DNA of 64,000 bases from Ferrovaceae bacterium. Lineage in GTDB: Bacteria; Pseudomonadota; Gammaproteobacteria; Burkholderiales; Ferrovaceae. The translations under genes were made by a program, and so were the position numbers. The stretch lies in NCBI GenBank assembly GCA_027311025.1, contig DAICZS010000004.1:1-64000 (forward strand), given 5' to 3'. This document shows positions 1 to 64,000 of this stretch, piece by piece. Within the stretch, counting starts at the first letter, position 1. Every line of letters begins with the position of its first letter. The notes under the pieces were generated by a model that did no database searches, was not told the origin of the DNA, and saw nothing but the letters and a program-made list of their open reading frames with translations.

Positions 1-1
1 A

Positions 2-484
2 TTCAAATCAACACTTGAGGAGGCCCTTGATGCTTCGTTGCTGCTTCATGTCATCGACGCCAGCGATCCGGGGTTTGAACGTCAGCTCGAGGTCACCGAC
101 ACGGTTCTTGCCGAGATTGGGGCTGAAACCGTACCCCGCATTCGCGTATTCAACAAGATGGATCAGGTCGGCGATGCCTCAGCACAGGCCGAACATGAAG
201 CCATGTTGCGCGCGCGGTACCCGGACTGCTTCGTCATGAGTGCGCGCCACCAGGCTGACGTGGCAATGCTGCACCAAGCGATCGTCGCGTTTTTCCGGAA
301 GGATCTCATAGAAACCGAACTGTTTCTTCCCTGGTCGGCCCAGAAACTGCGCGGTGATATTTTTTCAGGCTGTGAGGTGTTGGAAGAGCATGCCGACGCC
401 GAAGGCGCATTCTTTCGTGTGCGCGGAACGCGCGAGGTACTGGAAGGACTGACCGCCCAACTTGCGGCAATCAACAATATCTAA
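2..484 (+). CDS. hflX: GTPase HflX, C-terminal part (5' end outside window)
   Basis: This is the 3' part of a ribosome-associated GTPase of the HflX family, which binds the 50S subunit and splits or rescues stalled ribosomes. The frame is open from the window edge and begins FKSTLEEALDASLLLHVID, matching the segment just after the G3 motif in HflX. The G4 motif NKMD and a G5-like MSAR follow. The last 60 residues (LFLPWSAQKLRGDIFSGCEV and beyond) match the small C-terminal domain of the family. The N-terminal domain, P-loop and G3 motif lie outside the window. It faces tRNA-Ser and lptF convergently, and no hflK/hflC follows it, unlike in many proteobacteria. The family assignment is firm; the full length is unknown. 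Confidence 0.88.
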   Translation, partial: FKSTLEEALDASLLLHVIDASDPGFERQLEVTDTVLAEIGAETVPRIRVFNKMDQVGDASAQAEHEAMLRARYPDCFVMSARHQADVAMLHQAIVAFFRKDLIETELFLPWSAQKLRGDIFSGCEVLEEHADAEGAFFRVRGTREVLEGLTAQLAAINNI

Positions 485-500
485 AGTGAGGCAACACCAC

Positions 501-591
501 TGGCGGAGAGGGCGGGATTCGAACCCGCGTTAGGTTATTCACCTAAACACGCTTTCCAGGCGTGCGACTTAAACCGCTCATCCACCTCTCC
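501..591 (-). tRNA. tRNA-Ser (anticodon GGA)
   Basis: Read on the minus strand, the acceptor GGAGAGG pairs with CCTCTCC, followed by discriminator G and an encoded CCA. The anticodon stem CACGC/GCGTG encloses CTGGAAA, giving anticodon GGA. A long variable arm (TTTAGGTGAATAACCTAA region) is typical of class II serine tRNA, and the T loop GGTTCGAATCC is intact. Length is 91 nt including CCA. Confidence 0.97.
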
Positions 592-602
592 GAAGGCCGC
601 GA

Positions 603-632
603 ATTATACCGGAGATTCATATCCCAGGTCCA
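603..632 (-). promoter_or_regulatory. sigma70-type promoter of tRNA-Ser
   Basis: On the minus strand a perfect TATAAT (603-608) is preceded at 18 nt by TGGACC (627-632). The -10 ends 11 nt before the mature tRNA 5' end, so transcription should start only a few bases upstream of it. The stretch after the -10 is GC-rich, as in stable-RNA promoters under growth-rate control; that last point is inference. Confidence 0.7.
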
Positions 633-654
633 TGAAATTGATGTGAACTGCTTT

Positions 655-1755
655 CTACGAGGTGCGTCGACGCATGTAGGAAAGCAACCAACGCGGCGAC
701 CAGAGCCATTGTCGGCGCTGCAATAGCAGTACTCCCAGCGTCAAAAACAGCAGGTGCACAGGAAAGATTCCAACCCAGGGAGAAAGCCTGCCCTGCACCA
801 CCCAGGCTTGCGCGATGCTCATGGTGTTGTAGTACACCATGTAGGCCAGCAAAGCGAAAATCATGTTGGAAGAGCGCCCGCCCCGCGTATTGACGTAGGA
901 CAGGGGAATGGCAAAGACAGCCAGCACGATGAGGCTGATGGGCAGCCCCAGACGCCAATGAATCTCGCCCCATCCATCCAGGGTGGGATTGTTGAAAAGC
1001 TGCCCCACATTCATGGACTTGACTGAAATGGCGCTGCTACTGACCCCTTTCTGGTCCACCCGCAACTGGGCCTCATCAAAATCAATCAACGAATAGCTGG
1101 CTGTGCCGGCTTCGCCTTCATAACGACGCCCCTGTTGCAGCACGATAAACCGGTCTCCGTTTGGGTGAGCCGCCACGAACCCTTTGTTGGCAGCGATGAC
1201 GCCCAGCTTGTGATCCTGCACGGACTGCACGAATACATTGGACACCTTGTCCTTGCTTTCGCTGATGGCATCGACAAAGAACACCTGGTCGGATTGGCGT
1301 GATTCGCGAAACACGCCCGGCGTGATCTGTGATGTCTCGTCGCGACTGTCCAGCCTGGTCTGGTATTCTGCCCGCTTGCCAATGGCCCATGGAGAGACCA
1401 CAAGACTCATGAGTGCCACTACCAATGCCATGGGCAGCGCAAACGCCAGGACCGGTCGAACGAAGCGGGACAGGCTGACCCCGGAACTCAGCCAGATGAT
1501 CATTTCGGAGTCGCGATAGCACCGCGTCAGTGTCATCAAAAGCGCGGTAAACACTGCCGCAGACAGGATGACTGGCAGATAGGTGAGCGCGCCAAAAGCC
1601 ACCATGGCAGCGACTGCATCGGCAGAAAGTGCACCGCCAGCGGCCAAGCCCAGCAATTTGACCACGGTGACGGTCAGAAGGATGGACAACAGCACCATCA
1701 GGGCCATGACGGCAGTCCGGCTGAATTCCTTGCGAAGCGAACGACTGAAGATCAT
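655..1755 (-). CDS. lptF: LPS export ABC transporter permease LptF
   Basis: LptF is an inner-membrane permease subunit of the LptB2FGC machine that extracts lipopolysaccharide and passes it to the periplasmic bridge. The 366 residues equal the E. coli length. The N-terminus MIFSRSLRKEFSRT begins helix 1; further helices cluster near both ends around a central periplasmic domain of about 190 residues. The conserved coupling region around TRCYRDSEMIIWLSSG and the late AIPLSYVNTRGGRSSNM segment fit LptF. The frame stays open upstream over pepA, but the ATG at 1755 starts the family homology. It is divergent from pepA with a 49-bp gap. Its usual partner lptG is not downstream; tRNA-Ser and hflX are there instead. 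Confidence 0.9.
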   Translation of the reverse strand: MIFSRSLRKEFSRTAVMALMVLLSILLTVTVVKLLGLAAGGALSADAVAAMVAFGALTYLPVILSAAVFTALLMTLTRCYRDSEMIIWLSSGVSLSRFVRPVLAFALPMALVVALMSLVVSPWAIGKRAEYQTRLDSRDETSQITPGVFRESRQSDQVFFVDAISESKDKVSNVFVQSVQDHKLGVIAANKGFVAAHPNGDRFIVLQQGRRYEGEAGTASYSLIDFDEAQLRVDQKGVSSSAISVKSMNVGQLFNNPTLDGWGEIHWRLGLPISLIVLAVFAIPLSYVNTRGGRSSNMIFALLAYMVYYNTMSIAQAWVVQGRLSPWVGIFPVHLLFLTLGVLLLQRRQWLWSPRWLLSYMRRRTS

Positions 1756-1804
1756 AATTTCCGTTTTTATTCGCAATATTAAGCAAATCGCCTGGAGAGA
1801 TACT

Positions 1805-3292
1805 GTGGAATTTAGCATAAAAGCCCAATCGCCCGAGAAAGTCCGTACCGGATGTGTCGTCGTCGGAGTCGCCGAAGGCCGTCGCCTGTCGCCAAGCGCC
1901 AAGACCCTGGACGCCGCCTCAGGACAGCATCTGTCCCGCCTGCTCAAACAGGGCGATCTTTCGGCCAAAGTGGGCCAGTCCCTGCTGCTCTTCGGTGTTC
2001 CTGGAGTCACCGCAGAAAGGGTTCTCCTGGTGAGCACCGGCTCGGAAAAAAACCTCAATGACCGTGATTACCGCACCCTGGTGCGCAGCGTCGTGCAGAC
2101 GCTCGACGGCACAGGCGCCAAGGACGCGCTGTTCTGCCTCACAGAAATTTCCGTGGCAGATCGTGATGAAGAATGGAAACTGGAGCAACTGATCCTGACG
2201 GCTCGTGAAACCAGCTATCGCATTACAAGGGTGGCTGACAAGCAGGATCCTGCCTGCACACTATCCCAAGTGGCCCTTCCCGCTCCCGAAAAGCTCAAGC
2301 CGGCTGCGCTTGCCACCCTCATCTCACGCTGCCAGGCCATTGCCAACGGCATGGCGTTGACACGCGATCTTGGCAACATGCCCCCCAATCTCTGCACCCC
2401 ATCCTATCTCGCCCAAAGCGCAAAATCCTTGGGCAAACAATGGAAATTGAAAGTAGAAGTGCTGGAACAGGCCCACATGGAAAAACTGGGCATGGGTGCG
2501 TTGCTGGCAGTAGCCGCCGGCAGCCGTCAGCCCCCCAAGCTGATCGTCATGCACTACGCCGGCGCGGCAAAAAACCAGAAACCGGTGGTGCTGGTAGGCA
2601 AGGGCATCACCTTTGACACGGGTGGCATTTCGCTGAAGCCGGCGCCGGAAATGGACGAGATGAAATTTGACATGTGTGGCGCTGCCAGTGTTTTTGGCAC
2701 CATGCGCGCCGTGGCTGAAATGAAACTCCCCATCAACCTGATTGGCGTCATCCCCACCTGTGAAAACATGCCTGATGGCAATGCCACACGACCAGGCGAC
2801 ATCGTTCGCAGCATGTCCGGACAAACCATTGAAATTCTCAATACGGATGCCGAAGGCCGCCTCATCCTGTGCGATGCACTCACCTACGCAGAAAAGTTTC
2901 AACCCGACACCATCATCGACGTGGCTACCCTGACGGGCGCTTGCGTCATCGCATTGGGACATGAAGCAGCGGGGCTGTTTGCCAACGATGACAAGCTGTG
3001 TGAAAAGCTGAAGGCAGCAGGCGATTACACCGGAGATCGTGCCTGGCCCATGCCCCTGTGGGAAGAGTATCAGGACGGGCTTAAAACCAACTTTGCCGAC
3101 ATGGCCAATGTGGCCGGCAGGCCCGGTGGCAGCATTACCGCAGCGAGCTTTCTGGCCCGTTTTACCCGAAAGATGCGTTGGGCCCACCTTGACATCGCTG
3201 GCGTCGCCTACAAAGGCGGCAAGGACAAGGGAGCCACAGGGCGTCCGGTCAAGTTGTTTTGCCGCTACCTGATCCAACGCAGCGGACAGTAA
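1805..3292 (+). CDS. pepA: Leucyl aminopeptidase PepA (M17)
   Basis: A cytosolic two-metal leucyl aminopeptidase that removes N-terminal residues from peptides; in E. coli PepA also binds DNA in dimer resolution and carAB control. The 495 residues are close to the E. coli length (503). The N-terminus (V/M)EFSIKAQSPEK matches the family, so the GTG at 1805 is chosen, with GGAGAGA upstream. Metal-binding signatures are present: KGITFDTGGISLKP, then MDEMKFDMCGAA, and the M17 signature NTDAEGRLILCDALTY. The classic order pepA-holC-valS follows, with 7- and 4-nt gaps, so one transcript is likely. A second, more diverged M17 enzyme lies at 44933-46444. Confidence 0.95.
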   Translation: MEFSIKAQSPEKVRTGCVVVGVAEGRRLSPSAKTLDAASGQHLSRLLKQGDLSAKVGQSLLLFGVPGVTAERVLLVSTGSEKNLNDRDYRTLVRSVVQTLDGTGAKDALFCLTEISVADRDEEWKLEQLILTARETSYRITRVADKQDPACTLSQVALPAPEKLKPAALATLISRCQAIANGMALTRDLGNMPPNLCTPSYLAQSAKSLGKQWKLKVEVLEQAHMEKLGMGALLAVAAGSRQPPKLIVMHYAGAAKNQKPVVLVGKGITFDTGGISLKPAPEMDEMKFDMCGAASVFGTMRAVAEMKLPINLIGVIPTCENMPDGNATRPGDIVRSMSGQTIEILNTDAEGRLILCDALTYAEKFQPDTIIDVATLTGACVIALGHEAAGLFANDDKLCEKLKAAGDYTGDRAWPMPLWEEYQDGLKTNFADMANVAGRPGGSITAASFLARFTRKMRWAHLDIAGVAYKGGKDKGATGRPVKLFCRYLIQRSGQ

Positions 3293-3299
3293 TGGCATC

Positions 3300-3728
3300 G
3301 TGACTCGGATCGATTTTTATACCCATGTACAGGACAAGTTGCCCGTCGCCATCCAACTCATCGGCAAAGCCTGGGATCGCGGTTTGAACGTGTGGGTGCG
3401 GGTAGCCGACGATGCCGCTGCTTCCCGACTGGATCAAGGGCTATGGACTCACCCTTCAGCAGGGTTCATCCCCCATTGCAAATCGGACCATGCTCTGGCC
3501 AAAGAGACGCCCATCATTATCGATGCTGCTGCAGTGGAGCCCAGTACCGATCAGATTCTGATCAACCTGCATCCGGAGCGCCCCGAATATTTTTCACGGT
3601 TTGAGCGCCTGATCGAGATCGTGAGCCTGGACGACCAGGATCGCAAACAAGCCAGGGAACGCTTCATTTTTTATAGGGACCGTGGATTTGAAATTCACTC
3701 CCACGATTTGAGTCATTCAAAGATCTAA
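3300..3728 (+). CDS. holC: DNA polymerase III subunit chi
   Basis: HolC (chi) links the clamp loader, through psi, to single-stranded DNA-binding protein. The 142-residue product begins (GTG) [13 protein letters not shown], typical of chi, and contains the conserved core around [15 protein letters not shown] and [12 protein letters not shown]. The start is GTG at 3300, only 7 nt after the pepA stop, with no strong ribosome binding site, suggesting translational coupling. It ends 4 nt before the valS ATG. The placement between pepA and valS is conserved across many proteobacteria and supports the call. Confidence 0.9.
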
Positions 3729-3732
3729 CCCC

Positions 3733-6483
<2,751 letters not shown>

Positions 6484-7950
6484 TCAGTGTTCGGTAAAGG
6501 AACCGCTCAGCTTTGAGCGGTCTCCTTTCTTGTTTTGCGCATTGAGCTCTTTCTTGATTTCGCGTATGCGCGCTTCCACGCTGGAATTTTGGTAAAAGTC
6601 GCCATCATCGCTTTTTACCGCAATTTGCAGCTGATCCAACGCCGCTGTCAGGTTACCCTGACGTAAATACGACTCGGCCAGGGCTTGGTGACTCAGCAAC
6701 TGCTTGTCGAGATGCGCATAGGCCCTGGCCTGCAAATCATACAAATGGTAATCGCCGCGCGACAACATCAGCCTGTTGTTGATGACATCCAGCGCTTCCT
6801 GATCACGATGTGCATCGAGCAGCGTTTGGATGTACCCGTAATTGAGCGCCCGTTGATCCGGATAATGGCGCAACGCCGTATGGTACATATTGATGGCTTC
6901 ATCGAGGTGTCCCTCGTCGTGCACAATCAGGGCTGCCAGACTGTCAAACAGGGCGTTGGGCTGAGACACGGCCTTCACTGCAGCCAGCGTGCTGGCAGCA
7001 TCATCCAGCTTGCCTGCACGCCATAAGGCCACCGCCTTGCCATAAAACATCGGTCTGTCTTCGAGGCGCTTGATGTCGAGGGTACGCCCATCGAAATACC
7101 GCAAAGCTTCACGCGGGGTTCCCGTCAGTGCAGCAATCCGGGCGCGGATCAGCTGAAAATCAGGGCCATCCTGCACCTGTCTATAAGGCAGGTTCTGTAT
7201 CTTGTCCTGAATTTCGGCCAGACGCTCAGTGGTGAGGGGGTGGGTCTTGAGATAGGCCGGAGAGGTGCCCTCGTAGAATCTGCCATAACGCTGTAGCTTA
7301 CCGAAGAAGCTGGCCATGCCTCGAGGATCGTAACCCGATTTGAGCAGGCGCTGGATGCCCAGGCGATCGGCCTCGCGCTCATTTTCGCGAGTAAAGTCCA
7401 GTTGCGCCTGGACCATTCCTGCCTGGGCTCCCATCACGGCACCAATGCTGGCGTCTGGGTTGCTGCGCGCCGCCAGGATGGCTGCGGCCATGGCGGCTAT
7501 CGATAACGGCATGTTCTTGCTTTGGGCCTCGATCATGCGCGCAATGTGGTGTTGCGTGACGTGAGAAATTTCGTGCGCGAGTACGGATGCAAGTTCGGAT
7601 TCGTTTTCCGCCGCCAGCATCAGCCCGGTATGAACTCCGATATATCCTCCAGGCAGCGCAAAGGCGTTGAGGCTGGAATCCTGGATCAGGAAAAACTCGA
7701 ATTGCTGGCCACCCAAATCATCGCTCACTGCAAGCAGACGGTTGCCCACACTGTTGAGAAAATCCACGCTCTCCGGATCATCAAAATAAACCCGGTCGCT
7801 GCGAATATCGAGCATGATCTCGTGCCCCAAGGCCTTTTCGTCCTGGCTGGAGAACACCGTCGATGAGCTGTCGCCCAGGTCGGGCAAATCATAAGCCGCA
7901 GAACCGCCCACCAGGCAACAGGTCACAATAAATACAAGAATTGAACGCAT
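6484..7950 (-). CDS. bepA: Periplasmic M48 metalloprotease/chaperone BepA
   Basis: BepA-type proteins assist LptD assembly at the outer membrane and degrade misassembled barrels. The 488 residues equal the E. coli size. Residues 1-19 ([19 protein letters not shown]) look like a signal peptide. The zinc motif HEISH is at 126-130, and the third ligand region is [10 protein letters not shown]. The C-terminal half is made of TPR-like repeats ([36 protein letters not shown]). ATG 7950 is chosen because it starts the signal peptide; an in-frame start at 7977 would add residues before it. The stop abuts valS. It is divergent from moaC. Confidence 0.9.
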
Positions 7951-7969
7951 CTTGCTATGATAACTCGGG

Positions 7970-7998
7970 TTGCACATTGTTCCCCTGACCTTTATAAA
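7970..7998 (+). promoter_or_regulatory. sigma70-type promoter of moaC
   Basis: TTGCAC (7970-7975), a 17-nt spacer, then TATAAA (7993-7998). The predicted start is about 30 nt upstream of the moaC ATG, in the bepA-moaC divergent gap. Confidence 0.65.
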
Positions 7999-8034
7999 TC
8001 CTTTAATCACACCGTTACCGAGTACATCTCCGTC

Positions 8035-8526
8035 ATGAGCCCCACACCCACATTGACCCATTTTGACAGCGAAGGCCAAGCCCACATGGTTGACGTGGCC
8101 GACAAGGCCGAAACTCACCGGGTGGCGCGGGCAACGGGCAGGATCGTCATGAAACCCGAAACGCTCAGCATGATCAAGCACGGTGCAGCAAAAAAGGGCG
8201 ATGTTTTGGGCATCGCCCGCCTTGCCGCCATTCAGGCCGCAAAACGGGCTGCCGACCTGATTCCCCTGTGCCACCCCATCCCACTGACCCGGGTGGCAGT
8301 GGAATTTTCACTGGACCATGCCCAGTCGGCCATCAATTGCACCGTCACCACCGAAACCGTGGGCCGTACAGGCGTTGAAATGGAGGCCCTGACTGCCGTA
8401 CAGCTTGGTTTGCTCACCATTTACGACATGTGTAAGGCCGTGGATCGCGGCATGGTCATGGGCGAGATCCGCCTTCTTGAAAAATCAGGTGGAAAATCAG
8501 GCGCTTGGACAGCAAGCGCGCCCTGA
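8035..8526 (+). CDS. moaC: Cyclic pyranopterin monophosphate synthase MoaC
   Basis: MoaC converts the MoaA product 3',8-cyclo-7,8-dihydro-GTP to cyclic pyranopterin monophosphate, the first stable intermediate of molybdenum cofactor synthesis. The 163-residue product has all the family blocks: [52 protein letters not shown] and [11 protein letters not shown], including the catalytic lysine, histidine and aspartate regions. ATG 8035 gives the normal N-terminus; upstream in-frame codons lie in the promoter region. No other moa gene is adjacent. Its stop directly abuts the ackA stop. Confidence 0.95.
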
Positions 8527-9663
8527 TTACAGCAACCTGAAGGCCTCTTTGGCTGCCGCTAGCCCTTCATCTGCCGGCACGACCCAGACTTCCACCGCAC
8601 TCTCCCTGGCATGAATGGCTTCCGCCTGGCCTTGCCGGCCTTCCCGGTTCTTCACCGGATCAAGCACTACGCCAAGGTGGGCCAGCCGCCCCGCCACATC
8701 GGTGCGTAGTTGGGCGTCATGTTCGCCGATACCTCCCGTAAAGGCCAGCAGGTCGAGCCCACCCAACACCGCCGCCATGGCGCCAGCCTCGCGCACCACA
8801 CTGGCCGTAAACAAATCGATGGCACATTTTGCCCGATCATCGCCAACGGCCGCACGCAAAACCCGAAAGTCAGCGGACAAGCCCGACACGCCCAGCAAGC
8901 CCGATTGTCGGTAGAGCAGGGTTTCCAGGCGTTCCGGGCTCCAACCCAGGTTCATCAAGTACAGCAACACACCGGGATCAAGTGCGCCGCACCGGGTTCC
9001 CATCATCAGACCGTCCAATGCGGTAAACCCCATGGTGCTGGCCATGCTGCGCCCTTCGCGCGCTGCGCACAGACTGGCACCACTGCCAAGATGGGCCATC
9101 AATAACCGTCCGCCAGCCCGGGCGCTGCGCAATGTCAGGGTGTCCCGAACATGCTGGTAGGACAACCCGTGAAAGCCGTAACGACGGATGCCCTGTTGGA
9201 ATAATGCTTCAGGGAGCGCAAAGCGGGCCTCCTGCGCTGGCATGGAAGCATGGAATGCCGTGTCGAAACAGGCAATCTGGGGCACCTTGGGCAATGCGCG
9301 CCAAAAGCGGCGAATACCCTCCAGGTTGTGTGGCTGGTGCAACGGAGCGAGCGCGTTCAGTTGTGCCAGGTCCTGCAGCACCGATTCGGTGACACGCACG
9401 CTGGTCTGAAATTTTGTCCCGCCGTGCACTACCCGATGCGCCACGGCACGCAGGCGCAACGCGGGCGTGACCTCGGTAAGCCGCCGGATCAAACTGTCCA
9501 GGGCGGCATCGAAAGCCGCTTCATCCAGTTGGAGCGTGTCGATCGTCCCCACCTGTATGGCTGCTTGAACACCATCGCCAGTGACGGGATAAAGCGCAAA
9601 CTTGAGTGTGGATGAGCCCACATTGACCGAAAGAATTCCTTCCTGGGCAGCAGAAAAACGCAT
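8527..9663 (-). CDS. ackA: Acetate/propionate kinase
   Basis: An ASKHA-fold kinase that interconverts acyl phosphate plus ADP with carboxylate plus ATP. The 378 residues are a little shorter than E. coli AckA (400). Recognisable blocks are NVGSSTLKFAL (nucleotide/acetate site), AHRVVHGG (conserved arginine), CFDTAFHASMP (catalytic aspartate), GIRRYGFHGLSY, MAHLGSGASL, MGTRCGALDPG and FTGGIGEHD. The usual HLGNG is HLGSG here, a variant I believe is shared by a proteobacterial subgroup. It starts 7 nt after the pta-like stop, so the pair forms one transcript. Acetate is the likely substrate, but propionate or butyrate cannot be excluded. Confidence 0.9.
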   Translation of the reverse strand: MRFSAAQEGILSVNVGSSTLKFALYPVTGDGVQAAIQVGTIDTLQLDEAAFDAALDSLIRRLTEVTPALRLRAVAHRVVHGGTKFQTSVRVTESVLQDLAQLNALAPLHQPHNLEGIRRFWRALPKVPQIACFDTAFHASMPAQEARFALPEALFQQGIRRYGFHGLSYQHVRDTLTLRSARAGGRLLMAHLGSGASLCAAREGRSMASTMGFTALDGLMMGTRCGALDPGVLLYLMNLGWSPERLETLLYRQSGLLGVSGLSADFRVLRAAVGDDRAKCAIDLFTASVVREAGAMAAVLGGLDLLAFTGGIGEHDAQLRTDVAGRLAHLGVVLDPVKNREGRQGQAEAIHARESAVEVWVVPADEGLAAAKEAFRLL

Positions 9664-9670
9664 CTGGTCG

Positions 9671-10597
9671 TTACGGACGATATTGACGATGGTGGTGGGC
9701 GATCAACTGGGCCAGCAATGCCGAGGCGATGCGTGCGTCAGCACCATCCGCCCGGCTGGTCAGTGCCACGGGTACCCGACCGCCCATGACCACGCCACTG
9801 GCGGTGCCCCCAGCCAGGTATTCCAGTTGCTTGGCCAGCATATTGCCGGACTCCAGATCCGGAACCACCAGAATGTCGGCAACGCCGGCGACGGAAGAAG
9901 TGATGTGCTTGATGGCGGCCGCTTCACCGGAAATGGCCGTGTCAAACGCCAGGGGACCATCCAGGATGGCATCGGTGATTTGCCCGCGATCGGCCATCTT
10001 ACAAAGCGCGGCAGCGTCGATCGTGGAGGGGATGGCGGGGTTGACGGTTTCCACTGCGGACAAAATGGCCACCCGCGGCAGTTTGATGCCCAAAATCTGG
10101 GCCAATTCGATGGCGTTCTGCACGATGTCCAACTTGTCCGCCAGGGTGGGCCTGATGTTGAGCGCCGCATCCGTTATCAGCAAGGGTTTTTCATAAAGCG
10201 GCACTTCAAAACGGAAAATATGAGACATGCGCCGCTTGGTACGAAAATCGCGATTTGAGAGTGCCGCATGCATGAGTTCATCCGTATGCAGACTCCCTTT
10301 CATGAGGGCTTCGACCCTGCCCTGAACGGCCATCTCCACCGCGACTTCAGCCGCCGCGTGGCTGTAGGGTGTCGTGACCAGTTCGATGCCGCTGATGTCG
10401 GCGCCAATTTGCGCTGCCACTTGCCTGATCCTGGCTTCCGGCCCGATCAGCACGGGAATGATCAACCCGGCTTCACCGGCCTCCAGTGCGCCTTGAAGGG
10501 AACCGGCCTCGCAGGGATGCACCACGGCACAGCGCACCGGATCCAGTCCGGCGCTCATGGCCAGTAATGCTTTTAGCAGTTGCTTGTCGGTTTGCAT
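9671..10597 (-). CDS. Phosphate acetyl/butyryltransferase family protein
   Basis: This enzyme should transfer an acyl group between CoA and phosphate, feeding the downstream acetate kinase. The 308-residue product is a single-domain member of the Pta/Ptb family (MKGSLHTDELMHAAL, RMSHIFRFEVP, ILDGPLAFDTAIS, VVPDLESGNMLAKQLEYLA). It resembles phosphate butyryltransferase and short acetyltransferases rather than the long E. coli Pta. An AGGGCAGGG stretch precedes the ATG. It is divergent from aceE, so acetyl-CoA production and acetyl-phosphate formation share a 108-bp control region. The acyl chain used cannot be told from sequence alone. Confidence 0.85.
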   Translation of the reverse strand: MQTDKQLLKALLAMSAGLDPVRCAVVHPCEAGSLQGALEAGEAGLIIPVLIGPEARIRQVAAQIGADISGIELVTTPYSHAAAEVAVEMAVQGRVEALMKGSLHTDELMHAALSNRDFRTKRRMSHIFRFEVPLYEKPLLITDAALNIRPTLADKLDIVQNAIELAQILGIKLPRVAILSAVETVNPAIPSTIDAAALCKMADRGQITDAILDGPLAFDTAISGEAAAIKHITSSVAGVADILVVPDLESGNMLAKQLEYLAGGTASGVVMGGRVPVALTSRADGADARIASALLAQLIAHHHRQYRP

Positions 10598-10705
10598 GGT
10601 ACCCTGCCCTCGCCAAGTGCCTCCATAAGCTTTAATATTAGCATTGCGGCCGGTGATCCCGGTTGCCCGTCCATATCAACAACCGCTGATCGCGAGGTAT
10701 TTCGA

Positions 10706-13363
10706 ATGTCCGCCCTGCCTGATAACGATAAACAAGAAACCCAAGAGTGGCTGGACGCCCTCGAGAGCGTCCTGGAACTGGAAGGCCCCGAACGCGCCCA
10801 TTTCATCCTGGAGCAGCTCATTGACAAGGCCCGCCGCTCCGGCGCCTTCCTGCCCTACAGTGCCAATACGGCGTACATCAATACCATCCCGCCAGCGCTT
10901 GAAGTGCCCATGCCGGGAGACCCCGAAATGGAGCACCGCATTCGTTCGCTCATCCGATGGAATGCCATGGCCATGGTGGTCCGAGCCAACCGCTCATCCA
11001 GCGAACTGGGCGGCCATATCGCCAGCTTCCAGTCGGCTGCCACCCTCTATGACGTGGGTTTCGATCATTTTTTTCATGCCCCCACCGCAGACCATGGGGG
11101 TGACCTCCTCTACATCCAGGGCCATTCCGCACCAGGGATTTACGCCCGTGCTTTTCTGGAAGGACGGATCAGCGAAGAACAGATGAGCAAGTTTCGCCAG
11201 GAGGTGGACGGCGGCGGATTGCCAAGCTATCCCCATCCGTGGCTGATGCCTAATTTCTGGCAAATGCCCACGGTATCCATGGGCCTGGGCCCCCTGATGG
11301 CCATCTATCAGGCGCGCTTCATGAAGTATCTGCAAAACCGGGGGCTCGCCAATGTGGAAAACCGCAAGGTGTGGGCCTTCATGGGCGACGGGGAAATGGA
11401 CGAACCCGAATCGCTCGGAGCGATTTCGCTTGCCACGCGTGAGCGTCTGGACAACCTGATTTTCGTCGTCAACTGCAACTTGCAACGCCTCGACGGACCG
11501 GTTCGGGGCAACGGCAAGATCATCCAGGAACTGGAAGCAGACTTCCGGGGTGCGGGCTGGAACGTCATCAAGGTCATCTGGGGCAGCCAGTGGGATGCCC
11601 TGATCGCCAAGGATCGCAGCGGGCTGTTGCTGCAACGAATGATGGAAGCAGTGGATGGCGAATACCAAAGCATGAAAGCGCATGATGGCGCTTACGTGCG
11701 CAAGCACTTTTTTGGCAAGTACCCCGAACTGGCGCGCCTGGTGGCCAACATGTCCGACGACGAAATCTGGCGTCTGACCCGCGGCGGCCACGATCCGTTC
11801 AAGATGTACAACGCCTATCTCTCGGCGGTACGCCACACCGGCCAGCCCACGGTTATTCTGGCAAAAACCATCAAGGGCTACGGCATGGGCGAATCTGGCG
11901 AAGGCCAGAACATTACGCACCAACAGAAAAAAATGGGCGAAAACGCCCTCAAGCAGTTCCGGGACCGTTTCCAGATTCCAATTTCAGACGAAGTGATTGC
12001 TGAAACGCCGTTCTATCGCCCATCCGATGACAGCCCGGAAATCCAGTATCTCAAGGCCCAGCGTGAAGCGTTGGGCGGCTACCTTCCCGTACGGCACAGC
12101 GAAGTACCTTCGCTCAAGGTACCCGAGCTCTCTGCGTTCCAGGCACTGTTGGAAAGCAGCGAAGAACGCCAGCTTTCCACCACGATGGCTTTCGTGCGCG
12201 TACTGACAGCGCTGACCCGTGACAAGGAGATCGGCAAGCTGATCGTGCCGATCGTGCCGGATGAATCCCGAACGTTTGGCATGGAAGGCATGTTCCGCAG
12301 TCTTGGCATCTACTCTTCCGTAGGCCAGCTGTATCAGCCGCAGGATCACGACCAGCTCATGTATTACCGTGAGGACGTCAACGGCCAGATCCTGCAGGAG
12401 GGCATCAACGAGGCTGGCGCCTTTTCTTCCTGGATCGCCGCCGCCTCGGCTTATTCCAGCCATGGCGTCACCACCATTCCTTTTTACATTTTCTATTCGA
12501 TGTTTGGCTTCCAGCGCGTGGGCGACCTTGCCTGGGCGGCTGGAGACATGCGCTGTCGCGGCTTTCTGATTGGCGGCACCGCTGGCCGAACCACGCTCAA
12601 TGGTGAGGGACTGCAGCATCAGGACGGCCACAGCCAGGTCCATGCCTCTTTCATTCCCAACTGCGTTTCCTATGACCCCACATTTGCTTACGAAGTGGCG
12701 GTCATCATTCAGGACGGCCTGCGCCGGATGTACCAGAATCACGAAAACATTTTCTACTACATCACTACCATGAACGAGAATTACAGCCACCCAGCCATGC
12801 CCCAAGGCGTGCAGGAGGGCATTCTCAAAGGGATGTATTTGCTGCAGAAGGGTGAAAAAGCCAAGGGCCCCGTCGTGCAGCTGATGGGATCTGGCACCAT
12901 CCTGCGCGAAGCGATTGCTGCAGCAGCATTGCTGGAAAAGGACTGGGGGGTTTCAAGCAATGTCTGGAGCGCACCCAGCATCAATGAACTGGCCCGCGAA
13001 GGCCAGGCCACCTTGCGCTGGAACCGCCATCACCCTGACCAGCCCCAGCGCAAATCCTATGTGGAACAATGCCTGGAGACTACCAAGGGGCCCGTGATTG
13101 CAGCCACCGACTACATCAAGACCTTCACCGAGCAGATTCGTGCCTTCGTGCCCCGTCGCTACGTGACGTTGGGTACGGACGGTTTTGGTCGTTCGGATAC
13201 CCGTGCCAAGCTTCGCGAATTTTTTGAGGTGGATAGCCGCTATATTACCCTGGCTGCATTGCAGGCTCTGGCCGCAGAGGGTACGATCCCGACCGCGCGC
13301 GTTGCGGAGGCCATCAAAAAATATGGCCTTGATCCGGAGAAACCCCTCCCCACCAGCGTCTGA
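10706..13363 (+). CDS. aceE: Pyruvate dehydrogenase E1 component (homodimeric type)
   Basis: AceE is the thiamine-diphosphate-dependent E1 that decarboxylates pyruvate and acylates the lipoyl group of E2. The 885 residues match E. coli AceE (887). The ThDP-binding motif is seen as MGDGEMDEPES followed by NLIFVVNCNLQRLDGPVRGN. The N-terminal E2-interaction region (DNDKQETQEWLDALESVL) and the C-terminal domain are complete. ATG 10706 is the start of homology; the open frame upstream runs through the promoter. No aceF or lpd follows; instead a transporter gene begins 2 nt after the stop. The E2 and E3 genes must be elsewhere. Confidence 0.97.
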   Translation: MSALPDNDKQETQEWLDALESVLELEGPERAHFILEQLIDKARRSGAFLPYSANTAYINTIPPALEVPMPGDPEMEHRIRSLIRWNAMAMVVRANRSSSELGGHIASFQSAATLYDVGFDHFFHAPTADHGGDLLYIQGHSAPGIYARAFLEGRISEEQMSKFRQEVDGGGLPSYPHPWLMPNFWQMPTVSMGLGPLMAIYQARFMKYLQNRGLANVENRKVWAFMGDGEMDEPESLGAISLATRERLDNLIFVVNCNLQRLDGPVRGNGKIIQELEADFRGAGWNVIKVIWGSQWDALIAKDRSGLLLQRMMEAVDGEYQSMKAHDGAYVRKHFFGKYPELARLVANMSDDEIWRLTRGGHDPFKMYNAYLSAVRHTGQPTVILAKTIKGYGMGESGEGQNITHQQKKMGENALKQFRDRFQIPISDEVIAETPFYRPSDDSPEIQYLKAQREALGGYLPVRHSEVPSLKVPELSAFQALLESSEERQLSTTMAFVRVLTALTRDKEIGKLIVPIVPDESRTFGMEGMFRSLGIYSSVGQLYQPQDHDQLMYYREDVNGQILQEGINEAGAFSSWIAAASAYSSHGVTTIPFYIFYSMFGFQRVGDLAWAAGDMRCRGFLIGGTAGRTTLNGEGLQHQDGHSQVHASFIPNCVSYDPTFAYEVAVIIQDGLRRMYQNHENIFYYITTMNENYSHPAMPQGVQEGILKGMYLLQKGEKAKGPVVQLMGSGTILREAIAAAALLEKDWGVSSNVWSAPSINELAREGQATLRWNRHHPDQPQRKSYVEQCLETTKGPVIAATDYIKTFTEQIRAFVPRRYVTLGTDGFGRSDTRAKLREFFEVDSRYITLAALQALAAEGTIPTARVAEAIKKYGLDPEKPLPTSV

Positions 13364-13365
13364 TC

Positions 13366-15339
13366 ATGATCCAAAATCTTGCCGGAAGGATTTCGGGGGT
13401 GCTGTTTGGCCCCCCGCGCGATCCGCTATCCCCTGAAACGCGTCACAACATCGCACTGGCCGCGTTCTTTGCCTGGGTGGGGCTGGGTGCTGATGGACTA
13501 TCATCATCGGCGTACGGCCCTGAAGAAGCCTTCAAGGCACTGGGTACCCACACCCACCTCAGCCTGTATCTCGCTCTGGCCACGGCCCTGACCGTATTTT
13601 TGATCTCCACGGCCTACAACCAGGTCATCGAACTATTTCCCACGGGAGGCGGCGGCTACAAGGTAGCCACCCAGCTGATAGGCCCTTATGCGGGGCTTGT
13701 GAGCGGCGCTGCCCTGATCGTGGACTACGTCCTGACCATTGCCATTTCGGTGGCCAGTGGTGTGGACGCGGTTTTCAGTTCGTTGCCCACGAGTTGGCAG
13801 GTTTACAAGCTCACCACTGAACTGGGGCTTACGTTGCTGCTGATGTTTCTCAACCTGCGTGGCATGAAGGAAAGCATCAAGGTTCTGACCCCGATTTTCA
13901 TCGGGTTTGTTGTCACTCACGTGTTCATCATCATCTACGGCGTGGCGGTGCGCGGTTCGGAGCTGCCTGTGATCGTGTCCGAGACCCTGTCTGAAACCGG
14001 AGCGCTGGCCGGTCAGATGGGCTGGGTTTTCGTTGCTTCATTGTTTCTGCGCGCCTACTCCCTTGGGGGTGGTACTTACACCGGGATTGAGGCCGTTTCC
14101 AACAACATCAATGCGCTCAAGGAACCCCGGGTACACACTGGCAAGCTGACCATGTTCTACATGGCCCTCTCTCTGGCGTTCACTGCGGCTGGCATCATTC
14201 TGTTGTATCTGCTCTGGCAAGCCCAGCCGTCTTCCACCGGAGAAACACTCAATGCCGTGGCATTCCGCTCCGTCATCGGCTCTCTGGGGCTAGGTGCCAG
14301 CTCTTCTTACGTACTGTTGACCATCGTCCTGCTTCTGGAAGGCGCGCTATTATATGTGGCGGCAAATACAGGGCTGCTGGGCGGCCCCGCGGTTTTGGCC
14401 AACATGGCCAATGATGGCTGGGCACCCACGCAATTCAGCTCACTCTCCAGTCGCCTGGTGACCAAGTACGGCATCCTGATCATGGGATTTGCCGCCATCC
14501 TGATCCTCATCTGGAGCGGCGGCCTGGTTGATTTGCTGGCGGTACTCTACAGCATCAACGTGTTTCTGACTTTCACCCTGTCCCTGCTGGGACTGTCCAT
14601 CTACTGGTGGAAGCACCGCAAAGAGCAAGCCCGCTGGTTGCCCCGCCTGACGCTGTCCCTGGTTGGATTTTTTGTTGCCAGCAGCATCCTGATCGTCACC
14701 CTGGTAGAGAAATTTTTTGAAGGCGGCTGGATGACCACGCTGATCACCAGTTCGGTCATTGCCCTCTGCCTCCTGATACGCTGGCATTACCGGGAAACGG
14801 AAGCGCAAATGGCCAGGGCGGATGCCTTGCTGGCCGCACTGCCAGCCGAGCCAGTGGCCAACCCGCCACCGATCGACCCAAATGCCCAAACGGCCGTGTT
14901 CATGATCAGCCGCTCACGCGGCGCGGGCATGCACACCATTCTCTGGGTACAGCGCCTGTTTCCCAACATCTTCAAGAATTTTGTATTCCTGAGTGTGGGC
15001 GCCGTGGATACCCAAAGCTATGGCGGCGAAGGGTCGATCGAAGGGCTTCAACAGGAAGTCCATTCCGCATGCGATTATTATGTCAATTTTTGCAACCGTA
15101 ACGGCATTGCGGCCAAGTCCTATCAGGCGTACGGGACCGACAGGGTGGAAGAGCTCACCAAACTGGCACTCAAGGTGCGCGACGAGTTTCCAAACTGCGT
15201 CTTTTTTGCCAGCAAGCTGATCTTCGTGCACGACAACTGGCTGACCCGGATCCTGCACAACCAGACCGCCCTCACCATGCAGCGCGTCCTGCATCTGCAG
15301 GGCATGTTCATGGTGATCCTGCCGATGAAAGTGGACTAA
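13366..15339 (+). CDS. KimA-like APC-superfamily transporter
   Basis: A multi-pass inner-membrane permease of the APC superfamily, closest by eye to the KimA (YdaO) K+ importers. In the 657 residues, the first ~455 carry about 12 hydrophobic helices with the signatures GADGLSSSAYGPEEAF, PTGGGGYKVA, SLGGGTYTGIEAVSNNINAL and LYVAANTGLLGGPAVLANMA. The last ~190 residues form a soluble domain. Substrate is uncertain: potassium by analogy to KimA, otherwise an amino acid. It starts 2 nt after aceE, so it is almost certainly co-transcribed with it. Its TAA overlaps the TAG of trbI on the other strand. Confidence 0.82.
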   Translation: MIQNLAGRISGVLFGPPRDPLSPETRHNIALAAFFAWVGLGADGLSSSAYGPEEAFKALGTHTHLSLYLALATALTVFLISTAYNQVIELFPTGGGGYKVATQLIGPYAGLVSGAALIVDYVLTIAISVASGVDAVFSSLPTSWQVYKLTTELGLTLLLMFLNLRGMKESIKVLTPIFIGFVVTHVFIIIYGVAVRGSELPVIVSETLSETGALAGQMGWVFVASLFLRAYSLGGGTYTGIEAVSNNINALKEPRVHTGKLTMFYMALSLAFTAAGIILLYLLWQAQPSSTGETLNAVAFRSVIGSLGLGASSSYVLLTIVLLLEGALLYVAANTGLLGGPAVLANMANDGWAPTQFSSLSSRLVTKYGILIMGFAAILILIWSGGLVDLLAVLYSINVFLTFTLSLLGLSIYWWKHRKEQARWLPRLTLSLVGFFVASSILIVTLVEKFFEGGWMTTLITSSVIALCLLIRWHYRETEAQMARADALLAALPAEPVANPPPIDPNAQTAVFMISRSRGAGMHTILWVQRLFPNIFKNFVFLSVGAVDTQSYGGEGSIEGLQQEVHSACDYYVNFCNRNGIAAKSYQAYGTDRVEELTKLALKVRDEFPNCVFFASKLIFVHDNWLTRILHNQTALTMQRVLHLQGMFMVILPMKVD

Positions 15340-16559
15340 TGCGTGCGAGCGCCCAGGGTGGAGAAATCCATGTCCCGATTCACCATGATCACAAAGGGAT
15401 AACCCCTTTTGATGACGATGACCGGGCCAAGAGCCGCATTTCCTGCAAACCCGACAGCGGCCGTATTCACCAGAATTTGTCCCGCCGCATCCCCGGCAAG
15501 TGAGTTGCCCGCCCCGCCGAGGATGGTGACACCACCCTCCGGTGGCGAAATGATCCTGGCGAGCCCCGCCGTCATGAACTGCCCGCCTAGCCGGGTCCAG
15601 AACCGATTGTCCACTTCGTCCTTCATGCCGGACTGACCTGCCCGGTCTGCGGCCTGCATGTCATCCAGATTAAAGCTTTCACCGCTGGGCAAAATCAAAC
15701 GGTGAAACATGGCCATGATGCGTTCCTGCCCAGGGAGCACCCGCGTGTTGAATTCGCCAATGACCCGGCTTCCCTTGGGTATGGCCAGAAAATTGCCATG
15801 AATGGAATCGTAGACATCTTCGGTAACCTGGGCAGTCAGCATGCCGGGCAAATCGCTGTTGACCTGGGTGAGCAGCACTGCGGGGATGAGCGAGCCCTCC
15901 ATCACCTGTCGCTGGCTGCTGGGCTTGACTGGAACAATCGGAGTTTGGGCACGCGCAGGCTTGGCAGGCGCCGCCGAATCTGAAGTCTCCCCCACACGAC
16001 TGCGGAGCGGGTCGCGCAGCGCCAATCCGGCTGGTATTGCTGAAATTCCTGGTGGCAATCGTTTGCTCAATGATTCAGTAATCCCTGCAGTGTCGGCCGG
16101 TGCGCTGTCGCGCCCTCCAGCAGGTGCCGCAGCCGGTGATGCGGCCGCTACGGGTGCAGGTGTGGTTTCAACGGACCTGTTAATGGCCAGCATCCGACTG
16201 CCAGCCACCAACGCTTCGTGTTTTTCAGACTCGAGACGCTCGATGTGTCGCGATTCCTGTACCACTTCAGCAACCTGGCGCGTTGGTTCTGTCACCGGTT
16301 CTGCTATCTGCTGTCGCAGCAATTCCTGACGCAGCCCGCTCATGGAAGGCTCTTGCCCCAGCACCAAGGGATTGTCCTCTGGCAATGATTGCGGGCCTGG
16401 GTGCGCATCCACTTTGGAAAACAAAGAGCCCTGGACGGCAAAGCCCACGATGACTCCCAATCCCAGGCCGCCGGCCACCAACCAATGCAAGTTGCGACGC
16501 ACCTTGCCCACAGGGCGCTCCGGATATGCCTGGTCTGATTCTTCCCATCCATCGCTCAT
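15336..16559 (-). CDS. trbI: TrbI/VirB10 family type IV secretion core protein
   Basis: VirB10/TrbI proteins span both membranes and form the inner ring of the type IV secretion core complex. The 407-residue product has a cytosolic N-terminus, one transmembrane helix (about 25-46, WLVAGGLGLGVIVGFAV), a Pro/Ala-rich periplasmic linker (about 130-210) and the C-terminal TrbI domain (LIPAVLLTQVNSDLPGMLTA, AIPKGSRVIGEF, GGQFMTAGLARI, RGYPFVIMVNRDMDF), which looks complete. It is last in a three-gene unit trbF-trbG-trbI, 12 nt after trbG with a GGAG site. No ATPase, coupling protein or relaxase is nearby. Its stop overlaps that of the KimA-like gene. Confidence 0.88.
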   Translation of the reverse strand: MSDGWEESDQAYPERPVGKVRRNLHWLVAGGLGLGVIVGFAVQGSLFSKVDAHPGPQSLPEDNPLVLGQEPSMSGLRQELLRQQIAEPVTEPTRQVAEVVQESRHIERLESEKHEALVAGSRMLAINRSVETTPAPVAAASPAAAPAGGRDSAPADTAGITESLSKRLPPGISAIPAGLALRDPLRSRVGETSDSAAPAKPARAQTPIVPVKPSSQRQVMEGSLIPAVLLTQVNSDLPGMLTAQVTEDVYDSIHGNFLAIPKGSRVIGEFNTRVLPGQERIMAMFHRLILPSGESFNLDDMQAADRAGQSGMKDEVDNRFWTRLGGQFMTAGLARIISPPEGGVTILGGAGNSLAGDAAGQILVNTAAVGFAGNAALGPVIVIKRGYPFVIMVNRDMDFSTLGARTH

Positions 16560-16571
16560 GATTTTGGCTCC

Positions 16572-17372
16572 TCACTGCCATGTATCCAGAAAGCCCCCCG
16601 ATCCTTCATGCCTGCCCGATCTTTTGGCAAATTTTCGATTGATGACGCGCACCTCGGCATTCCCAAGCTTGAGCAGGATTTCCTGCATCAATCGCTGCAC
16701 GACAAAATATTCACCTTTGATGATGTAATTGACCAACACGGCTGCACCATCGTCCACCATGAACAGTGCAGGCAAAGCCTGGGGTGAGCGTACCTTGATC
16801 CAGGTAAAGCGCCCATCGTCAAAAACCGCGACCGGACGGAAGTCACCTTCACCCTCAATGTCGTATCCAAAATTCAAACGGGCGGGATCCAGCGCTTCGA
16901 CAGACAGACCCTCGGCGGCCATGGAGGGTTGTGAGGCAATCTCGCCGGTTTCAGCACTTGTCGAAGCACCCGCGTTGCTCCAGGAAACCTTTTGAAGCCA
17001 GTGTCCCTGGACCGTGGTGCTTCTGAAGAGCAGCTGGTACACGCGACGGTCAGTCACCAGCGTTCCCGCGGTAAACAAATCCGTCTTGAGCGGCTTGATG
17101 AAAAGATGTCCGGGAAGTTCTTCTACCATCCACTGCAGCGTGTCCCCCAGCGCCAGCCCGGTAATCTTTTCATCAGAAGCCAGCTGGATGTCCGTAGGGA
17201 CTCCAGGAAGCGTCAAAATGGTATACGTGGTGTTGGCATCGTAGCGAAACACCACCATGCGTGGATCGGTGGTTGAAGGCGTTTCGCCACTGGCGCGTGC
17301 AGGAGTGAAAGACAGCATGGTTCCAATGAGAACAAGCGCCACGAGCACCTCGCCCCAATGCCTCATGATCAT
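16572..17372 (-). CDS. trbG: TrbG/VirB9 family type IV secretion core protein
   Basis: VirB9/TrbG proteins form the outer-membrane ring of the type IV secretion core, bound to VirB10. The 266-residue product has a signal peptide (residues 1 to about 27, ending TPARA). The N-terminal VirB9 domain carries RYDANTTYTILTLPGVPTDI and the C-terminal domain carries FGYDIEGEGDFRPVAVFDDG, FTWIKVRSP and YFVVQRLMQEILLKLG; both look intact. Its ATG overlaps the trbF stop (ATGA); a second ATG two codons later is possible. No VirB7/TrbH lipoprotein gene fits in the 12-nt gap to trbI. Confidence 0.88.
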   Translation of the reverse strand: MIMRHWGEVLVALVLIGTMLSFTPARASGETPSTTDPRMVVFRYDANTTYTILTLPGVPTDIQLASDEKITGLALGDTLQWMVEELPGHLFIKPLKTDLFTAGTLVTDRRVYQLLFRSTTVQGHWLQKVSWSNAGASTSAETGEIASQPSMAAEGLSVEALDPARLNFGYDIEGEGDFRPVAVFDDGRFTWIKVRSPQALPALFMVDDGAAVLVNYIIKGEYFVVQRLMQEILLKLGNAEVRVINRKFAKRSGRHEGSGGFLDTWQ

Positions 17373-18097
17373 TTCTCCAGATCGGTATTCACCAGGAAAT
17401 GGGTCACAAAAAGCCCCACGGGGTTGCTGAGCAACGCTTCTTCCGACTGGGGGGGCACCGTGGTGAAGTGGATGGTCAGGACAAACTTTTCACGATTGGC
17501 AATGGGGTTCCCGGCGTTGCGACGTTCTGCCGCTACCCGAACCAGTGCCACCTGATCCTGGATCAGAGAAACGCTCGAGATGGCCACTGTACGCGTCAGT
17601 GTTGGATCTCGCTTCAGTTCAGCCATGGGGGCTGCGCGCTGTATCCAGTCTGTAAACTCAACCGTGGCTTTGCCGCGCGTGACCCGATAGGCCTCGGACA
17701 GGTATTGCTCAGTCAAATGGGAGTCTAGCGTCAACAGCTGCCGAGCCCACTGGGCAATGAAGTAACGCTTTTCCGGAACGCCGGGCTGGTATTGCTGTGC
17801 CGCCATCGGAGCAGGGACCACGGCCCCTTCCTCGACTTTTTCCAGAACAAAGGGCACCACCGTCTTGAGAGGGGCCATCATCGCCAGGGCAATGCAGGCT
17901 GCGGTCAAGGCCAACAGTAACCCGAGACAAATGATGAAGTAGCGATTGCGTTCAACCACTGGCGCGCCTTGCACCTCAAACCAAAGTCGCGCTGGCGAAG
18001 CGTGCGCAATGGGTGGAGCGCCAGCAGGTGGTGTTCCATCTGTGGCATCACGGTCCGGCCGCCTTTTTGCAAGAAAGCGGAAAATTCCCTGTGGCAT
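17369..18097 (-). CDS. trbF: TrbF/VirB8 family type IV secretion protein
   Basis: VirB8/TrbF proteins are bitopic inner-membrane assembly factors of type IV secretion systems. The 242-residue product has a cytosolic tail, a transmembrane helix (about 51-77, NRYFIICLGLLLALTAAC) and a periplasmic VirB8 domain (QWARQLLTLDSHLTEQYLSE, YRVTRGKATVEFTDWIQRA, KFVLTIHFTTVPPQ). The ATG at 18097 is preceded by GGAGGG at 7 nt, which favours it over an in-frame TTG at 18112. It is the first gene of trbFGI. The 231-bp gap to sodB holds an AT-rich patch. Confidence 0.87.
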   Translation of the reverse strand: MPQGIFRFLAKRRPDRDATDGTPPAGAPPIAHASPARLWFEVQGAPVVERNRYFIICLGLLLALTAACIALAMMAPLKTVVPFVLEKVEEGAVVPAPMAAQQYQPGVPEKRYFIAQWARQLLTLDSHLTEQYLSEAYRVTRGKATVEFTDWIQRAAPMAELKRDPTLTRTVAISSVSLIQDQVALVRVAAERRNAGNPIANREKFVLTIHFTTVPPQSEEALLSNPVGLFVTHFLVNTDLEK

Positions 18098-18207
18098 GAA
18101 CGAGCCCTCCAAAACGAGGCTTCATTTCAGCACGCAGGCATTGCCGTGAGCGCCAGAGAACGGCAAACATTGGCCGCTATTCAAGCGCTGCCACCAGGCC
18201 CAAGCGT

Positions 18208-18253
18208 CAATTAAAATAATATATTTTTCATGAAGTTATAAGCATTTTAGAAA
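18208..18253. promoter_or_regulatory. AT-rich patch in trbF-sodB divergent region
   Basis: A stretch of about 45 bp that is roughly 85% A+T, including the near-palindrome AAAATAATATATTTTT, in an otherwise GC-rich segment between divergent trbF and sodB. A weak sodB promoter could follow (TTGTGG at 18279-18284, 17-nt spacer, GATACT at 18302-18307). A role as UP element or as a binding site for an iron or nucleoid protein is only inference. Confidence 0.4.
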
Positions 18254-18328
18254 CACTCCAATGTTCGCGGCTGACAGTTTGTGGTATCTTCACACGTTGC
18301 TGATACTCACCTCTTCAGGAGAAAACAG

Positions 18329-18916
18329 ATGGAACACCAACTGCCCCCACTACCCTACGCCCTGGATGCCCTCGCACCCCACATGAGCAAGGAAACGTTT
18401 GAATATCACTACGCCAAGCACCATAACGCCTACGTCGTAAACCTGAACAATCTGATCAAAGGTACTGAATTCGAACCCCTCGGTCTTGAAGCCATCGTCA
18501 AGAAGGCACCCGCTGGCGGCATCTACAACAACGCCGCGCAAGTATGGAACCACACCTTCTTCTGGAACTGCATGAAGCCCAACGGCGGCGGCGCTCCCAA
18601 TGGGCCCTTGGCTGAAGCCATCAACAAGAAGTGGGGGTCCTTCGACGATTTCAAGAAAGCGTTCCAGACTTCTGCCGTCGGCAACTTCGGTTCAGGCTGG
18701 ACCTGGCTGGTCAAGAAAGCTGATGGTTCCGTGGACATCGTCAACATGGGCGCTGCCGGCACACCCTTGACTACCGGTGACAAGGCATTGCTGTGTATCG
18801 ACGTCTGGGAGCATGCCTACTACATCGATTACCGCAACCTTCGGCCCAAATTTGTCGAAACCTTTCTGGCGCATCTCGTGAACTGGGATTTCGCAACAAA
18901 GAATTTTGCAAGTTAA
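18329..18916 (+). CDS. sodB: Superoxide dismutase, Fe-type
   Basis: This enzyme dismutates superoxide to oxygen and hydrogen peroxide in the cytosol. The 195-residue product carries the metal ligands H27, H75 and the Asp and His of [13 protein letters not shown]. Gln71 in [13 protein letters not shown], near the metal, is characteristic of Fe-type rather than Mn-type enzymes. ATG 18329 follows AGGAGA and starts the family N-terminus [21 protein letters not shown] PuuD-like membrane protein gene starts 32 nt downstream, likely on the same transcript. Confidence 0.96.
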
Positions 18917-18948
18917 TTGCCAACGGACGCCGCTTCGATATTCCTGTC

Positions 18949-19536
18949 ATGCAAACCCTATTTCAATCCTTAGGTAGAACCGTTGTTGCGGGACTGGTCC
19001 TGCTATTGCTCATCATCGTCGTGGCCGGCAGTCCCACGGTCAACCTCGAGTCGCATGCCTGGTGGATGTTTGCCTTCCGCTGGATGCACGTCACCGCCGC
19101 CATCATGTGGGTGGGTCTGCTGTGGTACTTCAACTTTGTTCAGATCCCCTCGATGCCCAGGATTGCAGAAGAGCACAGGCCCGCAATCACCAAGGTGATT
19201 GCCCCCTGCGCCTTGTTCTGGTTTCGCTACGCTGCACTGGTGACGGTCATCATGGGGCTGGGCCTCGCTTCCATGAATGGCTACATCATGCCCGCCCTGG
19301 CATTGATGGAACCGTTCGTGCCCATCGGCATTGGCATGTGGCTGGGGCTGATCATGGCATTCAACGTGTGGTTCATCATCTGGCCCATGCAGAAAAAAGC
19401 GCTGGGACTGGTTCCGGTAGAGATATCTGAAAAAGCACGAGCCGTTCGTATTGCGATGGTCACTTCGCGCCTCAATACGATGTTGTCTATTCCGATGATT
19501 TACTGCATGGTTGCGCAGCAACACGGCGGACTGTAA
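18949..19536 (+). CDS. PuuD N-terminal-like (urate oxidase N) membrane protein
   Basis: A 195-residue integral membrane protein resembling the membrane domain of PuuD-type urate oxidases. There are about four or five hydrophobic helices and a conserved opening FRWMHVTAAIMWVGLLWYFN followed by FVQIPSMP. Stand-alone copies are common in betaproteobacteria and are sometimes misnamed NusG antiterminators. The C-terminal cytochrome c domain of true PuuD is absent, so urate oxidation is not supported. The conserved His in RWMHV could bind haem (inference). It lies just after sodB. Its last 50 bp overlap the 3' end of the convergent helicase gene. Confidence 0.7.
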   Translation: MQTLFQSLGRTVVAGLVLLLLIIVVAGSPTVNLESHAWWMFAFRWMHVTAAIMWVGLLWYFNFVQIPSMPRIAEEHRPAITKVIAPCALFWFRYAALVTVIMGLGLASMNGYIMPALALMEPFVPIGIGMWLGLIMAFNVWFIIWPMQKKALGLVPVEISEKARAVRIAMVTSRLNTMLSIPMIYCMVAQQHGGL

Positions 19537-22177
19537 TCTCCGGCGCTGCCGCCGCACATACCTGTCTGAACCAGCTACTGGCTTCCGGCCCCGCCCGCCC
19601 GCTGACGACAAGCAGCTGGCGGGCCCGGGTCAGGGCCACATAAAGCAGGTTGTAATCTTCCCGCTGGTCCAGGCGCCTTTCCTGTTCCAGCCGCGCCAGT
19701 CTCGCCGACCCCAACTCGTCTTTCGACGGGATCAGTGAAAAATGCTGGGGACGATCCTCTCCGGGTTGCCAGTCCACGAACCATTGCCCGGCTTCTGCAC
19801 GGTTTCGGTACGCACGTGGTTCGAGCAACCACACCACAGGAGCCTCCAGGCCCTTGGCCGCATGAATCGTCATGATGCGCACCGCGTTACCCACGGCCCC
19901 CAAACCTCCTTCGTCTGGGGCATCCCGCTCAAAGGATTCGAGGTCATCGAGTTCCTGCAAGAATCGCGGAAGACTGGGATAGCGTCCACTGTCGAGATTA
20001 AGCGCCTGTTCCAAAAATGCGTGCAGGTTAGCCTCCACGGAGGCCTGCAATGCCTCTGGCACGTACCGTTGGTAGCGCCTCACCAGGTCTGATTCGCCGA
20101 GGATTCGGTCGAGCAGGTCATGCACGGGCAAACGTGCAGCCCATGACATCCATTCAGTCAACTGCCGACAGGCATCAGCCAACGCCGTGGACGCGTGATG
20201 CTGCTGCAGTGTGGACCACCAGTGGGGGCCTTGCGCCAGCGCCAACAAGTCTTCATCCCCTGCACCAAAAATGGGAGAGCGCAACACCTGCGCCAGAGCC
20301 AGATTGTCTTGGGGATTCACCAGAAATCGCAGCAGTTGCCGCATGTCACGAACTTCCAGCGTCCCCAATAAGCCCCCCCGTTGCCGTGTCAAATAGGGGA
20401 TGCGTGCTGCGCGCAAGGCGCGTTCATAGGGTTCGAGCAAACCACGACGACGCACCAGAACAATGATGTCTCCGTAACGCGCGGGACGCGTGCCGACATG
20501 CGGATCTTGTACGGTCAAGCCAGCGGGCCCCACCCATTGTGCAATCTGCTCGGCAAAGGCCTTGCCTTCACAGCGCTCAAGGCTCTCTACCGGTAAGCTG
20601 CGCGGGGTTTTCAGGGGATTGCGCAAGCCCGTGGTGGCACCGGATACGTCCATTGCCTCAGGAAGCGCCTCGGATTCGAGAAGCTGCACTGCATCGGGAG
20701 CTGCATCTGGAGGCACCTCATGGGGGCTGAAATGCCCAAAATCCGGTATTGCGCCAAAGACCCGGTTGACGAGGCCAATGATGGTGGCGCCACTTCTGCG
20801 CGACTGGTTGAGCGAGACCCTTAGCGCACCCCACTGTGTTTCGAGATAGGCCGCGGCCTCGTCGAACAGGCGCGGATCGGCCCGTCGAAACCGGTAGATG
20901 GCCTGCTTGGGATCACCCACCAGAAATACCGTGGGCTCTTGCCCTGCATCGCGCGCGGCCTGCAGCCAGGTCTTCAGGGTGCGCCACTGTAACGGGCTGG
21001 TGTCCTGAAATTCATCCAGGAGCAGATGACGATATCGCGCATCCAGGCGATATTGAAGGTATTCGGCTTGCTCGGAAGACGCCAGCATGGAACACACGGA
21101 CCACTGGATGTCCTGAAACCCGGCCTCGCCTCGGGCATGCATCACGCTCATCAGGGTTTCCAGATAGGCCTGACCGGTTCGAAACAAGTGAACGTTGGTG
21201 CGCAATGCAACCTGTTCCAGGACCTGATTCCGGGCCTGTACCATCCGTTGCAGCACCCGTGTATGTGCCGCAAGTGCGGCGTGCCCAGAAGCCTGCGCGG
21301 CCTTCAGTATGTTTTGGCGTGGTGTGCCCGCACGTACCAGCAGTATTTCGGCCAGCCTCTCAATGGGGTTGTCCGCCGAAAGCGCTTCCAGCAACGCCAG
21401 GCCGGCAGCGTTGAGTGCTGCACTGCCCTGGGAGAGTACTTGGGCCAGCTCGCGAAGCGCGGGGACAAACTCCGGATCGGCAAGCAACCCTGCGGCCACA
21501 TCCTCATCAAGACCCACACCCAACTCGCGCTGTAGCGCTTGCGTGGCATAAGCCACCGGGTCAGCGTGCCCCTCGGTGAATGCCCACCACTCTGCGCGCC
21601 AATCGGCAAAGGCCATGATCCAGTTGCGGGTATTGAATAAACCCTCATGCCGGAACAGCCATTCCAGCGATGCGCCCACGCTGTCTGGACGCGAAGTGGC
21701 GTGGGTGCGCAGCAATTGCTGCCAGGCTTCCTGGAGCACCCTTTGCTTGTCAGGCCCCGGGGTGCTGTCGCGTCGCAGGTTACCTGACAAAGGGGCATGC
21801 CGCAGCAGTCGCAAAAACCAGACGTCAAAAGTACATAGGGTAACCGTGGGACTGGCCAGCACATACGCTTCAAACAAGCCACGAGCCTGCGGCAGGGCCT
21901 GGCGTGCCTCGATCTCTGCAAGACCCCGTACTTGCAAGAACGCAACCACGGCGTCGTCGGATTCCAGTGCCAGGAATTTCAACCAGGTCACAAGGCGTTC
22001 CTCCATCTCCCGGGCTGCAAGTCGCGTGAAGGTGATCGCCAGTATTTCAGAGGGCGGAATGCCTGCCAGCAGCAGGCGCAATATCCTCGAGACCAGCATC
22101 CAGGTCTTGCCGCTGCCAGCACAGGCTTCGACCACGGCGGAAACCTGGGGATGGAGTGCCGCGCCGGGGCTCATCAT
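19487..22177 (-). CDS. UvrD/AddA-like helicase
   Basis: An 896-residue superfamily 1A helicase expected to act with the upstream AddB-like nuclease in double-strand break processing. Motif I is ACAGSGKTWML, motif Ia AITFTRLAAREMEERL, motif II (Walker B) LLLDEFQDTSP, motif III VGDPKQAIYRFRRAD, motif V VRIMTIHAAKGLEAPVVWLL and motif VI NLLYVALTRARQ. The protein ends soon after motif VI, so the C-terminal nuclease domain of typical AddA is absent. ATG 22177 overlaps the upstream stop as ATGA; a GTG at 22207 is a less likely start. The 3' end overlaps the PuuD-like gene by 50 bp. Confidence 0.85.
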   Translation of the reverse strand: MMSPGAALHPQVSAVVEACAGSGKTWMLVSRILRLLLAGIPPSEILAITFTRLAAREMEERLVTWLKFLALESDDAVVAFLQVRGLAEIEARQALPQARGLFEAYVLASPTVTLCTFDVWFLRLLRHAPLSGNLRRDSTPGPDKQRVLQEAWQQLLRTHATSRPDSVGASLEWLFRHEGLFNTRNWIMAFADWRAEWWAFTEGHADPVAYATQALQRELGVGLDEDVAAGLLADPEFVPALRELAQVLSQGSAALNAAGLALLEALSADNPIERLAEILLVRAGTPRQNILKAAQASGHAALAAHTRVLQRMVQARNQVLEQVALRTNVHLFRTGQAYLETLMSVMHARGEAGFQDIQWSVCSMLASSEQAEYLQYRLDARYRHLLLDEFQDTSPLQWRTLKTWLQAARDAGQEPTVFLVGDPKQAIYRFRRADPRLFDEAAAYLETQWGALRVSLNQSRRSGATIIGLVNRVFGAIPDFGHFSPHEVPPDAAPDAVQLLESEALPEAMDVSGATTGLRNPLKTPRSLPVESLERCEGKAFAEQIAQWVGPAGLTVQDPHVGTRPARYGDIIVLVRRRGLLEPYERALRAARIPYLTRQRGGLLGTLEVRDMRQLLRFLVNPQDNLALAQVLRSPIFGAGDEDLLALAQGPHWWSTLQQHHASTALADACRQLTEWMSWAARLPVHDLLDRILGESDLVRRYQRYVPEALQASVEANLHAFLEQALNLDSGRYPSLPRFLQELDDLESFERDAPDEGGLGAVGNAVRIMTIHAAKGLEAPVVWLLEPRAYRNRAEAGQWFVDWQPGEDRPQHFSLIPSKDELGSARLARLEQERRLDQREDYNLLYVALTRARQLLVVSGRAGPEASSWFRQVCAAAAPEITVRRVAAQPCSKSSE

Positions 22178-24882
22178 GCCTTGATGTCCCAATGGTCGCG
22201 CCGACACAGGCCGTCAAATTCACAGCGCAGACAGTCCTGATCATCTCCGTGGGCCGGAAGTGCCGCGCCCTCCCGCAGCGACTGAAACAAAGCAACCACT
22301 CGCGTTGCCACGGCGTTGGCGCTCTCCTGAGGGTCCGGGCTCTCCACGAGACGCGGCACGCCTTCCTCATCCAGCATCAGGTAAGCTGCCCGCGCAATGG
22401 GCTGATCGGCCAAAAGCGTATAAACGGCAAGCTGTACGTCCTCACCTTGCGCAATGTCCCTGGCAATCCTGCCGGTGAATGATTTGAGCTTGTAATCCAG
22501 GATCGCCACCTCCTCGCCCGTGGAGGAATGCCGACGGTCGATGCGATCGAGCTTGCCCTTGAGGATGACCTGCCCTGGCGAGTGCGCGCCCAACAGGCGC
22601 TCGTGCGATACTTCGCCGCCCGCCCATCGCCACCCGTCCTGCTCCCACGCCATGACCCAGGCCACATAGGCAGGAATCCTGGATTCCCAGCGCAGGCCCC
22701 AGGCGCGCATCTCCTCATCAGGGACCTTCTTCCTGGAAAAGACGCTGCGCGTTACCGCTGTCATCCGCTGAATGGCCTCACCCGCTGACAATCCGGAAAC
22801 ATGTGGCGTAGCCTGGTGGAACTGGTACAGAACCTCGTGAATGAGCTGCCCATAATCCCGTTTGTCCACGGTTTCCTGAACGCCGGTGTCATCGTCGAGA
22901 TGCAACACCGCAGCGGCAAAAAACTGGTAAGGGCAGGCCAACAGGCGGTTGTGCCCGCTTGCAGAAAGCGTAAGTGGCACCTGGTCAGGAGCAAGCCGCG
23001 GAGCAGGCATCCCGTGGGCTGCGAGCTGGACTGCGGGCAAGTCGGATGGCGCGCTCGGTGCTGTCAGCAACGGCTTACCCCAGGCGCTTTGGTGAAATAC
23101 GTCCAGGCGGAGCAACAGTGGCGCAAGCGGATTGCGCTCCCCATTGATTTCACTGCGCCAGGTTACTTTGACGGTACCAGCGCGCGAAATCAACTCGATG
23201 AGGTCGCGCCGGGTGGCTTCAAGAAGGTCCTGGCGCGTGGGCAAGCCCAAAGCCGCACGAACCACGTCGCCAAAATAGGGCTGCGCAGAGATAAAGGGCA
23301 GATGGTCAGCGTCAGCACCCAGGACCAGTACTGCGTCAAAGCTGCGCAAACGCGTCATGCTGAGCTGTGTCATGCATACCGGACCGCGAGCCTGATCCTC
23401 CATAAAGCTGGCCGCCTCAAATTGCAGGTCCAGGGCACGCACCCATTCTTGCAGTGACAGCCGTCCAGGAATCTGTCCGGCGTCATGGGCGAGTTGCTTG
23501 AGAATGTCCAGCAACTGGACACCTGCAGCATCCAGCGCAAGCCCCGGGGCGATGCCACAGACTTCGAGGCTTTGCATCAATCGTTCCAGCCATTGGGCAA
23601 AGCGCAGCATCTGGGGCTGAAGCAATTGGCCCCCCCGCTGCAATCGGTCCAGCATTTCACGCGCTGCAATGATCTCTTCCTGATCGCTGGCAATGCCTTC
23701 CAAACGCTGCGCCAGGAGGTTCAGATCTGAAACCCAGTTGGTTTTCAGCATCAGTTTTTCCAAAAAGCCCACGGCTTGTTGGCGCTTGGCAGCAGGCCAG
23801 TCTCCACACAGATAAGGCGAATGCATCAAGTCCTGCAAATGCCGGTAATAGCCTTCCGAACGCACCAGATCGAGCCAGCGCATCACCACGGTGCTGGCGG
23901 CAGTCGTTGAAAAGGTCCAACCCGACTCATCGCGGACGGCCACACCCTGACGCTCCAGCATCGCGCGCAAGCGCCGCGACACCACGCGATCCTGGGCCAC
24001 GATGGCAATGTTGCGACAGCCCGACGACAACCATTGCCGCACCTGAAGCGCCCCTTCGTGCGCTTCACGCTCGATGCTTTCCATGCCAGCCAGGGCCAGG
24101 CGACTCTCGAACGGGCTCACCGGCATGTCACGCGCCAGGGATTGCGCACGATCGGACAAGCTTCCGTGCCCGGGATCACGCCACGCGGCCCGCAAAGCAA
24201 TGGAACAGGCGTCGCCTTCCCGACCCGGTAATGGGTTTTCAATCCGAACCAGGTTCATGCGTGCCGAGAGCGCTGCGAGGCACTGCGACTCGGCAGGCGT
24301 CAGCTCATCCGCGGCCACGAGATAGCAGGACCCGTGCTGTGGAAGCTGGGCCAGCCGGGCCAACTGCTGCTGATATGCCATGGCAGAAGACAGTTCCATC
24401 GGGTTTTGGTTGAGCACCCACCAGAGGTCATGGACGAGGCGCGCTTCGAACTGCAAGGGCGTCGAACTGCGGGCAGCATAGGCTTGCGCCAGTTGATCGG
24501 TAAAAGTTTCCACATCAAGGGGCATTGCAAAGCCCCAGCGCGTCAGTTCATCCACCAACTGCAGCGCTTCACGCGCCAGCACCCAGCGATCCTCCTGCTC
24601 AAACCAGCGCTGTTCACGCAGCGCATTGAATACCAGGGACAGGCGTTCTACTTCAGGAATGACCCTGCCATTGGGTGGTTGCCCGGCAGCCCAACGAGAC
24701 AAGGTCGTGATGCAAAGGGAGGTGGATGGGGGAATGCTTTCAGACAATCGCTTTTGAAACGGGTCCGCCAGAGCGATGTGGGGCAACAGGACCACTACCG
24801 GCGATTCAGGATGCAAAAGCGCATCGTCAACGATGCGCTTTTGCGCTACTTCAAGGACATCTTCCTCGCTAGAGGCGATCAA
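22174..24882 (-). CDS. AddB-like PD-(D/E)XK nuclease (TIGR03623-like repair protein)
   Basis: A 902-residue protein of the AddB-related family described in TIGRFAMs as a probable DNA repair protein. The N-terminal helicase-like part lacks a Walker A motif, so it is probably inactive as an ATPase. The C-terminal nuclease has GKLDRIDRR and VAILDYKLKS (the D...DxK pattern). An iron-sulfur cluster pattern is formed by the Cys in NRLLACPYQFF plus CLRCEFDGLC near the end, as in AddB. The start is TTG at 24882, immediately after the fdxA stop. It is coupled to the downstream helicase by an ATGA overlap. The two-gene unit probably does the work of AddAB/RecBCD (inference). Confidence 0.82.
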   Translation of the reverse strand: MIASSEEDVLEVAQKRIVDDALLHPESPVVVLLPHIALADPFQKRLSESIPPSTSLCITTLSRWAAGQPPNGRVIPEVERLSLVFNALREQRWFEQEDRWVLAREALQLVDELTRWGFAMPLDVETFTDQLAQAYAARSSTPLQFEARLVHDLWWVLNQNPMELSSAMAYQQQLARLAQLPQHGSCYLVAADELTPAESQCLAALSARMNLVRIENPLPGREGDACSIALRAAWRDPGHGSLSDRAQSLARDMPVSPFESRLALAGMESIEREAHEGALQVRQWLSSGCRNIAIVAQDRVVSRRLRAMLERQGVAVRDESGWTFSTTAASTVVMRWLDLVRSEGYYRHLQDLMHSPYLCGDWPAAKRQQAVGFLEKLMLKTNWVSDLNLLAQRLEGIASDQEEIIAAREMLDRLQRGGQLLQPQMLRFAQWLERLMQSLEVCGIAPGLALDAAGVQLLDILKQLAHDAGQIPGRLSLQEWVRALDLQFEAASFMEDQARGPVCMTQLSMTRLRSFDAVLVLGADADHLPFISAQPYFGDVVRAALGLPTRQDLLEATRRDLIELISRAGTVKVTWRSEINGERNPLAPLLLRLDVFHQSAWGKPLLTAPSAPSDLPAVQLAAHGMPAPRLAPDQVPLTLSASGHNRLLACPYQFFAAAVLHLDDDTGVQETVDKRDYGQLIHEVLYQFHQATPHVSGLSAGEAIQRMTAVTRSVFSRKKVPDEEMRAWGLRWESRIPAYVAWVMAWEQDGWRWAGGEVSHERLLGAHSPGQVILKGKLDRIDRRHSSTGEEVAILDYKLKSFTGRIARDIAQGEDVQLAVYTLLADQPIARAAYLMLDEEGVPRLVESPDPQESANAVATRVVALFQSLREGAALPAHGDDQDCLRCEFDGLCRRDHWDIKA

Positions 24883-25206
24883 TCAGCGTTCCAGGAGATG
24901 GGCTTTATTCTTGACGTCCTTCCAGTCATCGGCATCGGCTGGCGCCTCTTTTCTTTCTATAATGGGCTTCCAGAGCTTGCTCAACTCTGCATTCAAGGCG
25001 ATGAAGGCACGCTGGTTTTCTGGAACGTCATCCTCGGCAAAAATCGCCTCCACAGGGCATTCGGCAACGCACAGGGTGCAGTCAATGCACTCATCAGGGT
25101 CGATCACCAGAAAATTTGGCCCCTCGCGAAAACAATCCACGGGGCAGACATCCACACAATCAGTATACTTACATCTGACACAAGATTCGGTGACGACATA
25201 GGTCAT
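24883..25206 (-). CDS. fdxA: Ferredoxin FdxA (7Fe-8S type)
   Basis: A 107-residue ferredoxin of the FdxA family, a low-potential electron carrier. Cysteines at about 9, 12, 17, 21 and 25 and the second set in [20 protein letters not shown] fit one 3Fe-4S and one 4Fe-4S cluster. ATG 25206 is preceded by GGAGG at 7 nt; an in-frame upstream extension has no support. It is first in fdxA-addB-like-addA-like. It is divergent from trxA with a 188-bp gap in which I found no convincing promoter. Confidence 0.93.
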
Positions 25207-25394
25207 TCCGAAAACCTCCAACAAGGCATACTCACGCGAGTAACGCCGCATTTTAGCAGGAAAGTCGTCATGTTGGCGAAGCCCCCCTTCCCTTCACTGG
25301 TCAATTTGGTTTAGGATAGCTTCCATTCACCTCCCGCAGCGGTCTGCTGCGACGCAAACCCAAACGTATTACTGACTGAATTTGAGGAATCTCC

Positions 25395-25721
25395 ATGATC
25401 GAATCCATCCAACATGTGACTGATCGTTCGTTTGAAACAGACGTTCTGCAATCGCCCACCCCGGTCCTGCTGGACTTCTGGGCCGAATGGTGTGGCCCCT
25501 GCAAGCTGATTGCCCCCATTCTGGAAGAAGTATCGCGTGACTATAACGGGCGCCTCAAAATCGCCAAACTCAACGTGGATGACAACCCCGAAATGGCCCG
25601 CAAATACGGGGTCCGCGGCATTCCCACCCTGCTTCTGTTCAAAAACGGCAACGTTGAAGCCACCAAAGTTGGCGCCTTGTCGAAATCCCAGCTCAGCGCA
25701 TTTATTGACAGCCACATCTGA
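25395..25721 (+). CDS. trxA: Thioredoxin 1
   Basis: A cytosolic disulfide reductant. The 108-residue product has the active site [10 protein letters not shown] with Cys33 and Cys36, the cis-proline region [12 protein letters not shown], and standard length. GAGGAAT precedes the ATG. It lies directly upstream of rho, an arrangement known from many proteobacteria. A GC hairpin with a short T stretch follows it. Confidence 0.97.
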
Positions 25722-25733
25722 ACGCGTTACTCT

Positions 25734-25757
25734 GCGCCGCAGCTGTAAGGGCGGCGC
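25734..25757 (+). terminator. Weak terminator-like hairpin after trxA
   Basis: GCGCCGC (25734-25740) and GCGGCGC (25751-25757) form a 7-bp stem with a 10-nt loop, followed by only TTTAATC. The short T tract suggests partial termination at best, so read-through into rho is likely. Confidence 0.45.
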
Positions 25758-25828
25758 TTTAATCCCACCGTCCCTTTCCCTGGCAAATCCCTGAACTCCA
25801 CCTTTCCCTTTCGAATCCACAACTCCCC
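25758..25828 (+). promoter_or_regulatory. C-rich, G-poor rho leader (rut-like)
   Basis: The 71 nt before the rho ATG contain about 32 C and only 5 G, with repeated CCC and CC-pyrimidine runs (TCCCTTTCCCT, CCACCTTTCCCTTTC). There is no Shine-Dalgarno sequence. C-rich, G-poor, unstructured RNA is what Rho loads on, and rho is autoregulated by attenuation in E. coli. A feedback role here is inference. Confidence 0.5.
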
Positions 25829-27088
25829 ATGCATTTATCCGATCTCAAAACCCACCATGTAACCGAACTGGTGGAAATGGCCGTCAAAAATGAAATTGAA
25901 GGCGCCAACCGGCTGCGCAAACAGGAACTGATCTTTGCGCTGCTCAAAAACCAGGCCAAACGGGGCGAAAGCATCTATGGCGAAGGCACGCTGGAGGTTC
26001 TCCAGGACGGGTTTGGATTCTTGCGTTCGCCAGAAACATCCTATCTGGCGAGCCCTGACGATATCTATATCAGCCCCTCGCAGATCCGTCGTTTCAACCT
26101 GCATACCGGCGATAGCATCGAAGGAGAAATCCGGACGCCCAAGGAAGGGGAGCGCTACTTTGCCCTGGTGAAGGTGGATCTGGTGAATGGCGAACCGCCG
26201 GAAAACTCCAAAAACAAGATCCTGTTTGAAAACCTGACACCACTTTTCCCCAATGAGCCGTTGGTATTGGAACGCGACATCCGTGCGGAAGAGAACACCA
26301 CGGGGCGTGTCATCGACATCATTGCCCCCATCGGCAAGGGTCAGCGTGGCCTGCTCGTGGCCAGCCCGAAAAGCGGCAAAACGGTCATGTTGCAACATAT
26401 TGCCCATTCCATCTCGGCCAACTCTCCCAATGCGCACCTGATCGTGCTGCTGATTGACGAACGCCCCGAGGAAGTGACTGAAATGCAGCGTTCCGTGAAG
26501 GGCGAGGTGGTTTCCTCCACCTTTGACGAACCGGCAACGCGTCATGTTCAGGTAGCCGAAATGGTCATTGAAAAAGCCAAGCGCCTGGTGGAGCACAAGC
26601 GCGATGTGGTCATCCTGCTGGATTCCATCACCCGCCTGGCACGCGCCTACAACACGGTCGTTCCCGCTTCCGGCAAGGTCCTGACGGGGGGCGTGGACGC
26701 CAATGCCCTGCAACGCCCAAAACGCTTCTTTGGCGCCGCCCGCAACATTGAAGAAGGCGGTTCGCTCACGATCATTGCCACGGCACTGGTGGACACCGGA
26801 TCGCGCATGGACGACGTGATCTACGAAGAGTTCAAGGGTACCGGCAACATGGAAATCCACCTGGACCGCCGCATGGCTGAAAAGCGGATCTATCCAGCCA
26901 TCAACGTCAACCGTTCTGGCACGCGTCGTGAAGAAATGCTGATCAAGCCCGACGTGCTGCAAAAGATCTGGGTGCTGCGCAAACTGCTCTACCCCATGGA
27001 TGAGCTCGAAGCCATTGAATTTCTGCTCGATAAAATCAAGGCCACCAAAAATAATGCGGACTTTTTCGACTCGATGCGGCGGGGCTAG
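25829..27088 (+). CDS. rho: Transcription termination factor Rho
   Basis: A hexameric RNA-dependent ATPase that terminates transcription. The 419-residue product (E. coli 419) has the N-terminal RNA-binding domain ([18 protein letters not shown], then the cold-shock-like fold with GFGFLRSPE), the Walker A region [11 protein letters not shown], the Walker B region [17 protein letters not shown] and the Q/R-loops. ATG 25829 is chosen because the family N-terminus begins there, although no Shine-Dalgarno is visible. Confidence 0.98.
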
Positions 27089-27118
27089 GCTATAAAACGA
27101 AATAAGGGCCAGCCGCAC

Positions 27119-27147
27119 TTGCAGGAAATCCCCTTTTGAATCATAAT
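27119..27147 (+). promoter_or_regulatory. sigma70-type promoter of rpmE
   Basis: TTGCAG (27119-27124), a 17-nt spacer, then CATAAT (27142-27147), in the rho-rpmE gap. The predicted start is roughly 40 nt before the rpmE ATG, which has AGGAAAGG upstream. Confidence 0.65.
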
Positions 27148-27193
27148 ACAAGGCTATTCGCCGTATACCCCGGCGACTTATTCAGGAAAGGTC

Positions 27194-27400
27194 ATGAAAG
27201 CAGATATTCACCCGAAATATGAAGAAGTTACCGTAACCTGCAGTTGCGGGAACAAGTTCGTCACCCGTTCAACCCTGGACAAGCCTACGCTGTCTGTGGA
27301 AGTTTGCTCGGCTTGCCATCCGTTCTATACGGGCAAGCAAAAGATTGTGGATACTGCAGGTCGCGTCGAAAAGTTCCGCCAAAAATACGCACGCAAGTAG
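27194..27400 (+). CDS. rpmE: 50S ribosomal protein L31 (zinc-binding form)
   Basis: The 68-residue product has Cys16, Cys18, Cys38 and Cys41 (TCSCGN and [15 protein letters not shown]), the zinc-binding C+ form. The family end KFRQKYARK is intact. In many bacteria this form serves under zinc sufficiency and also acts as a zinc reservoir. It is followed by an intrinsic terminator. Confidence 0.97.
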
Positions 27401-27425
27401 TCTCAGTCACCGCTTCATCTGGATG

Positions 27426-27451
27426 GGCAGCTTGGCGCTGCCTTTCTTTTT
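27426..27451 (+). terminator. Intrinsic terminator after rpmE
   Basis: GGCAGC (27426-27431), a 5-nt loop, GCTGCC (27437-27442), then TTTCTTTTT. It lies just before the glycosyltransferase start, so that gene needs read-through or its own promoter. Confidence 0.7.
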
Positions 27452-27468
27452 ACGGGGGATAGCACCGC

Positions 27469-29124
27469 TTGCGAACGCTCCTGTCGGCCGAAAAAAACCT
27501 GAATTTTGACGGTAAGGCCACCCCACTCAAGACTGCCCTGTTCCTGCTGGTCTGTCTCGCCTGGCTTCTTCCCGGCCTGACCGGGCATACCCCCTGGAAA
27601 TACGACGAAGCAGTCAGCCAGGGCATCGTTCACAGCCTGCTCCGTGGCGGTAGCTGGCTATCCCCGGACCTCGCTGGCGAACCCTATCTCGCGCACCCTC
27701 CCCTGTTCTTCTGGGTGACGGCCACACTCACCGGCTGGCTGCGGGAACTCATTCCTGCTCACGATGCCGCACGGCTGGCAAGCGGCTGCTTCATGGCCTT
27801 CACCATGCTGGGGGTTGCCCTGGGGGCCAGGGAATTGTTTGGCCCACGGGCCATGCGCGTTTCCGTGCTGATGCTGATCGGCAGTGTGGGTCTTGTAATC
27901 CGCGGCCATGAAATGAGTACGGACCTGGCCTGGCTGACCGGCATCACCTGGACGCTCATCGCCATCCCCATGGCGCGAACCCGCCCGGTATTAGCCGGTG
28001 TTTTTGGCGGCCTGGGATTTGGCATTGCTTTTCTGTCGCAAGGGTCTTTGGCACTGGGCCTGTTGTTGCCCATCGTGGTGCTAACCCCCCTCTTGGTGCC
28101 CGAGTACCGGCCGCAGCATCCCCTGCGCCATGCGCTGGCCTGGTTTCTGGCGGCCGCTCCCTGCCTGCTGGTGTGGCCCTGGGCGTTGTACGAACACGCC
28201 CCCCGCATGTTCGTATTGTGGTGGGCCGTGCTGGTCAACCCGATCCTTCACCCCAGCCTGTGGCCGGCAAGTGATGGCATTCCCACCTACTATTTTGGCG
28301 TTGCTGCATGGTTTGCCTGGCCTGCGGCGCCACTGGCCCTGGGAGCCCTGTGGAACGGCGGCGTGCGCGGACTTCGCACGTCTCAGACCCGGTTTTTGCT
28401 GCTGGCCCTTCTGGTAATGCTGCCGGTGCTGGGGTTTTGCACCACCCCACGCGAGAGTAACGCCCTCCCCCTGTTGTTGCCTCTGGTGCTGCTGGCCACT
28501 GGCGGCATCGACACCTTGCGACGCGGCGCTGCCAGTGCCTTCGACTGGTTTGGCATGCTGACGTTTGGCCTCCTCACCACGGTGTTGTGGCTGGGCTGGA
28601 TCGCCCAGCTCACGGGTCAACCTGCCCGCATCGTCAATTATCTGGACGTACAGTTGCCCGGCTACCACGCCACTTTCCAGCCAGCGGCCTTTGGTCTGGC
28701 CCTGGGACTGACCCTGCTATGGGTAATCACCATCCTGCGATCCCGCCAATCGGCACGCCGCGCACTCGTCAACTGGACCGTGGGCATGACCGTCTCGTGG
28801 ATGCTCGTCATGACACTCTGGCTACCCTATGTGGAAGCCTCGCGCAGTTATCAAGGGATGATGCTTTCGCTTGCCAAGGCCATTCCACCCCACGCGGGTT
28901 GTATAGCCAGCAGTGGCTTGGGCGAACCGCAGCGCGGTTTGCTCTACTACTTCCTGAACATTCGCACCCAACGCCTGGAGCTGGGAACGCATACGCATTG
29001 CCGCCTCTGGCTTGTGCAGTCCCACCCGCGAGATTCCTTTGCCGTGCCCCAGGGCTGGCGTCTGCTGTGGACGGGTGCGCGCGCGGGAGACCGTTCCGAA
29101 AGATTTCAGCTGTTTGAATATTGA
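27469..29124 (+). CDS. ArnT-like glycosyltransferase (polyprenyl-phosphate sugar donor)
   Basis: A 551-residue membrane glycosyltransferase related to ArnT and dolichyl-phosphate-mannose mannosyltransferases. These GT-C enzymes use lipid-linked sugars in the periplasm. After a first helix comes the acidic loop PWKYDEAVSQGIVHSLLRGG, where the DE pair corresponds to the catalytic position of the fold. Then PYLAHPPLFFWVTA matches the 'PPL' motif, followed by roughly ten more helices and a C-terminal periplasmic domain. The start is TTG at 27469 after GGGGGA. Its stop overlaps the hrpA TTG by 4 nt (TTGA). The acceptor (lipid A, glycan or protein) is unknown. Confidence 0.75.
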   Translation: MRTLLSAEKNLNFDGKATPLKTALFLLVCLAWLLPGLTGHTPWKYDEAVSQGIVHSLLRGGSWLSPDLAGEPYLAHPPLFFWVTATLTGWLRELIPAHDAARLASGCFMAFTMLGVALGARELFGPRAMRVSVLMLIGSVGLVIRGHEMSTDLAWLTGITWTLIAIPMARTRPVLAGVFGGLGFGIAFLSQGSLALGLLLPIVVLTPLLVPEYRPQHPLRHALAWFLAAAPCLLVWPWALYEHAPRMFVLWWAVLVNPILHPSLWPASDGIPTYYFGVAAWFAWPAAPLALGALWNGGVRGLRTSQTRFLLLALLVMLPVLGFCTTPRESNALPLLLPLVLLATGGIDTLRRGAASAFDWFGMLTFGLLTTVLWLGWIAQLTGQPARIVNYLDVQLPGYHATFQPAAFGLALGLTLLWVITILRSRQSARRALVNWTVGMTVSWMLVMTLWLPYVEASRSYQGMMLSLAKAIPPHAGCIASSGLGEPQRGLLYYFLNIRTQRLELGTHTHCRLWLVQSHPRDSFAVPQGWRLLWTGARAGDRSERFQLFEY

Positions 29125-32100
29125 TCCGTCCAAGCCCCACCTTTGATGGCACCCTGCCCATTCACGAAGCGCAGGAAGCCTTATCGCAAGCGATCCTCAA
29201 GCACCCTGTCGTCATTGTCTGCGGTGAAACAGGCTCGGGAAAGACCACGCAAATACCCAAATTCTGTCTGGCTTTGGGGCGGGGCGTTGCAGGCCTGATT
29301 GGTTGTACCCAACCGCGTCGCATTGCCGCGCGCAGTGTAGCAGCGCGTCTGGCCCAGGAGCTACAGACCCAGGTGGGCGGTACGGTGGGCTACCAGATTC
29401 GATTTCACGACAGGGTTTCAGAACAGACCACGATCAAGGTCATGACGGACGGTATCCTGCTGTCCGAAATCCATCACGACCGGCTGCTGCGGCGCTACGA
29501 TACGATCGTGGTGGATGAGGCGCACGAACGCAGTCTCAATATCGATTTTCTACTGGGTTATCTCAAACAGATCCTGCCCCGCCGCCCTGACCTCAAGGTC
29601 ATCATCACTTCTGCAACACTCGAATCCGACAGGCTGTCAAAGCACTTTGATGGGGCGCCGGTCATCGAAGTCTCTGGCCGCACCTATCCCGTTGAAGTAC
29701 GCTGGCGCCCCATTGCGGCCAACGATGCCGGTGAGCTGGATGAGCGGGATGCACGCTCGGCACTGCTGCATGCCGTGGACGAGCTGGCTCAGGAAGCGCG
29801 TGACGGAGATATTCTGGTTTTTCTGTCCGGCGAACGTGACATTCGGGATGCCGCCGAGGCGCTGCGCAAGCACCACCCCCCGCATACGGAAATCCTTCCC
29901 CTGTTTGCACGGCTGTCCTTTGCGGAACAGGATCGCGTCTTCAAGCCCGCAGGCGGCCGTCGCATCGTCCTGTCCACCAATGTGGCCGAAACATCGCTGA
30001 CCGTACCGGGCATTCGATACGTCGTGGACACGGGGCTCGCACGCGTCAACCGTTACAGTCTGCGCAACAAGGTCACGCAGTTGCAGGTGGAAAAGATTTC
30101 ACAAGCCTCCGCGCGCCAGCGCGCTGGTCGCTGCGGCAGGGTGGCCTCGGGCATTTGCATCAGGCTCTATGACGAAAAGGATTTTGACGCCCGCCCCCCG
30201 TATACCACGCCGGAAATCCTGCGCACCTCCCTGGCCGCCGTGATCCTTAAAATGGAGTCCCTGGGACTGGGCCGCGTGGAAGATTTTCCTTTCCTCGACC
30301 CACCCAGTGCACGCGCCATTGATGATGGTTATCAGTTGCTGGGCGAACTGGGTGCCTTTGATGCTGATCGGGTCCTGACGGGCATCGGTCGCGAACTGGC
30401 CAAACTGCCGATCGACCCCCGCATTGGCCGCATGCTGCTGGCAGCGCGCCAGCAGGCCTGCTTGAGCGAAATGCTCATCATTGCTTCGGCCCTGTCCGTC
30501 CAGGACCCGAGGGATCGCCCCCTGGAGCACCGTCAGGCTGCCGATCAAAAACATGCCCGATTTCAGGACGAACATTCAGAATTCCTGTCGTACCTCAACC
30601 TGTGGCGTTTTTTCGAAGAAGCCCTGCAACACAAAAAATCCAACCGCAAGCTGGCCGAGTTTTGCCACGACCAGTTTTTATCGATCACGAGACTTCGGGA
30701 ATGGCGTGACATCCATAGCCAGCTGCACACGCTGGTAGCCGAAATGGGCATGCATCTCAACAGTGCCCCAGCCACGCACGAGCAGATTCATCGCGCCCTG
30801 CTGACCGGGTTACTGGGGCACATCGGCCAGCGCGATCCCGAGGATGACAACTACCTGGGGCCTCGGGGCGTGCGTTTCTGGATCAACCCCGGTTCACGCC
30901 AGATGCTCAAGGGCAAGCCACAGTGGATCATGGCTGCAGAACTGACGGAAACCACACGACTGTATGCGCGCTGCATTGCACGCATACAGCCCGAGTGGAT
31001 TGAGCCCATCGCAGGCCACCTGCTGCGCCGCAGCTACTTTGACCCACATTGGGATCGCAAGGCAGCGCAGGCCAACGCCTATGAAAAAGTGACTTTGTAC
31101 GGCCTGACGATCGTGCCCAAGCGACGCGTTCGCTATGGGCCAATCGACCCCGTCGAAGCTCGCCGCCTTTTCATTCGCCTCGCATTGGTGATGGGAGAAT
31201 TTGAAACGCGCGCGCCATTCTTTGAACACAACACGCGCCTGATCGAGGACATCGAAGCCCTGGAGCATAAGGGCCGAAGGCAGGACGTTCTGGTGGACGA
31301 AGAGAGCCTGGTGCGGTTCTATGATGGCTTGTTGCCAGCCATGGTCTGGAGCGGGGAACGTTTTGAAAAATGGCGCCGGGAGGCGGAACGCGAGCATCCG
31401 CGTCTGCTTTTTCTGGAGCGATCGCAAATCATGCGCCACGACGCGCAACACATCACCGAAGCGCTCTTTCCGGATACGCTTGTGCTGGCAGAAGTGCCAT
31501 ACCCGTTATCCTACCGATTTGAACCCGGGCATGTGCTGGATGGCGTCACCGTTTCCATCCCGCTGGTCATGCTGGGTAACATCGAACCCGAGCGCCTCGA
31601 ATGGCTGGTACCCGGATTGGTCCGAGACAAGATCACTGCCTTGCTCAAGAAGCTGCCACAGCGCATCCGCCGGGATCTCGTTCCCCTGCCCCCTTTCATT
31701 ACGGCATTTCTGGAACGCTACGGCCCACAGTCTGGCGCGCTGACCCGTTGCCTTGCGGAATTCATCCAGATGCGCACGGGAACCCTCCTCCATGCCGGGG
31801 ACTGGAGCGACGTACCCGATCATTTGCAAATGAACGTGCGCCTCTTGGACCCTGCGGGTAACGAAGTCGGCAGCGGACGCAATCTCAGGGCGTTGCGCGA
31901 GCAATGGAGCGGGGAGGCTCGCAGCGCCTTGCGCGAAACCCCAGACACCGGCTTGACACGCAGCGGCCTGACCAGTTGGGACATGGACGACATTCCCGTC
32001 TCGCTGGTGCTGGACCGGCGTGGCATCAAAGTTCCTGCGTTCCCTGCGCTGGTGGACGAAATCCAAAGCGTAGCGGTGCAACTGGTGGAGAGTGAAGCCG

Positions 32101-32855
32101 AGGCCCATCAATTGACGCGGATGGGCATTCTGCGCTTATGCCTGTTGGAGCTGCAACCCCTGGTCAAGGCCAGCACCCGGTCCATCAGCGCGCTGACCGC
32201 CATGACGCTGCAATATGCCCTCCTGCCAGGTGACGCCACCCAGATTCCATCTGAAGCGCTGAAAAGCGAACTGGCAGAGCGCACCATGCGCGAGCTGATG
32301 CCCGACACCAGTGGACAGATCCGCACTCGGGTTGCCTATGAAACCCTGCGCGAACAGGTGCGCATGCGCTGGGTTGCCAAGCTTAACGAAACGGCGCAGT
32401 TGGCGCTGCCAGCCTTGAAAACCTATCAGGAAGTGCGCAATGCCCTGGACAAGGCCGGCAATGGGCCATTCAAGGAAGCCCTCGCTGACATCAGGCTGCA
32501 CCTCGACCAGCTCATGCAGCGCGGCACGCTGCGCCATACTCCCCTTGCGCAACTGAAACATTTCCCACGATATTTGCGCGCCATTCTGGCGCGCCTGGAA
32601 AAACTGCCTCATGACCGCGCGGGTGATGCCGAAAAATCGCGGCAACTGCAGGGTTTACTGCAACCCTGGACAAGCGCACTGGAAACGCAGGGCCCATCGG
32701 TTGAGTTGGATCAATTTCGCTGGATGCTTGAAGAGCTGCGGGTATCGCTGTTTGCCCAGGCCCTCAAAACGCCCTACCCTGTCTCCGAGAAACGCCTGCA
32801 AAAGCATTGGGAAACATTGATGCGTGGTGGGCCATCATCGAAAGGCAAGCTATAA
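29121..32855 (+). CDS. hrpA: ATP-dependent RNA helicase HrpA (DEAH)
   Basis: HrpA is a DEAH-box RNA helicase; in E. coli it resolves collided or stalled ribosomes. In the 1244 residues motif I is GETGSGKT at 35-42, motif II is DEAHERS (about 131), motif III is ITSATLES and motif VI is QRAGRCGRV. The HA2 and OB domains follow, then a long C-terminal region of about 600 residues (DUF3418-like), which distinguishes HrpA from HrpB. The start is TTG at 29121, overlapping the glycosyltransferase stop. The N-terminal extension is shorter than in E. coli (1300 residues in all). Confidence 0.93.
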
Positions 32856-32884
32856 TGCGCCCACTGAGTGCAAGGAGATTTTTC

Positions 32885-33331
32885 ATGAAACTGTCGTACC
32901 CCGTTCTGATCGTCACTGCCCTTCTGGCACTTTCTCCACTATCGCAGGCAGACACCACGCAAAAGCGAGCTCAAACCATGACCTTGAACGGAATGACCCT
33001 GATTGACACACGGCTGGGTACCGGCGCCGTTGCCCGCCCTGGCAACACCGTCGTCGTGCATTACACCGGATGGCTTTACGATCCCACCGCTCCTGAATTT
33101 AAAGGGCAGAAGTTTGACAGTTCCGTAGATCGGGGCGAACCATTTTCCTTCCCCCTGGGTGCAGGCCGCGTAATCCGCGGTTGGGACGAAGGGGTGGCGG
33201 GCATGAAAGTGGGCGCCAAGCGCACGCTGTTGATTCCACCCGAAATGGCTTATGGCAGCCGCGGCGCAGGCCGGGTGATTCCGCCCGATGCCACGCTGAT
33301 TTTTGACGTGGAACTACTGGAAGTCCGCTGA
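32885..33331 (+). CDS. Exported FKBP-type peptidyl-prolyl isomerase
   Basis: A 148-residue protein with a signal peptide (1-22, ending LSQA) followed by one FKBP domain: [60 protein letters not shown] and the terminal [11 protein letters not shown]. It should catalyse proline isomerisation in the periplasm. ATG 32885 follows AAGGAG and is 29 nt after hrpA. The last 18 bp overlap lutC on the other strand. Confidence 0.92.
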
Positions 33332-33979
33332 CCCGTACAGCACCACATGGACCCGATAGGGTCCATGGGCACCGATCACGATGGTCTGTTCGATATCGGC
33401 AGTGCGTGATGGACCAGAGACAAAATTCACGGCACGCGGCGGCAAGCCGCGTTCTGCCTTCATGAGGTCCCAGGCTTCTTCCATTCCAGGAACGATGCGC
33501 TGTACATCAACGATGGCGATGTGCGTCTCGGGTAGCAGGCTGACTGTCGCGGGTGTGTCGTGGCCTGTTAGTAGCATCAGCGTGCCCGTTTCAGAAATGG
33601 CGCAAAACGCTCCTGTGACGCCGACCAGATCATCGGCATGGGCCTCTCTGGCAGCGAACGACAACCCCGCCCCTGCCCAATCCATGAGCTTTAATCCGGG
33701 CCAGACCACGCCGCTGAGTGGCAACTCCTTGGCCTTGAGGTAGCGCGCTATGGCTGCGGGCGCCTCCGACAAGGTGGCTACGCGATCCACCGTGGTGCCA
33801 AGCTTCTCAGATCGTTCCTGAAAGCGGTCTGCCTCCTTGTCCCACTTGTAAGCAGGCCGGGGGCCGCGATGATTTTGCCTGATATGCTCTTCGACCAGGA
33901 TACGCTCGTCGCCCGGCTTGTCCCCACGCAATCCCAATCCGCGACGGACTCGCGCCAGAATATTATCCCGCGCGCTCAT
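33314..33979 (-). CDS. lutC: LutC/YkgG-family lactate utilization protein
   Basis: LutC is the third component of the LutABC (LldEFG) L-lactate oxidation complex. The 221-residue product has the DUF162 fold with [20 protein letters not shown] and the terminal [17 protein letters not shown]. It contains no iron-sulfur motif, as expected. The ATG overlaps the lutB stop (ATGA at 33976-33979). The 3' end overlaps the FKBP gene. Confidence 0.9.
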
Positions 33980-35379
33980 GAATGCCTGTTCCGATAGAGT
34001 TCACGAAAGGTCTTGCCCTGCGGGGCCGGCATATCCCGGCCTTCGGTCCAGCCATCCAGCCCCGGTAACCGGTGCAGCAGCCCTTTCTTACCTCCCAGCA
34101 TGCCCAGGAAGCGCACGCCCCATTTCGTGAGCAGGGCATACAGGCGTGGATGATTGGCAAGGCTGCGCCAGACATGGATGGAGAAACGTTCATACCAGGG
34201 CCGCAACCCCTGCTCAAAGGATTTTTCGCGCAGCACGCGCATCAATTCAGGCAGGGGAATCTTGACCGGGCAGACCACTTGGCACGCCCCGCACAGCGTT
34301 GAGGCCTGGGGCAAGTCGAGGGCATTTTCAAGCCCGACGTAGGACGGTGTCAGGATGGCGCCGATGGGTCCGGGATAAACCCAGCCGTAAGCGTGACCGC
34401 CGATGTTTTGATACACCGGACAGTGGTTCATGCAGGCACCACAACGTATGCAACGCAAGGCCTTTTGCATTTCCGTACCAAGCAGCCGCGAACGGCCGCT
34501 GTCCACCAAAATGATGTGCGATTGTTCGGGCCCATCAAGGTCACCTTGCTGACGTGGGCCGGTTAGCATCGACACGTAGTTGGTGATGGACTGCCCGGTG
34601 GCTGAACGCGTGAGCAAGCGCAGGATGACTGAAAAATCGTTGAGGGTGGGCAATACCTTCTCGATGCCCGTGATGGCCACATGAATTTTGGGAAGCGTGG
34701 TGACCATGCGCCCATTCCCTTCATTGGTGACGATCACCACAGACCCGGTTTCGGCAATCAGAAAATTACCCCCGGAAATGCCCATGTCAGCCGAGAGAAA
34801 ATGGGGTCGCAGTTGCTCCCGAGCCTCCCGGCAAAGCGCAGGAATGTCCGTACTAAGTGGCGTATGGTGCTTTTCTGAAAACAGCTGGGCCACCTCCTCC
34901 ACGCTCTTGTGGATGGCAGGGGCAATGATGTGCGAAGGCGGTTCATGGGCAAGCTGCAGGATGTATTCACCCAGATCCGTTTCAATGGCCTCCATGCCCG
35001 CCGCTTCCACGGCATCATTGAGGCCCGACTCCTCGCTCACCATGGACTTGGACTTGACAATTTTCTTGACGCCGTTGGCCTGCGCAATCTCGATCAAAAT
35101 GCGGTTGACGTCCTGCGCAGTTTCAGCCCAGTGCACTTTCGTACCACGGGCACGCGCCCGTTCCTCGAAGGTCATGAGATAGCTGTCGAGGTTGGCAAGG
35201 CTGCGATCGCGAATGGCGGCAGCAGCAACACGGATGACTTCCAGGTTATCCACTTCCGTCATCACGGCAGCACGAGCTTCCACAAAACGCCCTCCGAAAC
35301 GTTTCATGTTCCGTTGCAACAACGGATCGATCAGCTTGCGCTGCACATTTTTCTTGAAGGAAAACGAAGTGAGCTGCAT
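33976..35379 (-). CDS. lutB: LutB-family iron-sulfur protein
   Basis: LutB is the iron-sulfur subunit of the LutABC L-lactate oxidation complex in the cytosol. In the 467 residues the N-terminal two-thirds form a DUF162-like domain (NEGNGRMVTTLPKIHVAITG). Then come two ferredoxin-type cluster motifs, CIRCGACMNHCPVYQ and TLCGACQVVCPVKIPL, and the C-terminal LutB region. Its ATG shares one base with the lutA TGA, so translation is coupled through all three genes. Confidence 0.92.
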   Translation of the reverse strand: MQLTSFSFKKNVQRKLIDPLLQRNMKRFGGRFVEARAAVMTEVDNLEVIRVAAAAIRDRSLANLDSYLMTFEERARARGTKVHWAETAQDVNRILIEIAQANGVKKIVKSKSMVSEESGLNDAVEAAGMEAIETDLGEYILQLAHEPPSHIIAPAIHKSVEEVAQLFSEKHHTPLSTDIPALCREAREQLRPHFLSADMGISGGNFLIAETGSVVIVTNEGNGRMVTTLPKIHVAITGIEKVLPTLNDFSVILRLLTRSATGQSITNYVSMLTGPRQQGDLDGPEQSHIILVDSGRSRLLGTEMQKALRCIRCGACMNHCPVYQNIGGHAYGWVYPGPIGAILTPSYVGLENALDLPQASTLCGACQVVCPVKIPLPELMRVLREKSFEQGLRPWYERFSIHVWRSLANHPRLYALLTKWGVRFLGMLGGKKGLLHRLPGLDGWTEGRDMPAPQGKTFRELYRNRHS

Positions 35380-36116
35380 CAGTCCTGTTCCCCTTCCGGT
35401 CCTGCCAGCACCTCGGCTATGTGAAGGACCCGTGTGGTCTCATCGCCCAGCCGCCGCAGCCGTCCTTCGATGTTGAGCAGGCATCCTAGATCGCCTCCGA
35501 CAATGGCATCAGCCTTAGTGGCCAAGGCATCCTGGCACTTGTTGTCCGCCATACGGGTGGCGATCTCGCCCAGCTTGATGGAAAACGTGCCGCCAAATCC
35601 ACAACAGATTTCTGCCTTGTCCATTTCCTGCAACCGTGCCCCTGCCACCCGTGCCATCAACTGGCGCGGCTGTTGCTTGATGCCCAGTTCACGCAAGCCA
35701 GAACAGGAATCGTGGTAGGTGATGCTACCCTGGAAGGTGCTTTGAAGATGATCCACTTTCAGTACGGTGACCAGAAAGTCGGTCAACTCGAAAGTGCGGG
35801 AGGAAAGCGCATCAAGGCGTGCCTGTAACGCTGGATCTTCAGGAAACAGTTCTGGGTAGTGACAGCGGATCATGCCGGTACAGGAGCCGCTGGGTGCAAC
35901 CACGTAATCGAAGGATTCAAAATCGGCCAGGAATCGGCGCGCCATGAGGCGTCCGGATTCACGGTCGCCAGAATTGAACCCGGGTTGTCCGCAGCAGGTT
36001 TGGTGGGGGGGGACCACGACTTCACAGCCGGCGTCCTGCAGCAGCTTGAGCGTGGCAAACCCTATCCGCGGACGCATCATGTCCACGAGACAGGTGACAA
36101 AAAGCCCGACACGCAT
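35379..36116 (-). CDS. lutA: LutA-family CCG-domain oxidoreductase subunit
   Basis: LutA has two cysteine-rich CCG domains that bind an iron-sulfur centre, as in heterodisulfide reductase and glycolate oxidase GlcF. Both are visible in the 245 residues: HQTCCGQPGFNSG in the first half and AEICCGFGGTFSIK in the second. It is first of lutABC, 18 nt after the pbpG stop, so it may be read from the upstream genes as well. Confidence 0.92.
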   Translation of the reverse strand: MRVGLFVTCLVDMMRPRIGFATLKLLQDAGCEVVVPPHQTCCGQPGFNSGDRESGRLMARRFLADFESFDYVVAPSGSCTGMIRCHYPELFPEDPALQARLDALSSRTFELTDFLVTVLKVDHLQSTFQGSITYHDSCSGLRELGIKQQPRQLMARVAGARLQEMDKAEICCGFGGTFSIKLGEIATRMADNKCQDALATKADAIVGGDLGCLLNIEGRLRRLGDETTRVLHIAEVLAGPEGEQD

Positions 36117-36134
36117 AAAAAGCCCTGCCTTGGT

Positions 36135-37025
36135 TCAGAGTTGCCCGACGGTCACCTGACTATGTGCTTCCAGCCACTTGCGAACGCGGTTGGCGTCACC
36201 AATGCGAGCATGCTTGCCACGCGAATCGAGCAACACGATGACCATGGGATGGCCGCTGATGGTTGCTTGCATGACGAGGCACTGGCCGGACTCGTTGATG
36301 AATCCCGTCTTGGATAGTCCGATATCCCAGTCGGGTTTGGCAACCAGGGGATTGGTATTGCGAAACACGATGGGCCGACCGCGAAATCCAACTGGAACCG
36401 TCACGGAGGCCGTGGTCGTGATTTCGTGGATGAGCGGATATTGCATGGCAGCCTGGACCAGAATGGCCAGATCATGCGCAGTGGAAACGTTGTTGCCGTT
36501 CAGCCCGGAAGAATCTTCGAAATGGGTGTTGGTCATTCCCAGGCGCGCTGCTTCGGCATTCATGCGCTCCACGAAAGCATGAATGCCTCCAGGATAGGAG
36601 CGGCCCAACGCGGAGGCGGCCCTGTTCTCGGAAGCGATCAGGGCCATGCGCAGGAAATCCAGCCGGCTGGCATGCACCCCTACGCGCAGATGGGAACGGG
36701 TGAAGCGCAGGGTGTCTACATCCTCGTCCGTAACGGCAATCTGCTCATTGAGATCCTGTGCGGACTCCAGCACCACCAGTGCCGTCATGAGCTTGGTGAT
36801 GGAAGCGATGGGATGGATGGGGTCAGGATTTTTTGAAAAAACCACTTGCTGCGTGGTCTGATCGATGACAAGGGCCGTGGATGACAGCAACGCCATGGAG
36901 GAAGGGTCGGATGCGGCGACGTGATGGTGATGACTGCGTGCGGCCTGCGCCGAGGGCATCAACCCCACCAGCAGTACCCACAGGATCAATCCGTATCGCA
37001 ATGCGATGCTGCTTGAACGACTCAT
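36135..37025 (-). CDS. pbpG: D-alanyl-D-alanine endopeptidase (PbpG/PBP7-like)
   Basis: A periplasmic S11-family penicillin-binding protein that cleaves peptidoglycan cross-links. The 296-residue product has a signal peptide (to about residue 28, ending SAQA) and a short His-rich stretch (RSHHHHVAAS). The active-site motifs are PIASITKLMTA (SxxK), ASENRAASALG (SxN) and LSKTGFINESG (KTG). It is shorter than DacA-type carboxypeptidases and lacks their C-terminal membrane anchor, which favours PbpG. ATG 37025 is preceded by GAGGGGAAAG. Confidence 0.9.
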   Translation of the reverse strand: MSRSSSIALRYGLILWVLLVGLMPSAQAARSHHHHVAASDPSSMALLSSTALVIDQTTQQVVFSKNPDPIHPIASITKLMTALVVLESAQDLNEQIAVTDEDVDTLRFTRSHLRVGVHASRLDFLRMALIASENRAASALGRSYPGGIHAFVERMNAEAARLGMTNTHFEDSSGLNGNNVSTAHDLAILVQAAMQYPLIHEITTTASVTVPVGFRGRPIVFRNTNPLVAKPDWDIGLSKTGFINESGQCLVMQATISGHPMVIVLLDSRGKHARIGDANRVRKWLEAHSQVTVGQL

Positions 37026-37073
37026 CTTTCCCCTCACGCCTCTATAGCCGCAACAATACAAAAAATCAGCCGG

Positions 37074-38876
37074 TTACGCAACATTATTCTGCTTTTGCTG
37101 CAAGATCCACATGCGGGCATAAGCCCCATTGGCTGCCAACAAGTCCTCATGCCGCCCGCGCTCCACGATGCAGCCATCCTCCATCACCAGAATCTGGTCG
37201 GCATCCACGATGGTAGACAGGCGATGGGCAATGACCAGCGTGGTGTGGTGACGGGCAATGGAAGCCAGCTCAGCCTGGATATCCTTTTCCGAACGGGAAT
37301 CCAGCGCCGAGGTGGCTTCATCAAAAACCAGGATTTGCGGACGCTTCAAGAGGGTACGCGCAATGGCCACACGCTGTTTTTCTCCCCCGGAGAGCTTGAG
37401 CCCGCGTTCTCCCACCAACGACTCATAGCCATCCGGCAATTTCAGGATGAAATCGTGGATGTGCGCAGCCTGGGCCGCGCGAATCACCTCATCCCTGGAT
37501 GCTCCTGGGCGGCCATAGGCGATGTTGTAATACACCGTGTCATTGAACAACACCGTATCCTGGGGGACGATGCCAATGGCCGCACGCAGCGATTGCTGGT
37601 TTACAGTGCGGATATCCTGGCCATTGATCAGGATGCGTCCCCCATTGACTTCATAAAAACGAAACAACAGTCGTGACAGGGTAGATTTGCCTGCACCACT
37701 GGGGCCCACCACGGCAACTTTTTGTCCCGTGGGAATTTCAAAATCCACCTGCTTGAGGATGGGGCGGCGGGCATCATATGAAAAATCCACCGATTCAAAC
37801 CGGACGGCACCCTCACCTACCACCAGATCAGGCGCACCGGGCAAATCGCTGACCTCGGTGTGGACGGTCAGCAGGCGAAACATGCGATCCATATCCGCCA
37901 GCGCCTGCTTGATTTCGCGATAGATGACCCCGAGAAAATTGAGCGGAATGTAGAGTTGCAGCAGCAAGGCGTTGATCAGCACGAGGTCACCCACGGTAAG
38001 CCGCCCCGCCACCACGCCGTCTGCGGCACGCGCCATCAATGCCACGGAGCCGATGCCGATGATCAGGCTCTGGGCTATGTTCAGCGCTGCAAGTGATGTC
38101 TGGCTTTTGACCGATGCCTGCTCCCATTTGCGCAGGTTTTCATCATAGCGCTCCGTCTCCCAGGCTTCGTTGCCAAAGTACTTCACCGTCTCGTAATTGA
38201 TCAGGCTGTCGATGGCACGCGTATTGGCCTTGGAATCCAGCTCGTTCATGCGTCGCCGGAATGCGGTGCGCCACTCGGTAATGACAATCGTCATGGCAAT
38301 GTAAATCACCAGGGTCACAAGCGTAATCAGCGCAAACCAGATATCGTATTTCCAGCCCAGGATCCCTCCCACCAACAGCATTTCAACAAGGGTGGGCAGA
38401 ATGCTGAACAAGGTAAAGCGCATGAGGCTTTCAATGCCGCGCGTACCACGCTCGATATCACGCGACATCCCGCCGGTTTGGCGTTCCAGATGGAAACGCA
38501 GGTTGAGCGCGTGAAGATGCTGAAATACGGTCAGCGCGATGCGCCGGATGGCGTTCTGAGTGACCTTGGCGAACACGCCGTCACGCAATTCATTGAAGAA
38601 CGTGGTGGAGAAGCGCAGCGCCCCATAACCAAAAATCAGCAGGGCCGGTACGGCAACCAGCACATGTCCGGGCTCTAGCCGGTCAATAATGGCCTTGAGT
38701 GCCAGGGGTACACCCACATTTGCAACCTTGGCCAGCAGCAGACAGAAGAAGGCCACGGCTACCCTGCCCCTGAACGCCATCAAGTAAGGCAGCAGGCTGC
38801 GAATGGCGCGCCAGTCACCGCTCGTGAAACGGTTGGGCGAAAGGGGGTCGGCTGGACTTCCGGGACGGGTACGCAT
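37074..38876 (-). CDS. Atm1/HMT-type ABC exporter
   Basis: A 600-residue half-transporter with an N-terminal six-helix membrane domain and a C-terminal nucleotide-binding domain: Walker A GPSGAGKST, signature LSGGEKQRV, Walker B ILVFDEATSALD and an H-loop in IAHRLST. The stretch NTRAIDSLINYETVKYFGNE is diagnostic of the Atm1/ABCB7 group. Bacterial Atm1 homologues export glutathione conjugates and metal-glutathione adducts. It lies 7 nt after truB and probably continues that transcript. Confidence 0.9.
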   Translation of the reverse strand: MRTRPGSPADPLSPNRFTSGDWRAIRSLLPYLMAFRGRVAVAFFCLLLAKVANVGVPLALKAIIDRLEPGHVLVAVPALLIFGYGALRFSTTFFNELRDGVFAKVTQNAIRRIALTVFQHLHALNLRFHLERQTGGMSRDIERGTRGIESLMRFTLFSILPTLVEMLLVGGILGWKYDIWFALITLVTLVIYIAMTIVITEWRTAFRRRMNELDSKANTRAIDSLINYETVKYFGNEAWETERYDENLRKWEQASVKSQTSLAALNIAQSLIIGIGSVALMARAADGVVAGRLTVGDLVLINALLLQLYIPLNFLGVIYREIKQALADMDRMFRLLTVHTEVSDLPGAPDLVVGEGAVRFESVDFSYDARRPILKQVDFEIPTGQKVAVVGPSGAGKSTLSRLLFRFYEVNGGRILINGQDIRTVNQQSLRAAIGIVPQDTVLFNDTVYYNIAYGRPGASRDEVIRAAQAAHIHDFILKLPDGYESLVGERGLKLSGGEKQRVAIARTLLKRPQILVFDEATSALDSRSEKDIQAELASIARHHTTLVIAHRLSTIVDADQILVMEDGCIVERGRHEDLLAANGAYARMWILQQKQNNVA

Positions 38877-38883
38877 GGTGGAT

Positions 38884-39825
38884 TTATTCAGTCATCAAAC
38901 GGGCAGGGTGCAGCCTGTGGTCGGTCGTAAGCTCACAGATGCCAAGAAATCGGGCGGACGGCGCGTAGACCCGATAGCGCTGTCCCGGCCTGTCAGCGCC
39001 ATCCCAAGGCAAGGCACGGCCATGCCGTATGGCCAGGCTTTGCGTATCGTCAAGGTCAAGTCGCGGCACCCCGGACAACAAGGTATCGGCGGGAAGCAAA
39101 CATTTTTCCCGATCATCCATGGAAAGCGCTTCCAGTTGATCCAAAGTCACGGCGTCCTCGATCGTATAGGGTCCCGTTTCAGTACGCCGCAATCCGCTGA
39201 GGTAACCGCCACAACCCAGGGCCGTGCCGATATCCGCAGCCAACACGCGGATGTAAGTCCCCTTGCTGACCTTGACGGAAATGGTCAGCGTCTCGCCATC
39301 CCAGGATTCAAGCTTCTGCTCCAGCACTTCAATCTCGCGCGCGGCACGCGCGACTTCGATTCCGGCACGTGCATAGTCGTAAAGCGGACGGCCATCCACC
39401 TTCAAGGCAGAATGCATGGGGGGATGCTGGGTCTGGACGCCGAGAAACCCTTGCAGAACGGTTTCGATCGTGTCGCGCGTTCCCGTAAATGGTTGCACGG
39501 GTGTAATGTCGCCTTCCCCATCGCCGGTGGAGCTGCTGTAGCCCAGACGAATGCGGGCCTGGTAAGCCTTGGGAGCACCCAGCAGCCAACTGGAAAATTT
39601 GGTGGCCTCTCCCAGACAAAGAGTCAACAGGCCGGTGGCGTGGGGATCGAGGGTTCCGGTATGTCCCGCCTTGCGCGCTGCCAGGAGGTGGCGTGCCCGT
39701 TGCAGCGCCGTATTCGAGGACAGTCCAAAAGGCTTGTCGAGCAAGAGAACACCAGTGATGTCACGGCGCGGCGCCCGCTCGACGCGGATGCTGGCAAGCT
39801 CAGGGCTTTTCGTGGTGTTGGGCAT
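38884..39825 (-). CDS. truB: tRNA pseudouridine(55) synthase TruB
   Basis: TruB isomerises U55 in the T loop of tRNAs. The product of 313 residues has GVLLLDKPFGLSSN, the catalytic aspartate in GHTGTLDPHATGLL, the HPPMHSALKVDGRPLYDYAR segment and KGTYIRVLAADIG. The C-terminal PUA-like region is present. ATG 39825 overlaps the rbfA 3' end by 26 bp; ATGs at 39843 and 39846 are alternatives. Confidence 0.95.
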   Translation of the reverse strand: MPNTTKSPELASIRVERAPRRDITGVLLLDKPFGLSSNTALQRARHLLAARKAGHTGTLDPHATGLLTLCLGEATKFSSWLLGAPKAYQARIRLGYSSSTGDGEGDITPVQPFTGTRDTIETVLQGFLGVQTQHPPMHSALKVDGRPLYDYARAGIEVARAAREIEVLEQKLESWDGETLTISVKVSKGTYIRVLAADIGTALGCGGYLSGLRRTETGPYTIEDAVTLDQLEALSMDDREKCLLPADTLLSGVPRLDLDDTQSLAIRHGRALPWDGADRPGQRYRVYAPSARFLGICELTTDHRLHPARLMTE

Positions 39826-40171
39826 CCGAAGCCACCGCCTCATCAATCAGGCTGGACAGGGCCACAGCCCGATCCAGGGTTTGATCTTCGAGAAAGTGCA
39901 ACTGCGGCATGGTGCGCAAGGTCATGCGGCGCCCCAATTGGCGGCGCAGGAACCCCGCACCTTCTTGCAACGCCTCGAGTGTGCGGTGCAACGATTCGGA
40001 TCCGAGGGGAGAACTGACGTACACCTTGGCGTGCGAGTAATCTGCAGACACTTCCACAGCGGTAACGGTAACCATGCCCACCCGGGGATCCTTGAACTCA
40101 CGCCGGATCAGGTCGGACAGATCCTTCTGGATCTGGTCCCCGATGCGACGGCTGCGCGGAAAGGCTGGCAA
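39800..40171 (-). CDS. rbfA: Ribosome-binding factor A
   Basis: RbfA binds immature 30S subunits and helps 16S rRNA 5'-end maturation. The 123-residue product has a single KH-type domain: RRIGDQIQKDLSDLIRREFK, RVGMVTVTAVEVSADYSHAK and the terminal LHFLEDQTLDRAVAL segment. It lies between infB (15-nt gap) and truB (overlap) in the conserved nusA operon order. Confidence 0.95.
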   Translation of the reverse strand: MPAFPRSRRIGDQIQKDLSDLIRREFKDPRVGMVTVTAVEVSADYSHAKVYVSSPLGSESLHRTLEALQEGAGFLRRQLGRRMTLRTMPQLHFLEDQTLDRAVALSSLIDEAVASDAQHHEKP

Positions 40172-40186
40172 GTGCGTCGTCCCGGG

Positions 40187-42913
40187 TTAGAGCGTGCGAG
40201 CCACTTCAACGACTTCAAAGGTTTCAAGCTTGTCGCCAACCTCGATGTCGTTGTAGTTTTTGAGGGAAAGGCCACATTCGAATCCGGCCTTCACTTCACG
40301 CACGTCATCCTTGAAGCGCTTGAGTGAATCAAGCTCGCCCGTGTGGATGACTACGTTATCGCGTAACAGACGCACACCGGCGCCGCGCTTGATCGTTCCT
40401 TCCAGGACATAACAACCCGCCACGGCACCCACCTTGGAGATGCGGAATACCTCGCGGATTTCCACCAAACCTGTGATGTTTTCCTTGCGATCTGGCGAGA
40501 GCATTCCCGACAGGGCAGCCTTCACCTCATCCACGGCGTTATAGATGATGTCGTAATAGCGCACGTCCACGCCGCTGCTGGAGATCAACTTGCGTGCGGT
40601 GGCATCGGCACGGGTGTTGAAACCGATGATCACTGCCTTGGAGGCAAGAGCCAGGTTGACATCCGATTCCGTGATGCCCCCAACGGCGGCATGCACGATG
40701 TTGACACGGACTTCGTCGGTGGACAGTTTCTGCAGCGACTGGGTCAGCGCCTCATACGAGCCCTGCACATCGGCCTTGATGATGAGCGACAGCGACTTGA
40801 CGCCACCACCTTCGCTCATCTGGTCAAACATGTTTTCCAGCTTGGCAGCCTGCTGCTTGGCCAGTTTGACATCGCGGAACTTGCCTTGGCGGAACAGGGC
40901 GATTTCTCTGGCCTTGCGTTCATCATTAAGAGCCATGACATCTTCACCGGCGACGGGGACCTCGGTCAGACCCTGAATCTCCACCGGAATGGATGGCCCT
41001 GCCTCTTCCACGGGATGCCCCGCTTCATCAAGCATTGCACGAACACGACCATACGACGCCCCGGCCAGAACCATGTCCCCGCGTCGTAGCGTGCCCGACT
41101 GCACCAGAATGGTCGCCACAGGTCCCCGCCCCTTGTCCAGGCGTGCCTCGATGACGATGCCTTTGGCCGGCGTATTCTTGGGTGCCTTGAGCTCCAGCAC
41201 CTCGGCCTGCAGCAAAACGGATTCAAGAAGCTCGTCGATGCCTTGTCCCGTCTTGGCAGACACCTGCACGAACTGGGCTTCGCCGCCATATTCTTCAGGC
41301 AGCACCCCTTGGGCCACGAGTTCGCTCTTGATGCGCTCAAAGTTGGCTTCAGGCTTGTCGATCTTGTTCACGGCCACCACCACGGGTACCTGCGCTGCCT
41401 TGGTGTGGTGAATGGCCTCAATGGTTTGCGGCATCACGCCATCATCGGCGGCCACCACCAGAATCACGATGTCCGTGACCTTGGCGCCGCGAGCCCGCAT
41501 GGCCGTAAAGGCTTCATGTCCAGGGGTATCGAGAAAGGTCACCATGCCCCGCGCCGTCTCAACGTGATACGCACCGATATGCTGGGTGATTCCGCCAGCC
41601 TCGCCGCTGGCCACCCGCGTGCGTCGAATGTAATCCAGCAGCGAAGTCTTGCCGTGATCCACGTGGCCCATGACGGTGACCACTGGGGCACGGGGCTCTG
41701 GAATGGCATCTTCATGCTCGCCGCCAGTTTCAGCCAGCAGCGCTTCAGGATCGTCAAGCTTGGCCGGTTTGGCCACATGACCCAGTTCTTCCACCACAAT
41801 CATGGCGGTTTCCTGGTCCAGGACCTGATTGATCGTGACCATCATGCCCATTTTCATCAGGGTCTTGATGACTTCAGCAGCCTTGACGGCCATTTTCTGG
41901 GCCAGCACAGCCACAGTAATGGTTTCTGGAACCAGCACTTCATGCACGATGGGCTCGGTGGGCGCAGAGAAGGCATGCAAACCTTCTTCAGACTTGTGCC
42001 CTTTGGCGTGACGCGACTTCGGATCGCGCCAGGCCGTGCTGCTTCCGGCATCGCCCCGGGTTTTCAAGCCGCGACGCTTGTTGCCATCATCCATCCAGGT
42101 AGTCGGTTTCTCTGCTTTCTTGCCACTCTTTTTAGGTGCCGCTTTTTCCGCAGCCTTGGCTGCGGGACGGTGCAAGGTGCCCGTTTTTTCGTCAGCCTTG
42201 GGCGCATTCTTTTCTGCCAGGGCTCGCGCTGCAACCGCTTGTGCTTCGGCCAGCGCTTTTTCTTCGGCATCTTTCTTCGCCTTGACGCGTGCCAGCTTGT
42301 CCATGGCATCTGCCGTCTGACGGGCCCTCAGTTCAGCCTGGCGGCTGGCTTCCTGGCTGCGCAACGCGCGCTGCGCTTCGTCAATGGGACTGGTGGGAAC
42401 ACTGGGGGGTGGCTCGACCACCAGGGCCGCCGGTTCGGGTTCAACCGCGGCTGCTGACACGACCTCGGGCTCTGGCTCTGGCTCGGGCTCGACGACCACC
42501 TCAGGTACCGCTGCCACCACGGGCTCTGGCTGTGCAATGACTTCAGGTTCGGGAGCAGGCGCGGCTACGAGTTCTTGAGCCTCTTCTTCGCCAGGGGCCA
42601 GGGCCTCCATGCTGTCGCGTTTGACCAAAACGCGTTTCTTGCGCACTTCCACCTGGATGGTTCGGGCTTTGCCCGTAGCACTGTCGGCCTTTTTGATTTC
42701 GCTGGTTTGCTTGCGCGTCAGCGTGATGCGGGTCTTTGGCTCAGAGCGCCCATGCTGCTCGCGCAAATGGTCGAGAAGCTGTGTTTTGTCTTTTTCACTG
42801 ATGCTATCTGCCGCGGTCGATTTACTCACCCCTGCCGCCTTGAGCTGTACCAGCAGCGTTTCCGGGGTGACTTTCAATTCGACTGCAAGATCAGCCACCG
42901 TTGCTTTTGCCAT
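40187..42913 (-). CDS. infB: Translation initiation factor IF-2
   Basis: IF-2 recruits initiator tRNA and promotes subunit joining. In the 908 residues the N-terminal IF2_N domain ([20 protein letters not shown]) is followed by a long, charged, low-complexity linker with Glu-Pro and Ala-Lys repeats (about 110-260). The second IF2_N subdomain is followed by the G domain with [22 protein letters not shown] and NKIDKPEAN. Domains II, III and IV follow, ending with the fMet-tRNA-binding C2 domain. It is 17 nt after nusA. Confidence 0.97.
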
Positions 42914-42930
42914 TCAAATTCTCCGATACC

Positions 42931-44406
42931 TCACTCAAACATCGGCGCACGCGCCGTCATGATGAGTTCCTTGGCGCGTTCCGCGTCGATTCCCGTCAGC
43001 TCGGACAATTCGTCCACTGCCAAGTCTGCCAGATCCTGGATGGTCTTGATCCCTTTGGAAGCAAAGAGCAGTGCCGTGTCCGGATCCATTCCTGCCATGC
43101 TCTGCAAGTCTTCGGCCGCATGCTCAACCTGTTCTTCCGAAGCAATGGCTTCGGTGAGCAGGGCATTGCGTGCCCGACTACGCAACTCGTTGACCGTGTC
43201 TTCGTCGAATGCTTCAATGGCCAGCATTTCATTGATTGGAACATAGGCCACTTCTTCCAGCGAGCTGAAGCCTTCCTGAATCAGGATATCCGCCACTTCC
43301 TCGTCTACATCCAGACGATTGACGAACAGATCGCGAATCTTTGAAGACTCTGCCGCGTCTTTTTCGTGCGCCTGATCCTCGGTCATGATGTTGAGCGTCC
43401 AGCCCGTCAGTTCAGAGGCAAGCCGCACATTCTGTCCGCTGCGCCCAATGGCCTGTGCCAGTTGATCCTCGTCCACCACCACGTCCATGCTGTGGCTGTC
43501 CTCGTCCACACGGATCGAGTTGACCTCTGCCGGGGCCAGTGCGTTGATGACGAACTGCGCGGGGTCTTCAGACCAGAGAATGATGTCTACCCGCTCGCCA
43601 CCCAGCTCTGCCGTCACTGCCTGCACGCGTGATCCACGCATGCCTACGCAGGTGCCGATGGGGTCCAGGCGACGGTCGTTGGATTTGACGGCAATCTTGG
43701 CGCGGATGCCGGGATCGCGGGCTGCCGATTTGATCTCCAGAAGTCCTTCCTCTATCTCAGGAACTTCCAGCTCAAACAATTTGATGATGAATTCGGGCGC
43801 CAAGCGCGACAGGATCAATTGCGGTCCGCGACCACCCCGCTCCACGCGAGACAAATAGCCGCGAACGCGATCGCCAATGCGCAGGTTTTCACGCTGGATC
43901 ATTTGATCGCGTGGCAGCAGCGCCTCGATACGTCCGGATTCGATGATGGCATTGCCGCGATCCAGCCGCTTGACGGTACCAGTGACCAGACTTTCGTTGC
44001 GTTCCAGAAAGTCATTGAGAATCTGCTCGCGTTCGGCATCGCGGATTTTCTGGAAAATCACTTGCTTGGCTGCCTGCGCACCAATGCGCCCAAAGTCGAT
44101 GGGCTCCAGGGGTTCTTCGATGACGTCCCCGGGTTGCGCATCGGGATTGCGCAGCACCGCCTGGGACATGGGAAGTTCCTGGAACTCCGATAGCCAGTCG
44201 GCATCGTTGACGACCCGCCACACCCGGAAAGACTTGAAGTCACCCGTTTCGCGATCGATTTCGACCCGCACGTCGATGTCTTCTTCACCGTGTTTTTTTC
44301 GGGTTGCCGAGGCCAATGCCATTTCCAGCGCGATGAAAACGATGTCGGGATCGACACTCTTTTCACGGGCCAGGGCATCCACCAGCATCAGCACTTCCTT
44401 GCTCAT
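42931..44406 (-). CDS. nusA: Transcription termination/antitermination factor NusA
   Basis: NusA binds RNA polymerase and modulates pausing, termination and antitermination. The 491-residue product has the N-terminal polymerase-binding domain, an S1 domain ([18 protein letters not shown]), two KH domains ([39 protein letters not shown]) and two acidic C-terminal helix-hairpin repeats as in E. coli. ATG 44406 has GGAGG at 5 nt. It follows rimP by 11 nt. The leader upstream of rimP carries a terminator-like hairpin that NusA itself might act on. Confidence 0.97.
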
Positions 44407-44417
44407 AAGGCCTCCAA

Positions 44418-44843
44418 TCAAATCTCAGGAACGAGGTTGGCACGATCAATACCCGCCACCTCTATTTCAAGGGCAACACCGTCTACATCCAGTACCAGTA
44501 AGGTGTCCGAAACCGAAACGATGCGCCCGACAAAATTGCGCTGACCCGCTCGTGGAACGCGCAAGCGCAGCTTGACGTCACGCCCGGCAAATCGGGAAAA
44601 ATCGGCAGTCCGCTTGAGGGGCCGATCCAGCCCGGGCGACGAGACTTCCAGGCGGTCGTAATCAATGCCCTCGACAGCAAACAGCCGCGTCAACTGATTG
44701 CTGACCGTAGCGCAATCCTCGACACCAATGCCTTCTGGCTTGTCGATGAAAACACGCAAAAGACCACGACCGGCGCGCTCCAAATCCACAAATTCGTAGC
44801 CCAGGCCAGTCACGGTTTTTTCAATCAGGGCCGACGCTTCCAT
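44418..44843 (-). CDS. rimP: Ribosome maturation factor RimP
   Basis: RimP assists 30S subunit assembly. The 141-residue product starts [20 protein letters not shown], and the N-terminal domain continues to [10 protein letters not shown]. The C-terminal SH3-like domain ([19 protein letters not shown]) follows. ATG 44843 has GGGAG about 10 nt upstream and starts the homology. The frame remains open further upstream across the leader hairpin to a TTG at 44924, but that extension has no family match. First gene of rimP-nusA-infB-rbfA-truB. Confidence 0.94.
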
Positions 44844-44878
44844 CCGGACTTCACTCCCGCTGAACCCTGTCAGCAAAT

Positions 44879-44906
44879 AAAAAATGGGCTCGAGGCCCAC
44901 TTTTTT
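44879..44906 (-). terminator. Terminator-like hairpin in the rimP-nusA leader
   Basis: On the minus strand AAAAAAGTGGGC, a CTCGA loop and GCCCATTTTTT form a stem of about 11 bp (one G-T pair) ending in a run of six T and then ATTT. It sits between a strong promoter (44932-44961) and the rimP start. It therefore reads as a leader attenuator rather than only the end of the upstream aminopeptidase gene. The AT flanks make it symmetric, so it could also act on the plus strand. Confidence 0.7.
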
Positions 44907-44931
44907 CAGAAACTTTTCCACCAAGCCTAGG

Positions 44932-44961
44932 ATTATAGCTTATTTTCTAACCAACTGTCCA
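44932..44961 (-). promoter_or_regulatory. sigma70-type promoter of the rimP-nusA-infB operon
   Basis: Minus strand TGGACA (44956-44961), an 18-nt spacer, then a perfect TATAAT (44932-44937). It overlaps the last codons of the upstream aminopeptidase gene. Transcription would start near 44925, giving a leader of about 80 nt that contains the hairpin at 44879-44906. Confidence 0.7.
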
Positions 44962-46444
44962 GAAAATGCACCCCCCAGCTCACACCGAAGCCGGTGACAT
45001 CGGACCCCACGGCCCCCAGGCCGCCTTCGTTGCTGGAGGCAGACAGATCCATGTGAATCCAGGGACGCTGTGCCGTGAAACGGTACAGAAAGCGTGCCGC
45101 CAGGATGTGATCCGCTGTCCCATCCGCAGTGCATTGTTTTACGTCAGCCACTTTGCTGTCGAGCTGGGGATCGAAATCGACCGGGAACGGGAATGCCACC
45201 ACCCGCTCGCCCACGGCATCCCCCACCGCCACCGCCAATTGGGCCAGCGGACCGGTACTGGCAAAAACACCACTGAATCGGCTGCCCAGCGCGGTATGCA
45301 TGCTTCCCGTCAGGGTGGCAAAATCCAGCATCAGGTCTGGTTGCTGGCGTGCAGCCAGCGTCAGGGTGTCGGCCAGGACCATGCGTCCTTCTGCATCCGT
45401 GTGGATGATTTCGATGGTGGTGCCGTTGAGCGCCTTCACCACATCGTTTTGCTTGTATGCCTGCGGACTGATGTGGTTCTGGGCCAGTGCCAGCCAGCAA
45501 TCCACCACCACGGGCAGCCGCAGGCGGCTTACCGCGGACAGGATGCCCAGTGCCACGGCGGAACCGTTCATGTCCTCGTGCATGCCATACATGTACTTGG
45601 CAGGCTTGAGGTTATGTCCTCCCGTATCAAAGCAAATCCCTTTCCCCACCAGGGCCACCCGCTTGCGTGCCCGAGGGCCGCGGTACTGCAGATGCACGAT
45701 GGCCGCATCGGCGGGGGCGCTTCCCTGTGCCACCGCCACAAAAGCGCCAGCGCCCATGGTTTTGAGCCGGGACAAGGGATACTCGGTCAACCGCCAGCCT
45801 TCTTGCCGTGCCAACACGCGAATCTGTTGGCGATAACGCGCGGGCGTGAGTTCGTTGGGAGGAACCAGCGTCAGGCTGCGCGCTAGCGTGTTGCCTTCAG
45901 CAATGGCGCGGGCCGCCGCAAAGTGGGCCTCCTTGGGCGCCACACCCTGCAGGAAAATGGTGTCAAGCCCCGCCTTGACCTTGCTTTTACGCGACGGCAA
46001 GGCCGCCCCATTAAGCCAGGTGGCGTAAAGCGCCTGACCCGCCACGGCAGCCCGCACTGCCGCCTCTCCGGTCAGAATCAGAGCCAGTGTCTTGGGGCGT
46101 TCATCCAGCAAGGGTTTCAGGGCCTTGCACAGGGCAGACTGCTGCTCAAACCGTGAAAGCCCGGGGTTTACCCAGATCCAGGACAACAAAAGTCCTTCGT
46201 CGCACACGCCCACAACGGGCGTGTGCTGCAAAGTCTCCGGTGCATCCCCGCGCCGCTGCAAAGTGGCCAGCAAGGTTTCCAGTCCGGGAACGTCCTGTCC
46301 GGCCGCTGGTGGCGCGGCCAATACCACGAGCGCATGACGAATGCCCTGTCGGCGCCAGCCGGACACAGCGCCCGAAAGGGGCTTCAACCGTGCCATATGC
46401 TGCTGTCCGAGACCTGCCCTGGTTTGATGTCGCGTAGTTGCCAT
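44933..46444 (-). CDS. M17 leucyl aminopeptidase family protein (PepA paralogue)
   Basis: A 503-residue second M17 peptidase. The metal-binding and active-site blocks are conserved but altered compared with pepA: KGICFDTGGHNLKPAKYMYG, then HEDMNGSAVALG, and IIHTDAEGRMVLADTL in place of NTDAEGR. The aspartates and glutamate that bind metal appear present, so it is probably active. The N-terminal domain is poorly conserved. ATG 46444 is used; the TTG at 46459 is a weaker alternative. It lies upstream of the nusA operon, separated by promoter and hairpin, and is divergent from thyA. Confidence 0.88.
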   Translation of the reverse strand: MATTRHQTRAGLGQQHMARLKPLSGAVSGWRRQGIRHALVVLAAPPAAGQDVPGLETLLATLQRRGDAPETLQHTPVVGVCDEGLLLSWIWVNPGLSRFEQQSALCKALKPLLDERPKTLALILTGEAAVRAAVAGQALYATWLNGAALPSRKSKVKAGLDTIFLQGVAPKEAHFAAARAIAEGNTLARSLTLVPPNELTPARYRQQIRVLARQEGWRLTEYPLSRLKTMGAGAFVAVAQGSAPADAAIVHLQYRGPRARKRVALVGKGICFDTGGHNLKPAKYMYGMHEDMNGSAVALGILSAVSRLRLPVVVDCWLALAQNHISPQAYKQNDVVKALNGTTIEIIHTDAEGRMVLADTLTLAARQQPDLMLDFATLTGSMHTALGSRFSGVFASTGPLAQLAVAVGDAVGERVVAFPFPVDFDPQLDSKVADVKQCTADGTADHILAARFLYRFTAQRPWIHMDLSASSNEGGLGAVGSDVTGFGVSWGVHFLDSWLENKL

Positions 46445-46478
46445 GATGATCTGATGCAATGTTGTATCGAGGCGATGG

Positions 46479-46484
46479 TATCAT
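46479..46484 (+). promoter_or_regulatory. Extended -10 for thyA, possibly leaderless transcript
   Basis: TGG followed by TATCAT (46479-46484) resembles an extended -10. No good -35 is present at 17 nt. The expected start, about 7 nt after the hexamer, falls on the A of the thyA ATG at 46491, and no Shine-Dalgarno precedes the ATG. Confidence 0.4.
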
Positions 46485-46490
46485 GCCCCC

Positions 46491-47285
46491 ATGCAACAGT
46501 ACCTCCAGTTTATCGGCGACATTCTGGATCGCGGCGTCACCAAAACCGACCGGACCGGCGTGGGCACGCTCAGCATCTTCGGATACCAGATGCGCTTTGA
46601 CCTGCGCGCAGGCTTTCCGCTGGTCACTACCAAAAAGCTGCACTTGCATTCCATCATTCACGAGTTGATCTGGTTTCTCTCTGGCGACACCAACATCGAT
46701 TATCTCAAGCGCAACGGCGTCAGCATCTGGGACGAATGGGCCGATGATCAAGGGGATTTGGGGCCTGTTTACGGCAAACAGTGGCGTCGCTGGGAGGCCA
46801 ATGACGGCCGTGTCATCGATCAGATGGCGCAGGTGGTGCAACAGATTCGAGGCAATCCGGATTCGCGCCGCCTGATCGTGTCCGCCTGGAACGTGGGTGA
46901 AGTGGAACGCATGGCGCTACCGCCTTGCCATTTGCTGTTCCAGTTTTATGTGGCCGAAGGCCGGTTGTCCTGCCAGCTCTACCAGCGCTCTTGCGATGCC
47001 GGACTTGGCGTGCCGTTCAACATCGCATCCTACGCCCTGCTCACACACCTCGTGGCACAGCAAAGCGATCTTGAAGTGGGTGATTTTGTCTGGACCGGAG
47101 GTGACTGCCACATCTATCTCAACCATGTGGATGCCTTGCGCCAGCAACTGACACGTTCTCCGTTGCCGTTACCCCGTCTGACCTTGCTGCGCCGTCCGGA
47201 ATCGCTCTTCGACTATCGTTTTGAAGACATCTGCATCGAGAACTATCAGGCACACCCGCACATTCCCATGCGGGTTGCCGTCTAG
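46491..47285 (+). CDS. thyA: Thymidylate synthase
   Basis: ThyA methylates dUMP to dTMP using methylene-tetrahydrofolate. The 264 residues equal the E. coli length. The catalytic cysteine lies in [12 protein letters not shown]. Other blocks are [38 protein letters not shown] and the C-terminal [10 protein letters not shown]. No folA (dihydrofolate reductase) gene is adjacent. The gene converges on clpA across 14 nt. Confidence 0.97.
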
Positions 47286-47299
47286 TCCATCATCGCGTT

Positions 47300-49567
47300 C
47301 TAGTGCAGGGCCTCAGCCTTGGCTTTGGCCTCATCAAAACCAAGCGAGATCTTCTCGTCGGCGTCCACATCCACTGTCACCTTGCCCCCTGATGCCAAAC
47401 GACCAAAGAGGAGCTCGTCGGCGAGGGCGCGCCGGATGGTGTCCTGGATCAGGCGCGCCATGGGGCGTGCACCCATGAGCGGATCAAAGCCCTCGCGCGC
47501 CAGGTAGTTGCGCAGGGCATCGGTGAAGGTGGCCTCGACGCGTTTTTCGTGCAATTGAGATTCCAGCTGCATCAGGAACTTGTCCACCACCCGCAGGATG
47601 ACGTCCCGATCCAGCGTGGCAAACGAGATGGTGGCGTCCAGGCGATTACGAAACTCTGGCGTGAACATGCGCTTGATGTCCAGCAGCTCGTCACCCTTGT
47701 GTTCATTGGGCAGGAACCCAATCCCCGTTTTGGTCAGTGATTCTGCTCCCGCATTGGTGGTCATGATGATGACCGTGTTGCGAAAATCTGCCTTGCGTCC
47801 ATTATTGTCCGTCAGGGTGCCGTGATCCATGACCTGCAGCAGGATGTTGAAAATATCCGGATGCGCCTTTTCGATCTCGTCGAGCAGCAACACGGAATAG
47901 GGATGCTTGGTAATGGCCTCGGTCAGCAAGCCGCCCTGGTCAAAACCCACATACCCCGGAGGAGCGCCGATCAAACGCGAGACGGCATGGGGCTCCATGT
48001 ATTCGGACATGTCAAAACGGATGAGTTCAACACCCAGTGTATACGCCAGTTGACGCGCCACTTCGGTCTTGCCCACACCAGTGGGCCCGGAAAAAAGAAA
48101 GGAGCCAATGGGTTTTTGCGGATTGCCCAGGCCGCTGCGCGCCATTTTGATGGCAGCTGCCAGCGCGTCAATGGCCTTGTCCTGCCCAAAGACCACGGCT
48201 TTCAGGTCACGGTCCAGGGTTTTCAGTGCGTTTCGGTCATTATTGGAGACGTTGCGCGCAGGAATGCGGGCAATCTTGGCCACGATGTCTTCAATGTCGC
48301 CCTTGCCGATCACTTTTCGCTGTTTGGATTTAGGCAAGATACGCTGCGCGGCACCCGCCTCGTCAATGACGTCGATGGCCTTGTCCGGCAAATGGCGATC
48401 GTTGATGAAGCGCGCCGACAGTTCGGCAGCGCTCGTCAGTGCAGTTTCACTGTAGCGCACGCCGTGGTGGCTTTCGAAACGGGATTTGAGGCCGCGCAGA
48501 ATCTGCACGGTTTCGTCAATGGTGGGTTCCACCACGTCAATTTTCTGAAAACGACGCGAAAGCGCGTGATCCTTTTCGAAAATACCGCGATATTCGGTAT
48601 AGGTCGTGGCGCCAATGCAGCGTAGCGTACCCTTGGAGAGCGCGGGCTTGAGCAGGTTGGACGCGTCCAGCGTGCCTCCGGAAGCTGCGCCGGCACCGAT
48701 GAGTGTGTGGATTTCGTCAATGAACAGGATACTCGACGGATCTTCCTGCAACTGCTTCAAAACCGCCTTGAGGCGTTGCTCGAAGTCGCCACGGTATTTG
48801 GTGCCTGCAAGCAGCGCACCCATATCGAGAGAATATACCGTGGCATGCGCCAATATATCTGGAATGTTGCCCGCCACAATGCGACAGGCCAGGCCCTCTG
48901 CGATGGCCGTCTTGCCAACGCCTGCCTCACCCACCAACAAGGGGTTGTTTTTGCGGCGCCGACATAGAATCTGAATCACCCGTTCCACTTCCCTGTCACG
49001 ACCGATGAGCGGATCGATCTTGCCGGCACTGACTTGCGCATTGAGGTTGAGCGTGAAACTTTGCAATGCGCCGCCACTCTGGCTATCCGCTTCATTCTCC
49101 TGCTGCCCGCCCTCTTCACGCGGTGTGCCTTGTGGCACCTTGGTGATGCCATGGGCGATGTAATTCACCATGTCAAGACGACTAATGCCTTGCTGATTGA
49201 GGAAATACACGGCGTGCGAATCTTTCTCGCCAAAGATGGCGACGAGCACGTTGGCCCCCGTCACTTCCTTTTTTCCGGAAGATTGCACATGCAGGATGGC
49301 GCGTTGAATGACGCGCTGAAACCCCAGAGTGGGCTGGGTATCCACATCTCCGTCGCCAGGCACCATCGGCGTGTGCTCACGCACAAACTCGGCCAGCTCC
49401 TTGCGCAGTGCCTCAATATCCGCTCCGCAGGCGCGCAGTACGTCTACCGCAGAGGGATTATCCATCAACGCCAAAAGCAAATGCTCCACGGTGATGAACT
49501 CGTGGCGCTTTTGTCGGGCATCGACAAAAGCCATGTGCAGGCTGACTTCCAGTTCTTGAGCGATCAT
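47300..49567 (-). CDS. clpA: ATP-dependent Clp protease ATP-binding subunit ClpA
   Basis: ClpA is the AAA+ unfoldase that feeds substrates to ClpP. The 755-residue product (E. coli 758) has an N-domain ([20 protein letters not shown]), D1 with Walker A GEAGVGKT and Walker [11 protein letters not shown], and D2 with GPTGVGKT and [13 protein letters not shown]. The ClpP-binding loop region is present near the IGFLP tripeptide ([12 protein letters not shown]). ATG 49567 overlaps the clpS stop as ATGA. Confidence 0.97.
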
Positions 49568-49878
49568 GTTCCGTTTTCCTCCATCACGCATTGCAGCGGA
49601 TGCTGATGTTGCCGGGCATACCCGGTCACGCGTTCAACCTTGGTGGCTGCAATATCCCTGGGGTAGACCCCACACACGCCTCGGCCTTCAGTGTGAACCT
49701 TGAGCATAACCCTGGTTGCCGCTTCACGATCCAGGGAGAAAAATACCTGCAACACCTGAACCACGAACTCCATGGGCGTAAAATCGTCATTCAGCAGTAC
49801 GACATTGAAAAGCGAAGGTGGTTTCGCCCGGGTACGCTGTTTTTCAAGAACGGGGTCTGCCGGATTTCGGGTTGCCAT
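49564..49878 (-). CDS. clpS: ClpAP adaptor ClpS
   Basis: ClpS delivers N-degron substrates to ClpAP. The 104-residue product contains the core [20 protein letters not shown], where the NDD..P..FV pattern forms the ligand pocket. The helix [20 protein letters not shown] and the family C-terminus follow. ATG 49878 is chosen; the frame remains open upstream but without homology. It is coupled to clpA by a 4-nt overlap. Confidence 0.96.
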
Positions 49879-50031
49879 GTATTTAAAGTATCTTGCCTCA
49901 ATCCCTGAAGTTTCTAGCGACCAGGATTGCATCACTAATGGGTTCAGTCTAAACAATTCTGGGTTTTTCGCAAGGGTTGTGGTGACCTTTGCAAGCTTTC
50001 CCCCTGGAGAATCTCAAATTGGGGTTAACTA

Positions 50032-50061
50032 CTTGACTTACACGGTAAAAGTCGCGTAAAA
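50032..50061 (+). promoter_or_regulatory. Possible cspA promoter with long leader
   Basis: TTGACT (50032-50037), an 18-nt spacer, then TAAAAG (50056-50061). This would give a leader of about 110 nt before cspA, consistent with long structured leaders of cold-shock genes. The -10 is weak. The clpS-cspA gap (49879-50176) shows no gene. Confidence 0.35.
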
Positions 50062-50176
50062 GATTGTCTGGCGTTTGGTTCAAGATGTCTGCATCACCGG
50101 TTTGTCCGTTTGCTGGCCTTGAAACTCAAACCGTTCCGGGTTTACAGGCCCATATTTATCGATAGGAAAGCAAACA

Positions 50177-50380
50177 ATGGCAACAGGCACAGTGAAGTGG
50201 TTCAATGATTCCAAGGGTTACGGCTTCATTACCCCCGATGATGGCAGCGAAGACCTTTTCGCACATTTCTCGGCAATCCAGATGGGCGGCTTCAAGACCC
50301 TGAAGGAAGGCCAGAAGGTCTCGTTCGAGGTTACGCAAGGCCCCAAAGGCAAGCAAGCCTCCAACATCCAGGCTGCGTAA
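50177..50380 (+). CDS. Cold-shock protein (CspA family)
   Basis: A 67-residue single cold-shock domain RNA chaperone with both RNA-binding motifs, KGYGFITPD and [10 protein letters not shown], and the usual start [17 protein letters not shown]. An AGGAAAG site precedes the ATG. It is followed by a strong intrinsic terminator. Whether it is cold-induced or constitutive cannot be told from the protein. Confidence 0.96.
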
Positions 50381-50420
50381 TTCCCACCTTCCCTGCCCAA
50401 CCACCGTTGGGCGTGACGGT

Positions 50421-50453
50421 AAAAAAACCCCCTGCCATAGCAGGGGGTTTTTT
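50421..50453. terminator. Bidirectional terminator between cspA and icd
   Basis: CCCCCTGC (50428-50435), a CATA loop and GCAGGGGG (50440-50447) form a perfect 8-bp stem flanked by A7 and T6. The A and T runs let it serve both cspA (plus) and icd (minus). Confidence 0.92.
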
Positions 50454-50472
50454 CATGCACGACGCGACTGTG

Positions 50473-51711
50473 TCAAAGATGCTTGATGAGCTCCTTGCCA
50501 AAGCCTGAACAGGAGACCTGAGTGGCCCCCGGCATCAATCGGGCGAAGTCATAAGTAACTGTTTTTGCTGCAATTGCTTTCTTCATGGCGTCAATAATGC
50601 AATCTGCAGCCTCAAACCAGCCCATGTGGCGCAGCATCATCTCGGCAGACAGGATCATCGACCCTGGGTTGACGTAGTCTTTTCCGGCGTATTTTGGGGC
50701 CGTACCGTGGGTGGCTTCAAACATGGCCACGGTATCCGACAAATTGGCTCCGGGAGCGATGCCGATACCGCCCACCTGAGCTGCCAGGGCATCCGAGATG
50801 AAATCGCCGTTGAGGTTCATGGTGGCGATGACGTCGTATTCTTCTGGACGCAGCAGGATTTGCTGCAGGAAGGCGTCGGCAATGACATCCTTGATGACGA
50901 TGCCGTTGGGCAATTTCATCCAGGGGCCCCCATCCAGCAATACGGCACCGAACTCACGCTGGCACAAGGCATAAGCCCAGCTCTTGAAGGCACCTTCGGT
51001 GTATTTCATGATGTTGCCCTTATGCACGATGGTCACCGACTTGCGCTGATTATCGATGGCGTATTTCACCGCCTGGCGCATCAGTCTCTCGGTCCCTTCG
51101 CGCGATACGGGCTTGATGCCGATTCCCGATGTGGCCGGGAAACGGATGGCGCTCACTTTCATTTCCTTTTGCAGGAACTCTATGATCTTGCGGGCCTCGG
51201 GGGACTCGGCTTCCCATTCGATCCCAGCGTAAATATCTTCCGAGTTTTCGCGAAAAATCACCATGTCCGTCTTTTCAGGCTCGCGCACCGGGCTTGGCAC
51301 CCCAGTAAACCAGCGTACCGGACGCAAACAGACGTAAAGGTCCAGTTGCTGGCGCAACGCCACGTTGATGGACCGAATCCCCCCCCCGACCGGGGTCGTG
51401 AGCGGGCCCTTGATGGACACGACGAAATCGCGCACGGCATGCAGCGTTTCTTCGGGCAACCACACATTATCCCCATACACGCGAACCGACTTTTCACCCG
51501 CATAGACTTCCATCCAGGAAATCTGTCGCTTACCGCCATAGGCCCGGGCTATTGCGGCATCCACTACCGTTTTCATGACCGGGGTGATATCCACACCCGT
51601 GCCGTCTCCTTCCAGGAAAGGGATGATGGGCCGATCCGGAACCTCCAGGGAATAGTCCGACTTGACGCGAATCTTCTCCCCAACCGTGGGGACCTTGATG
51701 TGCTGGTACAT
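50473..51711 (-). CDS. icd: Isocitrate dehydrogenase (NADP+)
   Basis: Icd oxidatively decarboxylates isocitrate to 2-oxoglutarate. The 412-residue product (E. coli 416) has the substrate-binding segment [20 protein letters not shown], whose serine corresponds to the site phosphorylated by AceK in enterics. It also has the metal-binding part [19 protein letters not shown] and the [13 protein letters not shown] region. ATG 51711 gives the family N-terminus [14 protein letters not shown]. It is divergent from rraA-aceA, placing both users of isocitrate around one 119-bp control region. Confidence 0.96.
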
Positions 51712-51762
51712 GATGGCCGATGCCTCCCATTGAAAAAATACTTGTATCCTATGTCTTATATA

Positions 51763-51772
51763 TGATATATCA
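51763..51772. promoter_or_regulatory. Palindrome in the icd-rraA divergent region
   Basis: A perfect TGATATATCA palindrome inside a strongly AT-rich segment (about 51741-51775) between icd and rraA-aceA. It may be a regulator site or part of overlapping divergent promoters. Palindromes in AT-rich DNA arise easily by chance, so the call is tentative. Confidence 0.35.
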
Positions 51773-51830
51773 ATACTCACACGAACGGGAAACTGTTTTC
51801 ACTTCCCTCCATTCACCCAAGGAGCCCGTC

Positions 51831-52316
51831 ATGGCCCTCAACACCTCTGATCTTTGCGATCAACTCGGCGAAGCCGCTTTCGTGGCCGAACCCATGTTGG
51901 GCAATTATGGTGGCATGACGGCTTTTGGCGGGCAAATGGCCACATTAAAGGTTTTTGAGGACAACACCCTCGTACGGGCCGCTCTGGAAACCCCGGGCTT
52001 TGGCCGCGTACTCGTCGTAGACGGAGGCGGATCCTTCCGTTGTGCCCTGGTGGGCGACCAACTTGCCTCGCTGGGCGTGAAACATGGCTGGGCTGGCATC
52101 ATCGTTTATGGCTGCATTCGCGACTCGCAGTCCATCAGCAGCATGCCCATTGGCGTGCAGGCCCTGGGAACCCACCCCCGAAGATCCATCAAGAAAGGCG
52201 AAGGCGCTGCAGACATTCCGGTCACTTTTGCCGGAGTGACCTTCAAACCCGGATCCTGGCTCTATGCGGACGATGACGGCCTGGTCGTCACCACCCGCCG
52301 CATGGATCCCACCTAA
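51831..52316 (+). CDS. rraA: RraA-family protein (RNase E regulator / HMG aldolase-like)
   Basis: The 161-residue product has the RraA fold: [43 protein letters not shown] and the terminal [13 protein letters not shown]. Relatives either inhibit RNase E in E. coli or act as HMG/oxaloacetate aldolases that release pyruvate. In the aldolase motif R-D-x2-(E/D) the final acidic residue is replaced by Ser here, which argues against certain aldolase activity. AAGGAG precedes the ATG at 51831. It lies 35 nt upstream of aceA, so a link to glyoxylate metabolism is possible. Confidence 0.85.
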
Positions 52317-52351
52317 CGTTTACAGGCAGTCACCATTTTTAGGAGAAGTTC

Positions 52352-53629
52352 ATGAGTGTCGAACAGGAAATTGCAAAGCTGAACCGTGATTGGGCTGAAA
52401 ACCCCCGCTGGAAAGGCGTCAAGCGTCCCTACAGTGCAGAGGACGTGGTCCGCCTGCGCGGCAGCCTGCAGATCGAATACACCCTGGCCCGTCGCGGTGC
52501 TGAAAAATTATGGCAGCTGTGCACCACGGAACCCTACGTCAACACCCTGGGTGCGCTCACGGGCAACCAGGCCATGCAGCAGGTCAAGGCAGGCCTCAAG
52601 GCCATCTACCTCTCAGGCTGGCAAGTGGCCGGGGACGCCAACGACTCGCTGCAAATGTACCCTGACCAGTCCCTGTATGCGGTCAGCTCAGTGCCCACCG
52701 TCGTGCGCCGCATCAACAACACCTTTCGCCGCGCCGACCAGTTGCATTGGGCCGAAGGCAAATCCAGTATTGACTGGTTTGCACCCATCGTGGCAGATGC
52801 AGAAGCAGGTTTTGGCGGAGTACTCAATGCCCATGAACTGATGAAAGCCATGATCGAGGCCGGCGCCGCAGGCGTCCATTTTGAAGACCAGCTTGCTGCC
52901 GCCAAAAAATGTGGCCACCTGGGAGGCAAGGTTCTGGTCCCCACCCAGGAAGCCGTCCAAAAACTGGTGGCAGCCCGCTTTGCAGCCGACATCATGGGCG
53001 TTCCCACCATCCTGCTGGCACGTACCGACGCGGAAGCCGCCAACCTGCTGACCTCGGACGTGGACCCGCGCGACCAGCCGTTTTGCACCGGCGAGCGGAC
53101 TTCAGAGGGGTTTTATCGGGTGCGCAACGGCCTCGAGGCCTCCATTGCCCGTGGCCTTGCTTATGCTGAAGTGGCCGACATGGTGTGGTGCGAAACCGGA
53201 AAACCCGACCTGGAGTTCGCCCGGCAATGGGCTGAAGCCATTCGGGATAAATTCCCGGGCAAGATGCTGGCGTATAACTGCTCGCCGTCCTTCAACTGGA
53301 AAAAACACCTGGACGACGCCACCATTGCCAAGTTTCAACGTGAACTGGGCGCGATGGGCTATAAGTTCCAGTTCATCACCCTGGCCGGGTTCCACTCGCT
53401 CAATTACGGCATGTATGACCTCGCGCAGGGCTATGCGCGGGACGGCATGACGGCCTATGTCAAGCTGCAGGAAGCCGAATTCGTCGCCGAGAAACAGGGC
53501 TACACCGCAACGCGCCATCAACGTGAAGTGGGGACCGGCTATTTTGATGAGGTCACACAGGTGATTCAGGGAGGGGCTTCATCAACCACCGCCCTGACCG
53601 GCTCTACAGAGGAAGAACAGTTCCATTAA
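52352..53629 (+). CDS. aceA: Isocitrate lyase
   Basis: AceA splits isocitrate into succinate and glyoxylate, the first step of the glyoxylate bypass. The 425-residue product (E. coli 434) has the catalytic signature [14 protein letters not shown], the metal-binding region [11 protein letters not shown], and [14 protein letters not shown] near the C-terminus. AGGAGAAG precedes the ATG. It follows rraA and is ended by a strong terminator before aceB. Confidence 0.97.
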
Positions 53630-53656
53630 CCCCCTACCACCGGTGATCCTGGTGGC

Positions 53657-53688
53657 ATCCCGCCCCGGCCAATCGGGGCGGGATTTTT
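53657..53688 (+). terminator. Intrinsic terminator after aceA
   Basis: ATCCCGCCCC (53657-53666) and GGGGCGGGAT (53675-53684) form a 10-bp stem with an 8-nt loop, followed by TTTTT. Confidence 0.9.
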
Positions 53689-53701
53689 CATGCATTAACC
53701 T

Positions 53702-53730
53702 TTGTCCAATCGACAATGGTTCGGTAATAT
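53702..53730 (+). promoter_or_regulatory. Possible promoter of aceB
   Basis: TTGTCC (53702-53707), a 17-nt spacer, then TAATAT (53725-53730), about 28 nt before the expected ribosome binding site. It comes right after the aceA terminator, implying separate transcription of aceB. Confidence 0.5.
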
Positions 53731-53764
53731 TGCACTGCAGCATTTCAAACCTGAAGAGGATCTC

Positions 53765-55366
53765 ATGACCGCATCCTTCCGGCCTTCTGGCCTGACCATC
53801 ACCGCCCCGTTACAGGCGGGTTTTGACCAGATCCTGAGTCCTGAAGCCCTGGAATTTCTGGCCATGCTGTGCCGCACGTTCGAGCCCCGTCGCCAGGCCC
53901 TGCTCCAGCAACGCGAACAACGCCAGGCTGAATTCGATCGGGGCATCCGCCCCGATTTTCATGCAGAAACAGCAGCCATCCGCCAGGGTGACTGGACCGT
54001 AGCCCCATTCCCGGCAGACCTGATCGATCGCCGGGTTGAAATCACCGGCCCCACGGACCGTAAAATGGTCATCAATGCGCTCAACTCGGGCGCCAACGTC
54101 TTCATGGCTGATTTTGAAGACTCCACCACGCCCACTTGGGAAAATTCGGTGCAGGGCCAGATCAACATTCGGGACGCGGTACAGCGAACCATCAGTTACA
54201 CCAGCCCCGAGGGCAAGTCATACCAGCTGAGGGACAAACCCGCCGTGTTGATGGTGCGTCCGCGTGGCTGGCACCTCAATGAAAAACACGTTCTGCTGGA
54301 TGGCAAGCCCATTTCAGGCAGCATTTTTGACTTTGCCCTGTATTTCTTTCACAACGCCCGGCATCTGCTGGCGCAAGGCAGCGGCCCTTACTTTTACCTG
54401 CCCAAGCTGGAAGGCCATCTGGAGGCCCGGCTGTGGAATGACATTTTCGTCGCCGCACAAAATGCCCTCGGGATTCCGCAGGGCAGCATCAAGGCCACGG
54501 TCCTGATTGAAACGGTGCTGGCCACTTTCGAAATGGATGAAATCCTGTACGAACTGCGCGAACACAGCGCAGGCCTCAATTCCGGGCGATGGGACTACAT
54601 CTTCAGCTGCATCAAGAAGTTCCGCAAGGATCCCCACTTCATCCTCGCTGACCGCAACCTGGTGACCATGACCGCCCCCTTCATGCGCGCCTATGCGCTC
54701 CTGCTGGTAAAGACCTGCCACCGTCGTGGCACATTTGCCATGGGGGGCATGGCAGCCCAGATTCCGATCAAAAACGATCCGGTGGCCAATGAAACCGCTC
54801 TGGCCAAGGTACGCGAGGACAAAACCCGCGAGGCCACAGATGGCTATGATGGCACCTGGGTAGCCCACCCTGGACTTGTCCCGGTGGCTCGTGAGATCTT
54901 CGACAAACTGATGACCGGTCCCAACCAGATCAGCCGTCAACGCACCGATGTCCATAGTACGGCAGCGGACCTGCTCGATTTTTCTCCGCAACGCCCCATC
55001 ACCGAGGCGGGATTGCGGATGAACATCAACATCGGTCTGCAGTACCTCGGCTCATGGTTGGCGGGCACGGGCTGCGTCCCCATTCACCACCTGATGGAAG
55101 ATGCCGCCACCGCTGAAATTTCGCGCGCCCAGATATGGCAATGGATCAGAAGCCCCCATGGTGTGCTCGAGGATGGCCGCAAGGTCACCGTGGCGCTATT
55201 CCGTTCACTGGTCCCTTCCGAATTACAGAAAATTCGCGAAGAGTTGGGGGAGTCCCAGTTTGCAGCAGCCGAGTTTGAGGCTGCGGCCGCCATGTTTGAC
55301 CAGCTGACCACCTCGGAAGCGTTTGTGGAATTCCTGACCCTACCCGGCTATGAATATATTCAGTAA
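53765..55366 (+). CDS. aceB: Malate synthase A
   Basis: AceB condenses glyoxylate with acetyl-CoA to malate, completing the glyoxylate shunt. The 533 residues equal the E. coli size. Key blocks are [52 protein letters not shown] and [20 protein letters not shown]. The C-terminal plug domain carries the catalytic aspartate region ([17 protein letters not shown]). ATG 53765 is preceded by GAAGAGG. Together with aceA, icd and the Pta/AckA pair it allows growth on acetate-level carbon. Confidence 0.97.
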
Positions 55367-55446
55367 GCCTGGGTCAACCCACAGAAAGGGATTTGCGTTA
55401 GTGTTCCACGGCGACTAGAATTGCCGCGTATTCCCAGCATCATCTT

Positions 55447-55452
55447 TATAAT
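55447..55452 (+). promoter_or_regulatory. -10 element before the small secreted protein gene
   Basis: A perfect TATAAT lies 24 nt before the ATG at 55477. The best -35 candidate, TTGCCG (55421-55426), is 20 nt away, longer than usual, so promoter strength is uncertain. Confidence 0.4.
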
Positions 55453-55476
55453 TGACGATATACCGAGGAATTAACC

Positions 55477-55704
55477 ATGTCCAAACTGCTGTCCGCTCTG
55501 ATCGCGGCCGTTTTTGCCGCTGTCACCCTGTCTGCTGTTGCTGCTGACGCACCGGCGCCTGCGCCTGCAAAACCTGCCGCAGCACCGATGGCTGCCCCTG
55601 CCGCAGAAAAGGCGCCTGCCGCAGAAAAGGCACCTGCCAAGGCAAGCAAGAAAAAAGGCAAAAAGAAGAAATCCAAGAAAGCTGCTGCTCCTGCTGCCAA
55701 CTAA
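55477..55704 (+). CDS. Small exported Ala/Pro/Lys-rich protein
   Basis: A 75-residue protein of unknown function. Residues 1 to about 23 (MSKLLSALIAAVFAAVTLSA) form a clear signal peptide ending AVAA. The mature part is Ala-Pro rich, then strongly basic (KKKGKKKKSKK) before a short Ala-rich end. There is no cysteine and no globular domain. CGAGGAA precedes the ATG, and the gene has its own -10 and terminator, so it is a real transcription unit. Similar short basic exported proteins occur in betaproteobacteria. Binding of anionic envelope polymers is only a guess. Confidence 0.75.
   Translation: MSKLLSALIAAVFAAVTLSAVAADAPAPAPAKPAAAPMAAPAAEKAPAAEKAPAKASKKKGKKKKSKKAAAPAAN
55597..55632. repeat. 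Two tandem 18-bp units inside the small protein gene
   Basis: The units 55597-55614 and 55615-55632 (CCTGCCGCAGAAAAGGC plus G or A) are adjacent and differ in the last base. Each encodes a PAAEKA hexapeptide. The array probably varies in copy number between strains. Confidence 0.8.
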
Positions 55705-55726
55705 TTATCAGTTCGACAGCTTTGCC

Positions 55727-55757
55727 AAAGGCAGGGGTTTTCGTCCCTGCCTTTTTT
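55727..55757 (+). terminator. Intrinsic terminator after the small protein gene
   Basis: AAAGGCAGGG (55727-55736) and CCCTGCCTTT (55745-55754) form a 10-bp stem with an 8-nt loop, ending in TTTTTT. Confidence 0.9.
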
Positions 55758-55766
55758 CATTCCTGA

Positions 55767-57454
<1,688 letters not shown>

Positions 57455-57584
57455 GGGTTGTAAGTATCCAATAGGGTCATGATTGCGTCGGATTATAACA
57501 TTGGCGCCTGCCATGATTGCCGACACTGCCAGGCAAATCGCAACATCAAATTACGGTAGAATGCCCCATTTCCCTGTTTTCTGA

Positions 57585-58979
<1,395 letters not shown>

Positions 58980-58981
58980 AG

Positions 58982-59629
58982 TTACGGTTTTTTCCTGAAG
59001 CGCGCCCGTAACCCGGCCCACACCAGGGGCAACAGGGTGACGGCCACGATGCCCGCAATCATGGCGCCGAGGTTGCCCTTGATATAGGGCACGTTGCCGA
59101 AAAAATATCCCGCAAGCAGCAGCGAAGAAACCCACAGCACGGCTCCCAGCGCATTGAAAGCCATGAAACGGGAATGGGTCATGTCTCCCACGCCAGCCAC
59201 GAAGGGTGCGTAGGTCCGGATGATGGGCAGAAAGCGGGAAAGCACGATGGTCTTGCCCCCATGCCTTTCGTAAAACTCGTGGGCCTCTGCAAGGTGGCGG
59301 GGATTCAAGAGGCGTGAGCGCTCCCAATGAAACACCTTGGGGCCCAGCCAGCGACCAATCTGAAAATTGAGCAGGTTACCCAGAAACGCCGCAGCGATGA
59401 GCGTGACCATCAACATGGGCAGATTGAACGTCCCCTGCTGCGATGCGTCCATGGCCGCCACCGCCCCCGCCACGAACAAAAGGGAGTCGCCAGGCAAAAA
59501 CGGTGCGATCACAAGCCCTGTTTCTCCAAAGATGATGATGAACAGGATGGCGTAGGTGGCGTAGCCGTACTGCTGACTCAGCAGGATCAGGTGATCGTCC
59601 AGGTGTTCCAGGAATTGAAGAAGTTCCAC
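58982..59629 (-). CDS. DedA-family inner-membrane protein
   Basis: A 215-residue DedA/SNARE-associated family protein with about five hydrophobic segments. It has IFGETGLVIAPFLPGDSLLF and the conserved basic stretch SRFLPIIRTYAPFVAGVGDM. DedA proteins support membrane homeostasis; recent work assigns undecaprenyl-phosphate flipping to some members. The start is GTG at 59629. It follows secF by 15 nt on the same strand and so extends the sec operon. Confidence 0.9.
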   Translation of the reverse strand: MELLQFLEHLDDHLILLSQQYGYATYAILFIIIFGETGLVIAPFLPGDSLLFVAGAVAAMDASQQGTFNLPMLMVTLIAAAFLGNLLNFQIGRWLGPKVFHWERSRLLNPRHLAEAHEFYERHGGKTIVLSRFLPIIRTYAPFVAGVGDMTHSRFMAFNALGAVLWVSSLLLAGYFFGNVPYIKGNLGAMIAGIVAVTLLPLVWAGLRARFRKKP

Positions 59630-59644
59630 CAGGCGGATCCGGCC

Positions 59645-60580
59645 TTAAGCGCCTTCCGTTTCAGGGGCTGGCTTCTTCTCCGTGGCAACGAAGTCGTCGC
59701 GCGTCATCCCCAACCACATGGCGATGGGGCTTGCGACCAGGACGGAGGAATAAATCCCGAAGATGATGCCGATGGTCAGTGCCAGAGCAAAATAATGCAG
59801 GGCCTCTCCCCCAAAGAACAACATGGAAGTCACCATCAACTGCGTACAACCGTGCGTGATGATGGTGCGGCTCATGGTGCGGGTAATGGCATTGTCGATG
59901 ACCCGTGCAACCGATGCCCCTCTCATCTTGCGAAAATTTTCGCGCACCCGGTCAAATACCACCACGGATTCATTGACGGAATATCCCAGAATGGCCAGCA
60001 CGGCTGCCAGCACGGAAAGGGAAAACTCCCACTGGAAAAAGGCAAAGAAGCCCAGAATGATGACCACGTCGTGCAGATTGGCGACGATGGTGGCTACCGC
60101 AGGACGCCATTTGAAACGCAGGGAAAGGTAAATCACGATGCCCAGCGAAACGAACAGCAGTGCGGCAGAGCCGTCCTTGACCAATTCATCGCCTACCTGT
60201 GGTCCTACAAATTCTACACGTCGCATCTGTGCCGATGGGTCAGCGGCCTTGAGCGAGGCCATGACCTGGTCGGACAAGCTGGCGCTGGTCAAACCGGGCT
60301 TGAGCGGCAAACGGATCAGGACATCGCGCGACGTTCCGAAATTCTGGACATTGGCATCGTTAAACCCGAGTGCGTTGAGCGCCCCACGGATTTTTCCCAC
60401 GTCGGCTGCGTTGCCGTAGCTGACTTCCATGACCGTGCCACCGGTAAAGTCCACCGAAAAATTGAGCCCGCGGCTGAAGAGAAAGAAAATGGCCAGCAAG
60501 AAGGTGAGGAGGGAAATGGCCGTGGTGTAACGGCCCCAGCTCATGAAGGGTATATCGTTGCGAATCCGGAAAAATTCCAT
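59645..60580 (-). CDS. secF: Protein translocase subunit SecF
   Basis: SecF works with SecD to complete protein export using the proton gradient. The 311-residue product has six helices, the N-terminal DFTGGTVMEVSYG periplasmic start and the conserved GYSVNESVVVFDRVRENFRK loop. NAITRTMSRTIITHG follows. It is 25 nt downstream of secD. Confidence 0.97.
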   Translation of the reverse strand: MEFFRIRNDIPFMSWGRYTTAISLLTFLLAIFFLFSRGLNFSVDFTGGTVMEVSYGNAADVGKIRGALNALGFNDANVQNFGTSRDVLIRLPLKPGLTSASLSDQVMASLKAADPSAQMRRVEFVGPQVGDELVKDGSAALLFVSLGIVIYLSLRFKWRPAVATIVANLHDVVIILGFFAFFQWEFSLSVLAAVLAILGYSVNESVVVFDRVRENFRKMRGASVARVIDNAITRTMSRTIITHGCTQLMVTSMLFFGGEALHYFALALTIGIIFGIYSSVLVASPIAMWLGMTRDDFVATEKKPAPETEGA

Positions 60581-60605
60581 GTGCGTTCTCTCTCAAGGCG
60601 CGCGA

Positions 60606-62462
60606 TCAGCGGCCTTTGTGAAGCCAGTCCACGTTACCGATGGATAGCTTGTCGATCTTGCGGCGGCTGCCATAAATCAGATTGACCAGTCCCCGTGAAA
60701 CGATCACGGCGCTGAACATGGAAGTCAGAATGCCCAGCACCAGGACCACGGCAAACCCCTTCACCGGCCCCGAACCGAAGGCAAACAGCGCAACGCCGGC
60801 AATGCCGGTGGTGACGTTGGAATCCAGGATGGTGCCAAAAGCACGGTCATAACCGGCATGGATGGATGCTCCGGGCGAGTTGCCGTTGCGCAGTTCTTCG
60901 CGAATGCGTTCATTGATCAGAACATTGGCATCAATGGCCATCCCCACCGTCAACGCAATCCCGGCCATGCCAGGCAAGGTCAGGGTGGCTTGCAGCAACG
61001 ACAGCAACCCCACCAGCAGCAGCACGTTGACCGCTAGTGAGGTGATCGAAATGACGCCGAACAGAAGGTAGTAGACCACCATGAACACCGAAATGGCCGC
61101 AAAGCCGATCCAGGTGGAATGAAATCCGCGGGCGATGTTTTCAGCACCAAGGCTGGGGCCTACCGTACGTTCTTCAAGAAACTCCATGGGCGCAGCCAGG
61201 GCGCCGGCACGCAGCAGCAACGCCAGGTCGTTGGCTTCCTTGGGATTGCGCAATCCAGTGATTTGAAACCGCGCGCCCAGTTCGTCCTGGATGGTGGCCA
61301 CACTGATGGCTTCGGTCTTACCCTTCTCGATGAGCAGGATGGCCATGCGTTTCTTCAGGTTTTCACGCGACACCTGGCGGATGATGCGTGCACCCTTGCT
61401 GTCCATACTGATGTTTACCGACGGCCGGTTGGACTGTGAATCAAATCCAGCCCCGGCGTCTGTGATGACCTCTCCCGTCAAAACCACCTGCTTCTTGACG
61501 AAGACCGGCGCACCGCCCCGCTCCAGGACCAGTTCGTCACCAAAGGGCGGGGGTTCGGTCACGGAAGTGGGGGAGGCATGATCCTCATCCACCAGACGGA
61601 TTTCGAGGGTAGCCGTACGCCCGATGATGTCCTTGGCCTTGGCCGTATCCTGCACACCCGGGAGCTGAACGATGATGCGGTCCGAGCCCTGTTGCTGGAT
61701 GATGGGTTCCTTGGCACCCAGCTCGTTGACGCGATTGCGCAACGCCAGGATGTTCTGCTTGAGGGCCTGGTCCTGAATGGTGGTCAGCGCTTCCTGCTTG
61801 AGCGATGCCACGATGGAAAGATCGGTGCCTGATCCTTCGTCCTTGAAGATCAGGTCACGGTATTCATTATCCAGCACCTGGTGTGCTGTGGTGCGGGTGG
61901 CTTCATCGCGAAACCGCAGCGTCACGCGGTTGCCGTCGCGACTGATGCCATCGTAGTACACGCGCTTGTCGCGCAATGCGCCACGCATTTCCGAAGCATA
62001 GCTGTCCAGCCGCTTGGTGAGCGCCGCCTTCATGTCCACCTGCAACAGAAAATGCACGCCCCCGGAGAGGTCAAGCCCCAGATACATGGGCAGTGCGCCG
62101 ATGTCCGACAGCCAGCGGGGCGAATTGGGGACCAGGTTCAGGGCGACCACATAACCGGGTTGCTGCCCCTCGGGATTGAGTGCATGGTCCACCACATCGC
62201 GCGCCTTGAGCTGGGTGTCAGGATCAGCAAAACGGATCTTGATGCCGCTTTCATCGAGCGTGGAACGCGTGTAGGGGATGGCCGCGTCATGCAGTACCTG
62301 CTCAACCCGCGCAGCCAGGGCACTATCCACTTTGGCAGTGGCGCCCTGTGCCGAAATCTGCACTGCTGGTGACTGACCGAAGAAGTTGGGCAGGGTATAG
62401 AGCGTGCCCAGCACCAGGGCCAGCAAAACCAGGCCGTTTTTCCAGAGGGGGAACTTGTTCAT
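60606..62462 (-). CDS. secD: Protein translocase subunit SecD
   Basis: The 618-residue SecD (E. coli 615) has a first helix, a large periplasmic domain (LGLDLSGGVHFLLQVDMKAA and GTDLSIVASLKQEA regions) and a C-terminal block of five helices with GMAIDANVLINERIREEL, containing the conserved acidic residue used in proton movement. It lies 6 nt after yajC. Confidence 0.97.
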   Translation of the reverse strand: MNKFPLWKNGLVLLALVLGTLYTLPNFFGQSPAVQISAQGATAKVDSALAARVEQVLHDAAIPYTRSTLDESGIKIRFADPDTQLKARDVVDHALNPEGQQPGYVVALNLVPNSPRWLSDIGALPMYLGLDLSGGVHFLLQVDMKAALTKRLDSYASEMRGALRDKRVYYDGISRDGNRVTLRFRDEATRTTAHQVLDNEYRDLIFKDEGSGTDLSIVASLKQEALTTIQDQALKQNILALRNRVNELGAKEPIIQQQGSDRIIVQLPGVQDTAKAKDIIGRTATLEIRLVDEDHASPTSVTEPPPFGDELVLERGGAPVFVKKQVVLTGEVITDAGAGFDSQSNRPSVNISMDSKGARIIRQVSRENLKKRMAILLIEKGKTEAISVATIQDELGARFQITGLRNPKEANDLALLLRAGALAAPMEFLEERTVGPSLGAENIARGFHSTWIGFAAISVFMVVYYLLFGVISITSLAVNVLLLVGLLSLLQATLTLPGMAGIALTVGMAIDANVLINERIREELRNGNSPGASIHAGYDRAFGTILDSNVTTGIAGVALFAFGSGPVKGFAVVLVLGILTSMFSAVIVSRGLVNLIYGSRRKIDKLSIGNVDWLHKGR

Positions 62463-62468
62463 GAAAAA

Positions 62469-62783
62469 TTACTGGACAGTGCCTTTGGGCAGCAATGTGC
62501 CCACGGCCCCACGTTGCACCTGGATGGTGACACCCTTGGCAATTTCCAGTTTGACGTAGTTGGCGTCCAGATCGACGATCTTACCCAAAATGCCTGCTGC
62601 CACAACCTCATCGCCACGGCTCAATGCCTCGAGCATGGCCTTCTGCTCTTTCTGGCGTTTCATCTGCGGGCGAATCATCATGAAATACAGCACCCCAAAC
62701 ATGATGACGATGAAGACCAGGTTCATACCCAGGTCAGGAGCACCGGTGGCGCCACTATCCGCGAAAGCGTTTGTAATTCCCAT
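62469..62783 (-). CDS. yajC: Preprotein translocase accessory subunit YajC
   Basis: A 104-residue single-span protein of the SecDF-YajC complex. It has the helix LVFIVIMFGVLYFMMIRPQM followed by the family block KRQKEQKAMLEALSRGDEVV and GILGKIVDL. ATG 62783 has GGAGG at a good distance. It is part of queA-tgt-yajC-secD-secF. Confidence 0.95.
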   Translation of the reverse strand: MGITNAFADSGATGAPDLGMNLVFIVIMFGVLYFMMIRPQMKRQKEQKAMLEALSRGDEVVAAGILGKIVDLDANYVKLEIAKGVTIQVQRGAVGTLLPKGTVQ

Positions 62784-62813
62784 GAAAACCTCCAAAAATC
62801 AAGCTGCGGGATT

Positions 62814-64000
<1,187 letters not shown>

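Follow-up and report, generated by a model that had tools for sequence, protein, structure and literature searches.

A P-type type IV secretion system divided between two chromosomal loci in the Ferrovaceae, with a possible role in DNA uptake

The virB8, virB9 and virB10 genes found in the window, by which we mean the whole 64,000-nucleotide stretch of Ferrovaceae DNA analyzed, encode the core of a chromosomal P-type (Trb/VirB) type IV secretion system (T4SS), the part that spans the cell envelope; the genes of the system are divided between two loci. The split system is retained by almost the whole iron-oxidizing family Ferrovaceae, and its phylogeny and gene neighborhood point to vertical inheritance from an ancestor of the family. 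It has no VirD4 of its own, and the function that we consider most likely, at about an even chance, is that of a DNA-uptake channel resembling the ComB system of Helicobacter pylori and feeding ComEC. We infer the direction of transport, the substrate and the cooperation with ComEC from the lack of a coupling protein for export and from a distribution that parallels that of genes for DNA import, in a family where type IV pili are mostly missing.

Intact virB8, virB9 and virB10 genes beside sodB

The three window genes are real and intact, and all lie on the minus strand. The virB8/trbF gene (17369..18097) encodes 242 residues from its ATG and matches PF04335 (3.4e-36) and the TrbF model (E = 2e-14); an alternative TTG start at 18112 would add five residues, giving a protein of 247. 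The virB9/trbG product (16572..17372) is a 266-residue protein with a signal peptide (PF03524, 1.4e-52), and virB10/trbI (15336..16559) encodes 407 residues with an N-terminal membrane anchor and a complete C-terminal domain (PF03743, 3.5e-46 over residues 219-399). The end of virB8 overlaps the start of virB9 by 4 bases and a gap of 12 bases separates virB9 from virB10, a spacing that implies a single transcript; scans for promoters and terminators gave no signal above chance level. On one side the genes are flanked by a KimA-like permease gene, which follows aceE (10664..13363, plus strand; PF17831), and on the other by the divergent sodB (18329..18916, plus strand; PF02777 and PF00081), which marks the conserved site of virB8-9-10. 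Both the three linked genes and their position between the KimA-like gene and sodB had been recognized in the original prediction, and are borne out here.

The nearest solved structures to VirB10 are R388 TrwE (E = 4.8e-16) and H. pylori ComB10 (E = 3e-13), and the nearest to VirB9 is R388 TrwF (E = 2.4e-15); a sequence search with VirB8 returned no solved structural relative. Close relatives of VirB10 that carry a name come from metagenome-assembled genomes labelled Ferrovaceae or Ferrovum sp. and from the type strain Ferrovum myxofaciens P3G.

A second locus and a gap in the assembly

The three genes had been predicted to be an orphan set. This is correct for the window, which contains no virB4, virB11 or virB6, and the assembled genome (a draft of 2.23 Mb and 127 contigs with 99.3% completeness) yields no VirB4 match either by Pfam or with a relative's protein as query; however, two of its contigs end in fragments of virB11 and virB6. 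The same Pfam VirB4 search is positive in 28 of the 32 family genomes. In two genomes of the same genus (G001 and G003) the remaining genes form a locus distant from virB8-9-10, with the order alr-virB11-virB2-virB3-virB4-virB5(trbJ)-virB6-87-residue gene-xdhC-mobA; in a further genome (G004) the contig terminates inside virB4. The proteins of this locus match PF00437 (VirB11), PF04956 (VirB2), PF05101 (VirB3), PF03135 together with TIGR00929 (VirB4) and PF04610 (VirB6), while VirB5, which is conserved in relatives, matches the TrbJ model. VirB4 has the Walker A motif GPSRSGKS and R388 TrwK as its nearest solved structure, and both VirB4 and VirB11 have an unbroken Walker A motif in all 19 relatives examined. 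The gene after virB6 encodes a conserved membrane protein of 82-88 residues. The mobA gene at this locus is of the molybdenum cofactor type and is no relaxase.

Probing the flanks of the second locus in the window genome overturned the orphan reading drawn from the empty VirB4 searches. Contig C105 (71,837 bases) carries alr followed by residues 1-132 of virB11, which run to the last base of the contig. Contig C79 (9,922 bases) ends inside virB6 (residues 292-335), and inward from this end it carries the 87-residue gene, xdhC and mobA. By comparison with G001, approximately 5.5 kb is unassembled, spanning virB2-3-4-5 and most of virB11 and virB6. With virB11 and virB6 each broken off where a contig stops, and the other genes falling into the gap between, the orphan status is an effect of assembly; both contig edges and the relatives suggest that virB2-3-4-5 are present in the gap. 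A trb/vir locus without just these three genes, the finding that the original prediction had named as refuting the orphan idea, exists elsewhere in relatives, and the other option offered in that prediction, that the rest lies elsewhere, is supported. Other VirB11-like matches in the assembly were rejected as missing T4SS parts: two of them, on C50 and C72, come from ATPases of the TadA type, and the one on contig C56 is GspE.

Composition of the divided system

When combined, the two loci give the gene order of P-type trb systems (B-C-D-E-J-L / F-G-I), with the break falling between L and F: trbF-G-I is at sodB and trbB-C-D-E-J-L (virB11-2-3-4-5-6) at alr/xdhC. The core proteins VirB6, VirB8, VirB9 and VirB10 are all found (PF04610, PF04335, PF03524 and PF03743). 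No credible open reading frame with a lipobox, as expected of a VirB7/TrbH lipoprotein, is seen beside virB8-10 or in the second locus. A VirB1-like transglycosylase gene follows virB10 in genus g7 only, and none is present at the g1 loci. VirD4 (PF02534) was not found in 23 of the 32 family genomes, including all five of the window's genus; it has no match in any g1, g3, g5, g6 or g8 genome, and none adjoins either locus. Some Ferrovaceae genomes have additional T4SSs with VirD4. One of these, G012, carries two VirD4 genes; the neighbor of at least one of them is a second VirB4, of ICE type, rather than the split set. Annotation of the genes around the two loci showed no relaxase, and neither locus has a candidate substrate or effector gene.

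The likeness to P-type mating-pair-formation systems (RP4/Ti Trb; R388 Trw) lies in the genes themselves, in their order and in the R388 proteins TrwK, TrwF and TrwE being the closest solved structures of VirB4, VirB9 and VirB10. In contrast to those systems, the Ferrovaceae set is chromosomal, split in two and vertically inherited; no TrbH/VirB7 or TrbK lipoprotein was found for it, no VirD4 or relaxase lies alongside, and its g1 loci are without VirB1.

Descent, selection and loss

Strong purifying selection acts on both halves of the system. Within the genus, virB8, 9, 10, 4, 6 and 11 have pairwise dN/dS values of 0.04-0.145, fairly close to the 0.04-0.07 of sodB; the values for the window genes are 0.04-0.06 (virB8), 0.09-0.145 (virB9) and 0.07-0.10 (virB10). 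No stop codons interrupt the genes of either half.

The conservation of trbF-G-I beside sodB, which the original prediction had proposed to check, extends to relatives of several genera: in g1, g8, g7, g6, g5 and g2 the neighbor of virB8 is either sodB or the gene that follows it. In trees of VirB4 and VirB10 the family's split system forms one clade, apart from the ICE-type systems of the same family, whose VirB4 is about 27-31% identical to that of the split set. The VirB4, VirB10 and Rho trees agree in placing g7 beside the other genera. It is this match with the Rho tree, and the conserved virB8-sodB neighborhood, that point to vertical inheritance.

Genus g4 has lost the system. Its four genomes (L187, L188, L190 and L191; 93-99% complete) are placed within the family by the Rho tree, grouped with the other genera and separated from g7 (support 95/89). 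All four keep the M48 peptidase, aceE, sodB, addA, addB, ferredoxin, thioredoxin and rho genes of the site; aceE lies approximately 110 bases from sodB, and virB8-9-10 and kimA are cleanly gone. The T4SSs that g4 does carry are different, ICE-like systems with VirD4.

Association with DNA-uptake genes

ComEC is found in 23 of the 32 family genomes, with all three domains in G001. In the window genome an N-terminal piece extends to residue 143 at a contig end; a C-terminal match beside relA on contig C35 was discarded as an over-extension, since relA there adjoins unrelated genes. DprA was present in 19 of the 25 genomes searched (of 32), and was absent from g4 and from two drafts that are 70-76% complete. 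None of the four g4 genomes has a match to either ComEC or DprA.

When the comparison is limited to genomes that are at least 90% complete and in which both were sought, the split T4SS and DprA agree in 16 of 16 cases (12/12 T4SS-positive genomes have DprA and 4/4 negative genomes do not). ComEC is carried by 11 of the 12 T4SS-positive and none of the four negative genomes, an agreement of 15/16 in which the window genome is scored as positive on its N-terminal fragment; the sole exception is G020 (92% complete), where the T4SS is present and ComEC has no match. This co-occurrence is an association, and a statistically weak one, as the joint loss in g4 amounts to a single evolutionary event.

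The type IV pilus genes pilM-Q are present in only three of the 32 genomes, all of g7, which have T4SS and pili together, and are missing from the other 29, including the window genome. Weak PF11104 (PilM) matches (E of about 4e-4, frames of 350-415 residues) were rejected as ASKHA relatives, probably MreB/FtsA, because genuine PilM proteins gave values below 1e-130 in that search; PilN, PilO and PilP agree. Tad and type II secretion genes are also present in the family and could import DNA instead. A GspD-type secretin is found in all four g4 genomes, and a shorter secretin, which may belong to a Tad pilus, in two of them. The persistence of these secretins in a genus without ComEC and DprA implies that neither system follows the competence genes in the way that the split T4SS does.

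Discussion

The model for our proposal is the ComB system of H. pylori, which has no VirD4, is encoded at separate chromosomal loci (the comB operons and a distant comB11), works with ComEC and takes up DNA without type IV pili (PMC13395361; mechanism also PMC12857230). The Ferrovaceae system resembles it, as judged from the genes, in the absence of VirD4, the separate loci, the presence of ComEC in most genomes and the general lack of type IV pili. We propose that a VirB2 pseudopilus and the VirB4 and VirB11 ATPases would pull double-stranded DNA into the periplasm by way of the VirB8-9-10 core, from where ComEC would move one strand to the cytoplasm and DprA would load RecA; the split T4SS would in this way stand in for the missing type IV pilus. 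That the Ferrovaceae take up DNA by a T4SS in place of type IV pili, as the second case of natural transformation by a conjugation-type machine, outside Helicobacter, in extreme acidophiles and with VirB5 kept, we rate at a little under an even chance. If so, T4SS-driven transformation would be no peculiarity of H. pylori, and a cultured acidophile would give a second model in which to study inward transport through a secretion channel.

Several observations weigh against a ComB-like role. TrbJ/VirB5 is kept here and ComB has no VirB5; in addition, virB11 lies beside virB2-6 in the Ferrovaceae, and no VirB7 homologue was found there. ComEC and DprA also occur in bacteria without known competence. 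G020 has the T4SS and no ComEC match, and a related T4SS in G039, a member of another Burkholderiales-level family, occurs without a DprA match, which calls for caution over competence. The coexistence of T4SS and type IV pili in the three g7 genomes, and the other uptake routes open to Tad and type II secretion, count in the same direction.

The main competitor to the uptake reading is a T4SS without VirD4 that has been domesticated for exporting proteins or for adhesion at the surface, comparable to Bordetella pertussis Ptl or Bartonella Trw, and that would handle a VirB2/VirB5 pilus or periplasmic substrates and no DNA. VirD4-less systems with such roles are known from review, the conserved VirB5/TrbJ is usually a pilus-tip adhesin, and F. 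myxofaciens forms streamers, according to a reference title in PMC4886054. We nevertheless hold this explanation to be rather unlikely, as neither locus offers a candidate substrate or effector and the joint absence with ComEC and DprA would be left unexplained. Less probable again is that the split set is the conjugative transfer machine of an old integrated element, with VirD4 and relaxase supplied by plasmids or ICEs. Its gene content is that of P-type conjugation, and extra T4SSs with VirD4 do occur in some genomes, but most genomes have no VirD4 at all, the split and vertically inherited loci have housekeeping genes on either side and keep their synteny, and the VirB4 identity to the family's ICE-type systems is low. 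The available text of Ullrich et al. (2016; PMC4886054) describes a near-complete VirB/D4 system in Ferrovum that lacks VirB1 and VirB7, and in F. myxofaciens also D4, and reads it as a signature of conjugation. That system probably includes the present split set, although the same text does not separate it from ICE-type systems or describe the two-locus division. Competence is not mentioned in the available text of the published Ferrovum papers, PMC4886054 among them.

The remaining explanations are very improbable. The original prediction had suggested that VirB8, VirB9 and VirB10 alone may form a minimal conduit, as a scaffold or channel. The genes missing from the window and the empty VirB4 search of the assembly agree with this, but the virB11 and virB6 fragments in the same genome and the complete virB11-2-3-4-5-6 set in close relatives leave it unsupported. 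Hardly any weight falls on a decaying T4SS remnant, against which the original prediction had also argued, correctly: virB8-9-10 are indeed detached from the rest of the operon, but the low dN/dS of both halves refutes decay, the uninterrupted frames and the intact ATPase motifs oppose it too, and loss, where it is seen, is clean and complete.

Whatever the merit of the uptake reading, the analysis corrects an orphan call that arose from an assembly gap, and distinguishes the vertically inherited T4SS of the Ferrovaceae from conjugative elements with which it had been lumped. The rvh T4SS of the Rickettsiales is likewise a VirB system that is passed on vertically and dispersed among chromosomal loci. 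The rvh system differs in that it keeps VirD4 and duplicated genes and exports effectors in intracellular bacteria, features that are not seen in the Ferrovaceae. In the related T4SS of G039, whose VirB4 is 42% identical to that of g1, the two blocks share one contig with approximately 8 kb between them, and virB6 is again followed by the gene for the small membrane protein.

Genes adjoining the T4SS core

The genes downstream of virB10 in a genome of genus g7 (G020; locus L077, contig C176, 192-9041) and in a genome of another Burkholderiales-level family (G039; locus L080, contig C30, 1496-9757) encode a protein in which a VirB9 C-terminal domain is fused to a TcpQ domain, together with a secretin of the MshL type and proteins resembling GspE and GspF. 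This arrangement is a type IVb-pilus-like set adjoining the T4SS core, and the two possibly form a hybrid outer-membrane complex. A pseudopilin is also encoded in the set of G039. In G027 the VirB9-TcpQ protein and the transglycosylase are the only such genes present. The comparison also covers locus L076 (6721-8132).

In the Ferrovaceae and G039, virB6 is followed by a gene for a protein of 82-88 residues with a C-terminal membrane helix (L053, 1499-1762; L176, 1127-1393; also L058, L060, L064, L067 and L069). This protein has no match in Pfam or NCBIfam, and may be an unrecognised T4SS component.

Other secretion and DNA-import loci

The ICE-type T4SSs of G012, G031, G014 and other g4 genomes (L071-L074, L081 and L082), several of which carry VirD4, are distinct from the split system, with a VirB4 identity between the two of only about 27-31%. 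Two Tad-type loci, recognised by a TadA-like ATPase and a short secretin, are found in the window's own genome, one on contig C50 (about 64.5-69.5 kb) and one on the same contig as the window, C72, a short way past the end of the window (L031, about 69.9-74 kb).

The comEC gene of this genome is truncated by the end of contig C45 at 29287, after about 143 residues. In the same-genus relative G001 comEC is adjoined by relA, which in the window's genome lies elsewhere, on contig C35, where its neighbours are circularly permuted ATP-grasp-like genes.
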